In this document: positions 1-64,000 of the stretch, piece by piece | Numbering within the stretch: the first letter of the stretch is position 1 | How the letters are laid out: the number at the start of each line of letters is the position of its first letter | Source of the DNA: Kiritimatiellia bacterium | GTDB lineage: Bacteria > Verrucomicrobiota > Kiritimatiellia > RFP12 > UBA1067 | Direction of reading: 5' to 3' | Assembly: GCA_027858965.1 (NCBI GenBank) | Contig: JAQIBS010000168.1 | Coordinates: 1 to 64,000 of the forward strand | DNA length: 64,000 nt | The notes under the pieces: generated by a model | The model's input: the letters and a program-made list of their open reading frames with translations, nothing else | Told to the model about the DNA's origin: nothing | Database searches by the model: none | Program-made: the position numbers and the translations under genes

Positions 1-821
1 TTTGCGTCCTGCCACGTTAAGAGCGGCAACTCGATGGCCGTATCGCTCAGGAAATCATGCGCTCCAACAACAAACACTCCAAAAATCAACAATGCACAGT
101 TCAAAATTAGAATTGCTGCAACAGCGCTGTATACCCTTTTCAAATAAGGCATGGCAAAATCAGCCACATCAGCCGGTCCAAGGAAGCCAACAATATCATC
201 CAGCAAAAAAACACCGCGAATGGATGAGAAGGATGCCGCCTGCAACTTGATCCAATCCTCGAGAAAATCAGTGATCACATTCAGCATGGCATGGGTTCCC
301 TCAGGATCAAACTGCATCGCCATCAGAAATTCAGTGGTTCCCATAAGAAAGGAGGCAATGTTCAAAGGACCACGTGCCACAGCAAAGCGGATGGCATGTC
401 CCTCTGCCTCTATGGCCGGTTGCATCATCTGAAGCCGACGCAATGTAAAGGGAAGCAATCCGGCGCTGTAGACATCAGGTTTTGTCAGAACCAGCGCTTT
501 ATCGCTCTGTCCTCTCTCAATTGGCTCGGCAAAAGGGAGGTCATGCTCATGCCAAATCTGCCTTGCGCCAAATGCGGACGGCTCGGTGCACATACCATAC
601 TCCGACCAGAAACCAGGCATAAATGCGGCATCAGGAAATCTATGAACAGCCGCCATATTGGTACCCAACCAGACCTTGTCCGAGCTGTAATAATCCAGAA
701 TGGAGGCCTTGCCTGTCCATTCAGGCAGCCAGGGGCTGTCCGCTAGAAAGCCGCACATCGGCTTGTCGAATTTTTCGCCATTAATAACAGCGAGCAGTTG
801 TTCCCAGTGTTGTTGTGTCAT
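1..821 (-). CDS. Uroporphyrinogen decarboxylase (URO-D)-like protein, 3' side cut by the window and apparently disrupted
   Basis: This frame is missing from the ORF track because it has no stop before the window edge. Translation from the ATG at 819-821 gives MTQQHWEQLLAVINGEKFDKP, then WLGTNMAAVHRFPDAAF and RGPLNIASFLMGTTEF. This matches the URO-D-fold proteins common beside Gfo/Idh genes in PVC bacteria, which are usually methyltransferase/decarboxylase-like and not heme enzymes. After about residue 230 (near 131) the URO-D-like pattern stops. The frame continues through low-complexity sequence resembling an after-stop boundary array, so the gene may be truncated. It follows the upstream Gfo/Idh gene on the same strand. 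A tandem array abuts the start and no Shine-Dalgarno sequence is seen. The family call is fairly secure; the substrate is unknown. Confidence 0.7.
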   Translation of the reverse strand, partial: MTQQHWEQLLAVINGEKFDKPMCGFLADSPWLPEWTGKASILDYYSSDKVWLGTNMAAVHRFPDAAFMPGFWSEYGMCTEPSAFGARQIWHEHDLPFAEPIERGQSDKALVLTKPDVYSAGLLPFTLRRLQMMQPAIEAEGHAIRFAVARGPLNIASFLMGTTEFLMAMQFDPEGTHAMLNVITDFLEDWIKLQAASFSSIRGVFLLDDIVGFLGPADVADFAMPYLKRVYSAVAAILILNCALLIFGVFVVGAHDFLSDTAIELPLLTWQDA

Positions 822-825
822 AGTT

Positions 826-965
826 TTTCAGTGTCCAGTGTCCAGTGTTCAGTGTCCAGTGTTCAGTGTTCAGTGTCCAGTGTCCAGTGTTCAGTGTCCA
901 GTGTTCAGTGTTCAGTGTCCAGTGTTCAGTGTTCAGTGTCCAGTGTTAACTGTTAACTGTTCACT
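826..965. repeat. Tandem heptamer array (cagtgtc/cagtgtt)
   Basis: About twenty near-perfect heptamers, cagtgtc or cagtgtt, fill the gap between the Gfo/Idh stop (967) and the URO-D-like start (821). Near the stop codon the units change to aactgtt/cactgtt. On the coding (minus) strand the units read AACACTG or GACACTG ahead of the start codon. This is the most regular member of the window-wide boundary-array class. Confidence 0.9.
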
Positions 966-966
966 G

Positions 967-2355
967 TTAATTGCTAAGGCGTTCAAAGGCGCGGCGTGTT
1001 CCGTAAGGGGCACGCTCGGTGCGGGAGAGCATAGAGTTGGCCTCATCGTTGTTTACAAACTTCTCTGTTTTGTAATCCCATTCAAGTTTGCGTCCCAGCT
1101 TCATGCCGATATGCGCCACAAGACAAGCACTGCATGAACGATGTGCTGTCTCAGCTGGCACCAATGACTCTTTACGAGAGCGAATACAATCAACCCAGTT
1201 CTGGTGATGATTGCCACGATGCCTATAGAGGTGAATACCACTCTCAGGAATCTCAAATTTCAATATCTCCGGTTTGCTGGCATCCAACGCCTTGAGCTTA
1301 CGTCCTGGTGAAATGGGATCAGATGCAGTCATTTTGGCTCCACCACGACTGACAAAGATCCAGCGGCCATCCTCTCCTATAAAACGTACTCCATTGGGAA
1401 ACTTGTTCCAGATGCGCATCGTGGTGCCGTTCGCATAGGTCATCGTGATATCGTAATCACCGTGGACATCCCACAGTCCCTTGGTGTGAAACTGACCTTT
1501 GCCCTCAATAAACTTCGGCCCTTGACGTTCCCAACCCATCGCCCAGTGGGCGATATCCAGATGATGCGACCCCCAACCGGTTATCATTCCTGCACCAAAC
1601 TGCTCGCAACGCAACCAGCCAGGACGGCCACTTATCCCTTTAGGGTTATGCACACGATCCTGAGTATAATAAACCTCAGGAGTGGAACCCAGCCACATTT
1701 TGTAATCAAGAGCCTCAGGAACCGGCATCTCCTCTATTTTGCCGCCTGCTGGATCGCCGGGCAGACCGATCTCAATATGCTTTACCTTACCGATAGCCCC
1801 ATTGCGAACCAGCTCACAGGCACGATGGAACTGATTGCTTGAACGCTGCTGCGAACCGAGAAGAAAAACTCCCTTATTCATTGTCAGCGCATCACTAAAG
1901 AAACGCCCCTCGGCAATGGTCAGCGAGGCAGGTTTCTGCATATAAACATCTTTACCGGAAAATGAGGCCTCAACAGCGGGCTGACTGTGCCAGTGGTCGG
2001 GAGTCGAGATAGCAACCGCATCAATATCCTTGCGGGCAATAATCTCGTTGTAATCCTGATAGCCCTTTACATCAACAGAGGTCTTCTGCTTGGCATAGTA
2101 AGCGTTCATGTAATCAAGACCTGCTTTTATGCGCACTTTATCCAGATCTGCAATTGCAACATACTTAACGCCCTTACATTTGATGATCCCCGGAACATCC
2201 ATGGTTTTACCAATACGGCCAAAACCGATCTGGCCCACCTGAATGGTATTACTGGGAGCATCCGCACCTAAGACCGATGAAGGAATAATGGTTGGAAAAC
2301 CAACTGCGGCCGCTGCTGTTGCTGTTGCACCCATAAACTTGCGACGTGATATCAT
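967..2355 (-). CDS. Gfo/Idh/MocA family oxidoreductase with Tat signal
   Basis: A 462-residue exported NAD(P)-dependent oxidoreductase-like protein. It begins MISRRKFMG followed by an alanine-rich stretch, a twin-arginine (Tat) signal. The Rossmann segment contains VGQIGFGRIGKTM and AIADLDKVR. The family motif region ISTPDHWHSQPAVEA and DVYMQKPAS carries the EKP-like lysine as QKP. The C-terminal substrate domain has the WGSHHLDIAHWAMG pattern. The start has a GGGAG ribosome site. It is divergent from the XylR-like regulator gene and upstream of the URO-D-like gene, which suggests a regulated sugar or sugar-acid catabolic unit. The exact substrate cannot be read from the sequence. Confidence 0.9.
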   Translation of the reverse strand: MISRRKFMGATATAAAAVGFPTIIPSSVLGADAPSNTIQVGQIGFGRIGKTMDVPGIIKCKGVKYVAIADLDKVRIKAGLDYMNAYYAKQKTSVDVKGYQDYNEIIARKDIDAVAISTPDHWHSQPAVEASFSGKDVYMQKPASLTIAEGRFFSDALTMNKGVFLLGSQQRSSNQFHRACELVRNGAIGKVKHIEIGLPGDPAGGKIEEMPVPEALDYKMWLGSTPEVYYTQDRVHNPKGISGRPGWLRCEQFGAGMITGWGSHHLDIAHWAMGWERQGPKFIEGKGQFHTKGLWDVHGDYDITMTYANGTTMRIWNKFPNGVRFIGEDGRWIFVSRGGAKMTASDPISPGRKLKALDASKPEILKFEIPESGIHLYRHRGNHHQNWVDCIRSRKESLVPAETAHRSCSACLVAHIGMKLGRKLEWDYKTEKFVNNDEANSMLSRTERAPYGTRRAFERLSN

Positions 2356-2419
2356 CTCTGTTCTCCCGCTTATAATTAATTAAACTAAATTAACATCCAT
2401 TAGCATTCCACAGGATGCA

Positions 2420-2546
2420 TAGGCTGTTAGGCTGTTAGGCTGTTAGGCTGTTAGGCAAATCATCAAACTACTTTTTTGAGCACAATGCGCAACGAATATA
2501 CAAACATAAATGCCTAACATTCTAAACACCTAAACTCCTGCACCCT
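2420..2546. repeat. Boundary arrays in a divergent intergenic region
   Basis: The gap between the divergent Gfo/Idh and XylR-like genes holds two arrays. At 2420-2456 the octamer aggctgtt is repeated four times; read toward the Gfo/Idh start it is CCTAACAG. At 2508-2546 the plus strand reads cctaacattctaaacacctaaactcc, pointing toward the XylR-like start. Each array therefore presents a CCTAAC-type strand to its own downstream gene. Confidence 0.75.
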
Positions 2547-2643
2547 TTGAGATGCTTGTGTGATCAGTTAATCTATTTATAATAATACACTTTTATGAAA
2601 ATGTATATTGCAACTTATCCTCACTAAAGTGCATAATATTTGC

Positions 2644-3791
2644 ATGCGGTTAGAACAAAACAGAGAGGAACCATCAAACATTCTGATTCTGATGGAGTGG
2701 TATGATCATCATATCCGTCAGGGAATTGGTCGTTACGCACATGAACACAACTGGCACCTGACCATTGATGAACGCGCATCCATCCCCAAAGGGTGGCAGG
2801 GTGACGGCGTTCTGACTGTTTTCAATAAACGCACTGATATCGCCCAATATGTCCAACAGCTGAATATCCCGATAGTTGACATGGGGCTCTACCATCCGGA
2901 AATTAAACTTCCACGCGTTACCGGTGACAGCAAACGGATCAGCGCTCTGGCAGCAGAACATTTTGCAGAACGCGGATACAAGCATACGGCCTGGTTCTCA
3001 CGGGTTGGCACACCGATCGAACGGATGCGTTATGCGGGTTTTCGGGAAAGTTGCCTTAAACTCGGCCTCAATGAACCCCTGGAGTGGGTTTGGGAGAGAC
3101 ACTCCCCCGGCAGAGTCGACAGCTGGAAAGATCTGCGCAACTGGCTTGAGAAGGAGCTAAGAAAGGCCCCCGAGCCACTAGCCATACTCACATACAATGA
3201 TTATGATGCATCCAACATTCTCTACGTCTGTCAAAACGCTGACATCGATGTGCCTGATACAGTTGCCATTCTAGGTATTGACGATAATGAGCTGATATGC
3301 CTCAACCAGCCGGTCCCGCTTTCAAGCATAATTCATGATCTATTCCGGGTGGGTTATGAGGCTGCGGAGCTTCTGGATGCTCTCATACAAGGCATACACA
3401 CCCCAGCTACCCCCGACTAATACCACCTAAAGGAATTCAACTGCGACAGAGCACTGACTACACAGCCATCGAGGTGCCTGCTGTGCGAAAGGCCATCACA
3501 TTTATCAAAACAAATATCAAAAGAAGTATCGGAATCCAGGAGATTGCAAAGCATGCCGGAGTCTCGCGCAGCACCCTTGACCGGCTGTTTTTAGAAAATT
3601 TTAACAGAACTGTCTATACAGAGGTTCACAGAACACGCCTAAGTATAGTAAAATCCCTCCTGTCAACCACCGCACTCACAATACATGAGATTGCCAAACA
3701 AACCGGTTTTTGCCACGCGCAATACCTCAATAACCTTTTTAAACGCAGCGAAGGCATAACCCCGCGGGAATTCCGCAAACAGTATAAGTAG
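2644..3791 (+). pseudogene. XylR-like AraC-family regulator, split by a frameshift
   Basis: Two ORFs (2608-3420 and 3474-3791) together make one XylR-type regulator. The first has the LacI/periplasmic-binding-like sensor domain: NILILMEWYDHHIRQGIGRYA near the N-terminus and VAILGIDDNELICLNQPVPLSS near the end. The second is the AraC double helix-turn-helix ending EGITPREFRKQYK. The frame of the second ORF extends upstream as PPKGIQLRQSTDYTAIEVPAV, the usual linker, so one nucleotide appears to be missing near the C5 run at 3410-3414. The ATG at 2644 fits better than the upstream TTG at 2608. It is divergent from the Gfo/Idh oxidoreductase and is its likely regulator. Sequencing error and a real lesion are both possible. 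Confidence 0.8.
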
Positions 3792-3796
3792 AGGTT

Positions 3797-3968
3797 GAAA
3801 TGATTCAAATGGTTCAAATGGTTGAAATGGTTCAAATGCCTTCAACCGCTTTAACCTTCAACCCCTTTAACCTTCAACCCCTTTAACCGCTTCAACCCTT
3901 TTAACCGCTTCAACACTTTTAAACTTTAACATTTAAACATTAACCTTTAACCTTTTCAACCTTCAACA
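3797..3968. repeat. Paired boundary arrays (ggttcaaat then cttcaacc/ctttaacc)
   Basis: After the regulator stop the plus strand carries C-poor units (gttgaaatg, gttcaaatg). It then switches near 3838 to G-poor units (cttcaacc, ctttaacc, cttttaacc) that run into the ATG of the next gene. The two halves are reverse complements in type (GGTTGAAA versus TTTCAACC). No Shine-Dalgarno sequence is visible before 3969. Confidence 0.85.
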
Positions 3969-5708
3969 ATGTCCATATGCAAAACACAACTGACAGAGCC
4001 CTGTAAAAAAGAGCTGCTGAGAATTATAAGCTATGTCACCGACAGAGAGCTTAATACCCTGCTGAAAACAGAGCCCTCTTTCAGTGCAGGTGGATTTCGT
4101 TCACAAAAGCCGGCCATTCTGCGTAAACGTCTGGAACAGATTGCTCTTGGCGGTCCTCTTATATCCACTCGGATCCGCACCATACTGGCAGCCCACTGCC
4201 GCACCGATTCACTACTACGCTATATCTCTACTGAAACCCTGCCGGGATTATCAGCGGTTCTGGCAGCCCTGCTGGGCGCCCCTGTATTGATTACAGCCGC
4301 CCTGCTGGATAAGCGCCCGGAAGTGCGAGAAAAAGCAGAGGACTGGCTGCAGAAGAGTCCTCATTTCAAAGAACTGACCCAGGAATTTGCGGCTGGCGAA
4401 CTGGCAGACCGTTTTGCCGATATCACCGACCTAACCGGCGCGGAAGTCAACAATATCAAGATTGTAACCAAAGAAAGCTGGAATGAGCAGAAAGAGCGGC
4501 TGGAGCAGCGCATCAAAACCCTGCAAACCGAAAACCACCGCCTCAAAGGGGTAGACGACAAAAACAGCCGGACTAACACTCTCCTAAAAAAAGAGAAAGA
4601 GGAGAGTACCCGCTTAGAAACAAAGCTGAAAGAGGGTGAAAGCACTCTGCGGGCAATCCGCAAAGAGCTAGAACATGTTAAAGCGGAGCTTCAACGAGAA
4701 ACCACCCGACGTGAAGATCGTCTGCAGGCCGCTCTCGATATCAGTCTCTCTCAGGAATTTTATGGCTGGCTGGCCGAAGCAAAGGCCATTGAAATAGAGG
4801 CCGGAAATGAAACACCTGCCAGCGATGCCATTGTATTTGCCGAGCAGGCACTTAAAAAGCAGAAGCAGGTAGATCGACATAGCAAGAATCGATTGGAGCT
4901 GAGTGATCGGTTAGATCAGCTTAAAAAACTACATACCCAGGTCACTGAAAGCCTTCAGAGCGCAATCCATCAATGCCCTGAACTGAAGCAGGCCGAGAAA
5001 AAACTGGAAGAGGAGATCAACCATCTGGAAGAGCTGATCACCCCGCAACGGGCAGCCTCCCCCATAGAAGAGGTGCTGATCAACAAGATACACTCTGCCT
5101 CAGATGAATCTTTACCCAAACTGCGTACGCTGCCGAAGATGCTCAAAGATCTGAAGCTCCTCAGCACAAAATCCTTAAAAAGCGTTGAACTGGAGTTCAG
5201 CAAACGTCTCTCAGCCATTGAAGCCCTGGGCGTGCCCCAATCTCAGGAGATGCAATCACGCCAGGATGCGGCATCGAAGCTAGGCTGTGCGCTGGCAGGC
5301 AAAGCCCCCGCCATCCTGCTTCTCGACGGACACAACATTGTTTTCGGACTACCAGCCCGTTATATGCCGGGACGCGGAAAATCCGTCTCTGATGCACAAA
5401 AGAGGCAGCACTTAATTGACGACCTAGTTCGCATCACCGAACCCAATCCAGCGATGCGCTCCATACTGCTTTTCGATGGACACACCCGCAGCGACTCCGA
5501 TCCCTCGCCCAATGTCCGCGTAACCTACTCCGGCGGAGAGGGCGAACACCGAGCCGACAAAGTTATTATTGATCAGATCCGCTTTTTAAAAGGTGCCTAC
5601 CCAGATGCAACAGTACTACTGGTCAGTAACGATAATGATCTCTGCAAAGATGCCCGCCGCCTAGGGGCGCAAAACCTCTCAGTCCTGGACTTCGGCGGCT
5701 TTTTGTAA
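3969..5708 (+). CDS. Coiled-coil protein with C-terminal NYN/YacP-like PIN nuclease domain
   Basis: A 579-residue protein. The N-terminal part (about 1-150) is helical and HEAT-like. Residues about 165-430 are a long charged coiled coil (KESWNEQKERLEQRIKTLQ). The C-terminal 130 residues resemble the NYN/YacP branch of PIN-fold RNases, with acidic motifs LLLDGHNIVFG, ILLFDGHT, EHRADKVIIDQI and LLVSNDNDLCKDAR. A metal-dependent endoribonuclease is the natural inference; the RNA target is unknown. The start codon directly follows a G-poor repeat array without a Shine-Dalgarno sequence. The after-stop sequence (gtttaaaacgttgaaatcgttaaaag) is another boundary array. There is no operon partner. Confidence 0.7.
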   Translation: MSICKTQLTEPCKKELLRIISYVTDRELNTLLKTEPSFSAGGFRSQKPAILRKRLEQIALGGPLISTRIRTILAAHCRTDSLLRYISTETLPGLSAVLAALLGAPVLITAALLDKRPEVREKAEDWLQKSPHFKELTQEFAAGELADRFADITDLTGAEVNNIKIVTKESWNEQKERLEQRIKTLQTENHRLKGVDDKNSRTNTLLKKEKEESTRLETKLKEGESTLRAIRKELEHVKAELQRETTRREDRLQAALDISLSQEFYGWLAEAKAIEIEAGNETPASDAIVFAEQALKKQKQVDRHSKNRLELSDRLDQLKKLHTQVTESLQSAIHQCPELKQAEKKLEEEINHLEELITPQRAASPIEEVLINKIHSASDESLPKLRTLPKMLKDLKLLSTKSLKSVELEFSKRLSAIEALGVPQSQEMQSRQDAASKLGCALAGKAPAILLLDGHNIVFGLPARYMPGRGKSVSDAQKRQHLIDDLVRITEPNPAMRSILLFDGHTRSDSDPSPNVRVTYSGGEGEHRADKVIIDQIRFLKGAYPDATVLLVSNDNDLCKDARRLGAQNLSVLDFGGFL

Positions 5709-5710
5709 AA

Positions 5711-5746
5711 GTAGCGTTTAAAACGTTGAAATCGTTAAAAGCTACC
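5711..5746. repeat. After-stop boundary array with closing GTAGC/GCTAC stem
   Basis: Immediately after the NYN-domain gene, gtttaaaa, gttgaaat and gttaaaag units are flanked by gtagc and gctac, which can pair. The orientation is the reverse complement of the CTTTAAC-type arrays found before start codons. Confidence 0.55.
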
Positions 5747-5753
5747 AACGAGC

Positions 5754-6224
5754 TTAATGCTTATGCTCAGCCGGATAATATTCCAGCAGGGCTGTTACAC
5801 TCTCTTTGAGGGTTGCCACATATTTTGCATCGGTATTCTGTTTAACCTTCATTGCATTGATAATCACCGCATGATGCGCCTTGAGGCGTTCAACATAATC
5901 TTCCTGAGAGGGCTTTACACGCTGTGTCAGGTAGTAGTTCGAAATAGTCTCGATGATTTTCTGAGCATGCTCCTCTTTGTTGGTCACCCAGCGAACAAAC
6001 TGACTCTTTGACTGCACATCTTTTTCAAGAGCAAGTTTGTTCAACATGGAAATCGACTTATCAAGGGTCTCAACATCCTCAAGCATCATGACAACGCGTA
6101 CATTGTCAGAGTAGATACCACAGGGAATCTGACAGTGCGCCTGACTCTTTTGCGGAGCAAGAGCCAACAGCATTGCGGATAATATTATCGCGGACATCAT
6201 TGTAGTTATTCTTCGGTTCTTCAT
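5754..6224 (-). CDS. sodN: Nickel superoxide dismutase precursor
   Basis: A 156-residue protein with an N-terminal Sec signal ending KSQA. Cleavage there would expose HCQIPCGIY, the Ni-hook (H1, C2, C6) that binds nickel in NiSOD once His1 is the free N-terminus. The remaining 120 or so residues are helical (WVTNKEEHAQKIIETISNYYL), as expected for the NiSOD four-helix subunit, and the mature length of about 127 is close to the family norm. It disproportionates superoxide, here presumably in the periplasm. Classical NiSODs are matured by the SodX peptidase. No sodX is seen nearby, so signal peptidase I may generate His1. It is monocistronic. Confidence 0.9.
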   Translation of the reverse strand: MKNRRITTMMSAIILSAMLLALAPQKSQAHCQIPCGIYSDNVRVVMMLEDVETLDKSISMLNKLALEKDVQSKSQFVRWVTNKEEHAQKIIETISNYYLTQRVKPSQEDYVERLKAHHAVIINAMKVKQNTDAKYVATLKESVTALLEYYPAEHKH

Positions 6225-6326
6225 ATAATATTTCCTTTTTTGTTTTTTATGTTATGTATTCAGTTTAACCTTAGGTCATAAATATTACATCAGGTTAAAG
6301 AATGTGTCCATAGAGAAAATCGAAAT

Positions 6327-8366
6327 TTACTCCCCTCCCTGCAACAGCATCACCGTTCCGGGAGTTTTATAAACCCGCTGCGGCATGGCAAAATCTTCGG
6401 TCATAACCTGAGGAAGCAGAAAAACATCACCTTTGCTGTTACAGAAATACAACCTTGATTCAGATGGCTGCCGTCCATGGCCATCGGCCCATAGACCGTA
6501 GAAATCAGGATGCACATTTACCGGGCGACGCAGGTAGGTGTGATTGTACTCGCTGTTCCATGTCATCTTTTTGACACGTTTCCAGCTCTGCCCCGCATCA
6601 CAGGTCTCCCACATGGAGATCTCGCCGCCTGGATTGTAAGCCTGCGGACCTGTGCGGGTCGGACCGGTAATCCGCCAGCAGGTATCGCTGTCCATATAGA
6701 GCGAGCCGGTGTCGTAATTGTTGTCCGAGACAATCCCGGTATTGATATTGGTCCAGGAACTGCCATCCCAGCGAGCGATACGCCACTCACGTGGACCATT
6801 CTCCGGGCCGGACTCATAGCCCTTACTCAGAACAAACAGAATGTGCGGATTGCCCTGTGAATCATAGTTGATATCTTTCATATAGACATTGCGCGGCCAG
6901 CTTTCATACTCAAAAACAAGGGCGGGAGTTGCCGCATCAGAAATAGGAATGGTCAGAACGGTTCCATCTACCGTTGTCCAGGTAACTCCGAAATCATCAC
7001 TCTGCATATAGTAGAGGTTGGTGCGGTAGTTAAGCCCCAGCCCATCGGGATGCATATTAAAGGCGGTACCTGTTTTGAGTCCCCGCCACATGCGGCTGAC
7101 CTGATAATGCCCCCGCTCAATATAAGAGATCATCTGGCGTGAGCTCCACTCTGTTCCATCGGGATTACTGGTCATCAGGAACATTCCCCGTTCAGGTGAA
7201 TACCAGGTATGCATGAACATAAAACCTTTGCCCGGGTAATAGAAAGGCTGCGGATAGGAAAAATTGCCGGTATACATCACTCTGAAACGGCTGATATCAT
7301 GCGGGTTGACGGAGCGGGTAATGTAAGAGGGACGACCGGTCCCGTGGCTGCTGTGAAAGATCCAGATGTACCCTTGATCATCCAGGTTGATAACCGGATT
7401 GTCATGCGCATCCGTGGTGTACTTATCCATGATGCAAGTAGGACGCGCAACCTTGCCGGTATTATGATCGTAGTACGAAACCATATGAAAGAGTGTGCTG
7501 TTCTGTTCATCAGTGCCACCATAACAGAAGTAGGTGCGATTAGTCTCAGCAGAGTACCAGGCCATGGGAATGTGCTTGGCGCAGTAGGTTCCGAGACCTC
7601 CACTGTATTTATAAACATATTCATCGCCGGATTCCTGATTGAAATACCAGATACCGTTGAAACCGGTTCCAGGAGTACCCATCTCCAACAACTCTGCCGA
7701 GTCATACCAATACGCATCAGGACCACCCGCAATCTGAGAGATCAGCGAAGATTCGCCGACACCATCGCTGTTCCAGAGGGCAATCAGATCATTGGTTACA
7801 GAACCGGTTGTTACCTCCTGAAAGATCGAAGTAACCTCGTTGGAGGAGATAGCCCGGTTCCAGATACGAATATCCTCCATATATCCGGACATCATCCGGT
7901 CCGGTTTATCAGGAACCGCACCGATCTGCAGACTGTAGTCAAAGGCAGTGCGATTAACAGCAGCAGCGGTGGTTGCTTTGAGATAGCCGTTGGTATATAT
8001 CCTGATATAACTGCCGTCATAGGTGCCGGTATAGTGAATCCAGGTATTTGTCGGAGTTGGCAGTGCCTTGGCTGAAAGATAAGAGGGCGGATCGTTTTCG
8101 ACCAGCATACGAACCGCAGGGTCAACATCATAAAGGTAGAGGGTGAACCCACTTCCAGCCGCCCCCATATTAAGATAGATCTGTGAGGTATCCAGATCGC
8201 TCTTAACCCAGCAGGAGACTGAGAAGCCGGTTGGATCGACGGATATTTCACTCTGTGGCACCTCATAGTATGTCTGCCCGTCAAAGAAGATTCCATCTCC
8301 AGAAGGGTCCGCCTTCGCTAGGATTGCTATTAAAAATGTCAATATACACACAGATATTTTACACAT
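6327..8366 (-). CDS. Exported LamG plus BNR_4-type propeller protein
   Basis: The ORF opens at 8426, but MVTAESSFRTNN is encoded by a dispersed repeat. The ATG at 8366 gives a proper Sec signal (MCKISVCILTFLIAILAKA), so it is preferred. About residues 25-200 form a LamG/concanavalin-like domain (VDPTGFSVSCWVKSDLDTS; MMSGYMEDIRIWNRAIS). The rest is a BNR repeat propeller of the BNR_4 type (AWYSAETNRTYFCYGG; DNPVINLDDQGYIWIFHSSHG). That family is found among polysaccharide-degrading and polysaccharide-lyase-related proteins of marine PVC and Bacteroidetes. It is likely extracellular and glycan-acting; the reaction is unassigned. The C-terminus YKTPGTVMLLQGGE resembles the end of the neighbouring giant protein (APGTILLLR). 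Confidence 0.75.
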   Translation of the reverse strand: MCKISVCILTFLIAILAKADPSGDGIFFDGQTYYEVPQSEISVDPTGFSVSCWVKSDLDTSQIYLNMGAAGSGFTLYLYDVDPAVRMLVENDPPSYLSAKALPTPTNTWIHYTGTYDGSYIRIYTNGYLKATTAAAVNRTAFDYSLQIGAVPDKPDRMMSGYMEDIRIWNRAISSNEVTSIFQEVTTGSVTNDLIALWNSDGVGESSLISQIAGGPDAYWYDSAELLEMGTPGTGFNGIWYFNQESGDEYVYKYSGGLGTYCAKHIPMAWYSAETNRTYFCYGGTDEQNSTLFHMVSYYDHNTGKVARPTCIMDKYTTDAHDNPVINLDDQGYIWIFHSSHGTGRPSYITRSVNPHDISRFRVMYTGNFSYPQPFYYPGKGFMFMHTWYSPERGMFLMTSNPDGTEWSSRQMISYIERGHYQVSRMWRGLKTGTAFNMHPDGLGLNYRTNLYYMQSDDFGVTWTTVDGTVLTIPISDAATPALVFEYESWPRNVYMKDINYDSQGNPHILFVLSKGYESGPENGPREWRIARWDGSSWTNINTGIVSDNNYDTGSLYMDSDTCWRITGPTRTGPQAYNPGGEISMWETCDAGQSWKRVKKMTWNSEYNHTYLRRPVNVHPDFYGLWADGHGRQPSESRLYFCNSKGDVFLLPQVMTEDFAMPQRVYKTPGTVMLLQGGE

Positions 8367-8399
8367 AATATAACTCAACTCTGTTTTAAAATTATTAGT

Positions 8400-8427
8400 T
8401 CTAAAGCTGCTTTCAGCCGTAACCAAA
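8400..8427. repeat. Dispersed repeat B copy (CTAAAGCTGCTTTCAGCCG...)
   Basis: The core ctaaagctgctttcagccgtaaccaa recurs with few changes at 12733-12756 and 51204-51238. It also occurs in diverged form at 28450-28472 and in reverse at 52409-52441. Copies here and at 12.7 kb lie just upstream of exported-protein genes and lengthen their ORFs artificially. Confidence 0.75.
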
Positions 8428-8490
8428 TTAAGCTCTTGTGATGAACGGACCTATTTGTTCCAAATGTCCCTTTGTGTGTTAAACGTCGCA

Positions 8491-8572
8491 GCTTTAATCA
8501 ACAACTTACAAAAATGGTTGCCTAACTTTCTTGTTTTTCGTGACAGGAGTTGATTAAATAGCAACTAAAGCT
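8491..8572. repeat. Dispersed palindromic element A, copy 1
   Basis: The element reads gctttaatcaac, then acttacaaaaatgg, then tttcttgttttt, tgacaggagttgattaaatagcaactaaag. TTAATCAAC (8494-8502) pairs perfectly with GTTGATTAA (8549-8557). Related copies lie at 25690-25778 and, inverted, at 27104-27186. Partial copies lie near 34160-34198 and 35027-35107. Confidence 0.8.
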
Positions 8573-8640
8573 GGGATGCAGCTTCAGTTACACAAGTACG
8601 CCAAACAGCAGATGCGTCCAATTCACTTCGATGCAAACCA

Positions 8641-11600
8641 CTACCGAAGGAGAAGAATTGTTCCGGGTGCTGCATATCTGACATACGCCTCTTTTGCAGA
8701 ATCATTGACTTTCAAGCTCCATCCCTGTGTAAGCCCGCTGACACTCACCGATGAAAGATCACCACCTGTCACCGTCCCGGTCCAGGTCAAGACCGTAATT
8801 GTATCAGCACGGCGTGTTGTCCAGACACTCTCCTCCAGTGCGGTAATATCTATCGCCGTTCCGCTGTCGATCACCAGGTCTCCATTCAAAGTCACAAGGT
8901 CATTGGCAGCCAGACCGATATCCAGAGCTAGCGTTCCATTGAGATTCAGGACCGTTGGAGTAAACGCACTGCCAAGTGTCAGTTTTCCACAACTTGCGAC
9001 ATCAGCACCCGGAGCGAGCGTGCCGTCAACCGAGATAGATACACCTGGCTGTTGCTCAATAGCACCACTGCCACCCAGAACACTGCCGACATCAGCAATG
9101 AAATTTCCTCCTGCGGTATTGGTTCCGTTGACAAACAGCGCCCCTTCATAAACATGGGTTACAATAGCATAGCTGTTTGATCCACTCAGATAGGTAGCTC
9201 CTGATCCGTACTTCACCAGATTCATATTGCTGCCGCTCATGTTACATGCCAGTGTCTGAATATTGGTCACCAGCAGCTCAACCGTATTATTGGCTACAAA
9301 CGCGATTGGACCGAAATCCGCACCATCAGCGAGAACAAGTTTACTATTGCCTGTTTTTTCAAAGCCTCCGTCACCGGCATCCGACGAACTGAAGACCGCA
9401 CCACGCCAGAGTGCTCTTTTAGAAGTGGACTGATAAGCAACCTGCACCAGCAATGTTTCATTGGTGACATCCACCGGGTTCATCCAGGTCACTTCATCGG
9501 TTGCATAGTCATTCTGCAGACGCAGGCGTGCAGGAGAAAAGCCATCCACTCCCATGGTCAGCTGTCGACTGTCGCCCCCCAGATTAACGGTGAACGGACC
9601 ACCATAAGCTGCAAAACCGCCGCCAAAAGCCCCGCTGTTATTGTTCGCATAGCCTGGGGCTACATCGTTAACCTCACCCCAGCGAACCTCTCCAGACTCA
9701 CTGCCGGGCGCACGATCAAAGGTGCCGGTCATCTCCAATATGCCGCCGCCGGTATTAACATCACCGCGTCCGCAGAGATCGATATTGATTTTTGTAGGCA
9801 GGCTCTTTTCATCCATCAGCCGCAACATACCATGCACAGCCAGGTCACCTTTAAAAGCGCTGTTATCACCGCTCAGTTTAACCACACTGCGCACACCGCC
9901 TCCGGTCCAGTGATTCATCACCATCACACCCTCACCGCTGATATTACCGGCCACATCAAAAAGAATGCGGCCTGCATGCGTATTGTCATCACCAAAGAAG
10001 GTCAGACCGCCACCGCAGACACGGATGTTACGATTAGAGTGCAGATTGATCGTCACACTCTCATCCGCCGGTGCACGCAACATAGCCATGCCGGAGGTCA
10101 TGATGTTGTTGGTCGGCTGTGCAGGCACGGGTCCCAGAGAGAGGTCATCCGCAATGGCCAATGCGGTATCCAGGATCACCGTACCGCCGGAATAGGTGTT
10201 GGTCGGTTGCGTCAGCTCGACCAAAGGTCCAGTCGCAATGGACATATTAACAGCATCCCACTCACGTCCGTAGGCAAACAGAGCGATCGGGGTAGCTCCA
10301 TTATCTGAGATCAGCGAATCGACAATCAAACCAGACTGGCCACCAACTACATTGCGCCTCGAAATATTATCATGGAAATCATAGAGCATCAGATCCACAC
10401 CATTACCGCTGGTCAGTGTGCCACCTGTGATGCGTGTATTCCTGGTTGCTCCGTTGCGGGCCACAACAGTGCCGCTGCCGACCACCGTTGTGCCGGGTTC
10501 CTGCAAGGTCAACGTTACAGCATCCTCCATGCGTAGGCTGTTGGCAGCCAAACCGGAGGCAGCTGAACTTGACATCATCCAGAAGTTGCTTGTCGCACCG
10601 AATCCGTCGTCGTAGGTCTCCAGAGCCACAATTTTACCGTCATTATCAAGGGTGCAGAGAGTGCTGGTAATTCCGATAAAAGCGCCGGGTACAACGGGAT
10701 TCCCTGATCCGAAAGCAATCTCCGATGCATCTCCTTCGACAACCACACTCAGGTTGGTGTAGGTTGTTATACGGATGGCGCCGCCGGGCTGACGCCGGGC
10801 TGTATCAAAAATCAAGGCAGCCGCATTCAAAGAGGTATTTACCATTGTATAATAGAGACCGCGACCGAATGCGACATCCAGCAAGCTGTAATGCTGCTGA
10901 TAGACGGTACCGTCGGTACCGCAAGGCAGATAGATCTTGCCTCCGCCATATTCACCGCCCATGATCAGGGTTGCATCCGGATTGATCAGATCCCACTTGG
11001 CCGGAGTATTGCCACTGGCGGTACCACTGCCGTTCTGAAACTCCGCATTCTCGCCGCTCACACGAACTCTGGAGAGATTGGGTGCGCCATCACTGCTGGT
11101 GGACTGCAGGAACAGTCCCTTTTTTGCAAAATATTCGCCATCGAAGATCGGCTGGGAGTACATCACCAGACGCTGCGAGCCACTCAGCATCAGCGGGCCT
11201 GTTATATTTTCAGTCAGCATCGCCGATGCCGAGCCGCCGATGCCGCCGCCACCGTTAAAGCCAGCCGTCACAACATCAGAGGACGTATATCCCTGACCGC
11301 AGCAGGTAACCACCACACCGGTAACGACACCACTGCTGTGATCAATAAACGCCACGGCTGTTGCATTGCTGCCGCTGCCGCCGGAGATAGTAACGCGCGG
11401 CGGAGCCAGATAACCGCTGCCACCATTACTGAGAGTCAATCCTGATACTCCCCAACCACCGGGATTCTGCAATTCACCGGTGATCCGCGTACCGCTGCTC
11501 CCGGAATGCTTGATTTCCAGACCACCCTCATACAGCGTGACTGAACCGATGGTGCCAAAAAGCGTCGTCAATTCTGATGTTCTGACAAGATCCAGAACAC

Positions 11601-12699
11601 CTCCGTCCCCATTCAGATAGGATTGCCCACCCGAGTGACCTCTTGTAATACTCGCTGCACACAAAGTACCGCCCCGGTTGAGGTTGACAACGGCTGTGCC
11701 GGTTGAGAGATGGGTTGTCGAACGCAAATAGACAGCCCTTGTACTTTTCACGACAGCGTCGCCATCTACGGTTAGCTCAGCATAGGAATCAGCAGAAGAG
11801 GAGGATGCTTCTGAAAGCAGCTTGATGTGCACATCAAACCAGGAAGAACCGCCGTCGGCATAGTAAACACCCTCCGTTCCGTCATATCCGCCGCAGATGT
11901 CAAAATGGTAGTCAGCTAAGACACCATTGGTATTGACCTGCAACTGCCCCCCACGCTGATAGAAGAGCGAGGTGGAATCATCTTTAACACACAGACGATA
12001 GCGTGTGTTGCCCGCACCATACGGCAGATCCAGAACACCACCTGAAAGTTCGTAGTAACCATATCCATAATAACCGGGAAGAAAGCGTCCTACCGATCGA
12101 ACCAGGCCGCCCTCCTGAATAATTGAGCCGACAGAACCAGGTTCCCGCCCTAGAGAGATCCCATAGTCTGTATCCGTTGTACTCAGCAGCAGCTTTGCAT
12201 TGTCCCTGATTATGACCCGTCCATTAGCGTTGTCGGCATTGCCCACATAAAGGGCATGATCATTGGTGGCAGAAAAAACCGCATTGCCGGAGAGAGTCAG
12301 CCAGACCATCTCACCAGCCTCCTCGCCCACACTCAAGATTTTCTTACTACCTGAAATCAGAGATCCCCGCAATTCGGTCCGTCCCTTGACAAGGGTAAGC
12401 CAATCCAAGGCAAGCATCCCGTCAAAGATACGCACAGAGCTATTATCGGGATTATCCACCTTTAATCCCGTAATTTCAGATATGCCTTCATCCGCATTAA
12501 CCACTGCACCGGATGTAAAGGTATTGGCAAAAAGGGCTGTATCACCACTACCAGGGACCACACCACCGGACCAGTTATTGACATCAGACCAGTCGCCATT
12601 TTCGGTAGCACTCCAGCTACGATCCGCCGCCAACGCATTCACAGTAAAACACAAAACCGCCAACATAATTACACAACATAATGATAATCTTCTAAGCAT
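8641..12699 (-). CDS. Autotransporter-associated beta-strand repeat protein (giant exported protein)
   Basis: The start is set at 12699: MLRRLSLCCVIMLAVLCFTVNALA is a Sec signal preceded by AGGAGAGGG. The 31 extra ORF residues come from repeat-B-like sequence. About 1352 residues of Gly/Asn/Thr/Ser-rich beta-helix sequence follow. The autotransporter-associated repeat is clear near the C-terminus (FVNGTNTAGGNFIADVGSVLGGSGAI; LAPGADVASCGKLTLGSAF). This architecture is abundant in PVC bacteria as secreted or surface passenger-like proteins. No barrel domain and no PEP-CTERM tail is visible; the protein ends APGTILLLR. A large surface adhesin or glycan-associated protein is plausible, but the function is unknown. 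Confidence 0.8.
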   Translation of the reverse strand: MLRRLSLCCVIMLAVLCFTVNALAADRSWSATENGDWSDVNNWSGGVVPGSGDTALFANTFTSGAVVNADEGISEITGLKVDNPDNSSVRIFDGMLALDWLTLVKGRTELRGSLISGSKKILSVGEEAGEMVWLTLSGNAVFSATNDHALYVGNADNANGRVIIRDNAKLLLSTTDTDYGISLGREPGSVGSIIQEGGLVRSVGRFLPGYYGYGYYELSGGVLDLPYGAGNTRYRLCVKDDSTSLFYQRGGQLQVNTNGVLADYHFDICGGYDGTEGVYYADGGSSWFDVHIKLLSEASSSSADSYAELTVDGDAVVKSTRAVYLRSTTHLSTGTAVVNLNRGGTLCAASITRGHSGGQSYLNGDGGVLDLVRTSELTTLFGTIGSVTLYEGGLEIKHSGSSGTRITGELQNPGGWGVSGLTLSNGGSGYLAPPRVTISGGSGSNATAVAFIDHSSGVVTGVVVTCCGQGYTSSDVVTAGFNGGGGIGGSASAMLTENITGPLMLSGSQRLVMYSQPIFDGEYFAKKGLFLQSTSSDGAPNLSRVRVSGENAEFQNGSGTASGNTPAKWDLINPDATLIMGGEYGGGKIYLPCGTDGTVYQQHYSLLDVAFGRGLYYTMVNTSLNAAALIFDTARRQPGGAIRITTYTNLSVVVEGDASEIAFGSGNPVVPGAFIGITSTLCTLDNDGKIVALETYDDGFGATSNFWMMSSSAASGLAANSLRMEDAVTLTLQEPGTTVVGSGTVVARNGATRNTRITGGTLTSGNGVDLMLYDFHDNISRRNVVGGQSGLIVDSLISDNGATPIALFAYGREWDAVNMSIATGPLVELTQPTNTYSGGTVILDTALAIADDLSLGPVPAQPTNNIMTSGMAMLRAPADESVTINLHSNRNIRVCGGGLTFFGDDNTHAGRILFDVAGNISGEGVMVMNHWTGGGVRSVVKLSGDNSAFKGDLAVHGMLRLMDEKSLPTKINIDLCGRGDVNTGGGILEMTGTFDRAPGSESGEVRWGEVNDVAPGYANNNSGAFGGGFAAYGGPFTVNLGGDSRQLTMGVDGFSPARLRLQNDYATDEVTWMNPVDVTNETLLVQVAYQSTSKRALWRGAVFSSSDAGDGGFEKTGNSKLVLADGADFGPIAFVANNTVELLVTNIQTLACNMSGSNMNLVKYGSGATYLSGSNSYAIVTHVYEGALFVNGTNTAGGNFIADVGSVLGGSGAIEQQPGVSISVDGTLAPGADVASCGKLTLGSAFTPTVLNLNGTLALDIGLAANDLVTLNGDLVIDSGTAIDITALEESVWTTRRADTITVLTWTGTVTGGDLSSVSVSGLTQGWSLKVNDSAKEAYVRYAAPGTILLLR

Positions 12700-12732
12700 G
12701 ACCCTCTCCTGTATGTAGTTCCAAAATACTAA

Positions 12733-12756
12733 CGTTGCTTTCAGTCGCAACCAAGT
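12733..12756. repeat. Dispersed repeat B copy
   Basis: gttgctttcagtcgcaaccaag matches the copies at 8400 and 51204. It lies about 35 nt upstream of the beta-strand-repeat gene start on the minus strand. Confidence 0.65.
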
Positions 12757-12759
12757 GTA

Positions 12760-13202
12760 GTAGTCGTTCATAGAACGGCTACTACATTTCAATTTATTGA
12801 CTTTTACAACATTCTTATATTAACGTCTGATCTATCTTTAAGACAAGAATAAAAAGAGTGCGTAAAGGTTAGTAGTGCTATTCGGCAATTCGACAGGCTC
12901 ACTACAGGCAAGTTCAGGTGTTTAGCATTTCAGGCTGTAGGCTATTAGGTGAAATTCATCTGAATTTTATACATGAATATTGGTCTTTGTTGTCGGTATC
13001 GCAATCAGCATCGGTATCGAATCTTATCCCATGGTTGCTGCGTTCGATAGCGATACCGAGTAGCGATGATTCACCCATTAAAAACTCGGAAGAACCTAAA
13101 ACAAGCAATGTGCATGTAAAATAAACCTTCCACTTTTGCTCGCCCGAGAATTCCACTTTTGCTCACCGCCCAACAATGCTAGTGAAATCACTTGCTTATA
13201 TC
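12760..13202. other. Intergenic region with mixed low-complexity arrays
   Basis: No credible gene was found. It holds ttcgacaggctcactacaggcaag (12888-12912; a related form is near 37437), an array-like tttagcatttcaggctgtaggctattaggtg (12917-12952), and a cggtatcg-rich stretch with inverted gatagcgataccgag (12990-13065). The phrase ttccacttttgctc also occurs twice (near 13129 and 13151). The 12956-13156 ORF is a shadow of this composition. Confidence 0.5.
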
Positions 13203-13216
13203 AGAACAAATGTTCT
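13203..13216. promoter_or_regulatory. Candidate SOS (LexA) operator, GAAC-N4-GTTC type
   Basis: AGAACAAATGTTCT is a perfect 5-bp dyad with a 4-nt spacer, identical in form to the Gram-positive-type LexA box GAACnnnnGTTC. It ends 11 nt before the preferred start (13228) of the LexA/UmuD-like gene, a fitting position for autorepression. Confidence 0.65.
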
Positions 13217-13227
13217 ATTATTGCGAA

Positions 13228-13815
13228 ATGGCACCAAAATCAAAGATAAATAAACGAATTCCCGTTTTACGGGATTATATACGACAGACGGGACGCGCTC
13301 CCACGCTGCAGGAGCTGTGTGAAATTTTTGATGTTAAGTCAAAAAACACCGCTACTTTAATGGCCAGGCGTTTTATTGAGGCGGGCGTTCTCAACAAAAC
13401 AGCGAGCGGCCGTCTCTGTGTTCCTGCCCGCATGGGAAGCCCTATGAAATTACTGGGCAGTGTGAGTGCCGGATTTCCATCCCCGGCTGAGGAGTCGCTG
13501 CTCGACACAGTGAGTCTGGAAGAGTTTCTGATACAGCGCCCGGATTCCACCTTTATGCTGCGGGTAGATGGTGACTCTATGATTAATGCCGGCATTCTGC
13601 CGAATGACATTGTGTTAATTGAACGCGGTCGCGCAGCCGCAAACGGAGATATTGTGATTGCCTGTGTGGATGAAGAGTGGACAATGAAGTATTACTATAA
13701 AACAGGTCGCGATGTCCGTCTTGAACCAGCTAACAAAAACTACAAAACCATTCGCCCTGAGCGTTCGCTGAGCATTGAGGGGGTTGTGTGCAGCGTAGTA
13801 CGCAAGCTTAATTAG
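13228..13815 (+). CDS. LexA/UmuD-like S24 family repressor-protease
   Basis: The ORF opens at a TTG at 13192, but the ATG at 13228 (MAPKSKINKRIPVLRDYIRQTG) starts the fold properly and leaves the SOS-like box upstream. The N-terminal winged helix-turn-helix (RAPTLQELCEIFDVKSKNTA) precedes a cleavage-type stretch (LGSVSAGFPSP, AG bond). The S24 protease core has MLRVDGDSMINAGILPNDI (catalytic Ser in GDSM) and NGDIVIACVDEEWTMKYY (catalytic Lys). It is about 196 residues, typical of LexA. It either represses SOS genes or acts as the self-cleaving partner of the adjacent Y-family polymerase. The next gene is 163 nt downstream. Confidence 0.85.
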   Translation: MAPKSKINKRIPVLRDYIRQTGRAPTLQELCEIFDVKSKNTATLMARRFIEAGVLNKTASGRLCVPARMGSPMKLLGSVSAGFPSPAEESLLDTVSLEEFLIQRPDSTFMLRVDGDSMINAGILPNDIVLIERGRAAANGDIVIACVDEEWTMKYYYKTGRDVRLEPANKNYKTIRPERSLSIEGVVCSVVRKLN

Positions 13816-13961
13816 GGGATAGGGAGCTGAAGGGGTTAGGGAGCTGGAGGGAGCTGAAGGGAGCTGAAGGGGTTAGAGACATAAAGAACACTGTAACTAA
13901 TCAAAGACACATTGTGAATTATTTTGTCTACCCTTATCCCCTCCAGCTCCCTATCCCCTAA
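13812..13961. repeat. Inverted array pair between the lexA-like gene and the polymerase gene
   Basis: TTAGGGGATAGGGAGCTG (13812-13829) is the exact reverse complement of CAGCTCCCTATCCCCTAA (13944-13961), an 18-bp stem with a loop of about 114 nt. The left arm includes the TAG stop region and continues as gggagctgaagg repeats. The right arm is G-poor and lies just ahead of the polymerase ATG. Confidence 0.9.
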
Positions 13962-13978
13962 ATCATCTAATCACCCCT

Positions 13979-15256
13979 ATGACAAACGAATGTACAATGC
14001 TGCATGTGGATGCGGATGGTTTCTTTGCCTCCGTGGAGCAATCACTTAACCCTTCATTGCGAGGCAAACCGGTTGTCACCGGTGCAGAGCGAGGAATCAT
14101 TGCTGCCGCAAGCTATGAGGCCAAAGCTCTCAATATCGGACGCGGCATGCAGCTGCACGAAGCGAAAGCGCTCTGCCCGAGGCTAGTGATCCTTCCCTCG
14201 GATTATGAATCCTACAGCATCTACTCCAACCGCATCTTTAATATCCTGCGTCGTTTCACCCCCTCCATAGAGGAGTATTCTATTGATGAGGCATTTGCTG
14301 AGATTGCAACAGGCCGAGATGTCTGTTTTGAGACACCGGAAATGCTTGCCGCAGAGCTCCGAAAAACAGTTCGACAGGAGCTGGGACTGACAGTCTCGGT
14401 AGGCATCAGCCTGACAAAAACCCTAACGAAAATCTGCTCCAAATTCCGCAAGCCCGATAATCAAACTGTTTTAAGAGCAGAGCATATTCCCCTCATGTTG
14501 AAAATCACTCCGATTGAGAAGGTCTGGGGAATCGGAAATGCAAGCGCAAAAAAACTCCTGCAATACGGCATCAGCTCTGCATTGGATTTTACTCAGATGA
14601 ATGAGTCTGCCGTAAAAAAGCTGCTCCACAAACCTGGCCATGAAACATGGCACGAGCTGCAGGGACATCAACGGTTCCGTTTGAACGAGAACCCCTTCCG
14701 AACATATGATTCTATGATGAAAGGGCATACATTCTCGCCACCCAGCAACAACCCTGATTTTATTTTTGCGGAAGCGGTTAATAACATGGAGCGGGCTCTG
14801 GCCAAGTTGCGGCGTCACCGACATCTGACCAGAGAGATCGGTCTCTCGCTACGCCTCAAAGAGTACCATCATCAATCAGCCGCACTACGCACCTCGCTGC
14901 CAACCGACAACAACCGGGAGCTGATTGCACTGCTTCGCCAGCTGTTTACAGCACTGTTTATTCATGGACAAACCTATCGTTCCACAACTGTCTGGCTGGC
15001 AAATCTGGAACCTCCGCATCTGCGACAACCGGATCTCTTTGAAGCGCGCCCGCAGAGCGCAGAACAAACCCAGCTGCATCAGACAATCGATAAACTAAAC
15101 AAACGTTTTGGAAGTAACAGCGTTCAATCCGCAGCACTGCTGAATTTACGGGAGAAACCGACACACTCGCGAGATGCAAAACCGAAACGTTATGACAAAC
15201 TGCTCAAAGGGGAGACGAAGGTAAGACACCTTAACATCCCCCGCATGACGCTATAG
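13979..15256 (+). CDS. dinB: Y-family DNA polymerase (DinB/UmuC type)
   Basis: A 425-residue translesion polymerase. The catalytic acids lie in MLHVDADGFFASVEQ and EEYSIDEAFAE. The fingers motif is AAASYEAKALNIGRGM, the helix-hairpin-helix region is KVWGIGNASAKKLLQYG, and a little-finger domain follows. No zinc or RecA-type extension is present, and the overall size is nearer UmuC (about 420) than minimal DinB (about 350). Pairing with the upstream S24 protein and its LexA-type box makes SOS-induced mutagenic synthesis the likely role. There is no Shine-Dalgarno sequence; the ATG follows a G-poor array. UmuC-like naming is an alternative. Confidence 0.88.
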   Translation: MTNECTMLHVDADGFFASVEQSLNPSLRGKPVVTGAERGIIAAASYEAKALNIGRGMQLHEAKALCPRLVILPSDYESYSIYSNRIFNILRRFTPSIEEYSIDEAFAEIATGRDVCFETPEMLAAELRKTVRQELGLTVSVGISLTKTLTKICSKFRKPDNQTVLRAEHIPLMLKITPIEKVWGIGNASAKKLLQYGISSALDFTQMNESAVKKLLHKPGHETWHELQGHQRFRLNENPFRTYDSMMKGHTFSPPSNNPDFIFAEAVNNMERALAKLRRHRHLTREIGLSLRLKEYHHQSAALRTSLPTDNNRELIALLRQLFTALFIHGQTYRSTTVWLANLEPPHLRQPDLFEARPQSAEQTQLHQTIDKLNKRFGSNSVQSAALLNLREKPTHSRDAKPKRYDKLLKGETKVRHLNIPRMTL

Positions 15257-15273
15257 TAGCACCAGATACGCCC

Positions 15274-16998
15274 CTACCTGACAATCTCCACTCCATCCGG
15301 AGCCTTTATTGTGCTTTTAATTTTCCCATCCGCCCCTTTTTCATGACGGACTTTTATCACACCCAGCGGTGTTGGGAAACTACCCTCAGCCCACTGCAGA
15401 TCACCCAGCTCTGGTTTAACACTGACTTTCCTACATCCTGCCGCAACTGGCTGAATACCAAGCACATGTGCTGTCAGCCAGGGTGCTGGACCGGAGGCCC
15501 AGCCATGGCAGAAACTGTGACGAAAGCCCTTGTAGCAGTAAGCACCGTAATCACCATGGATATCCTTCTTTCCCTCAATCGCCATCTGATCAATATGAAA
15601 GGCATTATTTGTCCAGCTGACATTGAAATCCTCCCAGAAGCTGGTGGCACCCATATCCAACATAGCCCCCCAGTAATCACGTACAGTATCAATTCCCAGC
15701 TGCACATCACCAGCCTCAGCCATCGCCTCAAGCATATAATAACCATAGAAGGTGGAAACGCCCACGGTGTCATTCTTAGCCAGCACCTCGTTATGCATCT
15801 CCGCTGCAGAGCGCAATCCGGCCAGAGCCAGCAGGGCAGCGGCCGCTTTACTCTCATGCGGTTCAGGAATATATTTTTGCAAACGGGCCGCACCGGCTTC
15901 ACACTTTGCCTTTAAATCACTGTCGCCCAGCACCTCTGCCATTTCCACGCCGTTTCTATAAGTCATCAACATCAGCGACTGCATGCCGGCATCTACCGCC
16001 GGACGGTTGGCCTGGGTCGGCCAATCAAGAAAACCACTCGGCAGGGCACAGGCATTATTGGCCCCGATGTGCTTATCAAGATTCGCGAAGACCTCTTTAA
16101 TATACTTCTGATGCCCTTTTAGATACTCAAGGTTGCCGGTATAGAAATACCAGTCATGCTGGCAGCGCAGCCACCAGAGGGTATAAGAGGGCATGCCATT
16201 CATCCAACCATCAGCGGCAGTTGTTGACTGCATATAGTCAAGAGATGCATTAACCACATCCTGCGGACCGAATACAGCCATCATCGACATCACCTCTGGA
16301 TGCATATCCCCCATCCAGACAAGACGATCGCGCTTGATGCCATCCCAGATATACTCCTGACAACATAGATGCAACGTACGTGCAGCAGTCTTCCAGACAT
16401 CATTAACACGCTCATCACTACACTTGAATGATCCCAGCTGCGGCATATCACGCATCAGGGTCACAGCCCTGATTGATTCAAGACTGAGCACACCCTTAGT
16501 AATCAGATCAACTCGCACAAAACGAAACCCGCTGTTGCCAATCTCACGACTTCCAAGCCAGGGAAGATCAACTACGCTATCACGAATTGCATGGTCGTTA
16601 CAGGCACCGCGTTCCCCTAACTCAGCCATAGCTTCGGCAACCGACTCACCGAAACGCACACGCACCTTGAGTCCCTTACCGCTTGGACCTCCTGCGGCCA
16701 AGTGTACACCTCCATGCAATTCACGACCGAAATCAACGAGCACCGATGCAGCCTCTCCCTTATTCTCCATACGGCAACCGGAACCGGTCAGAAAGACACC
16801 TTCAGGCACCTGTCCATATTTTTTTGTCAGCAGGATCTTTGGATTAGCGATCGAGGATTTATCGCTATTCGGTGATGTCCATACAACACGTGTCGGCATC
16901 ACAAATGAACGTACGCGGGGATCACGGGTTTCACCAGCTGTTAATGATACGACCGCACAACACAGGAGTGTAGCCGCGATGATGTTTGTTTTCTTCAT
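15274..16998 (-). CDS. GH78-like alpha-L-rhamnosidase family protein, exported
   Basis: About 574 residues with a signal peptide (MKKTNIIAATLLCCAVVSLTAG). The ATG at 16998 has GGAAA at good spacing; an upstream ATG at 17013 is also open. A beta-sandwich (VLVDFGRELHGGVHL) precedes the (alpha/alpha)6 barrel. The GH78 signature region is IWDGIKRDRLVWMGDMHPE. Further conserved parts are GWMNGMPSYTLWWL and FCHGWASGPAPWL, and a C-terminal beta domain follows (VSVKPELGDLQWAEGSFPTPLG). It would release terminal rhamnose from glycans. It is next to a sulfatase on the same strand, suggesting degradation of a sulfated rhamnose-bearing polysaccharide. The exact specificity is inferred. Confidence 0.82.
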   Translation of the reverse strand: MKKTNIIAATLLCCAVVSLTAGETRDPRVRSFVMPTRVVWTSPNSDKSSIANPKILLTKKYGQVPEGVFLTGSGCRMENKGEAASVLVDFGRELHGGVHLAAGGPSGKGLKVRVRFGESVAEAMAELGERGACNDHAIRDSVVDLPWLGSREIGNSGFRFVRVDLITKGVLSLESIRAVTLMRDMPQLGSFKCSDERVNDVWKTAARTLHLCCQEYIWDGIKRDRLVWMGDMHPEVMSMMAVFGPQDVVNASLDYMQSTTAADGWMNGMPSYTLWWLRCQHDWYFYTGNLEYLKGHQKYIKEVFANLDKHIGANNACALPSGFLDWPTQANRPAVDAGMQSLMLMTYRNGVEMAEVLGDSDLKAKCEAGAARLQKYIPEPHESKAAAALLALAGLRSAAEMHNEVLAKNDTVGVSTFYGYYMLEAMAEAGDVQLGIDTVRDYWGAMLDMGATSFWEDFNVSWTNNAFHIDQMAIEGKKDIHGDYGAYCYKGFRHSFCHGWASGPAPWLTAHVLGIQPVAAGCRKVSVKPELGDLQWAEGSFPTPLGVIKVRHEKGADGKIKSTIKAPDGVEIVR

Positions 16999-17051
16999 TT
17001 TGATTTTTTCCATTTATTTATTTCAAAAGCACAGGGTATCGGGCATGGGGC

Positions 17052-17155
17052 ATAGCGAAAAGAATCTGATGATTCTTCGCTATAGTCGAGCTCGTAGCGC
17101 TCGGCTTACTGATTCTTTGCTGGCAGCACAGTAGGCCGGGCGCTATGAGCCCGGA
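17052..17155. repeat. Intergenic hairpins
   Basis: ATAGCGAA...GAATC (17052-17066) pairs with GATTCTTCGCTAT (17071-17083), apart from a two-base bulge. Further on, gtaggccgggcgctatgagcccgg (near 17131-17154) is a second imperfect palindrome, and its reverse complement resembles gctcatagcgctcgacctac at 18963-18983. These look like dispersed palindromes, not a gene. Confidence 0.55.
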
Positions 17156-17198
17156 CAACACTTTTCACATACCACGTTCTACTTCCCACAAAATCCCG

Positions 17199-18683
17199 CT
17201 AACGAATATTCTCATCCGGCAGGGCCTGCTTAATGCCCTCATCAATCGGCATTTTGTCGGTCTCTTCTGTCAGATCTAAATCTTCCATCAACTCTTTTAA
17301 ATCTTTTCGTAAGCGTTTAACAACCTTGGCATATTTAGGTTTGGCAATCAGGTTATAGCGCTCTTCTGGATCAAACTCAATGTTATAAAGTTCAGCCATA
17401 TGCCTATCAGGAGAACCGTCACCATGCGGGTAGCGGGTGTATTTCCACTCAGCGGTACGTATGCAGCGCACATTCGGAGTATAGGGGAATTGCTTTTCGT
17501 AATTGTAGTAATAAAAACAGGAGTCACGCCAGCGGCGATCTCCTTTCTTCACCAGCTTAACCCACGACTTACCGTGGATATCCTTCAAAGGTTTGGCATC
17601 GCAAAGCTCCAGAATACTGGGAGCAATATCAACAGTGAGAACCTGTTTATCGATTACCTTTGGCTGATCAACCGGAGTCAATCCTGGATAGCGCACCACC
17701 TGAACAATACGCATACTGGGCTCATGTGCAGTACGCTTATCCACCATTCCATGCTCTCCACTCAGAATGCCGTTATCACTCATAAAAACAATGATCGTGT
17801 TATCCAGTTCTCCGCGCTCTTTTAGAAGATTATAAAGACGGCCCACACTGTCATCAACAGAAAGAAGCGTTGCCCAGTAGGCGCGATTCATGGCTTCAAA
17901 ATCCTTAACAGCCTCCGGCGAGCTGTCAGGGAATTTCTTGCGCCAGTCAAAGAGCGGACCGTATATACCGTGCCAGGTGCTGAGGCGATCCTTAATCCAC
18001 TTAGGCTTATCATCGAGCATAAATGCAGTCTCAGGATAGGGAAATGGCTGATCCTTAAAGGCATTCTCATATTTCTTTTCAGGTGTATAGAAGCTATGCG
18101 GGGCTTTATGACCGATCATCAGGCACCAGGGCTGCTCTTTTTCTCGCGGACGATTGAGCCACTCCTCAGCCATATCGGTGAGAACCGTAGTGTAGTAACC
18201 CTTAACAACCTTGCGTCCCTGCCCATTAAAATTGAACTCTGTATCGAAATATTTTCCCTGTCCCTTATGAGTTACAAACCAGTTAAATCCGGGACGGGGC
18301 TCATCGTTATTCTCCCCCATGTGCCACTTTCCAATGTAGGCGGTATCGTAGCCCTCAGACTGCAACACCAAAGGAAAACTCTTCATCCCGGAAGGATACT
18401 CAGTGAAGTTATTGACCACACCATGTGCATGGGCATAGAGACCGCTCAGAATTGAAGCACGGCTGGGCGAGCAGAGCGAGGTTGTGCAAAATGTATTGGG
18501 AAAGTAGATACCCTCTTTACCAAGACGATCCATATTGGGCGTTTTCAAATCCTTATTACCAGAGAGCCCAATAGCATCCCATCGCTGATCATCGGTCAGA
18601 ATAAAAAGCACATTCGGACGCTTTGCCATCAGACTGGCAAAGAGAGAAAAAAACACACACACGCTCAGCAGATACCTTTTCAT
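17199..18683 (-). CDS. Sulfatase (formylglycine-dependent, S1 family)
   Basis: The start at 18683 is preferred: [20 protein letters not shown] is a signal peptide and GGGAGG lies upstream, while the ORF start at 18746 adds unrelated residues. It is 494 residues. The metal-binding DD is in [11 protein letters not shown]. The formylglycine site is CSPSR (C71), requiring anaerobic or FGE-type maturation. Further active-site parts are [18 protein letters not shown] and [14 protein letters not shown]. It hydrolyses sulfate esters on glycans in the periplasm or outside the cell. It is encoded with the GH78-like enzyme and is probably a mucin-, fucan- or ulvan-like glycan sulfatase. No dedicated maturase lies in the window; the radical SAM gene at 49 kb is of another type. 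Confidence 0.9.
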
Positions 18684-19035
18684 CAAAACAATCCTCCCAT
18701 CATTAAAGATGAATGAAACTTTAACCTTTAAGAGAGTGCAAGTCAAGAAAGAGGGAAGGGAAGAGATGGATGAATTATGAATGATGAGTGATCGAGGTAA
18801 TCGATCTATAATATTTTACTGAACAACTCTGATGCGGAAATCACAGGCCTGTCTGCGTGCTGCGAACATGCAACTCAGTTGCTGCCATTTGCGTCCACTG
18901 CGTAGCGGCGGACATACTGAGCAACTTAAAGGATATTCGCGCAGAAACAATTTCTCTGGTCAAGCTCATAGCGCTCGACCTACTTAAATAATCAGTAAAA
19001 CACGTAGTGTTTTCTCCTAATTCAGCGAAGCTGAA
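18684..19035. other. Intergenic region with array and palindromes
   Basis: No gene is seen. Upstream of the sulfatase, on its strand, lies CATCATTCATAATTCATCC, a before-start array. Further on are tgctgcgaacatgcaactcagttgctgcc and gctcatagcgctcgacctac (also in inverted form near 17.14 kb). A perfect hairpin lies at 19017-19039. Confidence 0.5.
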
Positions 19036-19039
19036 TTAG
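19017..19039. repeat. Perfect hairpin overlapping a stop codon
   Basis: CTAATTCAGC-gaa-GCTGAATTAG is a 10-bp stem that includes the TAA stop of the following minus-strand gene. It has no U-run on the minus strand, so it is not a classical terminator. Confidence 0.8.
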
Positions 19040-21918
19040 TCGTATTTAAACATGACCGTGGCGATGGTGTCGGCACTGCTAACAGCCCTTACCCAGTAGG
19101 CGGAAAAACCTTCGGGAAAGGAGTGTGTCTGAGAGGAGCCACCCTTGACTGCAAATGACTTATATGGAATCCAAATACCGGTACCATCGATATCAATCTC
19201 CAGCGTAATATCCGTATCCGTATCTGCCGAAAGCGTAACACTCTTGCGATCGTAGCCGGTCATCAGATAAGGATCAGAAAGAGCACCGGCCTTAACCACG
19301 GTATCTTTCCAGACGCCACCCTCACCACGTGGCTTACCCAGCTGCCAGAGGTCATCAACCACACCCGCCCAGAGAGCAGTTGTGCTGTCGGTGCTTTTAA
19401 TAATGCGTTCGTTATCATTTCCATTTAAACCTGTGAAAAAGAGCATCCCAAAGTGAGATGCATAATCATGGATCTGCAGGTTATGGGTTGCAATCGGGCG
19501 GATCTTGGCAAAGCCCTGCGCATTGCGTGCTGGAAGTTCATAGAAGGTTCCGTGAAAATTAAACAGATCGCGCTCGGTAGCAACCTCACGGCAGACACGG
19601 GCGAACTGCAGATCAGGATTTTCAGATTCAGCAATATCGGGTTGATCCTCGAAAACTGCCACTTCATAAATGCGATTGAAACCACCATTCTTTAGAAGCA
19701 GACGCAACTGGCGTGCTGTCACTGGATTATCCAGCAGCACAGGGACCACTATGCTGGAGTTACGAAGAATGTCACCACCGGGCAGGGTTTTCCATGTTCC
19801 GTCCTGCTTAACCTGAACCTCAAAGTTACCGGCCGCATAGGCGGCTTCGCGTTTCCAGCCTGTCGCAATAAACAGACTGCGAAAGGTTTTCTCTTTGCCC
19901 AGATCAATATCCAGAGTTCCACGTCCCGCTATTATCCAGCGCGACTCCTCGCTCATGCTTCCGTCGACGGCATTACCGGCATTGAACTCTAAATGCATTC
20001 CGCTTGCAACGGCAGTTGCTCCTTTGGTCAGGCTTTTGGGTAACAACTCCTCCAGAGTCCTGCGCGGGTTCTCTTTCTGTAGGGCGGGGTCACGGACCTC
20101 GGCTACAGTAGCTTCATAAGCGGAATTCTTCGGAATACGATAGCGATGTCCATCTTCCGTAACGATTGCCGATGCGGCGTCCACAAGGATCTTTGTCTTC
20201 GGCTGAGCGCCCTGAGAGACAAGTGCGATTCCAGAGTTGCTGTTATTAGCAGTCAGTACAAGCTTATCACTCAGCTCATAGTATTGATCGTCGGCGATCA
20301 TACTCAGCACAGTGCGGTTGCTGCGAATCACACCTCTTGAACTCTGTTTTTCTCCAACGGCGGCAACCCCTTGAAAAACAGCACCATTCTGATTACTACG
20401 CATATCTTTATTGCGGTAGTTAAAATGAACAGAAACGCCCTTAACATCTGAGTCAACACTGACCCGCACCCAGGCAGCTTTTTCAGAGCGGTCAAAGATA
20501 TGAATGGCAGAGCCCTTAACATCCATGAATCTTAATTTCTCCCAGTTCCCATTACCCTTTCTATCGATCTCCAAGCTGAATTTAACGGCATCGGCATTAT
20601 CATGTTTTATAGTCATCATACGATAGTCATAGCCAGAGAAGAGGTAAGGATCACTGACCTGGCCCGCTTTCAGGTCATCTCGCAGCCAGACCGATCCACG
20701 ACCGATAGCCGGGCCAAGATTATCGATCCTGGCCGGATCGACAAACCAGAGATTTGAGTTGGACTGCACCGGAGCTCCCCCGGAAGCTTTGAAAGGGCGG
20801 CGGTTAAGAAACTCCTTCTGCGCTGAGTCATCACACCCGAAAACAATCTTATCCTGCCAACGCGCAAAATCGCCGATCACCTTAAGATAGTTTGAGCGAG
20901 GAGCTATACCCGCGGAGCTTCCAAGAGAAAAAGTTTTAGGGAAACTCCAGAATGTGCCGTGCATGGTTGCCAGCAGATTCTTTTCACCGATCTCACGGAT
21001 ACGCGGCCACTCTGTGTTCCAGCCATGGGCTCCATCATAGGAGTGGCTACCCTTAGGCAGGCGATAAGCATGCCATTTTTGATCTTCCATCAGCATCAAA
21101 ATCAGAGAGCGGTAGTCCCAACCCATTGACCATACCGGATCTTTCTCAGGATTGGAGTTGCCGTAAATACCACCCGGTCCGGTAACCTCGGTGAACTGAT
21201 TGCGGCGGATCAGTTTCCAGTCACCCGCACCCTGCCATGAGGCGAGTGCTCCGGAGGTAATATCGGGACGTTTTGTAGCATCCTTCCCCCGCGTCCCATT
21301 ATTGGCATAAACCAGATATCCCTGACCGGAGTAGAGCCCCTTACCATGATAGCCAGACAGCTGTGAGTGAATTCCCTTACCGACCTTAGCTTGTCCGTTA
21401 CCATCCTTGATATACTCCTCAACTTCCAGGGTATTAACATCCACGGAATAGAGGCCCTCCTCCATGGTAGCAATGTAGATCTTATTGGCAGGATCTGTCA
21501 AATGACGCGCGGTACCGGTGAGACGACCCGGCATTTTTTTTGGATCGAGTACACGCACCTTGCGATTTTTATCAATCAGATAGGGGCCGATATTGAGCTG
21601 ACCACTCTCAGTGTGAATCATGCGGTTGGCAGGTGTACCTCCAACACTCGCCGGACGTATAACCTGCTTCAGATCAGGAGTCATCTCATAGAGCTTATCG
21701 CTCGAACCCAGCGGCAGATGAGGACCGTAGGTTATAACCCAAAGTCGATCGGCCCAGGGAACAACAGCACCTGTGCCGCACTCCCCCTCATCGTTGTACA
21801 TGGTCAAATGCGGATAGATACCGGAGACCTGTTTCGGTGCGGAGAAAACAGGTAACACCCAATATCCAACAAGGAATATCCAACAGAACAGGTTAATGGT
21901 TGCGTTTACTCTTTTCAT
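19036..21918 (-). CDS. Large exported propeller-like protein with F5/8-type C domain
   Basis: The start at 21918 gives MKRVNATINLFCWIFLVGYWVLPVFS, a signal peptide preceded by GAGGAC; the ORF's earlier start at 21957 is inside the upstream gene. It is 960 residues. The first 450 or so look like a propeller (VVPWADRLWVITYGPHLPLG; YIATMEEGLYSVDVNTLEVEE). Residues about 630-760 match a discoidin/F5-8C carbohydrate-binding domain (NAVDGSMSEESRWIIAGRGTLDIDLG). It ends with a beta domain repeating the internal phrase SDPYL(F/M)(S/T)GYD seen earlier. It is probably secreted and glycan-binding. No enzyme motif is recognised. The start overlaps the Cdd1 gene by ATGA. Confidence 0.7.
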   Translation of the reverse strand: MKRVNATINLFCWIFLVGYWVLPVFSAPKQVSGIYPHLTMYNDEGECGTGAVVPWADRLWVITYGPHLPLGSSDKLYEMTPDLKQVIRPASVGGTPANRMIHTESGQLNIGPYLIDKNRKVRVLDPKKMPGRLTGTARHLTDPANKIYIATMEEGLYSVDVNTLEVEEYIKDGNGQAKVGKGIHSQLSGYHGKGLYSGQGYLVYANNGTRGKDATKRPDITSGALASWQGAGDWKLIRRNQFTEVTGPGGIYGNSNPEKDPVWSMGWDYRSLILMLMEDQKWHAYRLPKGSHSYDGAHGWNTEWPRIREIGEKNLLATMHGTFWSFPKTFSLGSSAGIAPRSNYLKVIGDFARWQDKIVFGCDDSAQKEFLNRRPFKASGGAPVQSNSNLWFVDPARIDNLGPAIGRGSVWLRDDLKAGQVSDPYLFSGYDYRMMTIKHDNADAVKFSLEIDRKGNGNWEKLRFMDVKGSAIHIFDRSEKAAWVRVSVDSDVKGVSVHFNYRNKDMRSNQNGAVFQGVAAVGEKQSSRGVIRSNRTVLSMIADDQYYELSDKLVLTANNSNSGIALVSQGAQPKTKILVDAASAIVTEDGHRYRIPKNSAYEATVAEVRDPALQKENPRRTLEELLPKSLTKGATAVASGMHLEFNAGNAVDGSMSEESRWIIAGRGTLDIDLGKEKTFRSLFIATGWKREAAYAAGNFEVQVKQDGTWKTLPGGDILRNSSIVVPVLLDNPVTARQLRLLLKNGGFNRIYEVAVFEDQPDIAESENPDLQFARVCREVATERDLFNFHGTFYELPARNAQGFAKIRPIATHNLQIHDYASHFGMLFFTGLNGNDNERIIKSTDSTTALWAGVVDDLWQLGKPRGEGGVWKDTVVKAGALSDPYLMTGYDRKSVTLSADTDTDITLEIDIDGTGIWIPYKSFAVKGGSSQTHSFPEGFSAYWVRAVSSADTIATVMFKYD

Positions 21919-22193
21919 AATGTCCTCTTTTTCCTGGCATCGGTGAATGCCCACCAAGGTAGAGGCTCACCGCTCTCCATAAAATGAATGACCGACATAA
22001 ATACATCGATAACGCAGGGATCATAACTTTTACCTGCGGTAATGCAAAGATTGTCATATAGATCAAGGGCCTCTTTACCCACCAGCTGCGCCGATTGATC
22101 AATCCCGGAGAGCCGCAGAATATTGGCCATCGCCTTACCCACATTAGGAAGCTCTTCAAGATGCGATATTGTATCTCTGTTAGGATTTTTCAT
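21915..22193 (-). CDS. Cdd1 family helix-hairpin-helix protein
   Basis: A 92-residue protein starting MKNPNRDTISHLEELPNVGKAMANILRLSG. LPNVGKAMA is the helix-hairpin-helix. The rest (LVGKEALDLYDNLC, SYDPCVIDVFMSVIHFM, GEPLPWWAFTDARKK) matches the Cdd1 or 'pathogenicity locus' family, whose members are also annotated as mitomycin-resistance-like. Its role is unproven; a DNA-binding function is suggested by the HhH fold. The last bases overlap the next gene's start (ATGA), so translation may be coupled. Confidence 0.85.
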   Translation of the reverse strand: MKNPNRDTISHLEELPNVGKAMANILRLSGIDQSAQLVGKEALDLYDNLCITAGKSYDPCVIDVFMSVIHFMESGEPLPWWAFTDARKKRTL

Positions 22194-22207
22194 TGAATTT
22201 AAAAATA

Positions 22208-22477
22208 CTAGAATGGCAAATCTTCATCAGATTCATCCTCAAAGTTGGCATCCCGCTCCATTTCCCAGACATGAAGCTCTTCATGCATCTCATTTTGCAT
22301 AAGCCAGATAGGATCGGCATTCTCGCGGATAAAATCATCCACAGGAATCCCATCGATAGTAAGCTCACGTTTGACTCGTTTCTGCTTGCCGTTCATGAAT
22401 ACGGTTTTATACTCAAGCTGCCTGCGCTTCTTATCCGCTTTCTCCTTTGGAGAGAGTTTTCTTTTTCGTTTGCCCAT
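22208..22477 (-). CDS. Small conserved-looking charged protein, function unknown
   Basis: The ORF reaches 22576, but ATG 22477 (MGKRKRKLSPKEKADKKRR) is the likelier start; the residues before it look like noncoding translation. The 89-residue product has a strongly basic N-terminal third (lysine/arginine rich) and an acidic C-terminus (NFEDESDEDLPF). This resembles small nucleic-acid-associated proteins, but no family is recognised. It lies 14 nt upstream of the Cdd1 gene, possibly in one operon. Confidence 0.5.
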   Translation of the reverse strand: MGKRKRKLSPKEKADKKRRQLEYKTVFMNGKQKRVKRELTIDGIPVDDFIRENADPIWLMQNEMHEELHVWEMERDANFEDESDEDLPF

Positions 22478-22619
22478 AAGCTCTGTATATTCAGTAAAAC
22501 CAACAATAAAAGGATGGACGGCATCGCTACTGAGATCAGAGCGCTGCGGAAACCCGCATGCCTGGTTAATAACCAAGACCTGACGCTTCGGAACATGGAC
22601 TCAACCCGATATTTGGTCT

Positions 22620-23432
22620 AATACGTATGCCGCCCATCCAGAGAAAAAAGATACTCCCTCCGCTCAGATTTGTCAAGAAGCGTAAGGAATATTGGCGAAT
22701 CACAAATGGATCTTCATGGCTACAGCAGTGAGCAGATTTTGCCGGATACTCAGGAATCGGTGGTCTTGACCATAATAACACCAATGATTCCGGCAATTAC
22801 CGGCAAATATTTATCCATCGCTAAACGGGAAAATTAACTAAAACTCAGTAAAACCGGGGGGAAGTGTCATTCCTAAACCAGCAGCTATTCCGGCAACTGC
22901 CGGCAAATCAAAGGCGATAGGCTTCTCTGTACACCCATGAAAGGTGCTCTTCCCTTGTCCCTGACGTGCAAAAAAACATCACCGCTCATGCTATATTCTG
23001 GCCAAACAATCATCTTCTAAAATTTAATAAATCAGCAGGGGATACAGAGACATTATTCCGTATAGCATGATCAAAAAGCGCTATCACACGAGCTCTCTCC
23101 TGACCCCTCACATCCGACGAAACTAAGCTGAATTGGTAGCGAAGATGAAAAAGGAAAACGAACGGATTCTCTATGCAGCCACCAACGCGGACCTCATGAG
23201 TAGACAAGCCCTCACCGTTTTGCCCAAGTTGCACATGAGTCACCCCAACATCTTCAAGATGAGTATGACAGCGAGGATGAAACAACATTTTCTATGTCAC
23301 GAGGTAATCTATCATATTGCTCCGTCGGATAATTACCCAAACTCGAAATTATGGAAGAATAACTATAATACGCAGGATCTACATGCAACTGCCACCTGTC
23401 TCTCAACACCAAAGAGCCCCGCCCCTATTTCT
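22620..23432. other. Gene-poor region with a duplicated short palindrome
   Basis: attccggcaattaccggcaaat (22786-22807) and attccggcaactgccggcaaat (22889-22910) are near-identical 22-mers, each with an internal CCGGCAA...CCGG palindrome. The minus ORF 23010-23288 (92 aa) has plausible-looking composition (ERARVIALFDHAIRNNVSVSPADLL) but no recognised family and no clear ribosome site. It may be a relic related to the downstream defence-like genes. Confidence 0.4.
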
Positions 23433-24815
23433 TTAAGCAACTCGACTATATTCAACGCTTCGCCTTCTAGGGGATGACACAATCTCCGTCCAAAACTCAT
23501 CCCAAGCGGGCTCTCCGTGCTCGTTGGTTGACGCACTTAAACCAACATAGCTTGTATTGTGCGCTAATGCCCATTCACGAACTGCCTCTTCCTCTGGTGT
23601 CCGTGAAGCAGTTGACTTGTTTGTAATTGTTGCATCAATTAATGGGTTAATAATGGCAGGCCATTGTGTGGGAGAATCACACCTTGGTGTACTCTGGACT
23701 AACAGCCAATTATGATAAACGGCATCGTTAGCACCTTCAACCACAGAATCCCGCCCTTTGAACAAGCTGCCCTCCATGTATCCATCGCGTTTAACCACTG
23801 TAAAAATATCAGCAGGAAAGTTGCTATATGGGATGCTCAGAGTATCACTTCCGACCTGATGACAGGCCAAGGCCATTGCGGAGGCCTGATCATTATTGCG
23901 CTGGGTACGTTGTAAATAATAAGCGCTAAGCAGTCGTAGAGCCTGCCGTGCATTGCCACCGGAATAGCGAATGATTAGCGGAATGGCATCCTGATATACG
24001 GGAGCGTAAGAACCGAGTCTCTTCCGCAACACTTGGGATAACAGGTCATCATCAACACTCCCGACAAATAACTTTCTAATGCTGACCGGAAAAACATGAT
24101 CCGTGAAAAGATGAACAGCGTTAACCTCAAACAGAGTCTTTCTTTGAGCAAGAAACACCAGAATATTCTTGAGAGAGAAATAGTCAGCGGTATCGGGGCG
24201 GAACTTATCAATTCCTTCAGCAATGATTACAGGTTGTCGTGATGTGACTTCACAAAGACGATCAAGTAGTTCACCACAGGCTTTAAGTATTAAACCATTG
24301 TGTTTGGCCATGACGGCACAAACATCCTGCAGGCATTCAGCATCCTGCAAACTTGATGGGCGGGTTGATATTTTTTCTGCGAAAACAGACCACGACTCTG
24401 CCGAAACAGAGGGGAAGTCAGAGAGAGCTACTCCGCAACCATCCACATCGACCTCTGCCGTTAAGCAGGCCTGGATGATTTTTCCAAATAAAAGCATGCT
24501 ATAGCCACTTTCGGTCGGTTCGAGAGGATCAGTGTCGAAAGAGACCGTAATAGAGTCGTATGATCGTGAGACTTCCTTGAGAAGGGTTGTTTTTCCCGAC
24601 CCAATCTGTCCCCCTAGCAAAATTGATTCATGCGTGTCATCGGCAAACCATCCATGCAAGGTTGTCGTCAGCTCTGGATTACACGACACATAGAGCAAGC
24701 GGAACTCATCCTCGGTTGAAAGAGCCACACCATCATCAAGATTTATTCCATACTCCCGCCTTTTCACGAGTCTTTTCTCCTTTGTCGACGCATGTTCTCC
24801 GCAGCAAGTACCCAA
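23433..24815 (-). CDS. P-loop ATPase adjacent to HerA relic, unknown function
   Basis: A 460-residue protein with Walker A GGQIGSGKTTLL (about 67-78) and a Walker B-like strand PVIIAEGIDKF (about 194-204). A later helical region (YSGGNARQALRLLSAYYL) recalls Cdc6/AAA+ lid domains. No nuclease or transmembrane motif is apparent. The start overlaps the 3' end of the HerA-like relic by about 50 nt, as expected for an operon of two coupled ATPases. HerA-type helicases paired with a second ATPase or nuclease are known in bacterial antiphage loci, so a defence role is possible but unproven. The downstream partner region is empty. Confidence 0.6.
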   Translation of the reverse strand: MGTCCGEHASTKEKRLVKRREYGINLDDGVALSTEDEFRLLYVSCNPELTTTLHGWFADDTHESILLGGQIGSGKTTLLKEVSRSYDSITVSFDTDPLEPTESGYSMLLFGKIIQACLTAEVDVDGCGVALSDFPSVSAESWSVFAEKISTRPSSLQDAECLQDVCAVMAKHNGLILKACGELLDRLCEVTSRQPVIIAEGIDKFRPDTADYFSLKNILVFLAQRKTLFEVNAVHLFTDHVFPVSIRKLFVGSVDDDLLSQVLRKRLGSYAPVYQDAIPLIIRYSGGNARQALRLLSAYYLQRTQRNNDQASAMALACHQVGSDTLSIPYSNFPADIFTVVKRDGYMEGSLFKGRDSVVEGANDAVYHNWLLVQSTPRCDSPTQWPAIINPLIDATITNKSTASRTPEEEAVREWALAHNTSYVGLSASTNEHGEPAWDEFWTEIVSSPRRRSVEYSRVA

Positions 24816-25592
24816 TCGGTAGCAACATTTTCTTTACTCCACTCAGACCAGAAATCAATAGTGGCACTCCGAGGTTCTTCCGTTGGTTTATTGATGCGGA
24901 TACGGCTTGGAAGAAGAACGGCATCACCCACAACCAGCGCCTCTCCAATATCCAGAACAGGCAGCATCTCCATAAAGCTTGTCATACTTTCCGGTTACCG
25001 TCAAAAGCAAGCAACTGCTCTGCCAACAGATGAAAGGCCTCATATGTGTTGAATTCATCCGGTGCCGCAAACAAAAATCCATATCTCCGGTCATTAAGTT
25101 TCGTTGCGATTCGAGCCAACAGACGACTGAACTGTCCGTTGAAATCACCTTTTTTCAACCCGCGTGTGCCTTGCACCATCTCCGAGTCCTTATATTTTAT
25201 ATGGGCAATCACCTCAGAAAGATCGAAAGGCACAGGACTATCAACGGTAAATGATTCGAGAATCTCTGTTTTTCCTCCCGCTTCCAAGGCTTTCTTTTTT
25301 TCTGCGACAACAGTATTCTGAAAAACAAGTGTTTGGTTGTGCGCGGAAAACTCACTTCGATCAATGAACATTGAAATCAGCTCTTCTGCATTCATAAGCC
25401 AATACGGCAAATAGAGAAGTTCGGGGTTGGCAACTCCTAAATCATCCGGTCCGGGAATGCGAAGATGATCTGCATAGCTCAAATCACGATACTCTCCGTG
25501 CAGATCAAAAACGACCAAATTAGTGGAAGGGAGCTTAGCAGCCTGCTCTAGAATCGTCGCAACAGTCCATGATTTACCCGAGGAATATGAAT
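24764..25592 (-). pseudogene. HerA/DUF87-type helicase, 5'-truncated and internally deleted
   Basis: Two fragments are visible. The first (25518 down to 24982, frame open back to about 25585) begins inside the Walker A motif: SSGKSWTVATILEQAAKLPS followed by NLVVFDLHGEY. It runs to LLAEQLLAFDGNRKV and a stop. The second, in another frame (24985-24764), is the family's C-terminal end (MLPVLDIGEALVVGDAVLLPSRI). The middle with Walker B and the arginine finger is absent. The 5' break at about 25590 leads straight into noncoding repeat sequence. It is a decayed HerA-like ATPase gene and cannot make a working enzyme. Confidence 0.8.
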
Positions 25593-25689
25593 ATTAAGGG
25601 CCGATTTATGAGCAGCCCGCAGTTGCATGTTTATGGCTTTTTGTTAAAAGGCTATTAAGGTCACCAGTTCACGGTTGTTCCGAGTTTGG

Positions 25690-25778
25690 CTTTAGTTGCT
25701 TTCTCTCAACATCTTATAAGAATAGCCTCTTAAGTTTCTTGTTTTTTATGACAGGAGTTGAGAGAATAACTATTAAAG
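25690..25778. repeat. Dispersed palindromic element A, copy 2
   Basis: ctttagttgctttctctcaacatcttataa...tttcttgttttttatgacaggagttgagagaataactattaaag. The stem TCTCTCAAC (25702-25710) pairs with GTTGAGAGA (25757-25765). In copy 1 the same positions read TTAATCAAC/GTTGATTAA, so both arms changed together. Confidence 0.85.
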
Positions 25779-25784
25779 CACACC

Positions 25785-25870
25785 CCTTCAACCTTTAACG
25801 ATTTCAAAAACTTTAACGATTTTAACGCCTTCAACCTTCACACTTCACCCTGCAAAGTTCACTTTTCCCT
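25785..25870. repeat. Before-start boundary array
   Basis: cttcaacctttaacgatttcaaaaactttaacgattttaacgccttcaacc continues into cttcacacttcaccctgc and ends at the ATG of the methyltransferase gene. It is G-poor and has no Shine-Dalgarno sequence. Confidence 0.8.
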
Positions 25871-27103
25871 ATGACTAAATTTACAATAACTGACCTCACA
25901 AGCACACGAAGCGTCTGCGAAAGCTTTTTAGACAAAACCATATCGGTTGAATCACACTCCGGATTGCACACTACCGAGAAATCTCTCATCCAGAATCTCA
26001 GCGCAATCACCCTCGGAGAAAAACTGCTGGTTGCAGGTAACCGTACCGGTGCCATCGCGATGATTTTGGCGACCATGCGTCCCGGCAGCAAAATCACCTG
26101 CCACACCCAGGATATTCATCACGCCAGAATCCTCTGCCGCAATCTGACAGGTAACCAGTTCAAAGCCAATCTGGTCTGCGATGATTTCGTGACTATGGAA
26201 GAACCTGATGCATACGATGAAGACGAGGCACTGGAGCCAACCGATAAAATCCAAGAGGAGTTGCAGGAGTTCACAGTGGCCTGCACAACCCGAATTACGG
26301 AAGATGAATTTGACAACGCGCTTTTCATGATCACGCCCAACACAACCACCGGCGAACTCACCCTTGACCTGCTTGAAAACATTCACAATGTCTTAAAGAT
26401 CAAAGGCAAATGCCTCATCGCTTACGATGGAGAGTCGCACTCCCTGACCACACAGCTAAAAAGTGTTTTCGGTTTGGTGCAGACATTAGGACAGAGCCGT
26501 AAGGGTGGCACTATCTTTCTGGCAACCAAAAAAAGTGAACTCGAAAAACCACGCAACTTCCTAGCCAAATTTGAGACATCCCTTCCCGGCATTGAAAAAA
26601 TTTCTCTTGAATCACTGCCTGGGATCTTTTGTCATCGTCGTCCGGATAACGGAGGCCTGGCCCTGGCGGAGATTGCCTCCACCATGTTGGAAAGCAAAAT
26701 GCGCGTCATGGATATGGGTTGCGGCTGCGGAATTGTGGGACTCCTGCTTGCACAAAAAGAAGCTGACATTGAGCTCACCTTTATCGATTCCAGCGTCCGG
26801 GCCCTGGATGCAACCAACCGTAATATTAAAGAGCTAGCCCTATCATCAACCGAACTGATCCTCTCTGATAACGGTACCAGCAAAACCGGTTATGATATGT
26901 TTGTGGGAAACCCGCCCTACTACTCCGACTATCGCATTGCGGAAGTGTTTATTGATCAGGCCTATGATTCACTCAAGGATGGCGGCATCGCCCTGATTGT
27001 GACCAAACAGACAACCAAAGTGGGTGATCTCATGTACGAAGTATTCGGCAATATCGATATCATCCCCCGCCGCGGCTACTCTGTGATCACCGCCAAACGC
27101 TGA
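25871..27103 (+). CDS. RsmC/RlmG-like class I SAM methyltransferase (duplicated-fold)
   Basis: A 410-residue protein with two Rossmann-like halves, like RsmC/RlmG. The N-terminal half is degenerate (LGEKLLVAGNRTGAIAMILA). The C-terminal half is active-looking, with motif I VMDMGCGCGIVGLLLA (about 277-292) and the N6/N2-type motif IV NPPY (VGNPPYYSDYRIAE, about 344-357). It would methylate a guanine N2 in rRNA; the exact site is not assignable. It stands alone, with a G-poor boundary array before its start. Inverted copies of element A bracket it (25690-25778 and 27104-27186), possibly a sign of past movement as a unit. Confidence 0.8.
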   Translation: MTKFTITDLTSTRSVCESFLDKTISVESHSGLHTTEKSLIQNLSAITLGEKLLVAGNRTGAIAMILATMRPGSKITCHTQDIHHARILCRNLTGNQFKANLVCDDFVTMEEPDAYDEDEALEPTDKIQEELQEFTVACTTRITEDEFDNALFMITPNTTTGELTLDLLENIHNVLKIKGKCLIAYDGESHSLTTQLKSVFGLVQTLGQSRKGGTIFLATKKSELEKPRNFLAKFETSLPGIEKISLESLPGIFCHRRPDNGGLALAEIASTMLESKMRVMDMGCGCGIVGLLLAQKEADIELTFIDSSVRALDATNRNIKELALSSTELILSDNGTSKTGYDMFVGNPPYYSDYRIAEVFIDQAYDSLKDGGIALIVTKQTTKVGDLMYEVFGNIDIIPRRGYSVITAKR

Positions 27104-27186
27104 TTATCTCTCAACTCTTGTCATAAAAAAAACAAGAAACACCAGAAGCCATTTTTATAAGTTGTTAAGAGAAAGTAACTAAAGTT
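27104..27186. repeat. Dispersed palindromic element A, copy 3 (inverted)
   Basis: tctctcaactcttgtcataaaaaaaacaagaaac...ttataagttgttaagagaaagtaactaaag is copy 2 in reverse orientation. It starts directly after the methyltransferase stop. TCTCTCAAC pairs with GTTAAGAGA with one mismatch. Confidence 0.8.
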
Positions 27187-27251
27187 GAACTATCGTCCTT
27201 TTCGGGATAGATATAAATGATTCTAAACACGAAAGAATGAAGGTTTGTTTT

Positions 27252-27385
27252 CCTATGCAACGCGAAGCGTTGTTGTCTAAAGCTGTGATGCTTTACACAC
27301 AACCATGCATGTAGGAAAAATGGTAGTCCAAGCATCCTGCTTGGCTTATTATTGAGGCAAGCAGAATGCTTGCACTACATTAAAT
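27252..27385. repeat. Repeat D and hairpin cluster
   Basis: tatgcaacgcgaagcgttgttgtctaaagc, then gtgatgctttacacacaa, recurs at 56933-56980 with small changes; caacgc-gaa-gcgttg is its hairpin. It is followed by ccaagcatcctgcttggc and gcaagcagaatgcttgc, which are inverted relative to one another. Confidence 0.7.
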
Positions 27386-27399
27386 TGGGAGTTTTGTAT

Positions 27400-28413
27400 A
27401 TGTCTAATTTCAAATTCAGTCTCTTTGTTTTATTGCTGATCTGTAGTGTCGAAGACTCTCCGGCGCAGAGTCTCTCTATCAGACCAAAAAACTTTATCGT
27501 TACCCCTTCAACAGGACCAGTCTATGAAATCATTGTTCAGAACAATAGCAGTGCCACATGGAACGGCACCATTACACCGACGTTCAAAAAAGATTGGAGA
27601 GTGACGCCTCTCTCTCAAAAGGTTGAACTCAAAGCCGGTGCAACCAACATGCTCTCTTTTGCAATTGAGTTCGGCAGCGACCTTGCCGCCAACAGCTACC
27701 CGGTCTCTATTAACTCTGATTCAGGAAAAGAGAAAAAAGAGATCAAAACCGAGGTGGTCTGCGCCAGCACCCCCTACTACAAAGCTAAGATTAACGGGGA
27801 ATTGGATGAGTGGACAGATGCCATACCGATCTCATTTACAAACAAGGATAAAAAAACAGTTGTCCGCAGTTATTGGAACAAAAACAATTTCTATCTTGCG
27901 GTCGAGGTAGAGGAGGAGAAGCTAATAGGGCTTGCTGATGCCGATAAAGACTGCGGTATGGATGCAATCCAGTTTGCACTCTCGCCCAAAGGAGGTGATC
28001 CTGCAGCACGTCATGAGTATCTGGTTGCTGATTCTGCATCCATGTGGAGCGATGATAGCTCTTATCTGCTGACACGCGAAGGAAAAGTCAGCGACAATAA
28101 GAAACTGGAAGAGATGGTGTTGAAAAATTCAGAGGTAAAAGTCAGCCGATCTGGAAATATCACCACCTATGAACTAAGCATACCCATGAAGCCCATGAAA
28201 AACCTGCGCGCCACCGCCGGACGTGAATACTGCTTCAACCTGCTGGTTCACGACCCTGATGGAACCGGAGTGCGCGATCTAGGCTCTGTGATGAATTTAA
28301 GTGAGGCCGACCGCAGTCAAGCAAGCTGGCGCGATTGGGAGTTTGTTCAATGGAACGGATACGTGCCGCATGGAATTGGAGTTGAGTTTGGATTCTGCTC
28401 CTCCATCCATTGA
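27400..28413 (+). CDS. Exported protein with CBM9-like sugar-binding domain
   Basis: The ATG at 27400 (GGGAG upstream) begins a signal peptide, MSNFKFSLFVLLLICSVEDSPAQS; the ORF's earlier start at 27352 is less likely. It is 337 residues. Residues about 25-125 form an immunoglobulin-like/NEW3-type sandwich (FIVTPSTGPVYEIIVQNNSSATW). The rest is a family 9-like carbohydrate-binding fold (AKINGELDEWTDAIPISF; SYWNKNNFYLAVEVEEE; GMDAIQFALSPKGG). No catalytic residues are recognised. A periplasmic or surface glycan-binding role is inferred, in keeping with the glycan genes elsewhere in the window. Confidence 0.7.
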   Translation: MSNFKFSLFVLLLICSVEDSPAQSLSIRPKNFIVTPSTGPVYEIIVQNNSSATWNGTITPTFKKDWRVTPLSQKVELKAGATNMLSFAIEFGSDLAANSYPVSINSDSGKEKKEIKTEVVCASTPYYKAKINGELDEWTDAIPISFTNKDKKTVVRSYWNKNNFYLAVEVEEEKLIGLADADKDCGMDAIQFALSPKGGDPAARHEYLVADSASMWSDDSSYLLTREGKVSDNKKLEEMVLKNSEVKVSRSGNITTYELSIPMKPMKNLRATAGREYCFNLLVHDPDGTGVRDLGSVMNLSEADRSQASWRDWEFVQWNGYVPHGIGVEFGFCSSIH

Positions 28414-28507
28414 TAATTCTTAACCACGAAGATCACAAAGGACGTAGAGTAGCAAAGCCGCAACCAATTTTTTTGACATGATTAACATGATATTACTGCT
28501 CCAAAAA

Positions 28508-28592
28508 TTATCTCTCACAGAGTCGCAGAGAACACGGAGAGAAAAACACTAAAGATATTACTCTGTGAACTCTGTGCCTCTGTGAGAGATAA
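28508..28592. repeat. Dispersed palindromic repeat C, copy 1
   Basis: ttatctctcacagagtcgcagagaacac...actctgtgaactctgtgcctctgtgagagataa. The ends TTATCTCTCACAGAG and CTCTGTGAGAGATAA are exact complements (15 bp). A second copy lies at 52249-52340. This copy sits directly upstream of the FIST lipoprotein gene. Confidence 0.9.
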
Positions 28593-28611
28593 AAAACAAA
28601 GGAAAATGACG

Positions 28612-29655
28612 ATGAATAAACTGATGATTTGCATGACCGCAGCAACTGCGGCTATTCTGACCGGTTGTATGACCGCCAACAAAACCGCCATGACAACACC
28701 TCCGGCTAAAGCCGGCGGTGCGATTATCATGAAAACAGCCATGGTTGAAGAAGAGAATGCCTTTCAGGCTGGTGTAACAGCTGCCACAAAATTGAAAACC
28801 TCCCTAAAAGGGGCACAGCCACACGCCATTCTGATGGTGGACTGCTACGACTCAAAAACAGCAAAGCAGCAGGCCATTGCCGGTGTTGCAACTATTTTTT
28901 CCAAAGAGCTGATCTTCGGTGGCGCGGTTTACGGCATGTACACGCAGGAGGGAGCTCTTGATACAGACGGTTTATCCCTGCTGGCTCTGGCTGGTGATGG
29001 CATTCAGGTGCAGGCCGCTCTGACCGAAAAAATGGGCGCCGCCGGACTCTCCCTGGAAACAGAGAAAGATGCGGTTATCAGCGCACTCAATGCTGGTGGA
29101 GCCAACCTGGCCGGGAAGATAGCCAATGCATCTTCCGCTGACTTTATGATTGTAATGGCCGATGCCCACTCACCAAAAAACCAGTATCTTATCGATGGCA
29201 TCCAGAAGGTTGCCGGCAAAGAGCTGCCTATTACAGGTGGTTCATGTAACAAAAATGCAGGCCTGACCTACATCTACTACCGCGGGGCACTCTATAAGGA
29301 TGCCGCCGTTGCCCTCGCAATCAGTGGCGAGTTCAAGGTGGCCCAGAGTGGCCGCCAGGCTAAGTCCAACGACAAGGTTATCTCAACCGCCAAAGAGGGC
29401 GCCGCAACCGCCGTAAAAGCACTCAAGGCCAAACCAATGGCTCTGATAGCCTACGACTGCGCCGGGCGCATGGGCAAGGTAAAGAACCTGGATGACGAGC
29501 TGAACGCCATCAAGGGCAGCGTAGCCCCCTCTGTGCCTATCTTCGGGTGCTACTGCGCCGGCGAATTTGGTCCTGCTGACAGCACTCTGAACAAGAGTGA
29601 CGGAACAAGCACCGGACGCGGCTGGCATGTGATGTTCTCTGTGATGGGGAAATAA
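28612..29655 (+). CDS. FIST-domain lipoprotein
   Basis: The start is taken at ATG 28612 (MNKLMICMTAATAAILTGC), 10 nt after AAAGG; the ORF begins at 28582 and an ATG at 28606 is also possible. The lipobox LTGC gives a lipidated cysteine, so the mature protein is membrane-anchored. About 348 residues. The body matches FIST_N (HAILMVDCYDSKTA; GGAVYGMYTQEGAL) and FIST_C (VPIFGCYCAGEFGP, the usual GE-GP turn). FIST domains are predicted small-ligand sensors, often next to signalling genes, and here the two-component cluster lies just downstream on the other strand. The ligand is unknown. Confidence 0.82.
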   Translation: MNKLMICMTAATAAILTGCMTANKTAMTTPPAKAGGAIIMKTAMVEEENAFQAGVTAATKLKTSLKGAQPHAILMVDCYDSKTAKQQAIAGVATIFSKELIFGGAVYGMYTQEGALDTDGLSLLALAGDGIQVQAALTEKMGAAGLSLETEKDAVISALNAGGANLAGKIANASSADFMIVMADAHSPKNQYLIDGIQKVAGKELPITGGSCNKNAGLTYIYYRGALYKDAAVALAISGEFKVAQSGRQAKSNDKVISTAKEGAATAVKALKAKPMALIAYDCAGRMGKVKNLDDELNAIKGSVAPSVPIFGCYCAGEFGPADSTLNKSDGTSTGRGWHVMFSVMGK

Positions 29656-29699
29656 GAAACGATCCGTCTTCGTCCCACTAGTGGAACTACGCCGGACAA

Positions 29700-29735
29700 G
29701 TAAACTATAAACGCTGAACGATAAACGATAAACGA
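29700..29735. repeat. After-stop boundary array (cgataaa)
   Basis: actataaacgctgaacgataaacgataaacgaagag lies 45-80 nt after the FIST gene stop. It is the reverse complement in type of the TTTATCG array found ahead of the Gfo/Idh gene at 38.9 kb. Confidence 0.65.
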
Positions 29736-29741
29736 AGAGGC

Positions 29742-29840
29742 AATGCGCGATACTCACGGGTGAACCGTCACACAGCTGCTTTTTTGGGTCCCAGAGAATC
29801 CTGGCATGGTTGTAGTAGCTCTGATTCATCAAACGGAAAT
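29742..29840 (-). pseudogene. Relic of the 3' end of a Gfo/Idh/MocA oxidoreductase gene
   Basis: In one minus frame this reads FRLMNQSYYNHARILWDPKKQL, nearly identical to the C-terminal NLMNQSYYNHAKILWDPKKKQL of the intact gene at 37543-38856. The nucleotide match continues to the GSTRE-like end (tactcacgggtga against tattcgcgggtga) with about 20 nt deleted between. Only about 100 nt survive and there is no start or upstream coding part, so it is a fragment left by deletion or recombination. Confidence 0.85.
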
Positions 29841-29863
29841 TTCCCAGCTCATTAGTCACCCAT

Positions 29864-30244
29864 CTATTCCGTCAGATTCCGGATTTCTTCAAGAAGAACT
29901 CCGGGGTCGAATGGCTTTGCCATATATCCGTCAGCGCCCAGCGCCGAGGCTCGATCCCTGTCGGTCTGCTGGCTCTTGGCTGAGAGCACGATGATCGGTA
30001 TCCTGCGAGTCGCGGGATCCGCTTTCAACATTCTGCAAACATCAAACCCATCCATTTTCGGGAGCCCCAGATCAAGCAATATCAGGGCAGGATTTTCTTG
30101 CCGGACAATCTGGACGGCGGATTCCCCGTCTTCCGCCGCGACCACCTCATAGCCGTTCCGCCGCAACCGCCCACCCAACAACAACCGAACATCGGAATCA
30201 TCGTCAACCACAAGAATCCTTACCGCTTGTTTTTCCGCACTCAT
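29864..30244 (-). CDS. Single-domain response regulator (CheY-like)
   Basis: A 126-residue stand-alone receiver domain. The acidic pocket and phospho-Asp are in ILVVDDDSDVR and LILLDLGLPKMDG; Thr/Ser and Lys switch residues are in IIVLSAKSQ and GYMAKPFD. There is no output domain. Its start overlaps the end of the upstream hybrid kinase gene by four bases (ATGA), so the two are translationally coupled. It is the natural phosphoacceptor or relay partner of that kinase. Confidence 0.92.
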   Translation of the reverse strand: MSAEKQAVRILVVDDDSDVRLLLGGRLRRNGYEVVAAEDGESAVQIVRQENPALILLDLGLPKMDGFDVCRMLKADPATRRIPIIVLSAKSQQTDRDRASALGADGYMAKPFDPGVLLEEIRNLTE

Positions 30245-32460
30245 GGGGATGACACCTCAATCTCTTCCATGTCAAGAAGCTTGTACACCTGGGCAAAAAG
30301 GGTATCCATCTCAATCGGCTTTCTTAGTACAGGAATGCTGATTTGACCCTCATCGATTTTCATCCTGGTCACGTCCGTGCCTGTAACAATGATCTTTGGA
30401 ATATGGCTCGTACCGATCTTCTCCTTGAGACATTCGATCACCTCGTATCCGCTGATACCCGGCAAAACCATGTCGAGCAGAATCAGATCCGGCATATCTC
30501 TGGCTGCCAGCTCCAGGGCTTGTTCGCCATTGTACGCCTTGATCACCCGGATTGACTTATGCTGAAAATATCGCTCGAACAGTTGCACGATGTGCTTTTC
30601 ATCATCCACTATCAAGACCGTCTTAGGGGTATTCACAAGGAGAATTGCGTTGGATACGCGCTCCCGAAGAAGGCCTCTCAACTGCGGAGCACCCGCCGCA
30701 TCGCAGGGATGACAGACCGTGGCCAGCCGCAACCCGAACTCCATCGGTTTTTGGTTCATCAAGAATCGGTATTTTTCATACCGGTACAAGATCTCCTGCT
30801 GAATTAAAGGGAATCTGTTTACACAAGCATCCGATACAATCACAAGCTCTCCGGAATCTTCAAGGCACCAAACATTGACTTCCGCATGAATTCCTTCGGT
30901 CAACACTTCCCCCAGCTTGCGAAAGAACAACGATGCGGCGGCACCGTACCGGGCCTGAAGCTCGGGCCACTCGTTCAGACTGATTCCCATAAGAGAGGTG
31001 CGAGTGTGGCCGGCATCAGCTTTGGCGATCCGTTCAGCAAGGCATTCCAGAAGCCCCACTTCGCTTTGATAGTCAGGAAGCCTGAATATAAGCTGGCTGC
31101 CCTGACCTAATTCGCTCTCGGCCCACAAGTCGCCGCCGTGCAACCGAACCAGTTGCTGCGCAATCGCCAGACCCAGCCCCGTTCCCGAATCGCCCCCATG
31201 CGCAGCTGAGTTGCCGCTCTCAAACTTCTCGAAGATTTTCTCCGTCTGTTCGGGCGACATTCCGATACCTGTATCCGACACCACGCACCGGATGCATCCT
31301 CCTTCTATTCCCGCTTTCACTGCGATTCGCCCGCCGGAAGGGGTGAACTTAAAGGCGTTGCCGATCAGGTTGACCAGCACTTGCTCCAGCCTGTCAGCGT
31401 CGGCAAAAGCCAGAGGAACATCACCGCCCACCTCATGAATAAGCTCAATCTTCCGCTCGCTGGCGGTCTCCTTGAACGAGTCGCATACCTTCAGGAACAG
31501 CGTACCGACATCGACAAAAATCCGGTTGAAAACGACTTTGCCAGACTCAATGCGCGAGATATCCAGCAGGTCGCGGATGAGCCGCCCCAGCCTTTTACAA
31601 TTCCGATGGGCGATCCCAAGGATCGCTTGCTGCTCCTGGCTAACCTCGCCGTAGAGCCCGTCGATCACCTGGCTCACGGCTTCCGTGATGTTGCTGAGGG
31701 GCGTGCGCAACTCATGCGAGGCGACAGACACAAACTCCGTCTTCATACTGTTTATTTTCTTCTCCTGCGTGATATCGCGCAGCGTGATCAGCAAAGCGGG
31801 ATCGCCTTTCCACTCAATCTCCATCGATCGCATTTCCACGATCTTCAGCTCTTCCGAGGCATTCACAAGTTCTAATTCGCAGATCGTGTCGCGCTGATGA
31901 GCGCGACCAAAGAGAGCTTTTTTCAGCTGATCCTCTGACTGTTTCAACAGGCTTCCAGCCTGGTCATTGAAATAAACGATCGTGTCCTGATCGTTCACGA
32001 TAAGTACCCCGTCGGTGTGCTGCTCAAGGATGCGGAGTAAACTCCGCTCGCTCTGGATCAGGGAAAGAGCGACGTACTGTTTCGCCATAAACGTATGAAC
32101 TTTGTCCCGCAGAATCTCGGGAACCAGCGGCTTGATCAGATAATCCACTCCCCCGAGCGCGTACGCCCGCCGGATAATCTCCTCGCTACCGGACTCTCCG
32201 GTGATGAAGATAATCGGAGTATGGAGGGTTGCCTCCCGGCTACGGATCAGCTGAGCCGTTTCAATACCGTCTATACCGGACATATGCACATCCATCAAAA
32301 TCAATGCAATGTCCTGCTCCTGTAGAATCCGCAATGCCTCTTCCCCTGAATTCACCCGAACCATAGGATGGTCCAGATCTTCCAACATCGCTTCCAGCGA
32401 CAACAGGTTGGAGGGGTCATGATCCACCAGCAGAATCTGCATAGGCTTTGGTTTATTCAT
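30241..32460 (-). CDS. Hybrid sensor histidine kinase (REC-PAS-HisKA-HATPase-REC)
   Basis: The start is ATG 32460 (MNKPKPMQILLVDHDPSN), with AGGAG upstream. It is 739 residues. The domains are N-terminal receiver (ILMDVHMSGIDG), PAS (HTDGVLIVNDQDTIVYFND), HisKA with phospho-His (VASHELRTPLSNITEAV), HATPase (NLIGNAFKFTPSGG; DTGIGMSPEQTEKIFEKF; GTGLGLAIAQQLV), a spacer of about 130 residues with no clear family, and a C-terminal receiver (LILLDMVLPGISGYEV). There is no transmembrane segment, so it is cytosolic and driven by phosphorelay. It lies 1 nt after the frameshifted upstream gene and is part of a five-gene signalling operon. Confidence 0.92.
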   Translation of the reverse strand: MNKPKPMQILLVDHDPSNLLSLEAMLEDLDHPMVRVNSGEEALRILQEQDIALILMDVHMSGIDGIETAQLIRSREATLHTPIIFITGESGSEEIIRRAYALGGVDYLIKPLVPEILRDKVHTFMAKQYVALSLIQSERSLLRILEQHTDGVLIVNDQDTIVYFNDQAGSLLKQSEDQLKKALFGRAHQRDTICELELVNASEELKIVEMRSMEIEWKGDPALLITLRDITQEKKINSMKTEFVSVASHELRTPLSNITEAVSQVIDGLYGEVSQEQQAILGIAHRNCKRLGRLIRDLLDISRIESGKVVFNRIFVDVGTLFLKVCDSFKETASERKIELIHEVGGDVPLAFADADRLEQVLVNLIGNAFKFTPSGGRIAVKAGIEGGCIRCVVSDTGIGMSPEQTEKIFEKFESGNSAAHGGDSGTGLGLAIAQQLVRLHGGDLWAESELGQGSQLIFRLPDYQSEVGLLECLAERIAKADAGHTRTSLMGISLNEWPELQARYGAAASLFFRKLGEVLTEGIHAEVNVWCLEDSGELVIVSDACVNRFPLIQQEILYRYEKYRFLMNQKPMEFGLRLATVCHPCDAAGAPQLRGLLRERVSNAILLVNTPKTVLIVDDEKHIVQLFERYFQHKSIRVIKAYNGEQALELAARDMPDLILLDMVLPGISGYEVIECLKEKIGTSHIPKIIVTGTDVTRMKIDEGQISIPVLRKPIEMDTLFAQVYKLLDMEEIEVSSP

Positions 32461-32461
32461 A

Positions 32462-34130
32462 CTATTTTTCTCCTGAATTATTAATCCCTTGTACATCCGG
32501 GATTAATCCCTTTGGCACACCAACCACCTCGATCAATTTATCCAGCAGTTGCTTGAGCCTTTCTCCACACTCTGCAGCACAACTCAGTACTTCACGCTGC
32601 GGTTCGGTGATTGCACCCAAATGCCCCTCAATCGTCATCTCAATACTACAACTAATGACCGTCGCTGGTTGACATAACTCCTGGACAATTTCAGCAAGAA
32701 GCGCCAGGAGGGCTCTGCGCGACAGTTCAAATCTGGTTCTTTCAGGTGCAGGCAGATCCTTCAGGATCTCCTGTTCATGGTTGATCTGATCTCCCAATGC
32801 ACCAATCTTTTCTGCGGTTTGAGAAGCAAGATATTCTGTCTGGTCATTGATGTAAGCCATAGCATCTCTGACGACCTCCACGGGCTGTTTCTCCGCGTGT
32901 ATCATTTCGTTCAAGTTCGTCAACAGCTCCATAACCTTACTGCCAGCGTCAATTGCTGTCTGACTCTGCACCTGCGCATCATCAGAGCCGGTCGCGCGGG
33001 CCATTTTTTCCAACTCCCGCAACTCTTCCGGTGAGAGGCCCTGCTCTGCCAGCTTAGCCCGCAATGCCCCCTGCGCAACAGGATCAGAAGCAGCAGCATT
33101 GATATGCTTAATTAATTTTCCCTCGGTTTTCGCAAGCGCTCCACTCTTCTTCATGTAATCAGTGACCATCTCATCAAGTGCCAGCCCATCCGAGATCTCC
33201 TCAATCTCGGCAGAGACCGCAGTTGCCAGATCGGAACCTTCCTCCACATCAGTCCCATCATGAATCGCTCTGAGCAGCGCCTCTTCCAGTAGAAGCAGCT
33301 GCTTCTTGAGATCTTTAGTCCGAGTCTTGGTCCTGGTTGAGGAATCCTTCAAGAGAGCTTGGCGCGCCCGGGTCAGACATCCTACAAGAATGTCATCCAG
33401 TGATTCTGCATCTTCAACGCCCTCTTTCTTGCACTCAACCGACAGAACCTCCATCATCAGAAGGGCCAATCGATCGGGATCACTCAGAAGCATGGATTCG
33501 ATTGCCTTCGATACTTCACTGGCATCACCCCCCCCCCTCCCCGCTCAGAAATGCGGTAATCTGAGCGATATCCAGTTTGCTCTCAGGACTTTGCCCAATA
33601 GTGTCGCCTTGGCTGGAAGGGGTACCAGGTTCATCCTTAAGGACCACTTTTTCCTTATCCGTAATGATGCGTCTGGTGACTGTTTGCGGCGGCTCAACAT
33701 GCTTGATGCCAAAATCATTTAACATCTGCTGCAGTCCATCCTCATCTGATTGACGGACACCAGTGAACATGATCACGACAAAACTGCTAAATTCCTCTCG
33801 GGTCATGCCTCTCACAAAGGAAAACCCTCCGCCCCCCATATCGGCAAGCCGGACCGTAAGCGTGTTAATAAGGAAATTGGTCATATTGGCATCATAACCA
33901 TCGATATACTGCCCGTCTTCTGTCATTTTGAAGCGTATGCTGCCAACCACCTCAAGAAGTGTGCTGAGGAAGTTGAAACAAAGGTCGACTGACTTTACAG
34001 TGACCTGATGATCCAGACCGTACAAATTACCATCACTGATAATCCGGCCCATATGCTCCAACAAATCCCGGTTAGGAGGCATCGAAGTGCAATTCTCTGC
34101 GGTACTGTTCATTTCATCAGACTGTATCAT
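32462..34130 (-). pseudogene. Two-component accessory protein split at a G10 tract
   Basis: ORFs 33525-34130 and 32462-33493 are one gene. The upstream frame ends AQITAFLSGEGGG at a run of ten G on the minus strand (33528-33537). With nine Gs the frame would read SGEGGGDASEVSKAIESMLLSDP and join the downstream ORF, giving about 556 residues. The N-terminal part resembles sensor modules with an LYGLDHQVTVKSVDL start. The middle is coiled coil. The C-terminal 90 residues resemble a HisKA dimerisation bundle in which the usual HELRTP is QELCQP, so the phospho-His is missing and no ATPase domain follows. It may be phase-variable, a lesion, or an assembly error. Confidence 0.8.
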
Positions 34131-34156
34131 GTTCTACGAGCTCCATATATTATAAT

Positions 34157-34198
34157 TATTCTGCTATAAAAAACAAGAAATTGACGGAATAGCAACTA
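34157..34198. repeat. Partial copy of element A
   Basis: ctataaaaaacaagaaattgacggaatagcaactaa is, in reverse, TTAGTTGCTATTCCGTCAATTTCTTG..., i.e. the first arm of element A joined to its TTTCTTGTTTTT core. It fills the gap between the receiver gene and the split gene. Confidence 0.55.
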
Positions 34199-34705
34199 AT
34201 CAGCATCAGACTCCAAATATTTAATTAGTTTTTTTACCAGCGGCAACCTTTTAGCCCCCTCAGTTAAACCGGAGCGGTCCTCTAGGGAAATCTTCACCTT
34301 TTCAAGGAGTTCCTCTGTAGTGAACGGTTTGACAAGGAACGGGTTGGACAACACCTGAAGTGAACTCCGTACTTTTTGCTCGTCCACTCGATCAAACCCT
34401 GTCACAAACAGAATAGGTATATGTGATGTCAGAATCGACAACTTGAGGATTTCATACACTCTAAACCCGCTACCACCGGGAAGCCTGATATCAAGGATAA
34501 CCAGATGTGGTCTTTCCTGCTGGGCCAAAATCGGGGCGCGAAGTGCATCATACGCCGACACAACATCGTAACCGTTTGCCATCAGGCGTGCACCCAACAA
34601 CTTGGCAAAATCAACATCATCGTCCACAATCAATATTTTCTGTGCCATACTTACAACTTCTTTCACTTCAATTTCAGATGGAATAATTTTCGTTTCTTTA
34701 TCCAC
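34196..34705 (-). CDS. Response regulator, receiver domain with short C-terminal extension
   Basis: A 169-residue product starting MDKETKIIPSEIEVKEVVSMAQKILIVDDD. An internal ATG (34648, MAQKILIVDDD) is an equally reasonable start, and neither has a strong ribosome site. The receiver motif is complete: DDDVDFAKLLG, LVILDIRLPGGSGF (phospho-Asp), ILFVTGFDR and FLVKPFTTEELL. The C-terminal 40 residues (GLTEGAKRLPLVKKLIKYLE) have no DNA-binding domain. It is first in the signalling operon that continues with the split gene, the hybrid kinase and the second receiver. Confidence 0.88.
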   Translation of the reverse strand: MDKETKIIPSEIEVKEVVSMAQKILIVDDDVDFAKLLGARLMANGYDVVSAYDALRAPILAQQERPHLVILDIRLPGGSGFRVYEILKLSILTSHIPILFVTGFDRVDEQKVRSSLQVLSNPFLVKPFTTEELLEKVKISLEDRSGLTEGAKRLPLVKKLIKYLESDAD

Positions 34706-35188
34706 ACAATTATTTTTAGTTTATTATTCCATATTTCTGTCACTATTAGATAAATATCAACTCATACGGCTGACCAAAAAAGTTGATTTTCACGTAAAAA
34801 TATTAATTATGCTAAAGCAGGAGGAAAGAGTCAATCCTTAAATGATAAGCTATAAGGCCGCCTTTTGGTGCAAATCAGCTCATTTTTTTGATTATCTAAC
34901 CGAGTAACACGTTCTTTACATCTTATGCGGGCTCTACCCGCAACCCATCCAGTAGCCAGTAGCTGGGAGTTTGCTCTGCTGTATTTGCTGCCAGCTACAG
35001 ACTACCAGCTACCAGCTCAAGTTGCTGTTTCAACTTCTTGTTTTCTTGACGGCCATAGTCGGAGGCGACGGCTGTTTATTGCAGCTTTTGAGCTATAAGC
35101 AACTAATGCCATAATTCATAAGAGTTGCGATGTCTTCAGTCTATAGGTTATATAGAAACAGTCTCTGCTTAAGAAAACTATCAAAAAA
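34706..35188. other. Intergenic region with inverted array pair and element A-like sequence
   Basis: No gene is found. ccagtagccagtagctgggag (34949-34969) and ccagctacagactaccagctaccagctc (34991-35028) form an inverted array pair between two minus-strand genes. agttgctgtttcaacttcttgttttc...ataagcaactaa (35027-35107) resembles element A with a different centre. Confidence 0.6.
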
Positions 35189-35212
35189 AAAGCGCGGCAA
35201 ATGCCGCGCTTT
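35183..35212. terminator. Rho-independent terminator
   Basis: AAAGCGCGGCA-aa-TGCCGCGCTTT is a perfect 11-bp stem (35189-35199 and 35202-35212). On the minus strand it is followed by a run of T, 28 nt after the stop of the LamG-PA14 gene. Confidence 0.93.
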
Positions 35213-35239
35213 CATTTCACAAAAATCTGCCAATCTATA

Positions 35240-37319
35240 TTAACGCACTATAAAATAAAAGTGCTCGTTACCTATCAGCTGCAGACCATCAAAGTCCGTC
35301 ATAGAGTCCTGATCACTGGAGGTTGAAAGAGTATGGTATAGATAATCCGGTGTCAGATGTCCATTATACGCATCCCAGTTCATCTGGAAAACATCCAGAT
35401 AGGAACCGCCTGAACCCTCCCACCAGAGGATGCTGATATCATAAGTACCATTGGTCAGAGACATAGCACCGACAGAAAAACTGTTAGCAGTTCCTGAGTC
35501 CATAACAAGGCTGTCGCCCTCAATAGCGGTTACACTCGTCACTGCGGCATCAATTATGTAGTCCCATGTCTGATCAGTAACTGTCAGCTTGGAGCCGTCA
35601 TCACCCTTGAAACCAAGACCGATTGAGGTATCTGCGGGTATACTGAGTTTTGATACAGCATAAAGTGCCTTTGTATTATCATCACCGGATGTATTCCATG
35701 GGAAGGCAACACTGTCAGGAATTATATCAGCATGATATCCTCCGCTCTGCGGGTCATAGAAGTTGATCTCAGCCCAGCTGGACTGATTTGAGGCAACCGC
35801 AACATAATTGGAAACCGCAGCCCATGCCAGAGCTATACTGCCAACAGACTCATTCTCTGAATGCCAGAGCGTCCAATCTTCGCTTACTTTAGCTGCGTAG
35901 GAGATGGTCCCTATGCTTTTATGACCGATCAGACGCCACGTATCTGTGTCGGAGTCACTGGAGAAGTCACCTTTAGCCGCATAGAGTTCGTGGAAACGTC
36001 TTCCATCAGCGTCATTCCATGATAGAAACTCAACAGTATAATCTCCGGCTGGAAGTGATATCACTCCACGGGTATTGCTGTCATCTGTGTCAAAATCATA
36101 GAGTATCGTTGACATGTCACCATGATCAATCCAACCATTACCGTACACCGTCGTCCACTCCTGTCCAGAGACACGCAGTGCGAAACCGCCTCCTGAATGT
36201 ACACCGAATGTGTAATCTCCATCCTCGCCTTCAGGAATCCTGATCTGTCCACGGTAGAAGGCAACATAGTGACTATCCAGAACTCCCGGCTGATCCGCAA
36301 AGAATGCGTTATTTCTGGGAAGGTACCCCGAGTTCAGACTGTTGACCTCTTCAGGGTCATAAGCTTTGATCACAGGGATATCTTCATCCTGAGTAATCAC
36401 AGTGCCATCACCTGATGCAAGCATATCAGCAGCTGTATATGTACTGTCGATATTTCCGGCATCCCGCCCCCAGAACACGATAGAGATTCCAGGTGTTGTT
36501 CGGGCCTGTTGGAGCGGTAAAAAATACATCATCCACAGACAGCCGCTCCGGCAGATTTGTAGGACTGCCCCCATCGGCAAGAAACTGTATCTGTGAAATG
36601 GAGAGAACGTTGGAATATATGGCCACATCATCAACAGGCCCTTTAACGGTACGGCTGGCCAAAGATGCAGCACCAATCACAATATTGTTGTCATACTTAA
36701 TGCCTTTGCCAGTGGACTGCTGAAAAATCTGCAGTTCGCCATCAACAAACATTCGCTGCACATTATTCTCATCCAATTGCCAGACAACGTGATACCATTG
36801 ACCTGTTTTCATGAAGCAACCGGACGCCGTAGCATCATCACCCCAGAGGCCGAAGTGCGGGCGTTGATCGCGAATTCCGAGATGAAGCACATTGTCGCCA
36901 CGAATCTGTCCGAAAACAAATTCATCATTGTAGTCAGGTTCTTTCTCCGGCTTTCCTCCCTTAACCCAGGCAACCATAGTAAAGGCAGCGAAAGTTCCAT
37001 TTGTATTATGCACCCCCATATCAGAGGGAGCAATACCGGTATCAACATAAGTTGCCGTTGCGTAAGCTTCACCGTTAAACTCAAGTCCTCCCTCATCAAT
37101 CCCGGGAGTTCCTGTAACCCATAGAGGCGATTTAACAAAGCTTCCGCTACCCCCCATGGACCCGAGGTTGATCACAGAGGTGCCACTCTGCTGCTCAAAA
37201 TCATAATAGAGAACCGGTTGCGGTGCTGCCACAGCCGCAATAAAAGAGCTTAGCCACAGTCCAAGTCCAGGTATTAAAAGAAACAACGAACTCTTATTAT
37301 TTCTCACAGGCTGATTCAT
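35240..37319 (-). pseudogene. Exported LamG-PA14 protein, split by a frameshift
   Basis: ORFs 36426-37394 and 35240-36676 overlap and belong together. The proper start is ATG 37319 (MNQPVRNNKSSLFLLIPGLGLWLSSF, AAGGAG upstream). The first frame encodes LamG (AFTMVAWVKGGKPEKEPDY; KTGQWYHVVWQLDEN). The second encodes a PA14-like domain (YVAFYRGQIRIPEGEDGDYTFGVHSGGGFALRV) and a further beta region ending GNEHFYFIVR. The switch lies at a GGGGG run near 36471: removing one G gives ...RVLGRDAGNIDSTYTAADML. The intact protein would be about 690 residues, extracellular and probably glycan-binding. It may be a real lesion or a homopolymer sequencing error. Confidence 0.8.
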
Positions 37320-37542
37320 TACAATTTCTCCTTTAGTTTGGTTCTTCCGAGTTTTTCGTGGATCAAAGAAACATCTAGCAAGAAAAAACACCATAGCACA
37401 CTATGCGTTTTTTCGTTACATGCCCTTTCCTACCCATTCGGCAAGCTCAGGACAGGCAGACTACTTCGTATTCGCTCAGTACAGGTCAGGACAGGATTAA
37501 AAAGCTACGTCTTACAACTGACAACTGTCGACTGTAGTCTGA
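37320..37542. other. Intergenic region with array-like sequence
   Basis: It contains ttcggcaagctcaggacaggcag and ttcgctcagtacaggtcaggacagg (37437-37495, related to 12888). Close to the Gfo/Idh stop, cttacaactgacaactgtcgactg reads CAGTTGTCAGTTGTAAG after the stop on the coding strand. No gene is seen. Confidence 0.5.
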
Positions 37543-38856
37543 TCAGACGTTCCAAGGTCCGCGATATTCGCGGGTGAGCCACTTAGGGTCACCGCCGCCG
37601 TCACGCAGCTGCTTTTTCTTTGGATCCCAGAGGATCTTTGCATGGTTGTAATAGCTCTGGTTCATCAGGTTGCAGCAGATAGCGGAGCCACCACCGATGA
37701 TTTCGCTGGTGATCGGCTTTTTACGGGATGCCACACACTCGAGAAAGTTGCCTGGGTGGCTGCTGCTCTTATATAGCTTGATCTTAGCATCCTGGAGGAA
37801 GGCCTTCTCGGCCTTAACAACCTGAGCCCCGCAGGATGAGCCATCCTCGCGCTTTGTAAACTTGGCGAACATCCTGCCATCCTTCTTCAGGGTGAACCGG
37901 CCGCGATTGACCTGAACTTCACCTTCGGAACCATAGAAGTGCACTCCGAAACCATCTTTATGCTCAACATAGATGCCGTCATCATAGATCAGCTTAGCGC
38001 CACGTTTACCATCGGCCTTTTCAGGGGGACGAACCTCAATCGGACCGTCGCCATCACGGCCAAGGCCCCACTGGGCAATATCGAGATGGTGAGCACCCCA
38101 ATCGGTTACACTGCCGCCACCAAACTCCTTGTAGGTACGCCAGCGCGGGAAATTGTTATGAATGCCGCGTGGACTCAGAACTGGATTATAATCGACCAGC
38201 GGTCCGGGACCACACCACATATTCCAGTCAAGGCCGGGTTCCATATCTTCCTTCTTTAGATCATACGGACGACCGGGATCGCCGAACTGACACTCAACAT
38301 GTGAGATCTTACCGATCACGCCATTCTGCACCAGCTCGCAGGCAACACGAAATTCCTTGTAAGAGCGCTGCATGGAACCTGTCTGAAGGACACGACCATA
38401 TTTCTCAACCGCCTTCATCACCTCGATTGCCTCATGCACATTATGAGTTAGCGGCTTTTCGCAGTAAACATCCTTACCATTTTTCAAAGCTTCAATGGTG
38501 ATATAAGCATGCCAGTGATCCGGCGTAGCGATACAGACAAGATCAATATCCTTGCGGGCCATCAGCTTGCGAAAGTCATTATAAACCTTACAGTCAGCTG
38601 ATTTATATTTATCATCAACCTTCTTTTTGGCATCTTCACGACGTGTCGTATCAACATCACAAACAGCCACAACCTGAACGCTGTCCTGATGTAAAAAGTA
38701 ATTCAAGAGTCCACGACTCTGTTTGCCCACCCCCACAAAGCCCATCGCCATTTTATCATTGGGATTAACCTTTGCGCCCCAGATAGAACCAGGCAACACC
38801 AGCGGAACGCCTGCAATTAAAGAACTCCTTACAAAGTTCCTGCGTGATAGTGTCAT
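37543..38856 (-). CDS. Gfo/Idh/MocA family oxidoreductase with Tat signal
   Basis: A 437-residue protein beginning MTLSRRNFVRSSLIAGVPLVLPG, a Tat signal, with AAGGGGAG upstream. The nucleotide-binding domain has MGFVGVGKQSRGL and VAVCDVDTTRR. The catalytic EKP is present (DVYCEKPLTHNVHEA), with IATPDHWHAYITIEAL before it. The C-terminal half has SVTDWGAHHLDIAQWGLG. The end, NLMNQSYYNHAKILWDPKKKQL...YRGPWNV, is copied as a relic at 29742-29840. It is a paralogue of the 967-2355 gene. The enzyme is likely an exported, tightly NAD-holding oxidoreductase on a sugar derivative; the substrate is unknown. Confidence 0.92.
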   Translation of the reverse strand: MTLSRRNFVRSSLIAGVPLVLPGSIWGAKVNPNDKMAMGFVGVGKQSRGLLNYFLHQDSVQVVAVCDVDTTRREDAKKKVDDKYKSADCKVYNDFRKLMARKDIDLVCIATPDHWHAYITIEALKNGKDVYCEKPLTHNVHEAIEVMKAVEKYGRVLQTGSMQRSYKEFRVACELVQNGVIGKISHVECQFGDPGRPYDLKKEDMEPGLDWNMWCGPGPLVDYNPVLSPRGIHNNFPRWRTYKEFGGGSVTDWGAHHLDIAQWGLGRDGDGPIEVRPPEKADGKRGAKLIYDDGIYVEHKDGFGVHFYGSEGEVQVNRGRFTLKKDGRMFAKFTKREDGSSCGAQVVKAEKAFLQDAKIKLYKSSSHPGNFLECVASRKKPITSEIIGGGSAICCNLMNQSYYNHAKILWDPKKKQLRDGGGDPKWLTREYRGPWNV

Positions 38857-38924
38857 TATTTTTCTCCCCTTGTTTATACACCACTTATAATCATACGAGA
38901 GAAAATTGTATCAGAGATGAGAGG

Positions 38925-38983
38925 TGGAGGAAAACGATAAACGATAAAAGATAAATGATGAGTGATAAATGATGAGTGATAAA
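38925..38983. repeat. Before-start boundary array (TTTATCACTCATCA)
   Basis: On the plus strand: aaacgataaacgataaaagataaatgatgagtgataaatgatgagtgataaa. Read toward the Gfo/Idh start on the minus strand it is TTTATCACTCATCATTTATC..., G-poor. A 14-nt period (atgatgagtgataa) is seen. Confidence 0.8.
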
Positions 38984-39367
38984 TTATCTGCGCTTCGAAT
39001 TTATGCGTTTTTTTACAGTCATAATTGATGATGTGAATATTGCATTCAGCTCATGGGTTTCTTCAATTAGAGAGGTAAGCTTCTCTTTTGGCATTAGATT
39101 ACTTTCGACAATTAAACATAACCAGTAATCTGTCTCCTCAAGTTCTTGAAGCGCACTTTCCAACTTACTGATAAACTCAGCATCCGAACGAGCCCGGGTT
39201 CCTTCAGCATATTGAGCGCCAACTAAAGTTCCACTCCGTAAAACCTGTCCGCCAAGAACCTGAGCAACCTTGTCGTTCTTCGGAAGCGCCGCATACATCC
39301 GAATAATCCGCAACGCATACTCCCTCAAACGCTGCTTCAAGTCCTTATGTACACTTTCACCACTCAT
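38984..39367 (-). CDS. Four-helix-bundle protein (23S rRNA intervening-sequence protein family)
   Basis: A 127-residue protein with the family core: LREYALRIIRMYAALPKN, VLGGQVLRSGTLVGAQYAEG, FISKLESALQELEETDYWLCLI. These small homopentameric bundles are encoded either within 23S rRNA intervening sequences or free-standing, as here. The function is unknown. The boundary array before the downstream Gfo/Idh gene begins a few bases after its stop. Confidence 0.9.
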   Translation of the reverse strand: MSGESVHKDLKQRLREYALRIIRMYAALPKNDKVAQVLGGQVLRSGTLVGAQYAEGTRARSDAEFISKLESALQELEETDYWLCLIVESNLMPKEKLTSLIEETHELNAIFTSSIMTVKKRINSKRR

Positions 39368-39415
39368 AGCAAATCCACCATTTAGCTTTTATCGTTTATA
39401 CTTTAGCTTTCTTTT

Positions 39416-40345
39416 TTAATACGCCAAGCCGGGAATCAATTTAGCAAGACGCCGCATCTCAGCACGATACTCTTTAACCTTGGCATCCTTGGTAGCATCC
39501 GGCAGAGAGTCTGCATTCTCCATCTTCCAACGCTTATATTTTGTATGGATTTCGTTATACTTCTTTTGCAATGCCGTCTCTTCATTCTTCATCCGCCGTA
39601 GCTTATCGTCGAGACGGGAACGAACCAGCCCTTCGGCTTTATCCCGCTTTATAACAAAAGCCCTGGACTCATCAATATGAGCCATATACTCATCGTAAGC
39701 GGCCTTATAAAGGGTGTAATGCGGATTCCTGATCGCCATCTCATGCATCACATCCTCTTTGCGATCCTCCATGGCACCTCTCGCTTTATAGTAGGCATCC
39801 ATATTGGAACGCTGATTATCGGAAAGCCTGGTATAATCACCGGTGAAAAAACAGAGATCTTTAGGCTGCATCAGATAGGGGCCAATTTCCTTGCCCTTAT
39901 ACTGCAGAGTACAGAATGCCATCCTGCCCTTGGATGAAACCCGCATTTTATTATATATAACAATAACTCCGGGCGGCAGCTCCCCCAGGCGTTTACCATC
40001 TTCACCATAAAAATTAGTTCTGTCTCGAATCACACCCCAGGTTGGTTTCTCCCGACCACTCGCCCGGAAAATTCCCATTAACGCAGGTGGATCATCATCA
40101 TCATCATTTGACACTAAAAGTTTAACACTCTTCGGTGCTGTTCCCACAGGAGATTTTTTCACCTGCATCTTAACAGGAGAAACATCCTTATCCGGATCAA
40201 ACCGCGGACCTTTCATCACCTGAGCGAAAGACTCTTCACCTTTAGATGAATCCTTCATTAAAGGGCGCGCCAAAGGCGCTATGAAATAAACCGCAATGGT
40301 TCCCACAACCGCAACCACACAAAATATAATTCTAAATACTTTCAT
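39416..40345 (-). CDS. Membrane-anchored or exported coiled-coil protein, unknown
   Basis: A 309-residue protein with one N-terminal hydrophobic segment (VFRIIFCVVAVVGTIAVYFIAPLA) that is either an uncleaved anchor or a signal. Then comes a low-complexity basic/acidic linker with DDDDDPPAL. An SH3-like small beta domain lies at about 100-160 (WGVIRDRTNFYGEDGKRLGELPPGVIVIY). A charged helical C-terminal half follows (KLRRMKNEETALQKKYNEIHTKYKRW). No family is recognised. It is the first gene after the rplS terminators and the gap of 360 nt suggests its own promoter. Confidence 0.55.
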   Translation of the reverse strand: MKVFRIIFCVVAVVGTIAVYFIAPLARPLMKDSSKGEESFAQVMKGPRFDPDKDVSPVKMQVKKSPVGTAPKSVKLLVSNDDDDDPPALMGIFRASGREKPTWGVIRDRTNFYGEDGKRLGELPPGVIVIYNKMRVSSKGRMAFCTLQYKGKEIGPYLMQPKDLCFFTGDYTRLSDNQRSNMDAYYKARGAMEDRKEDVMHEMAIRNPHYTLYKAAYDEYMAHIDESRAFVIKRDKAEGLVRSRLDDKLRRMKNEETALQKKYNEIHTKYKRWKMENADSLPDATKDAKVKEYRAEMRRLAKLIPGLAY

Positions 40346-40523
40346 ATAAGTCGAAACTTTAACAAAAAGGCTGTCCCCTGCTCAAGCACTAATGCGGAAG
40401 ACTCTCAACCAAATGGAATTTAAGTGATATCAGTAGCGTCACATCAGGCGTCGCCAAGGCTACGGCCTGACATGCATGGCTCCCGCCCTACAGTTTTCAC
40501 CGGAAATTAATTCGCGTCACATG

Positions 40524-40574
40524 TGGAGGGTCCCAGGCTCTGGGACCGCGGACGGTGAGGCCACCGTCCCTCCA
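40524..40574. repeat. Cloverleaf-like double hairpin element
   Basis: TGGAGGG (40524-40530) pairs with CCCTCCA (40568-40574). Inside lie TCCCAG-gct-CTGGGA and GGACGGTG-aggc-CACCGTCC. The 51-nt unit therefore folds as a stem with two inner hairpins. Only one copy is in the window. Confidence 0.8.
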
Positions 40575-40613
40575 GATTAAACAGTAATTTTACAGCATCA
40601 TTCAGCAGGTTAA

Positions 40614-40636
40614 CATTACGGATTTATTCCGTAATG
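40614..40636. repeat. Hairpin
   Basis: CATTACGGA-ttta-TTCCGTAATG forms a 9-bp stem just beyond the rplS terminator. There is no T-run. Confidence 0.6.
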
Positions 40637-40648
40637 CATGACGAACAC

Positions 40649-40684
40649 AAAAAAGAGAGGTACGTCAAACGCCCTCTCTTTTTT
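40649..40684. terminator. Rho-independent terminator (bidirectional form)
   Basis: aaaaaagagagg (40649-40660) pairs with cctctctttttt (40673-40684) around a 12-nt loop. It lies about 22 nt after the rplS stop and closes the long minus-strand mcsA-to-rplS gene run. Confidence 0.88.
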
Positions 40685-40706
40685 TGAAATAAAAGATCAT
40701 CTTATC

Positions 40707-41093
40707 TTATTTGCTAGACTTCTTTGGCGCGCGATGTGCCTCACGCAGACGGGCTTTCTTACCTGTCAGCTTGCGAAGATAATAGAGCTTGGCACGACGG
40801 ACACGTGCGGAACGCTCAACCTCAATCTTATCGATATACGGTGAGTAAAGAGGAAAAACCTTCTCAACACCTACACCAAATGTGATACGGCGAACTGTAA
40901 AAGTTGCATCATTGCCACCGCCGTCACGAGCGATAACTGTTCCGATAAAGGCCTGAACACGCTCTTTATCACCCTCTTTAATCTTCACATATACCTTGAC
41001 GCTGTCACCAATCTTGAATTCCGGCGCCTCTTTGCCTTCACATGCCTTAGCAACCTGCTCGGCATTAATCATATCAATCGCTTTTGCAATCAT
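40707..41093 (-). CDS. rplS: 50S ribosomal protein L19
   Basis: A 128-residue product. The L19 core is evident: [77 protein letters not shown]. The start ATG has AAGGAG at slightly long spacing. It follows trmD by 45 nt and is the last gene before the terminator. Confidence 0.98.
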
Positions 41094-41138
41094 CTTCGCA
41101 ACTCCTTCATTACCTAAAAATCAAATCTCAACCAACTG

Positions 41139-41825
41139 TCACTTCAACAAATCCGGTCGTCTTCGTGCCGTTCTGTCCAAAGCCTGCCGTGTCCGCCACT
41201 GATCAACAGCGGCATGATTTCCACTTTGCAGCACATCGGGAATCTTCATCCCCCGATAAACTGCCGGCCGCGTAAACTGCGGATACTCCAGCAAACCATC
41301 AGAAAAAGACTCATTCTGAACAGCCTCTTCGCCACCGCCCAGAACTCCGGGCAACAATCTGACAACAGTATCAATGATAACCGCTGCCGGTAAAACTCCA
41401 TTCGTCAGCACATAGTCGCCAATCGAAAATTCGTCCGTTACCAGTGCTTCACGCACGCGTTCATCAATGCCCTCATAATGTCCACAAAGGAATATGAGGT
41501 GCTGTTCACCTTTCAGCCGACGGGCCTCCACCTGACGGAAGCGCTTCCCGGACGGAGTCATTAAAATGACCCTCGCCTGTTCAGTGCGAACTGTCTCAAT
41601 GGCTTCAAACCACAGCTCCGGTTTCATAATCATCCCGGGGCCGCCGCCGTAAGGCTTGTCATCAGCACTTCTGCGTGCATCATGCGCAAAGTCACGCAGA
41701 TCCACCGTCCTGAATTGGACAGCTCCCATATCCGATGCTCGTTTTAACATGCTTTCTTCGAGAAATCCCCGAAGCATACCTGGAAAAACTGTTATTACAT
41801 CAATTTTGAGAGTATCGCCCAGCAT
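41139..41825 (-). CDS. trmD: tRNA (guanine-N1-)-methyltransferase
   Basis: The start is set at ATG 41825 (MLGDTLKIDVITVFPGML), not the ORF start at 41939, which lies inside rpsP. At 228 residues it has the family size. TrmD signatures are RRSADDKPYGGGPGMIMKPE, LCGHYEGIDERV and EFSIGDYVLTNGVLPAAVIIDTV (SAM knot). It methylates G37 of tRNAs. It lies 20 nt after rpsP and is part of rpsP-trmD-rplS. The usual rimM between rpsP and trmD is absent. Confidence 0.97.
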   Translation of the reverse strand: MLGDTLKIDVITVFPGMLRGFLEESMLKRASDMGAVQFRTVDLRDFAHDARRSADDKPYGGGPGMIMKPELWFEAIETVRTEQARVILMTPSGKRFRQVEARRLKGEQHLIFLCGHYEGIDERVREALVTDEFSIGDYVLTNGVLPAAVIIDTVVRLLPGVLGGGEEAVQNESFSDGLLEYPQFTRPAVYRGMKIPDVLQSGNHAAVDQWRTRQALDRTARRRPDLLK

Positions 41826-41845
41826 AGGAAGACAGCTCTGACTGA

Positions 41846-42109
41846 CTAGGCTTCGCTGGTTTCGGCAACTACCGCACGTTTGGCCTTGCGAACCATACTT
41901 GCGACTGTCTCCGACATCTGCGCACCCTTGGATTGCCACTCTGCAATACGATCAAGCTCGAGCTTATAGTTCACGCCTTCACGTCCTGGGTCATACCATC
42001 CAAGAATCTCTAAAAATTTTCCATCACGAGGTGCGCGCTCATCTGCGGCTACCACACGGTAAGCTGCATTATTCTTGCAACCTGTTCTACGTAGTCTAAT
42101 TTTGACCAT
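41846..42109 (-). CDS. rpsP: 30S ribosomal protein S16
   Basis: The start at ATG 42109 (MVKIRLRRTGCKNNAAYRVV) is preceded by GGAGGG; the ORF's earlier start at 42151 is not used. The 87-residue product has the S16 pattern DERAPRDGKFLEILGWYDP. It follows clpC by 77 nt and starts the ribosomal part of the run. Confidence 0.98.
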   Translation of the reverse strand: MVKIRLRRTGCKNNAAYRVVAADERAPRDGKFLEILGWYDPGREGVNYKLELDRIAEWQSKGAQMSETVASMVRKAKRAVVAETSEA

Positions 42110-42186
42110 TTTTCCCTCCAAAAAGACCGATAATATACCAATCAATGGCACTGTTTTGCAAGCGCCAATTTACGTTAATTCTGTTT

Positions 42187-44916
42187 TTATTTCTTTTCAT
42201 CACTTTTCTTAGAGCTCGAAGCCCTCTTTTTAGTACTCGTTTTACTCTTTGCAACCTTCGGTGCCGCACGTTTAGCAGGCGTTTTTTTCTTGCGTGTAAC
42301 CTTCTTTATTACTGTAACAAGAGGAAGTTCCCCCTGCATTTTAAAGGTCAAACTCTCTCCATTCTCTGCCACACCAACTACGATCACGCCCTCTGTCAAG
42401 ACTCCCCTCAACAATTCCTCCGCCATACAATCCTCAATATAGCGTTCTACGGTGCGACGCAACGGCCTTGCTCCCAGTGAGGAATTGTATCCCTTGAGAA
42501 CAAGAAAATCCACAGATTTCTCACTTAATTCCAGCGTAATTGACTTCGCAGCCAGACGCTCACGCACCTTGCTCAGCTCAATATCCAGAATTTTTACAAC
42601 ATCTTCTATTGTCAGTTTCTTAAAGACAATCAGATCATCAAAACGATTTAACAACTCCGGCTTGAATACCTGTTTTGCCGAAACCATCATACGATCCTTC
42701 AGGCGCTCATAATCCACACTTTCAGAGCCTTTGCTGAAACCAAGGCCCTGTCCTTGACGATCATAATCAAACCCGAGGTTTGAAGTCAGGATAATAACGG
42801 TATTACGAAAATCGACCATCACGCCCAGACTATCGGAGAGATGCCCCTCCTCTAAAATCTGCAACAGCATGTGCATCACATCAGGATGGGCCTTCTCGAC
42901 CTCATCAAAGAGCACCACGCTGTATGGGCGCCTACGGACACGCTCAGTGAGCTGGCCGCCCTCCTCGTAGCCCACATAGCCCGGAGGCGATCCAATCAGC
43001 CGGGAAACCGTGAATTTCTCCATATACTCCGACATATCCAGCTGAATCAAAGCCTTTTCATCTCCAAACATCTGTGCAGCCAAGGCCTTGGCCAGCAAGG
43101 TTTTACCAACTCCAGTCGGGCCCAGGAACAGGAACGATCCAATCGGACGCTTAGGGTCTTTTAAATCTGCGCGCGCCCGACGCAAGGCACGAGCCACTGA
43201 CTCGAGGGCCGGCCTCTGCCCGGCCACATGCTTCTCAAGTTCATCCTCGATTGTAAGCATACGGGCCTTTTCCGTCTCGCTCATACGCTTAATCGGAACC
43301 CCTGTAATATTTGCCACGGTATCCGTAATATCATCCAGCGTCACATTCAATGTTTTATCAGAGCACTCAGCTTTCCAGCTAGCCACAACCTCATCGCGCT
43401 TCTTGGTTGCAATGCGCTCCTGATCACGCAGATCAGCGGCCTCTTCAAAGCGCTGATTCTTAATTGCGCTCTCTTTGCTGGCACTCAGTTCACGGATCTT
43501 CTTCTCAAAATCACGAATATCCTTAGGATAGATAGCCACATGCATCCTGACACGTGAACCAGACTCATCCAGAGCATCAATCGCCTTATCCGGCAGCTGT
43601 CGTCCCGGCTGGTAACGCTTGGTTAAGCGGGCAGCCGCCTCAAGCGCATCCTTCTCATAAATCACGTTGTGATGGGCCTCATAACGAGGGGCTATGCCCT
43701 GCAGTATCTCAATGGTCTCCTCCACAGAGGGTTCATCAACCCGCACAGTCTGAAATCTGCGTTCAAGAGCAGCATCTTTTTCAATGCGTTTGCGATATTC
43801 ATTCAAGGTGGTAGCGCCTATACACTGCAACTCTCCACGTGCCAATGCAGGCTTAATGATATTAGCAGCATCCATACTGCCCTCAGCCCCTCCGGCACCG
43901 ACAATGGTATGCAGCTCATCCAGGAACAAAATCACCTTGCCGCTGCTGCGCACCTCTTCAACCACGTTCTTCAGGCGCTCTTCAAACTGACCGCGATACT
44001 TTGTTCCGGCAACCATCAGGGCCATATCCAGAGCAACAACGCGCTTGTCCCGCATCAGCTCCGGCACATTACCATCGGCAATAGCCTGGGCCAGCCCCTC
44101 AACCACAGCGGTTTTTCCTACACCGGCATCACCCAGCAGAGCGGCATTGTTCTTTGAACGACGGCATAAAATCTGAATCACGCGTTCAAGCTCATCTTTA
44201 CGCCCCACCACAGGATCAAGCACGCCTTTTTTAGCTAAAGCTGTCAAATCCCGTCCAAAAAGATCAAGCCCTGATTTACCCGGTCGGGAGCCGCCTCCAC
44301 CGCCTATAAATTGCGCTGGCGAGGCCATACCGGCCCCAAAAATCTCCTCGGGTGTGGGCATGTTGTAAGGACCCATATCCTCATCAGCCTCGTCATCAAT
44401 TTCATCAAATTCATCATCCATCTCATCGTCATCGGCATCTTCATCCCGACGCGACTGGTTAACCCGATTAAGACCGGCAAGGATATCATTCATCAGAGGC
44501 ATAATACTCTCCTGATTGATACCCAGATGCTTCAGAACATGGCCTGCCACCCCTTCACCCTCTCTGAGTAACGCTAAAAAAATATGGATGGTTCCCGCAG
44601 CCTCAAACCCGGTTGACTTTGCCAGCGATATAGCCAACTGCAGCACCTTCTTGGTCCGCGGGGTGTAGGGAAGGTCGCCCCGGCTCGTCACACTGCCGTA
44701 AGAACCTACAAATCGCTCGACTGCATTACGTATATCGGTAATATTAACCCCGAATTTACCTACAATGTCAGCAACAACACTGCCGTCAACCGCTACAATG
44801 CCAATTAACAGATGCTCTGTACCAACATAGGGATGATTCAATCCCTTGGCCTCGCGCATAGCAATATCTATCGCAACTATCGCCTGATCTGTATATTTTC
44901 CGAAACTGTCTAACAT
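42187..44916 (-). CDS. clpC: ATP-dependent Clp protease ATP-binding subunit ClpC
   Basis: The start at ATG 44916 ([20 protein letters not shown]) has AGAGAGGAAG upstream. It is 909 residues. Clp_N repeats ([30 protein letters not shown]) precede an unusually acidic linker ([23 protein letters not shown]). AAA domain 1 has [12 protein letters not shown]. The UVR-type middle domain ([14 protein letters not shown]) and AAA domain 2 ([13 protein letters not shown]) follow. The last 40 residues are a Lys/Ala/Ser-rich basic tail ([18 protein letters not shown]), not normal for ClpC. It would unfold substrates for ClpP. It is encoded after mcsA-mcsB, as in Firmicutes. Confidence 0.96.
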
Positions 44917-44975
44917 AAATCTTCCTCTCTCTATATCCCGCATCGGGCAACCATTTCATGTGGCAGCCCAGGCGC

Positions 44976-46073
44976 TCACATAAACGTTACCTTAATGCCC
45001 TTAAGTCTCTCACGCAAGAGCGCCGCACGGGTTACGCCCACATGCCCTACTGCCTCGTCAAACGATCCTCTGAAATATAATAAAAAGTTCGAAGACCAGA
45101 TATCCCGGTGAAGCTTGTCCAGCTGAGCAAGTGTAAACCCTTTAACAAGCCCCATGGCAACACCGGTTCTTACCCACGAAAGCTCCTCGTACGACTGTGC
45201 ACGTTCCATAATTACGGAATTTTTCAAGACTGCTAAACTACAGGAAATTTTATTATACAATATTCTTTTGATTTTAGCATCGCCCAATGCACGTAATCTG
45301 GCCTGTGTCTCCTGCATGACCAGTCCACTGACCGCCCGCTCAATTTTCCTAAGAACAACCTCTTCATTATCAGGAACGGCCATGTTGTTGGATACACGCA
45401 TCTGCTGGCCAAACCCTTCGATGAAAACATCTTCAGATATATCAGCATCCAGTTTTAGCCCCACAGCGCCAAAGGCGGAAACAACCTCCTGCATCTCACC
45501 CATAATTATCAAACCGGGCAAATGAACATTGATTGAGACCTCCAACCCTGCGCCGCAACACTCGGAGTCAGCCATCAAATAGCCGAACTTCCTGTTCCAG
45601 GCATATTTCAGCTGCGTTCCAAACAGGTCATCCAGCTTATCAACCTCTTCCCAGGCTCTCACCAGCTGAAACCCCGGACGAAGGTCCTGCAGAACAATGT
45701 GATGATGTTCATTAACCATGGCAAGAACAACACCCGCCGCGCCGGTAATAACTCCTCGGTACTTACTCTGACGCATCTGCTTATGATACTCAGAAAAAAC
45801 ACCTTTTTCGTAAAATTCAATGATTTCGGGATCAGACAAAGAGGAAAGAGATACAAGCTTCATTCGCTTTTCATCAAAAAGTCCGCTAACAGCGCAGGCC
45901 ACTTTTTCATAAACAGCCTGACGCTGTTTGCGAAAACGTAACTTATCCTGTTCAGGCACAGAGTTCCTGCTACTGTCAGGGCTTATAAAGCACTGACCTT
46001 TAAGATTTCTGAATAAACGTACCCTGCTCCAGAGAACAATACCGGGTCTTTTTGACAAACCTGATCTTCTCAC
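44976..46073 (-). CDS. mcsB: McsB-like protein arginine kinase, diverged active site
   Basis: The start codon is GTG (46071-46073), sharing its G with the mcsA TAG stop. The 365-residue product has the guanido kinase fold with LWSRVRLFRNLKG. The catalytic NEEDH region is NEHHHIVLQ, so the Glu of creatine-kinase type is His. The CPTNLGTG loop is SECCGAGLE, and the ATP-binding RGIYGEGS loop is not recognisable (SEDVFIEGFGQQMRVSNNM). It may be an inactive or altered kinase retained as a ClpC adaptor. Position between mcsA and clpC supports the assignment. Confidence 0.85.
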   Translation of the reverse strand: MRRSGLSKRPGIVLWSRVRLFRNLKGQCFISPDSSRNSVPEQDKLRFRKQRQAVYEKVACAVSGLFDEKRMKLVSLSSLSDPEIIEFYEKGVFSEYHKQMRQSKYRGVITGAAGVVLAMVNEHHHIVLQDLRPGFQLVRAWEEVDKLDDLFGTQLKYAWNRKFGYLMADSECCGAGLEVSINVHLPGLIIMGEMQEVVSAFGAVGLKLDADISEDVFIEGFGQQMRVSNNMAVPDNEEVVLRKIERAVSGLVMQETQARLRALGDAKIKRILYNKISCSLAVLKNSVIMERAQSYEELSWVRTGVAMGLVKGFTLAQLDKLHRDIWSSNFLLYFRGSFDEAVGHVGVTRAALLRERLKGIKVTFM

Positions 46074-46603
46074 TAATCTCCTTCGGGGCTACCGAGTCCG
46101 CGTCCACGGCTCTCAGCATCTTCAAGTTGCAGCTTAAGGCGGAAGACATCATCAAAACGACTCTCACGCACAGCATCCTCAATCTGACTCTTCAAAGCCA
46201 CAACCTCAACTCTGGAATCGGATTCGGGCGGTCTTTTCCCGCAATATCCATCAGCCAGCTGTCGTTCAAGTATCTCTTTTTCAAAAGTTTTATAGCAATC
46301 AGGACAACCCAAATTTTTATAGGAGGCATTTTTTGTAACCGTAAACCCACAGGAGGAACACCGTTTGCCGGCAACGCCTAGATCAGCAGAGATGTTAATG
46401 GTGGCATCCATAAAGACATTTACATCGGGGACAATGTCATCCTGTTCTCCACTGTTTAAAGCAGAAGCAACCTTTCCCATAGAACACCCTGAACTCTCCT
46501 GCATTGCACATTTATTGCATACAAAAAGGTCCTGTTCAATTCCATCAGCGATTTTTCTTATTGCCTGTTCTACTTCATTTAAATTACATAGTTCACATTT
46601 CAT
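46073..46603 (-). CDS. mcsA: McsA-like UVR-domain zinc protein
   Basis: A 176-residue product. Four CxxC pairs are visible (CELC, CNKC, CSSC, CPDC), likely binding zinc as in McsA. The C-terminal UVR-type helix pair is EVVALKSQIEDAVRESRFDDVFRLKLQLEDAE. It activates McsB and modulates ClpC in Firmicutes. It is first in the mcsA-mcsB-clpC-rpsP-trmD-rplS run. Confidence 0.92.
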   Translation of the reverse strand: MKCELCNLNEVEQAIRKIADGIEQDLFVCNKCAMQESSGCSMGKVASALNSGEQDDIVPDVNVFMDATINISADLGVAGKRCSSCGFTVTKNASYKNLGCPDCYKTFEKEILERQLADGYCGKRPPESDSRVEVVALKSQIEDAVRESRFDDVFRLKLQLEDAESRGRGLGSPEGD

Positions 46604-47059
46604 TAAGCTAACCTACCTGATTTTATACTTTAAATTCTTATTACTTCCTCTCAATTTCCGTTTTATTATATCACAACCATAACGCTGTAATCAATGCACC
46701 CAGCTGAAAAACAACAAAGATTTAGCGAGGAAAATGCCAGCAGGTGAAAGTTGCGCCGATCACTCGTGCCTGCCAGACAAAATACATCCAGTTACTTCAG
46801 TTTTTTAGTTTTCATAGTTCATTATTTTTTCAAAGTTTGCGACGCATCCGTCTACGCCCTTCGGGCTTCGCCGGACAAGCGACGCACGACCAAGTGACTC
46901 ACTACCAGGCACCTGACTGCTGACACCTGAATCCTGACTCCTGCCCCCTTTTGGCGGAACTCTCACCACGTGCCACTTGATTCTTGCCACTTTTCCAAAA
47001 ACAATGATATTATGTTCCTCTAATAAATAAAAAACTAACCTTGCCTGGAGGAAAATAAT
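46604..47059. other. Intergenic region between divergent mcsA and nifU
   Basis: It contains cgcatccgtctacgcccttcgggcttcgccggacaag (46847-46883; a related stretch follows the FIST gene at 29659-29702). Before nifU there is an array: cacctgactgctgacacctgaatcctgactcctg (46910-46944). Just before nifU comes a clear GGAGG ribosome site. No gene is seen. Confidence 0.55.
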
Positions 47060-47911
47060 ATGTGGGACTATAGTGATACAGTAATGGACCACTTTCGTAA
47101 TCCGCGAAATGTAGGTAAAATTGAAAACCCTGACGGAAGCGGCACAGTTGGCTCACTTGCCTGCGGCGATGCTTTAACCCTGATGTTCAAACTTGATGAA
47201 AACAAGTGTATCACCGATGTCAAATTCCAGACCTTTGGCTGCGCCAGCGCCATTGCCTCATCATCAGCCCTGACCGAGATGCTCGCAGGCAAAACCATCG
47301 AAGAGGCTGAAAAAATTACAAATAAAGATATCGCCGCATTTCTGGGTGGACTTCCTGACCAGAAAATGCACTGCTCAGTGATGGGTCGCGAAGCCCTGGA
47401 GATGGCGATCCATAACTATAAAACCGGCGAAACCATAATGAAACAACTCGATGATCACATCGTATGTACCTGTTTTGGTATCTCTGAAAATGAGATCCGG
47501 CGTATTATCACAGAGAACTCCATAACCAATATCGAAGAGGTGACCAACTACTGCAAAGCCGGTGGCGGCTGTGGAATGTGCCAAAGCGATATCCAGAAAA
47601 TTATCGATCAGATTGAATCCGACAAAGCGACCACAACACCGCCCCCGCAGAGCAGCCCGAACAAAAAGCTGACCAACCTGCAAAAGATCAAACTGATCGA
47701 AGAGGTCGTCGAACGTGAGATCCGCCCCCGCCTGCAAAAGGATGGTGGTGACATTGAGCTAATTGATGTGGTTGGAAATCAGGTCATTATCGCATTCAGG
47801 GGAATGTGCGCAGGTTGCCAGTCCTCTGGATTCACCAAACAGGATTTCATTGAAGCAAAACTGCGCGAGTTTGTTAATCCTGAAATCAGCGTTACCGAAG
47901 AGGAAAAATAA
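47060..47911 (+). CDS. nifU: NifU Fe-S cluster scaffold protein, full three-domain form
   Basis: A 283-residue product. The IscU-like domain has ligand cysteines C35 (SLACGDAL), C61 (FGCAS) and C105 (MHCSV). The central [2Fe-2S] ferredoxin-like domain has CTC and CGMC (C136, C138, C171, C174). The C-terminal Nfu domain has GMCAGC (C250, C253). It assembles Fe-S clusters from sulfur delivered by NifS, encoded next. A GGAGG site precedes the ATG. In non-diazotrophs like this (no nif structural genes seen) it serves general Fe-S assembly. Confidence 0.96.
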   Translation: MWDYSDTVMDHFRNPRNVGKIENPDGSGTVGSLACGDALTLMFKLDENKCITDVKFQTFGCASAIASSSALTEMLAGKTIEEAEKITNKDIAAFLGGLPDQKMHCSVMGREALEMAIHNYKTGETIMKQLDDHIVCTCFGISENEIRRIITENSITNIEEVTNYCKAGGGCGMCQSDIQKIIDQIESDKATTTPPPQSSPNKKLTNLQKIKLIEEVVEREIRPRLQKDGGDIELIDVVGNQVIIAFRGMCAGCQSSGFTKQDFIEAKLREFVNPEISVTEEEK

Positions 47912-47918
47912 GAGAATC

Positions 47919-48057
47919 AGTTCTAAAGTTCTGAAATGCGAGAGTTCTAAATTGCAGCTCCCGCACTCACATATTGAAAAACTTTAGAACTTTAGAACTT
48001 CTTTAACCTTCAACAACTTCAACGACTTTAACCCTTTAACCCTTTAACCTATTTATT
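47919..48057. repeat. Inverted array pair between nifU and nifS
   Basis: After the nifU stop: agttctaaagttctgaaatgcgagagttctaaa. Before nifS: actttagaactttagaacttctttaaccttcaac, then ctttaaccctttaacc. AGTTCTAAAGTTCT (47919-47932) is the exact reverse complement of AGAACTTTAGAACT (47986-47999). No Shine-Dalgarno sequence is seen before nifS. Confidence 0.9.
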
Positions 48058-49239
48058 ATGAAAACAATATATTTAGATAACAACGCCACCACCTGCATTG
48101 CTCCTGAGGTACGTGAGGCAATGGAACCGTTCTTTAATGAGCGTTACGGAAATCCCTCCAGTATGCACTTCTTTGGAGGGCGAATCGGAAAAGATATCCA
48201 GAAAGCCCGTGCAGAAATTGCAGCTTTCATCAACGCCGCCCCCTCGGAGATCATCTTCACCAGTTGCGGAACCGAGAGCGACAACATGGCCATCACAGGC
48301 TGTGCAGCTGTCATGGGAAATAATGCAAAGATCATTACATCCCGGGTGGAACACCCAGCGGTGCTGGGTCCCTGCCGTAACCTCAAAAACAAAGGCAACC
48401 AATTAATCGAACTCAGTGTCGACAGTCTGGGACAGCTTGATATGGATGGTTACCGTGCCGCACTTAAGGGAGAGGGCAACAAACTGGTCAGTATTATGTG
48501 GGCAAACAATGAGACCGGCGTAATCTTTCCTATGGACGAACTGGCGGCTCTGGCTAAAGAGGCCGGAGCTATTATCCATACCGATGCTGTGCAGGTTGCC
48601 GGTAAGATTCCGATTGATGTACAAAAAACCCCTGTCGATATGCTCTCTATCTCCGGACACAAGATCCATGCCCCCAAGGGAATCGGATTTTTATATGTAC
48701 GTCGCGGCACCCGTCTGCGCACATTCATGCTGGGCGGACACCAGGAGAACGGCCGACGCGGTGGCACCGAAAATGTGCCTTACATTGTCGGTCTGGCAAA
48801 AGCCGTTGAACTGGCAACTGAAAATATGAAAGCTGAGAGCAGGCAGCTCGCGTATCTGCGTAACAAACTGGAAAAAGGGCTGTTGAGCTCATGTCCTGAT
48901 GCCAGAGTTAACGGTGACACAATCAACCGCCTGCCTAACACATCAAATATCAGCTTCGAATTCATCGAGGGAGAGGCCATCCTCTATCACGTCAGCGATC
49001 TGGGAATCTGCGCCTCAACCGGCTCTGCCTGCGCTGCCGGTTCGCTTGAGCCCTCACATGTTATCCGCGCCATGGGGGTCCCATTCACCGCAGTACATGG
49101 TTCTATCAGATTCAGCCTCAGCCGCTATACCACAGAGGAAGAGATTGACTACGTTCTGAAGAAATTCCCGCCGGTCATCCAAAAACTGCGCAAACTATCG
49201 CCTTTCAGCAAAGATTCAATGCCACCGGCTGGAATGTAA
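48058..49239 (+). CDS. nifS: Cysteine desulfurase NifS
   Basis: A 393-residue PLP enzyme. It starts MKTIYLDNNATTCIAPEV. PLP-binding Lys202 lies in SGHKIHAPKG and catalytic Cys325 in STGSACAAGS. The substrate-binding region is HQENGRRGGTENV. It removes sulfur from cysteine and passes it to NifU, encoded 147 nt upstream. The start follows a G-poor array directly. Confidence 0.96.
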   Translation: MKTIYLDNNATTCIAPEVREAMEPFFNERYGNPSSMHFFGGRIGKDIQKARAEIAAFINAAPSEIIFTSCGTESDNMAITGCAAVMGNNAKIITSRVEHPAVLGPCRNLKNKGNQLIELSVDSLGQLDMDGYRAALKGEGNKLVSIMWANNETGVIFPMDELAALAKEAGAIIHTDAVQVAGKIPIDVQKTPVDMLSISGHKIHAPKGIGFLYVRRGTRLRTFMLGGHQENGRRGGTENVPYIVGLAKAVELATENMKAESRQLAYLRNKLEKGLLSSCPDARVNGDTINRLPNTSNISFEFIEGEAILYHVSDLGICASTGSACAAGSLEPSHVIRAMGVPFTAVHGSIRFSLSRYTTEEEIDYVLKKFPPVIQKLRKLSPFSKDSMPPAGM

Positions 49240-49351
49240 AGGGAATTATGAGTGATAAGTTATGAGTTATGAAAAGCGTTGGGTTCACAGATTCGAGCGG
49301 ATCGCGGCAATCGACATAATCAAGTGATTCACAGGAAAAATACATAGCAAT

Positions 49352-50305
<954 letters not shown>

Positions 50306-50360
50306 ACATACCATATAAATAAAATAGGTTGTTGCGGCATTTGCAACAGAAAGGTGGAAT

Positions 50361-51125
50361 ATGAGCGGACATAGTAAATGGCAAACGATTAAACATAAGA
50401 AGGGCGCGGCTGATGCCAAGCGCGGTAAGATTTTCTCTAGAATCGCTAAGGAAATCACAGTTGTCGTCAAACAGGGCGGTGCAGACCCCGGAGCCAACCC
50501 TTCACTCAGAACCCTGATCTTAAAAGCCAAGGGTTCCAATATGCCGAACGACAATATTGACCGTGCCATTAAAAAAGGTACCGGCGAGCTGGCTGCGGAT
50601 ATTCTGGAAGATATCACATATGAGGGTTACGCCAGCGGTGGAGTAGGCTTGGTTGTTAAAGTTCTTACAGATAACAAGAACCGCGCAGCTGCTGAAATCC
50701 GTAATATCTTCAAAAAGAACAACTCCGAGTTTGCAAGTCTAGGCTCTGTTGCCCGTGGCTTTGTACGCAAAGGCACCATTATGATTCCTATGGCCGACGG
50801 TTTAACCGAAGATCATGTAATGGAGATTGCTCTGGGTGCGGGAGCTGAGGATATGGAAACAGATGAGGGCGGTTTCACAATTGACACCGAGCCCACCATG
50901 TTCCATGAAATCTGCGCGGCTCTTGAAGAGGCAGGCCTCAAATACGACATGGAAAACTCACAGGTCGGACTGGTTGCGATACAGACGGTTCCTGTCGCGG
51001 ACCTGGGCGTGGCCCAGTCCTGCAATAAATTCATCAACATGCTTGAAGATCATGAAGATGTGCAGGATGTATTCTGTAACTGGGATCTGGATGATGCCAT
51101 TGCCGAAAAACTTGGCGAAGAGTAA
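50361..51125 (+). CDS. yebC: YebC/PmpR family protein
   Basis: A 254-residue product starting MSGHSKWQTIKHKKGAADAKRGKIFSRIAKEI, the invariant family start, preceded by AGGTGG. The rest (NMPNDNIDRAIKKGTGE; YEGYASGGVGLVVKVLTDNKNR) is typical. The family includes transcriptional regulators and factors that relieve ribosome stalling. A strong terminator follows. Confidence 0.97.
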   Translation: MSGHSKWQTIKHKKGAADAKRGKIFSRIAKEITVVVKQGGADPGANPSLRTLILKAKGSNMPNDNIDRAIKKGTGELAADILEDITYEGYASGGVGLVVKVLTDNKNRAAAEIRNIFKKNNSEFASLGSVARGFVRKGTIMIPMADGLTEDHVMEIALGAGAEDMETDEGGFTIDTEPTMFHEICAALEEAGLKYDMENSQVGLVAIQTVPVADLGVAQSCNKFINMLEDHEDVQDVFCNWDLDDAIAEKLGEE

Positions 51126-51148
51126 CCATCTCATAGATCACATATATG

Positions 51149-51180
51149 AAAAGCACGGGCCAACGGTCCGTGCTTTTTTT
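51149..51180 (+). terminator. Rho-independent terminator after yebC
   Basis: aagcacgggcc-aac-ggtccgtgctt forms an 11-bp stem with one G-T pair, followed by a T-run. It lies about 25 nt past the yebC stop. Confidence 0.9.
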
Positions 51181-51203
51181 GCTCATAAAATCTCATTATA
51201 AGT

Positions 51204-51238
51204 TAACTAAAGCTGCTTTCAGCCGCAACCAATTTTTT
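51204..51238. repeat. Dispersed repeat B copy
   Basis: actaaagctgctttcagccgcaaccaatttttt matches 8400-8427. A reverse copy (ttggttgcggctctgctgctttag) lies at 52411-52435. Confidence 0.75.
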
Positions 51239-51313
51239 AACCGCGACCACCGAAGGTAGAGGCTGGCGCGAAGCGACGGCAACGAACGAAGTGAGAGCCA
51301 ATCTCCGCGAATA

Positions 51314-51371
51314 GATGTGGCAATTTCATCCCCGCTACGCGGGGTCGTTAATCACTTGAAATTGCCACATC
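51314..51371. repeat. Long perfect palindrome with inner hairpin
   Basis: GATGTGGCAATTTCA (51314-51328) and TGAAATTGCCACATC (51357-51371) pair over 15 bp. Between them is CCCCGC-ta-cGCGGGG. No T-run follows. Confidence 0.85.
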
Positions 51372-51406
51372 AAGTAAATTATTATTGCAACTAGCACACC
51401 CCGGAA

Positions 51407-51432
51407 CTTCAGCACTCTCACACTTCAGAACT
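51407..51432. repeat. After-stop boundary array
   Basis: ttcagcactctcacacttcagaactttagaacttc; on the minus coding strand it reads GAAGTTCTAAAGTTCTGAAGTG directly after the stop of the 51433 gene. Confidence 0.65.
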
Positions 51433-51924
51433 TTAGAACTTCTTTTCCTCTTCAATCATTAAACTCTTAAGCACATTAACCACGGAGTTCTTACGTGTCA
51501 CCAGAATTGCTTTTATCGAGCGTTCTTTCAATCCGAGGATCTCTCCCATCAATAAAGAATCCACATCCAGACGGCAAATCAGAACCCGCCCACCCTCTTT
51601 ATGCTGAAGAAACTTTAATTCACGGTAAAAACGGGGAGATCCATCATTGCTGACAATCAGCAGTCGTGATATGCGGTCGCTCTGATTATCAACATTCAAC
51701 AGTCCCTTGCGTTCACTCGCCAAACCCTTCTCTATCGCCTCATAGCCAATAATCAATTCGCCAAGACTCTTTGCATAAAAAATATTCTTACGCAACTCAG
51801 GATTCAATTTCAGGGCAGGAATATATATACCGGAATCACTATATAATTCAAATTTTTCTTTTTCCAATGCGGCCTGAACCTCGGCCTCAATATTATCTTT
51901 TGCCAATTGTTTAGGTAATTTCAT
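51433..51924 (-). CDS. Hypothetical protein
   Basis: A 163-residue product starting MKLPKQLAKDNIEAEVQAALEKEKFEL. It looks mixed alpha/beta, with the strand-like segments RISRLLIVSNDGSPRFY and GRVLICRLDVDSLLMGEI. No signal peptide, transmembrane segment or recognised motif is seen. Codon use and a plausible ATG support expression, but no function is assigned. It is convergent with yebC. Confidence 0.55.
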   Translation of the reverse strand: MKLPKQLAKDNIEAEVQAALEKEKFELYSDSGIYIPALKLNPELRKNIFYAKSLGELIIGYEAIEKGLASERKGLLNVDNQSDRISRLLIVSNDGSPRFYRELKFLQHKEGGRVLICRLDVDSLLMGEILGLKERSIKAILVTRKNSVVNVLKSLMIEEEKKF

Positions 51925-52481
51925 GCCACCAATAATACCCCATCCCGCATTATTTTAAAAGCATTCAAAATAATTCGCCGCTGCGAATTATACAATTCCG
52001 CTGCGCGGAATAGCATTAGCGAAATGCATGTATAATGTTCAGTGTCACCAATCCCGCCTTGCGGAATTTTCAAAGGCCTAAAAAACAGCAGACCGCACCC
52101 ATTTTTTACCTTCAGTTTTTTACCTAAAAAAATAACCCGCACTCCACCCGTCCTGAGCAGGTTGAAAAATCTTTCAACTTATTAAATTCATGCAAATTTT
52201 TAACCCTCGCAGAGGCGCAGAGATCGCAGAGTTTTATTGCTCCATGAATTATCTCTCACAGAGTCGCAGAGAACACTGAGAGAAAACGATTAAAAATATA
52301 CTCTGTGAACTCTGTGCCTCTGTGCCTCTGTGAGAGATAAAAAACGTGCGTAAAACATTTGCTTATCACGTAGAATCAGTTCCTCCTTCGTCAAGACTCC
52401 GGCGTGACATGTTGGTTGCGGCTCTGCTGCTTTAGAACTTTAGAACTCTCGCACTTTAGCACTTTAGAACTTCTCCCCCTT
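51925..52481. other. Intergenic region rich in palindromes and arrays
   Basis: It contains aattcgc-cgct-gcgaatt, attccgc-tgc-gcggaat and gcatt-agcga-aatgc (51970-52028). Repeat C copy 2 is at 52249-52340 and repeat B in reverse at 52411-52435. After the aldolase stop (minus strand) comes a GTTCTAAAG-type array (52427-52475). No gene is seen. Confidence 0.6.
52249..52340. repeat. Dispersed palindromic repeat C, copy 2
   Basis: Nearly identical to 28508-28592, with an additional gtgcctct unit. The ends ttatctctcacagag and ctctgtgagagataa are complementary. Confidence 0.9.
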
Positions 52482-53102
52482 TCAACCCTTCAACCCTTCC
52501 ACATTTTCAACCGTCAGGACCTGCATCTCACCTTTATTGATTGTAATCAGCTCACAGGCAAACTCAAAGAACTCCGCATTCTGAATCACATGAGCATAGT
52601 CCGCCGCCACAGTCACCATCCCGTGATTGCGCATAACCACCAGATCGTGCTCCTGCATCGCCTCCGTCACCGCATCAGCCAACTCATTCGAACCGGGGGA
52701 GATATATGGTACATGCGCTATCGAACCGATATAGAAAGGAATTTCAGGAATCACAAAATAGTTAATCTCCTCTGATTTCCGGCAGGCCAGCGCTGTGGCG
52801 CAGGGTGTCTGAAAATGCAATACCACATTCACATCAGCTCTTGTTCGGAGAATTCCCGCATGAAACCCAATCTCGACTGTCGGCTTCGCTCCTTCGAGCA
52901 GAGCACCATCCGCGATGCGACAAACCGAGACCTGCTCCGCTGTCACATTCTCCATCCAGCTTCTCGTTGCAGTAGCAAGCATGCGCGTATCATCCAGCCG
53001 CATCGACATATTACCGCTGCTGCAGCGCATCAACCCATGATGAGCCGCCCTATGGCATGTCTCAACAAATTCATTCAGAATATCTTTCGGAACATCTTTC
53101 AT
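52482..53102 (-). CDS. Class II aldolase/adducin family protein
   Basis: A 206-residue product. The family pattern is visible: SSGNMSMRLDD (phosphate-binding SGN), PTVEIGFHAGIL (catalytic-type Glu), VVLHFQTPCATALA and VMRNHGMVTVA. The metal site normally reads HTH; here it is HFQ, so one zinc-ligand His is Gln, which questions classic aldolase activity. The last eight codons (ENVEGLKG) lie in a boundary-array-like stretch. Fuculose-phosphate aldolase relatives fit the deoxysugar theme, but the substrate is unproven. Confidence 0.8.
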   Translation of the reverse strand: MKDVPKDILNEFVETCHRAAHHGLMRCSSGNMSMRLDDTRMLATATRSWMENVTAEQVSVCRIADGALLEGAKPTVEIGFHAGILRTRADVNVVLHFQTPCATALACRKSEEINYFVIPEIPFYIGSIAHVPYISPGSNELADAVTEAMQEHDLVVMRNHGMVTVAADYAHVIQNAEFFEFACELITINKGEMQVLTVENVEGLKG

Positions 53103-53127
53103 AATATTTTCCTTTTAATTGCCAATA

Positions 53128-53634
53128 TCATTCAATCAGCTTACCCCATTCGACGATTCTGCTATCACAAATAGATTTAGGAAGAAATGAGCCACGACTC
53201 AGCATTGCTTTAAGCTTGCAAATCGCATCAGCAGGCATAAGTAGCTGATCGTTGACCAGACGATCAAAAACCCAAATCACACCGCAGACTCTAACTCCCT
53301 CTCCAATGGCAGTCCTGCGTAATGCCGCATCACCCGAGAGCAATACCGCATTTTTATTTTGGGCAAGAATCAACGCTGACGCATCCTCAATGCTGATCTT
53401 ATGTTTCTCGCGTTTTTCAACTGCCAAGCTCAATTCATCTGATGTTAAGGACTCAACTATGATTAAACCTGCATCGACAAAAGAATAAAAGACTCTTTTC
53501 TGCTCAAACTCAACGATTTCTAGCTGAACCAAGTCCGAAACATAAGTTTCTATGCCCAGCTTAAACCATAATCCAAGAAGGTCGCTCTCGATGAGATCAA
53601 TCAGGATATTTGCATCTTTGACCGCGACCTTCAT
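53128..53634 (-). CDS. PIN-like domain protein, probable toxin-type partner
   Basis: A 168-residue product starting MKVAVKDANILIDLIESDLLG. The PIN-like acidic residues are in VKDANILIDL, ISIEDASALILAQ and VLLSGDAALRRTA. Such proteins are metal-dependent RNases in toxin-antitoxin pairs. The gene lies 5 nt after the XRE/M78 gene, an arrangement known for COG2856-type pairs. Confidence 0.75.
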   Translation of the reverse strand: MKVAVKDANILIDLIESDLLGLWFKLGIETYVSDLVQLEIVEFEQKRVFYSFVDAGLIIVESLTSDELSLAVEKREKHKISIEDASALILAQNKNAVLLSGDAALRRTAIGEGVRVCGVIWVFDRLVNDQLLMPADAICKLKAMLSRGSFLPKSICDSRIVEWGKLIE

Positions 53635-53639
53635 TTAGG

Positions 53640-54707
53640 CTATACCACCATTCCTTGAAGTTCCTTACGGAATGAATTCAGATCCTGCTTTAACAAGGCA
53701 GCACCTTTGGATAGTGTAATACGTTCTTCTGCGACAGCCCGCCTGACTAACTGTTTAAAACGAGCAGGCGTTTCATCGCACATGCAACGCCCATCATCCG
53801 GTTCGCCCTTTTTGCGCCACCCGTGTTTGTTTGCATACTTGCAGAACTTCACATAGGTTTCATTGGAGATCATCTGCAATTGTTTTGCACGAACCATAAT
53901 ACCCATCATCGAAACCCCGAAAACATCTTTGAGCTCCATCAATTCGCTCAATCCGATGCGGTTGCGGAATTTTCCAAACTCGTAGACAAACACCTCTTGT
54001 GGCAGCAAAAAGGCCCCGGCGAAACGATATGCTATTTTCTCCTCCAGTTTATCATCATCAGGCATAGGCAGAATAATATGCGCGGCTTCATGAACACAGG
54101 TCATGCGTTTTCGCGGCTTATTATCAATCTGCCCCAGAACAACCAAGGGTCGCCCATCCGCTTCTGCGGAAAACCCGTCCATTTTCAGATCCAGTTCCAA
54201 CTCACATACCTTAAAGCCTTTTCGTTCCAACAAACCAACGACGCTTGGTATGGGATCATTTCCCAACTCCCACTTCATACGAAGCTTATCGGCAAACATA
54301 TCCGCATCCTCGGGTTTAGAGATTGTATCCGCCGCTAAAAAAGGCGGTTTAAACGCTATGATATCCCCTGTCAACTCCTCTGCCTCACAGTATCGCTCAA
54401 AAAAATCTGTAGCCTGCTCAACCGCAGCCTTCACCTTTTTACCAGCTAAGGCAACTCTCTTACGATAGCTTATTTCGCCAAGGTTCACGGTAAAAGATCT
54501 AAAGAAAAAATCGGCCGGTTGCTGGACTGCCATGGCAACTGCTACCAGAATTCCACTACCAGGAGACATCTCCCCCCGCTCATAACGCGCCAGGGCATTA
54601 TGAGAGACCTTGCCATCAGTTGCCACAGCCAGTTCTCGCAGTGACCAACCCTTCATCGTCCGCGCCTGTTTGAGACGCTCTCCGAACACATTATCCCCGC
54701 CGTTCAT
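53640..54707 (-). CDS. XRE helix-turn-helix plus ImmA/IrrE (M78) metallopeptidase
   Basis: The start is ATG 54707 (MNGGDNVFGERLKQARTMKGWSLRELA), seven bases after AAGGAG; the ORF's 36 earlier residues are not likely coding. About 355 residues. The HTH (LRELAVATDGKVSHNALARYERGEM) precedes the peptidase with HEXXH in CVHEAAHIILP and AYRFAGAFLLPQEVF. It probably represses its own operon and may degrade or be degraded on stress. It pairs with the downstream PIN protein as a toxin-antitoxin or stress-response module. Confidence 0.85.
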   Translation of the reverse strand: MNGGDNVFGERLKQARTMKGWSLRELAVATDGKVSHNALARYERGEMSPGSGILVAVAMAVQQPADFFFRSFTVNLGEISYRKRVALAGKKVKAAVEQATDFFERYCEAEELTGDIIAFKPPFLAADTISKPEDADMFADKLRMKWELGNDPIPSVVGLLERKGFKVCELELDLKMDGFSAEADGRPLVVLGQIDNKPRKRMTCVHEAAHIILPMPDDDKLEEKIAYRFAGAFLLPQEVFVYEFGKFRNRIGLSELMELKDVFGVSMMGIMVRAKQLQMISNETYVKFCKYANKHGWRKKGEPDDGRCMCDETPARFKQLVRRAVAEERITLSKGAALLKQDLNSFRKELQGMVV

Positions 54708-54844
54708 AATCATACTCCTTTTTATGTTTACATTTTTAACATTTACGGTTGATTTTGTAAACAACAAAGTGTATATTAATAGATACAAAAAAGAGCCAAC
54801 CCAGTGCTGACACACTAAGTTGGCTCAAAGCCTCCCGAATAAAC

Positions 54845-54880
54845 AAAAAACCGCCTTCGTAACAAGTGGCGGTCTTTTTT
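54845..54880. terminator. Rho-independent terminator
   Basis: aaaaaaccgcc (54845-54855) and ggcggtctttttt (54868-54880) pair around a 12-nt loop. On the minus strand it ends transcripts of the 54892-55430 locus before the XRE gene. Confidence 0.8.
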
Positions 54881-54891
54881 ACTATCTAATT

Positions 54892-55430
54892 CTAATCTTT
54901 TCCTATAAGCATCAGATTCAAGAGATCATTACCGGCAGCGGCTTTAATAACTGATTTCGAATTCTGCATCTCTTTGATTATATCCGGAAAACGGATAATA
55001 TTCACACCGGCTTCTTCAAACAAACCGACCTCTTCCTCATGTTTCACAATGTTAACAACCAGCTCCTGTGTCCATTTGCAGGGGCAGAGTTCTTTCCGTA
55101 GTTTAACCTTCCTCGGATGGTTGAACTTCTTCTCAATCCACTCACCCACTTGCTCTTTACTACATCAGGCGTAGCCTGCTAATAAATTGGCCCTTCCAAA
55201 AACAGATTCCGTGCAACGGAATTGAGTAATGCGCGGCGAGCGCATTACTACGCAATCGGATTGGTCGAAACTGAGACCTCTATATGACGGCAGATATGCT
55301 TCCCTTTTAAGCCTGGCTTAAATGCAAGAAGATCTATCTCATGCACCCCCAGCCGAATACCACGGATAGTAAAATACCCCTGTCGATTCAACCACTCCTC
55401 AACAACTTCTTCAGCTAGTAATGCCATGAC
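54892..55430 (-). pseudogene. PD-(D/E)XK-like nuclease gene interrupted by a palindromic insertion
   Basis: Two pieces in different frames are found. The first, absent from the ORF track, starts at ATG 55430: MALLAEEVVEEWLNRQGYF, then RLGVHEIDLLAF and CRHIEVSVSTNPIA, and stops at 55251. EIDLLA...HIEVSVS is the ExD...ExS/K type signature of restriction-like nucleases. The second (55149-54892, GTG start) reads GEWIEKKFNHPRKVKLRKEL...ELVVNIVKHEEEVGLFEEAGVNI and extends upstream as SKEQV. The gap of about 85 nt is filled by palindromic intergenic elements. The function is lost or altered. Confidence 0.65.
55165..55255. repeat. Palindromic insertion inside the nuclease-like gene
   Basis: It contains attccgt-gca-acggaat (55207-55223) and gtaatgcgc-ggcga-gcgcattac (55228-55250). 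Both are of the variable-stem hairpin type also seen at 51970-52028, 27256 and 55498-55520. Confidence 0.7.
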
Positions 55431-55497
55431 TTACCTTCTTTCTTTAAAAACAACCTACTCATACAATTCTTCGTATGAAATCATGCTACGCACGAAA

Positions 55498-55520
55498 ATA
55501 GTGCAACGGCGCGTTGCACT
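55498..55520. repeat. Variable-stem hairpin
   Basis: tagtgcaac-ggcgc-gttgcacta, a perfect 9-bp stem just upstream of the interrupted nuclease-like gene. Confidence 0.7.
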
Positions 55521-55545
55521 ATTAAACTATCCGCCTGAGTACACT

Positions 55546-55749
55546 CTAAATTTTTGTTCGAATGCGAGATTGTGCTTTTACTGACAGATCCTGCGTGATC
55601 CAACCTGAACGATTCATCATCTGAATGACTTCGTCGTACACCGGCAATTGGCCATCAGGGTCTCGGATAGTAACAATTAATGAAGCTCTCTGATTTGTCA
55701 GACTTAATTCAGGCTTCCTCGTACTGGTGATCAATGAAATCCTCCACAT
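55546..55749 (-). CDS. Short hypothetical ORF
   Basis: A 67-residue product starting MWRISLITSTRKPELSLTNQRASL. The pattern ASLIVTIRDPDGQLPVYDEVIQMM looks protein-like, but no family is recognised and the ATG lacks a clear ribosome site. It could be a relic. Confidence 0.3.
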   Translation of the reverse strand: MWRISLITSTRKPELSLTNQRASLIVTIRDPDGQLPVYDEVIQMMNRSGWITQDLSVKAQSRIRTKI

Positions 55750-55853
55750 ATCACGCAGAGTGATCCTGAAAAATTAGATGTGAATCCGTTGTAGCCGAGA
55801 GCAGGATGCAAGGTCTGTACACAATATGGTCAAAAAGGATTAAAGATTTACCT

Positions 55854-56447
55854 TTATTGAACTGAAGAAGGTTCATCGCCAGATTCATCTTTTTGAGCGC
55901 GCTGCCCTGTGATGAATGCATACACTAAGCTTATTACTGTTGCACCAGCAATACCACCTCCAACCACATCATGCCCCATGAGAGTAGCAATCGTACCAGC
56001 CACTATTCCTGTTATACCAATAACAAGCGCAAACTTTTGACCTATTCCGCTCTGATTAATGGCCCCCTCAACCATCTTGCGTTCCATGCCTTGCCGGTGC
56101 TTGGCTTGTTCTTCAGCCATAATCATTATTCTATTAGCACCATCAGGAATATGTTTGTTGTAAAGTGCTATATCTTCAGGCCGCGGAAGCGGTCCGCTAT
56201 GACTCTGCATTTCATAACGCGCAGCAACAATACCTATCAGTTTTTTGCGCTTATCCACCGACAACTCGGATAAAATTTCAGGTGCTTCTATTTCAAGCTT
56301 TTCAAGAATATCACAACAGGGATTTCCCGCAGCAACTTCCAGTTCAGATTCTGAAACTTGAACGTCTTCTTCGGACGAGACTAAATCTGTTTGTTTCTTA
56401 TCAGCCATTAAATCAACCTGAGTTTCAGTAAGCTGCCGCTCTTCCAT
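55854..56447 (-). CDS. DUF2335 family membrane protein
   Basis: A 197-residue product. The DUF2335 core is HSGPLPRPEDIALYNKHIPDGANRIMIMAEEQAKHRQGME. Two transmembrane helices follow (FALVIGITGIVAGTIATLMG and GGIAGATVISLVYAFI). The N-terminal 60 residues are acidic. The family is frequent on mobile and defence-rich segments; its function is unknown. It follows a small ORF by 8 nt on the same strand. Confidence 0.85.
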   Translation of the reverse strand: MEERQLTETQVDLMADKKQTDLVSSEEDVQVSESELEVAAGNPCCDILEKLEIEAPEILSELSVDKRKKLIGIVAARYEMQSHSGPLPRPEDIALYNKHIPDGANRIMIMAEEQAKHRQGMERKMVEGAINQSGIGQKFALVIGITGIVAGTIATLMGHDVVGGGIAGATVISLVYAFITGQRAQKDESGDEPSSVQ

Positions 56448-56455
56448 GAGCAGAA

Positions 56456-56656
56456 CTACCTAGAACAATCCATTCCGGTTGAAATATCTTTTCCAACCGC
56501 CTTCCAGTCAGAGCGCAAAGCTCGTGAGTCCGATAATGGACGCGATGAAGACTTATTAAACCTAAAATAATTCCCGCCGATTCCAAGTGCACTCCCGGCA
56601 CCAGATCTGAAATTTGATTTCGGTATAGAAAACCCCATATTTTGACTTAAATTCAT
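56456..56656 (-). CDS. Small hypothetical protein upstream of DUF2335
   Basis: A 66-residue product starting MNLSQNMGFSIPKSNFRSGAGSALGIGG, Ser/Gly/Arg rich, ending MDCSR. No known family. Close spacing to DUF2335 (8 nt) suggests an operon, but the coding status is uncertain. Confidence 0.4.
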   Translation of the reverse strand: MNLSQNMGFSIPKSNFRSGAGSALGIGGNYFRFNKSSSRPLSDSRALRSDWKAVGKDISTGMDCSR

Positions 56657-57029
56657 TTTTTATACACTTTCAGATTATCTATCAACCAAAGGATAAATGA
56701 CAACTACCCAAATCTGTTCAATATGATACCTTAACTGCTAAAGAGTGCAAGCGCAAAAAACGTCAACTAATTGAGCTTTTTACCCAAAATTATCAAATCA
56801 AAAAATTATACAGAAACAAGGACATTTGTGAAACAAGTTGTTTCACTAATTGCTTCGCAGATTTTTGACAAGATAACCAGAGGCTTCGCCACGGCATGGC
56901 AGGATTAACAGGATTAATTTAAACTTTATTTTATGCAACGCGCAGCGTTGTTGACTAATGCAGTGATGGCTTTCACACAAAGCTTAGGCAAATCATTGTG
57001 GTTAGGCTTATGGTTCAAAGCTTATTAGG
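56657..57029. other. Intergenic region with palindrome and repeat D
   Basis: GTGAAACAA-g-TTGTTTCAC (56828-56846) is a perfect operator-like palindrome. gcaggattaacaggattaat (56899-56918) and repeat D (tatgcaacgcgcagcgttgttg, 56933-56980; see 27252) follow. taggcaaatcattgtggttaggc resembles other array fragments. No gene is seen. Confidence 0.55.
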
Positions 57030-58154
57030 TTACGGCTGCGCTGCATTAGCTTGCTTTATCTTGCGCGATATTGTCGACTCAGACGTTTGAAACAGTTCGG
57101 CCAATGTGCTACCTTTAAAGATGGATGGACTTAAGTTTTTGACATCAATAATGTCTTCCGGTTTACCGTCCTCCGGTGAAATGCTCCGCTTAAGCCTTGT
57201 TTCAACGATTCGCCACACTAAGCGGTTAATATCAATGGATTTCCGGCCTCGGACAACTGCATCCCGAATAGCATTTTCAGAGATCATACGTATATCGGCC
57301 CCGGTCATCTCCTCTGCAAGATCCGCAAACAATTCTATATTTTCACCAGATGCATACTGATTCAGGAACAGATTAAATATTTGCTTCCTGTCACCGCAAC
57401 TTGGGAGGGTAATGTTAATTTTAAATGTAAAACGCCGCCAGATTGCCGGGTCAAGCATATGTTCATGATTGGTTGCCGCGAGAAAAATTGTATGCGAATC
57501 CATTGCATCTATGTTCTGCAAAAGACTTACAACAACGCGTTTGAGTTCACCAAGTTCCTGTTGGTCATCCCTGAGTTTTGCAAATGCATCTATCTCATCA
57601 AGAAAAAGAATACAGTGCCTATGCGCGACATGGTCAAAAAGGGTTCTTATATTTTTCGATGTACTCCCGAGAAAAGAGGAGATCAGGGTATCAGCGCGAG
57701 CGGTTACTAACGGCCGTTTGAGGCGACAGGCAATATGACGAGCCAACTGGGTTTTACCCGTGCCTGGAATTCCGTATGTTATAAGAGATGGAGAGACCCC
57801 GACCCCATGTTTTTCTAAAGCATCTGCATTCTCAACATAACTGACAAACTCATCCACACTTTCCTGGATTCTCTTATCGAGTACAATCTGAACCGAATTT
57901 GCCTCAAAAAATTCTTCATCCGCAAGAGAGAGACGAGACTCCGAGTCAACTGGAATCCTCGGAGTACTTCCAAAAGCACTACTTGCCATTTCTGATTTAG
58001 GGAATTCCGAGATCCGCCGCAACCGATTCGCGGAGCGTTCATCCCCCAAACTTTCAACCTTCTCAATCAGTTGATCAAGATATGCAGCGAGCCTTTGCTT
58101 ATCGCCTTTCAAGCCCCACTCTGCAATTTTACTGATTTCCCGTAGATGTTCCAT
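57030..58154 (-). CDS. AAA+ ATPase (FtsH/proteasomal-ATPase-like) of the accessory island
   Basis: A 374-residue product. A helical N-terminal region (LAAYLDQLIEKVESLGDE) precedes one AAA module: Walker A GIPGTGKTQ (128-136), Walker B CILFLDEIDAFAK (181-193), sensor 1 FLAATNHEHMLDPAIWRRF with arginine finger, and a lid with GADIRMISENAIRDAV. GGAG precedes the ATG. ATPases of this group often partner with a subtilisin-like S8 protease in defence islands; no protease gene is seen here. It follows the nuclease-STAND gene by about 205 nt on the same strand. Confidence 0.85.
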   Translation of the reverse strand: MEHLREISKIAEWGLKGDKQRLAAYLDQLIEKVESLGDERSANRLRRISEFPKSEMASSAFGSTPRIPVDSESRLSLADEEFFEANSVQIVLDKRIQESVDEFVSYVENADALEKHGVGVSPSLITYGIPGTGKTQLARHIACRLKRPLVTARADTLISSFLGSTSKNIRTLFDHVAHRHCILFLDEIDAFAKLRDDQQELGELKRVVVSLLQNIDAMDSHTIFLAATNHEHMLDPAIWRRFTFKINITLPSCGDRKQIFNLFLNQYASGENIELFADLAEEMTGADIRMISENAIRDAVVRGRKSIDINRLVWRIVETRLKRSISPEDGKPEDIIDVKNLSPSIFKGSTLAELFQTSESTISRKIKQANAAQP

Positions 58155-58295
58155 TGTTACTCCAAATTGCTATTTATTGGAATAATTGTACACCTATTTC
58201 TTGAAATAAGTCAACGGCCACATGCAATACGTTTTCATATTTCGCAATTTAATGATATTAAATGCAACTTCTTGGTTAATTACGCAATTAAGTAG

Positions 58296-58350
58296 GCTTT
58301 TCGGAAAGGAAGGAACACGTACCCCCGACCTGATACCACAAATTATTGCG
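58296..58350 (-). other. tRNA-like remnant
   Basis: Read on the minus strand, GGTATCAGGTCGGGGGTACGTGTTCC resembles the variable-to-T-arm part of a tRNA (GGTCGGGGGTTCGAATCC). The plus strand gives the phrase GTRTPDLIP, which is the usual spurious translation of an antisense tRNA 3' half. The acceptor and D arms are not recognisable, so it is not a working tRNA. It may be an old attachment-site fragment. Confidence 0.35.
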
Positions 58351-58360
58351 CTACTTATCC

Positions 58361-61300
58361 TCAAGGATTCCACCATGGAGCCATCTGTTCCTCAACCGAC
58401 CTATCGACCTTATGACCGCGGAGATATTCCTTCATCCGTCTGCCTCGCACCTTGGTATCACGCCGATGATTTGTAACGCAGTCCCAATGACGCCAAAAAT
58501 GACGGATTAGAGCTTCCTTCCGAGGGTTGCTACCCGGCACAGGAAATCCAGCACCCTCTTCTTCTATTTCACGCCATACCATACACGACGGTAGCAGCGC
58601 CGGTTTCATAATATGTAGTTCACGTGAAACAGCGTACTCGTCTGTAAAGCCCAATGCTCTACGATACGCGTTTCTACAAGCAACGTCCTGACGTCGAACA
58701 CCAAGAGCCCAGAAAACATGATCACGCACCCAACAACTAGGATCTTTATCAAACAGATCATTTAATACCTGATCAATCGAATCCCCCCAGAGCCACGCTA
58801 TGACACTCACAGCCAGTGCCCGATCCTTAGACAGTTTGCTTTCCAGTAGCAACTCACATACAGCAAAGAGTTCCATTTCCGAACCCATGCGTATCGCATA
58901 TAGAGCCAGCCCCATGATGACTTCGTCATTGTCCGCTTGGACAAGCGTTGCCCTCCGAATATGTGAAATACCCTTAGCTCTATTAAGGATAGGGAGCCAT
59001 GTCGTAGATGGAACCAGTTCAGCTTCACAGATTGTATATACACAACTACTGGAGACAGACCGCAATCGTTCCCAATACGCATAAGCATCAATTGGATGTA
59101 GCCTAAGCATTACCGACAACAAGCAATGAGGAAACACACCCATTTTTGCCAAAATGCCTTGTGATGCCAGCACACTTTTGAAAAACTGATCGCAGTAAGT
59201 TTTGAACTCACAAGGATAGCGTTCTGCCCACGATAAAAGAGCATGCTCATCATTGAAATCACGGAGCGCAAATCCCTTCCATTTCTGGAGGGCATCCTCA
59301 CTTGCCTGCCACTCCGCTAAATGGACATTTGCATCTTCCACACAGCCCGCCTCTACATCTGCGTTGCGGCCCCACGAATTCAACCCGAGAAATATAGTTT
59401 TCGACTTGTCTTTGATATCAACAGGGCCATGAAAGATCACACAACCATCGGGACTCAGCTCAAAGCGCGTCACCTTTGGGGTGATGTCCCCGTCAACGGC
59501 CGCAGCGCATTGGCATGCCAGCCAAAGTATTTCTTGTCCCCAATTCCGAAAACCCTCATCATCTTGACACAGGAGAAATATGCGACCAGAGTGAGCCAGC
59601 ATTTCGGTACCACGGCTCGCCCACAGCATCATCAACTCTTTCACTGTGCCTTCAGGCAGGTATCCATACCGAAGCATATACACAAAGTCCTCATCCTGCA
59701 AACACACAGCAAGTTCTGGATTATCGCGAATCAGGGAAGGCAGCCGGGATGTAGCAGAGCGAGCCAAAAGGCGTATGCAGTCATCACGACATTGGGCTGG
59801 GCACCCTTGAGTAAGCAGACCTATAGCCCACTTAGCAGCCGTATCATCGTCCCCTACTGCATTAGACCATAGAGTCAACCAGTACTCCATCCTCTCAACT
59901 GCCCCAGGTTCTCTCCTCCAGTCTGGAATCTCACAGATTGTGATTGCGCGATGCTGTGCAAGACTTACCACACATGCAGGTTTTAACATACGAAGCAATT
60001 CTGTAATACTCATCAGATCAACGAGCAGATAGCCTCTCTTAGCACGAAAATTTTCTGTATCAACCAAGTACGCTATAATCTGATCGTCACCACCGTGTAG
60101 AAGAATCCACTCCAGCAGCATCTCCGATGTAAAAGGACTGATGTTGTTGCGGTGTTTTTGCACACACAGATCAATAGCTTGTTGAACACGATTATTTTCA
60201 TGATGCCAGATAAAGCCTTGGAAATGATGGAATATTTCATAATTGGGTAAAGCATCCCCGGCGAGAGTCCTTTCAAGCGGGCCGACACAAATACTTTCAA
60301 ACTCTTCAGGGTCCAGCTTCAAAGCCCAAGACCATAGCCCATCGAAAAACCATCGATCAATGCTTACATTCTCGGGATTGCAGCATCTACGGAAAAGTTC
60401 CATAATCTCGATCTTCGCTTCATCTATTATCTCTGGCAGATCATCACGAACAGCAAGTAATTCCATGTTATGCACCCAACTACGCGGATTATCCAGCATG
60501 AATAATCTAGGATCTCCGTGTTTCCGTATAGACTCTTCTACTGATGCCAGCCCAATCCTTTCCGAGTTTTTCTTTGTATTTTGAATACCCAAGCCCTCTG
60601 TGATCAGCCATTGGTATGCTTCATTGATATCAGATCTGGTTTCGTTATCATAAAGCAATTGCAACGCGGGGACAAACGATTCCGTGTATATCCACCTCAT
60701 CAGCACTTTCAAAGTATTATAAGGCCATTTAGCCGGGAACCGGTTTTCACCATGAACCTCTATCGATAAGTTTGCCGACGCATAGCACTCTGCCAAGATG
60801 GGCAGCATAGATTCATCAGGTTTCTGAGACAGGATTGATATGGCTATCGGAGTAAGACGTAGCTGCACATTATTGGGTACAACAGGCAACTGAATGCCTT
60901 CCCATTTCCTATGTTTTTCACCAACAGGCTGTCCCTCACTCCACGTCACCAACAACCATCGACGCAATATAGACGCCAATTCGGCGTGATCGTTCGAACC
61001 ACTCCTCCATAAGCGAGCGAGCGGTGCCACGGCCACCTTCTCTGGACTTCCAGCACGCGGTGAAATCAACAGATCTTCGATAAATAAACCATAGGCATTC
61101 AAACGATGCTTGCACCAGAAATCCAATTGATCCTCCCGACCAAAGATATTGTGCGAACAAAACCATGCTAAAATTCCACCTGCCACCGACACATCAGACA
61201 ACGTCGCCTCCCCAGCTAAGGAAAGTTGCAATGCAACAAGGATACCAAGAGTACGACGTGAATCAGACAAGCCCGGTTCAAGCAGTTCATGAATGCGATC

Positions 61301-63016
61301 CGCAATAGCCAACACATCCCCTAAGTTTGTTGTCTGCAGATGCCTCAGAATCAAAAGTCCCCACGCAAGTGCTACGTGATCATCAGAAAGCATTGCTGAC
61401 ACCCGCCCCGATTTCTTAAACATCTTTGAGTCAAGTAATTGTGATCGCAGTTCTAGGTATTGGCCGCCGAACAAAGAATTGAGCTGATTGTCTGATAGTG
61501 CCCCATCAGGACTTAATCCTTCTGCTATAGAAGATAGAAGCTCCTTAGCATCAAGGGGATTGATCAGCTTCAAGCCATTAGTAACCACAGGATCAAGCCC
61601 CGTCTCGATCTTTGCCAGCAGATCGTACCACCAAATGACCGCTGGCGTCATGATCTCAACCGACGGCATTCTGGATTTCACGCGCAAAAATACAGAAAAT
61701 AACCGCGGAAAATACAGCAACCCTGCTGCATCTTTTGGAAGATCTTTTTTTGTCAGACTATTGCGAGATAAAACCTTCATGAATTCAGCTTCACTATAGG
61801 GAAGAACGACAAAAGTCGTAGCACGTTCACCTATGACGGACAAAGGGTTACCAGGCATAGAACTCAGCGAACGTGTACTAAACACAACGCGAAGTGATTT
61901 TGGAAGTCGCCAATTGTCTATATTCTCAGACGGCCCATCATATACGCTGGCCACATGATCAATACTTCTGCCCAAAAGAGACCCAATAATCCGCTCAGCA
62001 GCAACAGGGCAACTCTTTTCATTCATGCCATCCAAAACAAGCAGTATTGGTAGTTTCCATCGCAATTCAAGGTTTTGATATAGACGCTGACACAAGTACA
62101 TATCAGAATCAGGCACCCCAAGACACACTTGAAATGCTGTTTCAACGGCTCCCCGAATATTGTTTAAACCCTGCCAGTGGATAGAATCCAGCCAAAGCAC
62201 CAATGCATCACCTGAGATCGCAATTTTCCAAGCCTCTTGAGCCATAATCCAAGATTTACCACACCCCTCTTCTCCTTCTACAAACAGCAATGGCACGTCG
62301 CCCTTCCACCACTCCCTGAATCCAATTGCAGAGTCATTTCGTATTATGGCTTTAGAAAGCTGGATAGAATAAGACATCGGTGATCTTTTGACTACCGAGT
62401 CGATCTCAAATCGGCGACGAAGATATGGCACACATTTTTCACGGCAGGAATTGTACGAATCTTCATCTATTAATGATGCTGGATATATATCAGATGACAT
62501 ATGCAAATACTGTTCTGCAATCCAGAATATATCAGGATCACTCAAATTTTCTGACAGTGCTTGTCCGTCAAATATCTGAAGATCCACACCATGCTTATCG
62601 AGACACCAATTAATAAGTTTATTTCGTTTCGCAATAGGCAGATCCTCAACACAAAAATATACTATGGGGCGCTTCTCTTGCGTATTACTGAAAATGGAAT
62701 TAACGTCTGACTTAATTTTTGAGAAAATCTTTTGTTTAAGAGAGCATGCAAAAAACACATCCCCATTTTTGGTTCCACCCTCAAACAGCTTCGTGTCCTC
62801 TAAAACAAATGCGTCATCTAAAAATGTATTATATGTTTCAAAATCTCGTCCTTGGTCTCCGCCTGCCCCTACAGGTCCTGTTGCAGGAAGTAAGTTTCTA
62901 CAAATCCTTTGTCGGGAAAACTCACGTGTGATATCTTCAAAATAATGATGCTTATTCTGAACCTTAAGTTGCTCCAGCTGAAATCTTATCTGAGCCCTTA
63001 CATTTTGAATCGTCAT
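58361..63016 (-). CDS. Giant nuclease-STAND NTPase (Avs-like architecture), candidate antiphage sensor
   Basis: A 1551-residue product with a clear AAGGA site. The N-terminal domain (about 1-125) is restriction-endonuclease-like: NLLPATGPVGAGGDQGRDFET (D54, D58, E60) followed by VFFACSLKQKI (K94/K96). The STAND/NACHT NTPase follows: Walker A VEGEEGCGKSWI (about 247-257), Walker B ILLVLDGMNEK (about 324-334) and FSTRSL sensor region. From about 560 to the end is a helical, repeat-like region typical of sensor arms. It is encoded 59 nt after hsdS. Avs-type proteins recognise phage proteins and activate an effector; no close match can be tested here. Confidence 0.75.
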   Translation of the reverse strand: MTIQNVRAQIRFQLEQLKVQNKHHYFEDITREFSRQRICRNLLPATGPVGAGGDQGRDFETYNTFLDDAFVLEDTKLFEGGTKNGDVFFACSLKQKIFSKIKSDVNSIFSNTQEKRPIVYFCVEDLPIAKRNKLINWCLDKHGVDLQIFDGQALSENLSDPDIFWIAEQYLHMSSDIYPASLIDEDSYNSCREKCVPYLRRRFEIDSVVKRSPMSYSIQLSKAIIRNDSAIGFREWWKGDVPLLFVEGEEGCGKSWIMAQEAWKIAISGDALVLWLDSIHWQGLNNIRGAVETAFQVCLGVPDSDMYLCQRLYQNLELRWKLPILLVLDGMNEKSCPVAAERIIGSLLGRSIDHVASVYDGPSENIDNWRLPKSLRVVFSTRSLSSMPGNPLSVIGERATTFVVLPYSEAEFMKVLSRNSLTKKDLPKDAAGLLYFPRLFSVFLRVKSRMPSVEIMTPAVIWWYDLLAKIETGLDPVVTNGLKLINPLDAKELLSSIAEGLSPDGALSDNQLNSLFGGQYLELRSQLLDSKMFKKSGRVSAMLSDDHVALAWGLLILRHLQTTNLGDVLAIADRIHELLEPGLSDSRRTLGILVALQLSLAGEATLSDVSVAGGILAWFCSHNIFGREDQLDFWCKHRLNAYGLFIEDLLISPRAGSPEKVAVAPLARLWRSGSNDHAELASILRRWLLVTWSEGQPVGEKHRKWEGIQLPVVPNNVQLRLTPIAISILSQKPDESMLPILAECYASANLSIEVHGENRFPAKWPYNTLKVLMRWIYTESFVPALQLLYDNETRSDINEAYQWLITEGLGIQNTKKNSERIGLASVEESIRKHGDPRLFMLDNPRSWVHNMELLAVRDDLPEIIDEAKIEIMELFRRCCNPENVSIDRWFFDGLWSWALKLDPEEFESICVGPLERTLAGDALPNYEIFHHFQGFIWHHENNRVQQAIDLCVQKHRNNISPFTSEMLLEWILLHGGDDQIIAYLVDTENFRAKRGYLLVDLMSITELLRMLKPACVVSLAQHRAITICEIPDWRREPGAVERMEYWLTLWSNAVGDDDTAAKWAIGLLTQGCPAQCRDDCIRLLARSATSRLPSLIRDNPELAVCLQDEDFVYMLRYGYLPEGTVKELMMLWASRGTEMLAHSGRIFLLCQDDEGFRNWGQEILWLACQCAAAVDGDITPKVTRFELSPDGCVIFHGPVDIKDKSKTIFLGLNSWGRNADVEAGCVEDANVHLAEWQASEDALQKWKGFALRDFNDEHALLSWAERYPCEFKTYCDQFFKSVLASQGILAKMGVFPHCLLSVMLRLHPIDAYAYWERLRSVSSSCVYTICEAELVPSTTWLPILNRAKGISHIRRATLVQADNDEVIMGLALYAIRMGSEMELFAVCELLLESKLSKDRALAVSVIAWLWGDSIDQVLNDLFDKDPSCWVRDHVFWALGVRRQDVACRNAYRRALGFTDEYAVSRELHIMKPALLPSCMVWREIEEEGAGFPVPGSNPRKEALIRHFWRHWDCVTNHRRDTKVRGRRMKEYLRGHKVDRSVEEQMAPWWNP

Positions 63017-63075
63017 TGACTTCCTTCTTTTCGAGATCTCTTACTATTATAATAGCCATTGACTATCACACACGT

Positions 63076-64000
63076 TTAGCCACCCGAAAACGCCTCTTTC
63101 AATACAGCCTGCATGAGTTTTTCGGCATTGCTCTGATTTTGAGCTATTTGATTTTCCAGTTGGTCGCATAAAGAAACTAACTTTTCAACTTTAGTTACAA
63201 TCATTTTTTGTTCAGCAAGAGGAGGCAGCGCAATGACATTAGTTTTAATCTTCATCATATTAAGATTTGGCTGGGCACCCCCTTGCGCCTGTGCTCTTAT
63301 ATCAACATAATTCTTTTTGAAATGTGTTTTGATAAATTGATTTAGTTCTCTTGAAAACAAATACAATGAAATCGTAGCGCAAGCTTGATTGGTTGCTGCA
63401 TCAATCATTAGTTCTGTAATTTGCCCTCGCGTCTTTCCTTGTCCATACATAGCAACAACAAGTGTACTAACCGGATAAACACTACAATTGGTTTCACGTA
63501 ACGCCTTATCAGTGATTTTATTTTTTGTGGTTCTGACAAATCCTAAACCCGTATCTGAACTTGTCATCCAATTAACGATTCCTCCATAATACAGAGGCTC
63601 AGATGTCAATGGTGTCGCACCTGTTCCTATATTTGCTACTTCCGCCAATCGACACCACTCCCAACCATCCGGCAGTTCAAACAATTTTTCTTTTTCGGTA
63701 ATTGGCGGCAGGGATTTCGGCTTCTTGATTTTTCCTTCTTTAACCAGTTTGGCTTTCTCTACCTGTATGCGGGAGAGGAGTCCGCTTGCCGGCTCGACAT
63801 CGGGATTCTGCTTGCGCCAATCGGCGGTAAGTTTGCCTTCTATCGCATCCTGCAAAATTTGCTGACGGAGCTTCTTTAGAAGAGTTTGCTGGTTAGTGAG
63901 TTCAGTGTTAAGTTTACCGTTGCTCTCTTTTACTCGCCTAAAAGCAGTGATAAATGCTTTTTGTTCTTCAAGTCCAGGTAGGTGAATTTGCTGGTTGAAA
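63076..64000 (-). CDS. hsdS: Type I restriction-modification specificity subunit HsdS, 5' end beyond the window
   Basis: The ORF track starts at an internal TTG (63855), but the frame is open to the window edge. The upstream part reads FNQQIHLPGLEEQKAF...NQQTLLKKLRQQILQDAIEGKLTADWRKQNPDVEP, the classic central conserved region of HsdS. The second target recognition domain follows (LPDGWEWCRLAEVANIGTGATPLTSEPLYYGG), then IALPPLAEQKMIVTKVEKLVSLCDQLENQI and the C-terminal ALKEAFSGG-type end. It determines DNA specificity with HsdM and HsdR, expected upstream outside the window. The nuclease-STAND gene begins 59 nt downstream. Confidence 0.93.
   Translation of the reverse strand, partial: FNQQIHLPGLEEQKAFITAFRRVKESNGKLNTELTNQQTLLKKLRQQILQDAIEGKLTADWRKQNPDVEPASGLLSRIQVEKAKLVKEGKIKKPKSLPPITEKEKLFELPDGWEWCRLAEVANIGTGATPLTSEPLYYGGIVNWMTSSDTGLGFVRTTKNKITDKALRETNCSVYPVSTLVVAMYGQGKTRGQITELMIDAATNQACATISLYLFSRELNQFIKTHFKKNYVDIRAQAQGGAQPNLNMMKIKTNVIALPPLAEQKMIVTKVEKLVSLCDQLENQIAQNQSNAEKLMQAVLKEAFSGG

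Follow-up and report, generated by a model that had tools for sequence, protein, structure and literature searches.

Escherichia coli divides the roles of repressor and polymerase partner between LexA and UmuD. The closest functional analogue of the protein analysed here, P0002, is UmuDAb of Acinetobacter, which likewise joins a UmuD-like self-cleaving C-terminal domain to an N-terminal DNA-binding part (PMC4807011, PMC11332147). UmuDAb acts in a LexA-less host, regulates itself and error-prone polymerases, and is sometimes found in an operon with umuC; it cleaves at Ala83–Gly84 (PMC4807011), and its A83-G84, S119 and K156 occupy nearly the same positions as A81-G82, S117 and K154 of P0002. 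The features by which UmuDAb is recognised, namely a DNA-binding head, a LexA-less host and an operator before error-prone polymerases, are all found here. The two differ in that the head of UmuDAb, compared by description, is unrecognised by domain searches, whereas that of P0002 is clearly a LexA-type winged helix-turn-helix (wHTH). UmuDAb binds a large TTGA/GTnAC/TCAA element with the aid of DdrR, while the candidate operator of P0002 is a simple AGAAC-N4-GTTCT or TGAAC-N4-GTTCA palindrome, and the polymerase that accompanies it belongs to another Y-family type.

Canonical LexA of Bacillus and other Gram-positive bacteria has the same GAAC-N4-GTTC core, spacing, architecture and autoregulation as those predicted for P0002, but the regulon here apparently comprises only the S24 gene itself and a polymerase, the C-terminal domain lies nearer UmuD, and the outer operator bases are A..T in the window's clade and T..A in the wider family. 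FddR of Francisella is similarly an S24 repressor of a tiny network, encoded divergently from the gene it controls, which in some species is dinB, and leaving recA unregulated; it is phage-CI-like and binds GTG-N11-CAC, whereas the P0002 head is LexA-type (PMC13148647). HdiR of LexA-less Streptococcaceae, whose targets in L. lactis are its own gene and that of a UmuC homologue, groups with phage repressors and has a head different from that of P0002 (PMC8565304). The Geobacter sulfurreducens lexA-imuB-C-polY operon resembles this locus in combining lexA and a Y-family polymerase in one transcription unit with recA outside the regulon (PMC6511836), but contains ImuB-C, and its repressor binds GGTT-N10-AACC (PMC8565304). 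Functionally, P0002 would belong with UmuDAb, HdiR and FddR, as the centre of a very small polymerase-directed network in LexA-less hosts, with a different domain pedigree and operator.

The literature searched contained no account of this S24 family in Kiritimatiellota; an earlier mention within work on Verrucomicrobia LexA is possible. The nearest published case in the PVC group is reportedly that of Verrucomicrobia LexA, the motif of which is another box, TGTTC-N4-GAACA. This box was found at no S24 locus, its one match among 270 loci being at a second-polymerase locus (L260).

A conserved palindrome in the S24 promoter

The window, meaning the 64-kb stretch of DNA analysed, belongs to a Kiritimatiellota metagenome-assembled genome (MAG) of 5.93 Mb and 92% completeness (G000). 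The palindromic operator AGAACAAATGTTCT, with its GAAC-N4-GTTC core, occupies positions 13203..13216 (+), inside the 18-bp spacer between a -35-like element, TTGCTT (13192..13197, +), and a -10-like element, TATTAT (13216..13221, +), which shares one base with it. Its end lies 11 nt upstream of ATG 13228, where the S24 gene starts; neither TTG 13192 nor the in-frame ATG 13210, which lies inside the box, is the start, and ATG 13228 was preferred over ATG 13210 because of the conserved M-A/S-P-K/R-S-K start of the protein. The position and core of the box given in the preliminary description are thereby confirmed, and its placement at the start of the gene holds in the sense that the box lies in the promoter, with the open reading frame now beginning at ATG 13228. 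As the -10 position puts the predicted transcription start at or beside the ATG, the S24 mRNA is probably leaderless in the window. Across the clade (L009–L025) the -10 element ends approximately 6 nt before the ATG, and many wider-family members have longer leaders.

A single exact GAAC-N4-GTTC is not significant alone: two occur in the window against 0.82 expected, and exact AGAAC-N4-GTTCT occurs at six sites in the G000 genome against five for the backwards control. Significance comes from position and conservation. The clade set comprises 17 promoters, that of the window and those of 16 orthologues (protein identity 61–79%), the clade MAGs being 81–94% complete. These promoters read TTGC-N7-AGAAC-AAAN-GTTCTATA-AT, with the ATG at a nearly fixed distance; the TTGC is kept in nearly all of them and the exact GAAC-N4-GTTC in 13 (0.017 expected), and in the G037 promoter the site reads AGAGT-AAAA-ACTCT, a change that preserves the dyad. 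The homologous promoters of the best 80 among 550 relatives confirmed in GTDB genomes (L064–L143) were compared as well, and 64 of them keep the exact core, against 0.13 expected. In the same 80, no match was obtained with a spacer of N3 or N5 or with any of four palindromes that were unrelated or reversed, and the control GTAC-N4-GTAC gave three. Outside the clade the site is TGAAC-N4-GTTCA, usually preceded by TTGACA or TTGAAA and followed by TATAAT-like elements. By their labels, the relatives include Kiritimatiellae, Lentisphaerae, Nitrospirae, Omnitrophica, Armatimonadetes, Patescibacteria and others.

Variation at the operator was also recorded. Changes from GAAC to GTAC, in the full site or a half-site, occur in the S24 promoters of L088, L089, L099, L117 (Pontiella sulfatireligans) and L133; a recognition-helix proline (SKNAVY-x-P) is common to four of these five loci and is present as well at L115, where the box is unchanged. 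Across the 80 loci, outer A..T pairs with Thr41 of the S24 protein (18 cases) and outer T..A with Ala41 (41 cases), an association that the distant L118 also fits. Because only two independent contrasts fall on supported branches, the apparent co-evolution of the outer base and residue 41 is a lead and not a result.

The S24 protein and the associated polymerase

P0002 (195 aa; 13228..13815, +) comprises a LexA-type winged helix and a UmuD-like S24 domain. The predicted structure and TIGR00498 place the DNA-binding domain at residues 1–67 (13228..13428, +), with helices at residues 4–21, 27–33 and 39–51, the last of which is the recognition helix (KNTATLMARRFIE, approximate boundaries). Its SKN-T/A is presumably unlike the Gram-positive LexA counterpart. 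The predicted self-cleavage site Ala81–Gly82, within SAGFPSPAEE (13468..13473, +), and the predicted catalytic residues Ser117 (13576..13578, +) and Lys154 (13687..13689, +) are invariant in 60 homologues. P0002 scores above the cut-off of the LexA equivalog TIGR00498 (120.9 versus 110.95 bits) and barely above that of the UmuD subfamily NF007621 (110.8 versus 110 bits), matches PF00717 strongly, and lies under the cut-off of PF01726, LexA_DNA_bind (16.8 versus 23.7 bits). By itself, the C-terminal domain scores 74 bits against UmuD versus 62 bits against LexA. The AlphaFold2 model (mean pLDDT 81.5) shows a confident three-helix head, with block pLDDT of 88–95 for residues 11–60, and an S24 domain, with a low-confidence linker between them; its best fold matches are full-length LexA structures, then UmuD'. 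UmuD is characterised by a short N-terminal arm and no DNA-binding domain, whereas P0002 has a winged-helix head of approximately 67 residues. Judged from these comparisons, P0002 is intermediate between LexA and UmuD, with a LexA-type wHTH joined to a UmuD-like self-cleaving domain.

The Y-family polymerase P0001 (425 aa; 13979..15256, +) has intact catalytic DxD and SIDE motifs, matches PF00817 at 152.9 bits, and scores higher against DinB models than against UmuC. Two further elements are kept in orthologues: the beta-clamp-binding motif QPDLF at residues 350–354 (15026..15040, +), and a DUF4113 N-terminal/RecA-NT-like tail motif at residues 365–387 (QLHQTIDKLNKRFGSNSVQ...; 15071..15139, +), the match to which (E 0.0014) is below the Pfam cut-off. 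Such a tail has been proposed to bind RecA (PMC6511836). Sequence and model support the claim that an operator with the Gram-positive LexA core belongs to the gene of a self-cleaving S24 protein, that this protein has a complete winged helix of LexA type, and that a Y-family polymerase is linked to it. The cassette of operator, S24 gene and polymerase is present as had been described, but it is not perfectly compact, since the polymerase follows only after a 163-bp spacer. An inverted repeat, long and imperfect, takes up this spacer: TAGGGGATAGGGAGCTG... / ...CAGCTCCCTATCCCCTA (13815..13975, no strand assigned; fold z-score -5.6). It is possibly a mobile or REP-like element. Stretches resembling ggagttagg/cctaactcc were also seen near the cassette in relatives L016, L146 and L149. 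Because no separate box precedes the window polymerase, which lies beyond the spacer with its strong inverted repeat, coexpression of the polymerase with the S24 gene is assumed. A conserved third subunit between the two genes was considered and rejected, the larger gaps in relatives containing unrelated small genes. Judged from their translations, the neighbours in the window at 8641–12792, 15274–17013 and 17199–18746 encode a very large protein rich in repeats (autotransporter/adhesin-like), a glycoside hydrolase resembling rhamnosidases and a sulfatase; none appears linked to the cassette.

The polymerase and the S24 gene co-occur. A polymerase orthologue (55–72% identity) is encoded in 16 of the 17 searched genomes with a full-length S24 protein and in none of the five without; in relatives of the latter kind (G010, G015 and G026), an S24 match directly adjoins a UmuC-like polymerase. 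Gene order varies across the 80 loci. The wider family has 39 tandem arrangements, 22 loci without a polymerase in the examined flank and none divergent; in the clade, 14 loci are divergent and three lack a flanking polymerase, and tandem order is limited to the genus of the window, where one case is a fragment. That case is genus-mate G002 (L011/L065), which keeps the S24 gene and box directly before a C-terminal polymerase fragment of approximately 53 residues. In most of the clade, then, the S24 gene and polymerase diverge around one shared box.

Polymerases unlinked to the S24 gene carry the box as well. Near-full-length orthologues (37–47% identity) lie elsewhere in 17 of the 19 genomes without a polymerase in the S24 flank. 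An exact box was found within 250 nt of nine of the 18 unlinked polymerases tested (0.07 expected), the other nine lacking it, and at none of the 12 second Y-family polymerases of the same genome group. Within the clade, the polymerases of G014 and G042 are on another contig and have the box. These boxes support a trans action of the site on the polymerase. The G014 copy (L146/L191, C36) keeps its box with an unrelated gene, not S24, on the other side. The genome of L140 (G086) has 12 polymerase matches, of which several are partial, and this points to amplification or a mixed assembly.

Extent of the regulon and competing readings

LexA is defined functionally by control of the canonical SOS network (PMC8565304). 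Such control was not found in G000, where the recA promoter could be read and carries no box and where no convincing second operator occurs genome-wide; the SOS-wide regulon expected in the preliminary description, with boxes before recA and other SOS genes, was therefore not recovered. The five exact AGAAC-N4-GTTCT sites other than that of the S24 gene have no convincing promoter context and look like chance matches. In each of the 17 clade genomes an operator model (R1) recovered the S24 promoter, with nothing else convincing in G000 (next site at E 2.25) and few extra sites across 20 clade genomes. The recA promoters of clade genomes have no box where they are readable, starts having been found in approximately half of the recA loci. 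In 16 wider-family genomes, extra operator sites lie at the G062 and G065 polymerases, among others, the G062 site being the strongest of the extra ones, and no recA was seen; other sites (R2) in the wider genomes were set aside as mostly weak or before unrelated genes, for example a TetR regulator.

No second LexA was identified. The 17 genomes with a full-length S24 protein encode no further LexA-type or UmuD-type S24 protein, the exception being G014, which has two copies of this type; in G001, an S24 match also lies inside a 765-aa open frame. Two candidates were rejected: a second S24 match in G000, a 102-aa protein without a DNA-binding head, and weak PF01726 matches in G017 and G018, which appear MntR/DtxR-like on reading their sequences. 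Two findings had been named that together would overturn the original proposal, a lack of boxes before other SOS genes and a separate lexA gene with a different box; the former is what was observed, and no gene of the latter kind was found. The regulon thus seems, from these searches, to be minimal, consisting of the S24 gene itself and one Y-family polymerase.

We consider it highly probable that P0002 is an autoregulated, DNA-damage-sensing LexA/UmuD-hybrid repressor dedicated to one translesion polymerase in a minimal two-gene module. By the precedent of LexA and UmuDAb (PMC8565304, PMC4807011), a dimer of the 195-aa protein would bind AGAAC-N4-GTTCT through its LexA-type winged helices and would block RNA polymerase, because the operator fills the -35/-10 spacer. 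RecA filaments on single-stranded DNA would then trigger self-cleavage at Ala81–Gly82 by Ser117/Lys154, parting the DNA-binding head from the dimerising domain, so that the head leaves the operator and the S24 gene and polymerase are derepressed. The polymerase would be reached by read-through over the 163-bp spacer in the window, where cotranscription is presumed, divergently from the shared operator in most clade members, and from its own box where unlinked.

An extension of this hybrid-repressor reading is possible, though we regard it as rather doubtful: cleavage may also free residues 82–195 as a UmuD'-like dimer that serves as a subunit of the co-induced polymerase. The UmuD leaning of the C-terminal domain (74 versus 62 bits), the UmuD-type GFPSPA cleavage region, and the predicted length of the product, 114 aa, which matches UmuD', are consistent with this, as are the clamp motif and RecA-NT-like tail, which the polymerase has as UmuC does, the co-occurrence of both genes, and the lack of another UmuD-like S24 protein in the 17 searched genomes, the same-type copy in G014 apart. 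DinB-type enzymes need no UmuD, however, and P0001 fits DinB models better than UmuC. Moreover, UmuDAb failed to complement an E. coli umuD mutant (PMC4807011). The fuller proposal, that one RecA-triggered Ala81–Gly82 cut both lifts repression and creates a UmuD'-like polymerase-arming subunit, in a self-contained mutagenesis switch recurring in Kiritimatiellota, Lentisphaerota, Nitrospirota, Omnitrophota and others, is put forward tentatively and with slightly less confidence still.

Two other explanations depart from the hybrid-repressor reading. P0002 could be an ordinary chromosomal LexA controlling a full SOS regulon, the remaining operators having drifted away from the self-operator and escaped the searches; its score above the LexA equivalog cut-off, its standing as the sole LexA-type protein found in the genome, and the resemblance of stand-alone copies in other PVC genomes to free lexA genes point this way. 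The box-free recA promoters readable in the window and clade genomes, the dearth of further operator-model sites in G000 and in the 20 clade genomes, and the extra sites at the G062 and G065 polymerases but at no recA seen in the 16 wider-family genomes make this improbable. Less probable again is that the palindrome reflects chance or promoter structure, or that a different regulator binds it. The exact core is indeed about as frequent as chance predicts, both in the window and in the genome overall, but 64 of 80 promoters keep it with strict spacing, it is placed within the promoter, dyad-preserving changes occur, copies precede unlinked cognate polymerases, and no other LexA-type protein was found.

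Implications for damage responses in the PVC group

With this cassette, the PVC group gains a concrete candidate for a damage-response repressor, together with its operator and target, and its lineage joins those of UmuDAb, HdiR and FddR, in all of which the damage response appears to centre on regulating a translesion polymerase. The recorded shift of the outer bases, T..A becoming A..T as residue 41 of the recognition helix goes from Ala to Thr, may offer a small system of protein–DNA co-evolution. As an apparent intermediate between LexA and UmuD, P0002 bears on the kinship of both families, and derepression plus activation by one cleavage becomes testable; if true, P0002 would fuse in one protein the roles of both E. 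coli LexA and UmuD.

Follow-up and report, generated by a model that had tools for sequence, protein, structure and literature searches.

It is probable that the 1551-residue protein P0001, encoded in the window (the whole stretch of DNA analysed here, bases 1-64000 of the 88.7-kb contig C228 of a draft genome of 5.9 Mb in 256 contigs), is a self-contained NLR-like antiphage protein that is independent of the type I restriction-modification (R-M) subunit HsdS, and that the neighbouring ietA gene stems from a separate, broken IetAS system. In P0001, a NACHT-type STAND NTPase is preceded by a nuclease-like module at the N-terminus and followed by a long arm that is predicted to be helical. Judged by the alignment, the 1551-aa ORF is a real gene because three full-length proteins can be aligned over 1450+ columns. 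An independent sensor-nuclease of the Avs/bNACHT type is the most likely reading because both relatives of P0001 stand alone near integrase genes.

The reading order on the minus strand is hsdS, the 1551-aa STAND ORF and the 374-aa AAA+ ORF (Table 1). The ORFs, their order and the gap downstream of hsdS are as described in the initial annotation, with exactly 59 nt between the hsdS stop and the STAND start. Purine-rich AAGAAGGAAG is located a few bases 5' of the STAND ATG and is a plausible ribosome-binding site. The gap between the STAND gene and ietA comprises 206 nt, which is wider than the tight spacing of an operon core. Scans for promoters and terminators gave signals at or near chance level; a promoter-like site upstream of ietA (58214-58185) fits separate transcription of this gene but is no proof of it. 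A dispersed intergenic repeat at 56918-56981 (TGCAACGCG..GCGTTGTTGACTAATGCAGTGATGGCTTTCACACAA) is present in about 40 copies in the genome, which share 78-96% identity. Moreover, a gene for an HTH and IrrE-type peptidase (M78) protein, followed by a PIN-domain-like gene, is located at 53128-54815 on the minus strand; the two genes beside the island are a possible toxin-antitoxin-like pair.

Table 1 Features of the locus in reading order (positions on contig C228; positions up to 64000 are also window positions)
Feature	Position	Strand	Evidence and remarks
hsdR, EcoAI-type	70406-72853	-	NCBIfam, 1188.7 bits vs cut-off of 550
SIR2	69198-70406	-	PADLOC SIR2, 1.5e-134
HerA	67261-69201	-	PADLOC HerA, 3.5e-217
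hsdM	65840-67264	-	NCBIfam, score below equivalog cut-off
ORF6N-domain protein	64465-65520 (L002:2465-3520)	-	PADLOC candidate PDC-S05, 1.5e-122; between hsdM and hsdS
hsdS 3' part, type I R-M specificity subunit	63076-64000	-	Pfam and PADLOC; runs past window end
P0001, 1551-aa STAND NTPase with N-terminal nuclease-like module	58361-63016	-	ORF and full-length homologues
Effector module, P0001 residues 1-185, putative PD-(D/E)xK-type nuclease	62462-63016	-	Alignment, BLASTP
STAND/NACHT-type NTPase core, P0001 residues 230-400	61817-62329	-	Motifs, NACHT matches, conservation
C-terminal helical arm, P0001 residues 560-1551, presumed sensor	58364-61339	-	Three-way alignment; helical by low-confidence model
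ietA (iteA), P0002, AAA+ ATPase, 374 aa, orphaned	57030-58154	-	PADLOC, NCBIfam, Pfam
DUF2335 predicted membrane protein	55854-56447	-	Pfam PF10097, 5.5e-14; between ietA and ietS remnant
ietS remnant, ~68 codons	55558-55764	-	tblastn and PADLOC IetS model

P0001 carries the motifs that had been noticed initially, namely GGDQGRDFE (residues 52-60), CSLKQK (91-96), the Walker A motif GEEGCGKS (248-255) and the Walker B motif LLVLDGMNE, which ends at residue 333 and contains DGMNE from D329 onwards. The sensor-1-like motif FSTRS (379-383) corresponds to FTTRP and FTSRP in the relatives and resembles the TSRP motif of the NACHT type. The protein thus has the P-loop Walker A, the Walker B with an acidic/Asn pair and the TSRP-like sensor motif of STAND NTPases. 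All three family members match the NACHT profile, the best with an E-value of 1.9e-4 and P0001 with 0.24, both below the Pfam gathering cut-off. No family in Pfam, PADLOC or NCBIfam was matched by P0001 above cut-off. PADLOC assigned no family, the models of Avs1-Avs5 included, to P0001 at E ≤ 0.1 and none to its relatives at 0.01 and 0.001, and PDB sequence searches with P0001 and with the family profile were empty or returned chance matches. Of the Avs-type architecture that had been proposed, the layout of nuclease, NACHT-like STAND NTPase and helical arm, which is that of Avs and bNACHT proteins, was retained, but the PADLOC Avs models remained unmatched.

The effector module (residues 1-185) occurs in Pseudomonadota, Actinomycetota, Bacillota, Cyanobacteriota and on viral contigs. 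In an alignment of 12 sequences, it shares 38-41% identity with six plasmid-borne proteins and 21-26% with the others; F26, G47, P48, G52, G53, D54, D58, E60, K100, D104 and D150 are invariant and E27 is nearly so. Unlike K100, the beta-3 lysine K94 of the CSLK motif varies across the relatives. The module is a putative nuclease of the PD-(D/E)xK type, a label given because of the order of the motifs and a low-confidence model, and to be read with the variable K94 in mind. It matched no Pfam or PDB family. No P-loop motif was found in the module-bearing proteins of 965-1173 aa, and no Pfam family was matched by the six of these that were scanned. BLASTP aligned residues 10-179 (44% identity, E 1e-45) with the start of an otherwise different protein from an Agrobacterium pusense plasmid (L028:1-7877). 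The gene of the latter protein is located downstream of a Ser/Thr kinase gene and of a pair encoding an ATP-binding protein and an S8 peptidase, whose annotation is IetAS-like.

The N-termini of the two full-length relatives of P0001 show no detectable similarity to this module (E > 0.04). They have in common a different nuclease-like module (31% identity, E 5e-22) with the motifs CIQSKRY and AIQAKRY. At the level of sequence, the effector has been swapped, with two nuclease-like modules on one NTPase-arm core, and the order of effector, NTPase and arm with an exchangeable effector is that of STAND proteins. STAND immune proteins are expected to show this pattern, and their tripartite layout has been described (PMC12931631; PMC12169576).

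The initial annotation did not recognise the C-terminal arm, and indeed the arm matched nothing in Pfam, PADLOC or the PDB; self-BLAST detected no internal repeats in it. In the three-way alignment, the arm ends in a conserved MAPWWN motif. AlphaFold2 was run on residues 1-640 and 540-1551, and confidence was low because the alignment was limited to sequences from the window and the related loci. The model of residues 540-1551 is helical, which at a pLDDT of 39.7 is a hint only. In the model of residues 1-640 (pLDDT 46.8), the region 25-149 has the order alpha, then beta-alpha-beta-alpha-beta. Foldseek returned no match for this model at E ≤ 0.001, a result that is not counted as evidence.

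The family was searched for in 388 genomes of the phylum and then in narrower, partly overlapping draws of 286, 240, 177 and 62 genomes. The search of the 388 genomes yielded one other full-length match, and all draws together yielded two, from the Opitutaceae bacterium EW11 (G143, 1571 aa) and from G469 (1552 aa, profile E 2e-155). Both proteins align end to end with P0001 and share its NTPase and arm at an overall identity of 23-28%; their identity to P0001 averages 27% across the NTPase (230-400), 22% along the arm (560-1551) and 31% over the last 60 residues. A GTDB scan with a two-sequence profile, of which two short patterns were usable, found the EW11 relative alone, and no STAND relative was found in the viral contigs searched. 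The distribution of the family is therefore rare and patchy. A fragment of about 34 codons that resembles the STAND C-terminus (NHRKK...CERMPQWW) is located in a non-coding stretch at G000:C61:31689-31790 (within 31683-31838) and is, by this resemblance, the remnant of a second family member; one copy of the 56918-56981 repeat adjoins it.

The neighbourhoods of the two relatives bear on the proposed link between the STAND protein and HsdS. The EW11 gene is solitary and adjoins a tyrosine-recombinase-like ORF, and the G469 gene is flanked by a DUF4238-like ORF on one side and by a tyrosine-recombinase-like ORF on the other (both named from their sequence). Both genes lack hsd and AAA+ neighbours, and linkage to these genes is thus not a property of the STAND family (n = 2 relatives). 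The initial annotation had suggested a functional linkage to HsdS, had named homologues lacking hsd or AAA neighbours as the finding that would speak against it and had proposed a survey for recurring hsdS-STAND-AAA neighbourhoods; both relatives lack hsd genes, and this arrangement was not seen beside either of them. It is highly improbable that the STAND protein senses a failed or inhibited type I enzyme, for instance when a phage anti-restriction protein is bound to HsdS or HsdM, with the AAA+ protein in charge of remodelling or recycling it. Such a coupled system would fit the location of the STAND gene on the same strand 59 nt behind hsdS, its plausible ribosome-binding site and the uninterrupted minus-strand run of genes from hsdR through ietA. 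However, it disagrees with the absence of hsd and AAA genes beside both relatives, with the identity of the AAA+ gene as ietA with a decayed ietS and with the 206-nt gap. No positive evidence was found for the idea that the R-M system is backed by a sensor triggered when restriction fails.

The AAA+ protein P0002 matches the PADLOC IetA model over residues 1-370 (3.9e-126), the NCBIfam IteA model with 401 bits (5e-120), which is below the equivalog cut-off of 510, and Pfam AAA (1.6e-28). According to these matches, the 374-aa protein is a full-length IetA of the known IetAS (IteA/IteS) system. The system requires IetS, a subtilisin-like protease whose gene directly follows ietA. This pairing was found on Dongshaea and Acidovorax plasmids. 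Moreover, in the nearest IetA relative (G271, 59% identity), a gene for a 761-aa IetS overlaps ietA by 4 nt; in two further relatives, the ietS position is taken by ORFs of 751 and 772 aa. No intact ietS was found directly downstream of ietA in the window. Instead, a remnant corresponding to residues 691-758 of the 761-aa IetS (tblastn, 49% identity, E 1.75e-15) is located about 1.27 kb downstream of ietA, likewise on the minus strand, and it matches positions 682-748 of the PADLOC IetS model (1.5e-10). The catalytic domain is absent from the remnant. In the rest of the genome, matches to the IetS model covered its positions 413-555 only, inside ORFs of 596-2639 aa. Because only about 68 C-terminal IetS codons remain, the AAA+ gene is the surviving half of an IetAS system in decay, although the loss of ietS may also be a misassembly of the draft genome.

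An operon partnership between ietA and the STAND gene was considered and rejected. The earlier view of the AAA+ protein as a partner of the STAND protein is not supported, because the protein is an IetA whose own partner IetS has decayed; the three inspected IetA relatives have an intact IetS directly downstream and no STAND gene as a neighbour. It is very unlikely that IetA was kept after the loss of IetS and now serves as the ATPase partner of the neighbouring STAND protein. That the ietA ORF is intact even though most of ietS has been lost could point to selection for keeping it; however, a recent loss of ietS explains the intact ORF equally well, and neither do the three ietA relatives adjoin a STAND gene nor the STAND relatives an AAA+ gene. 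Extremely improbable is a two-layer system in which the STAND arm guards HsdS or HsdM or senses a bound anti-restriction protein, the nuclease fires if restriction is blocked and IetA has been recruited as a remodelling ATPase. A single machine composed of R-M, STAND and AAA+ proteins is thus very to extremely unlikely.

Beyond the window edge, the operon reads hsdR-SIR2-HerA-hsdM-ORF6N-hsdS on the same strand. The full-length hsdS (C228:63076-64404; L002:1076-2404) encodes 442 aa, and its part in the window matches Specificity_I of PADLOC (2.2e-59) and Methylase_S of Pfam (1.5e-17). With hsdR, hsdM and hsdS in one cluster, the system is of the EcoAI-like type I. The genes from hsdR to hsdM are joined by overlaps of 1-4 nt. 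The G+C content of the two genes of the SIR2-HerA pair (C228:67261-70406; L002:5261-8406) is 33-35% vs 47-49% for hsdR and hsdM, and the pair therefore resembles an inserted cassette within the R-M operon. In G562 (L061), a genome of the same class, a helicase-SIR2-HerA-methylase cluster with overlapping ends was found (gene names read from sequence), and on a Listeria plasmid, the pair occurs alone. At the locus analysed here, defence systems are stacked in an island.

With P0001 as an independent antiphage protein, the C-terminal arm would recognise a protein or structure made by the phage, and the NACHT-type STAND NTPase would then exchange its nucleotide and form oligomers. This would bring the N-terminal nuclease-like modules together to cut DNA, which would stop the infection or kill the cell. 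The architecture and motifs of P0001, the exchange of its effector and the decay of ietS are direct results of the analysis; by analogy with the families named below, P0001 is assumed to sense, to oligomerise, to act as a nuclease and to defend against phage. The STAND gene may be located behind the R-M operon since defence genes gather there, and HsdS would not be needed. It is unlikely that the gene stands alone and has a role outside defence, such as signalling or transcription control, as do many bacterial STAND proteins. This would be in line with DNA cutting by the N-terminus of P0001 being putative. However, the genes on one side of the STAND gene all belong to defence (hsdR, SIR2, HerA, hsdM and ORF6N/PDC-S05), the distribution of the family is patchy, its other members are located beside integrases, and two alternative nuclease-like modules are found at the N-terminus.

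The analysis adds an unclassified STAND subfamily with three full-length members and two different nuclease-like effector modules, as well as a widespread unnamed nuclease-like module. Current defence annotation overlooks both because PADLOC and Pfam do not detect them; the STAND protein is missed by NCBIfam, too. Moreover, unrelated genes can pass for one system when a neighbour has decayed, as here with the loss of ietS beside ietA.

Several known systems resemble parts of this locus. The proteins bNACHT25 and bNACHT32 of clade 6 combine an N-terminal PD-(D/E)XK-type nuclease, which is required for defence, with a central NACHT and a C-terminal helical sensor (PMC12169576), a layout that P0001 shares with a putative nuclease and a presumed sensor. 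However, the arm of P0001 comprises about 1000 residues and matches none of the NACHT-associated C-terminal domains in Pfam, and its nuclease-like module belongs to another, unnamed family. Avs1-Avs4 (AVAST) have a nuclease, putative in P0001, ahead of the STAND part and a long C-terminal sensor, presumed in P0001, in a single large gene with variable effector modules as P0001 does, whereas P0001 matches no PADLOC model at E-values up to 0.1 and the family profile no PDB sequence up to E 1. Compared with IetAS, the 374-aa IetA is the same full-length protein, but IetS is cut down to its C-terminal fragment and the system is broken. Independent defence genes embedded in type I R-M clusters are already known from tgvAB on VPI-2 of V. 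cholerae, where the extra genes inside the hsd operon protect independently of HsdR (PMC11411939). Here, SIR2-HerA is the embedded pair, whereas the STAND gene follows hsdS and lies outside the operon.
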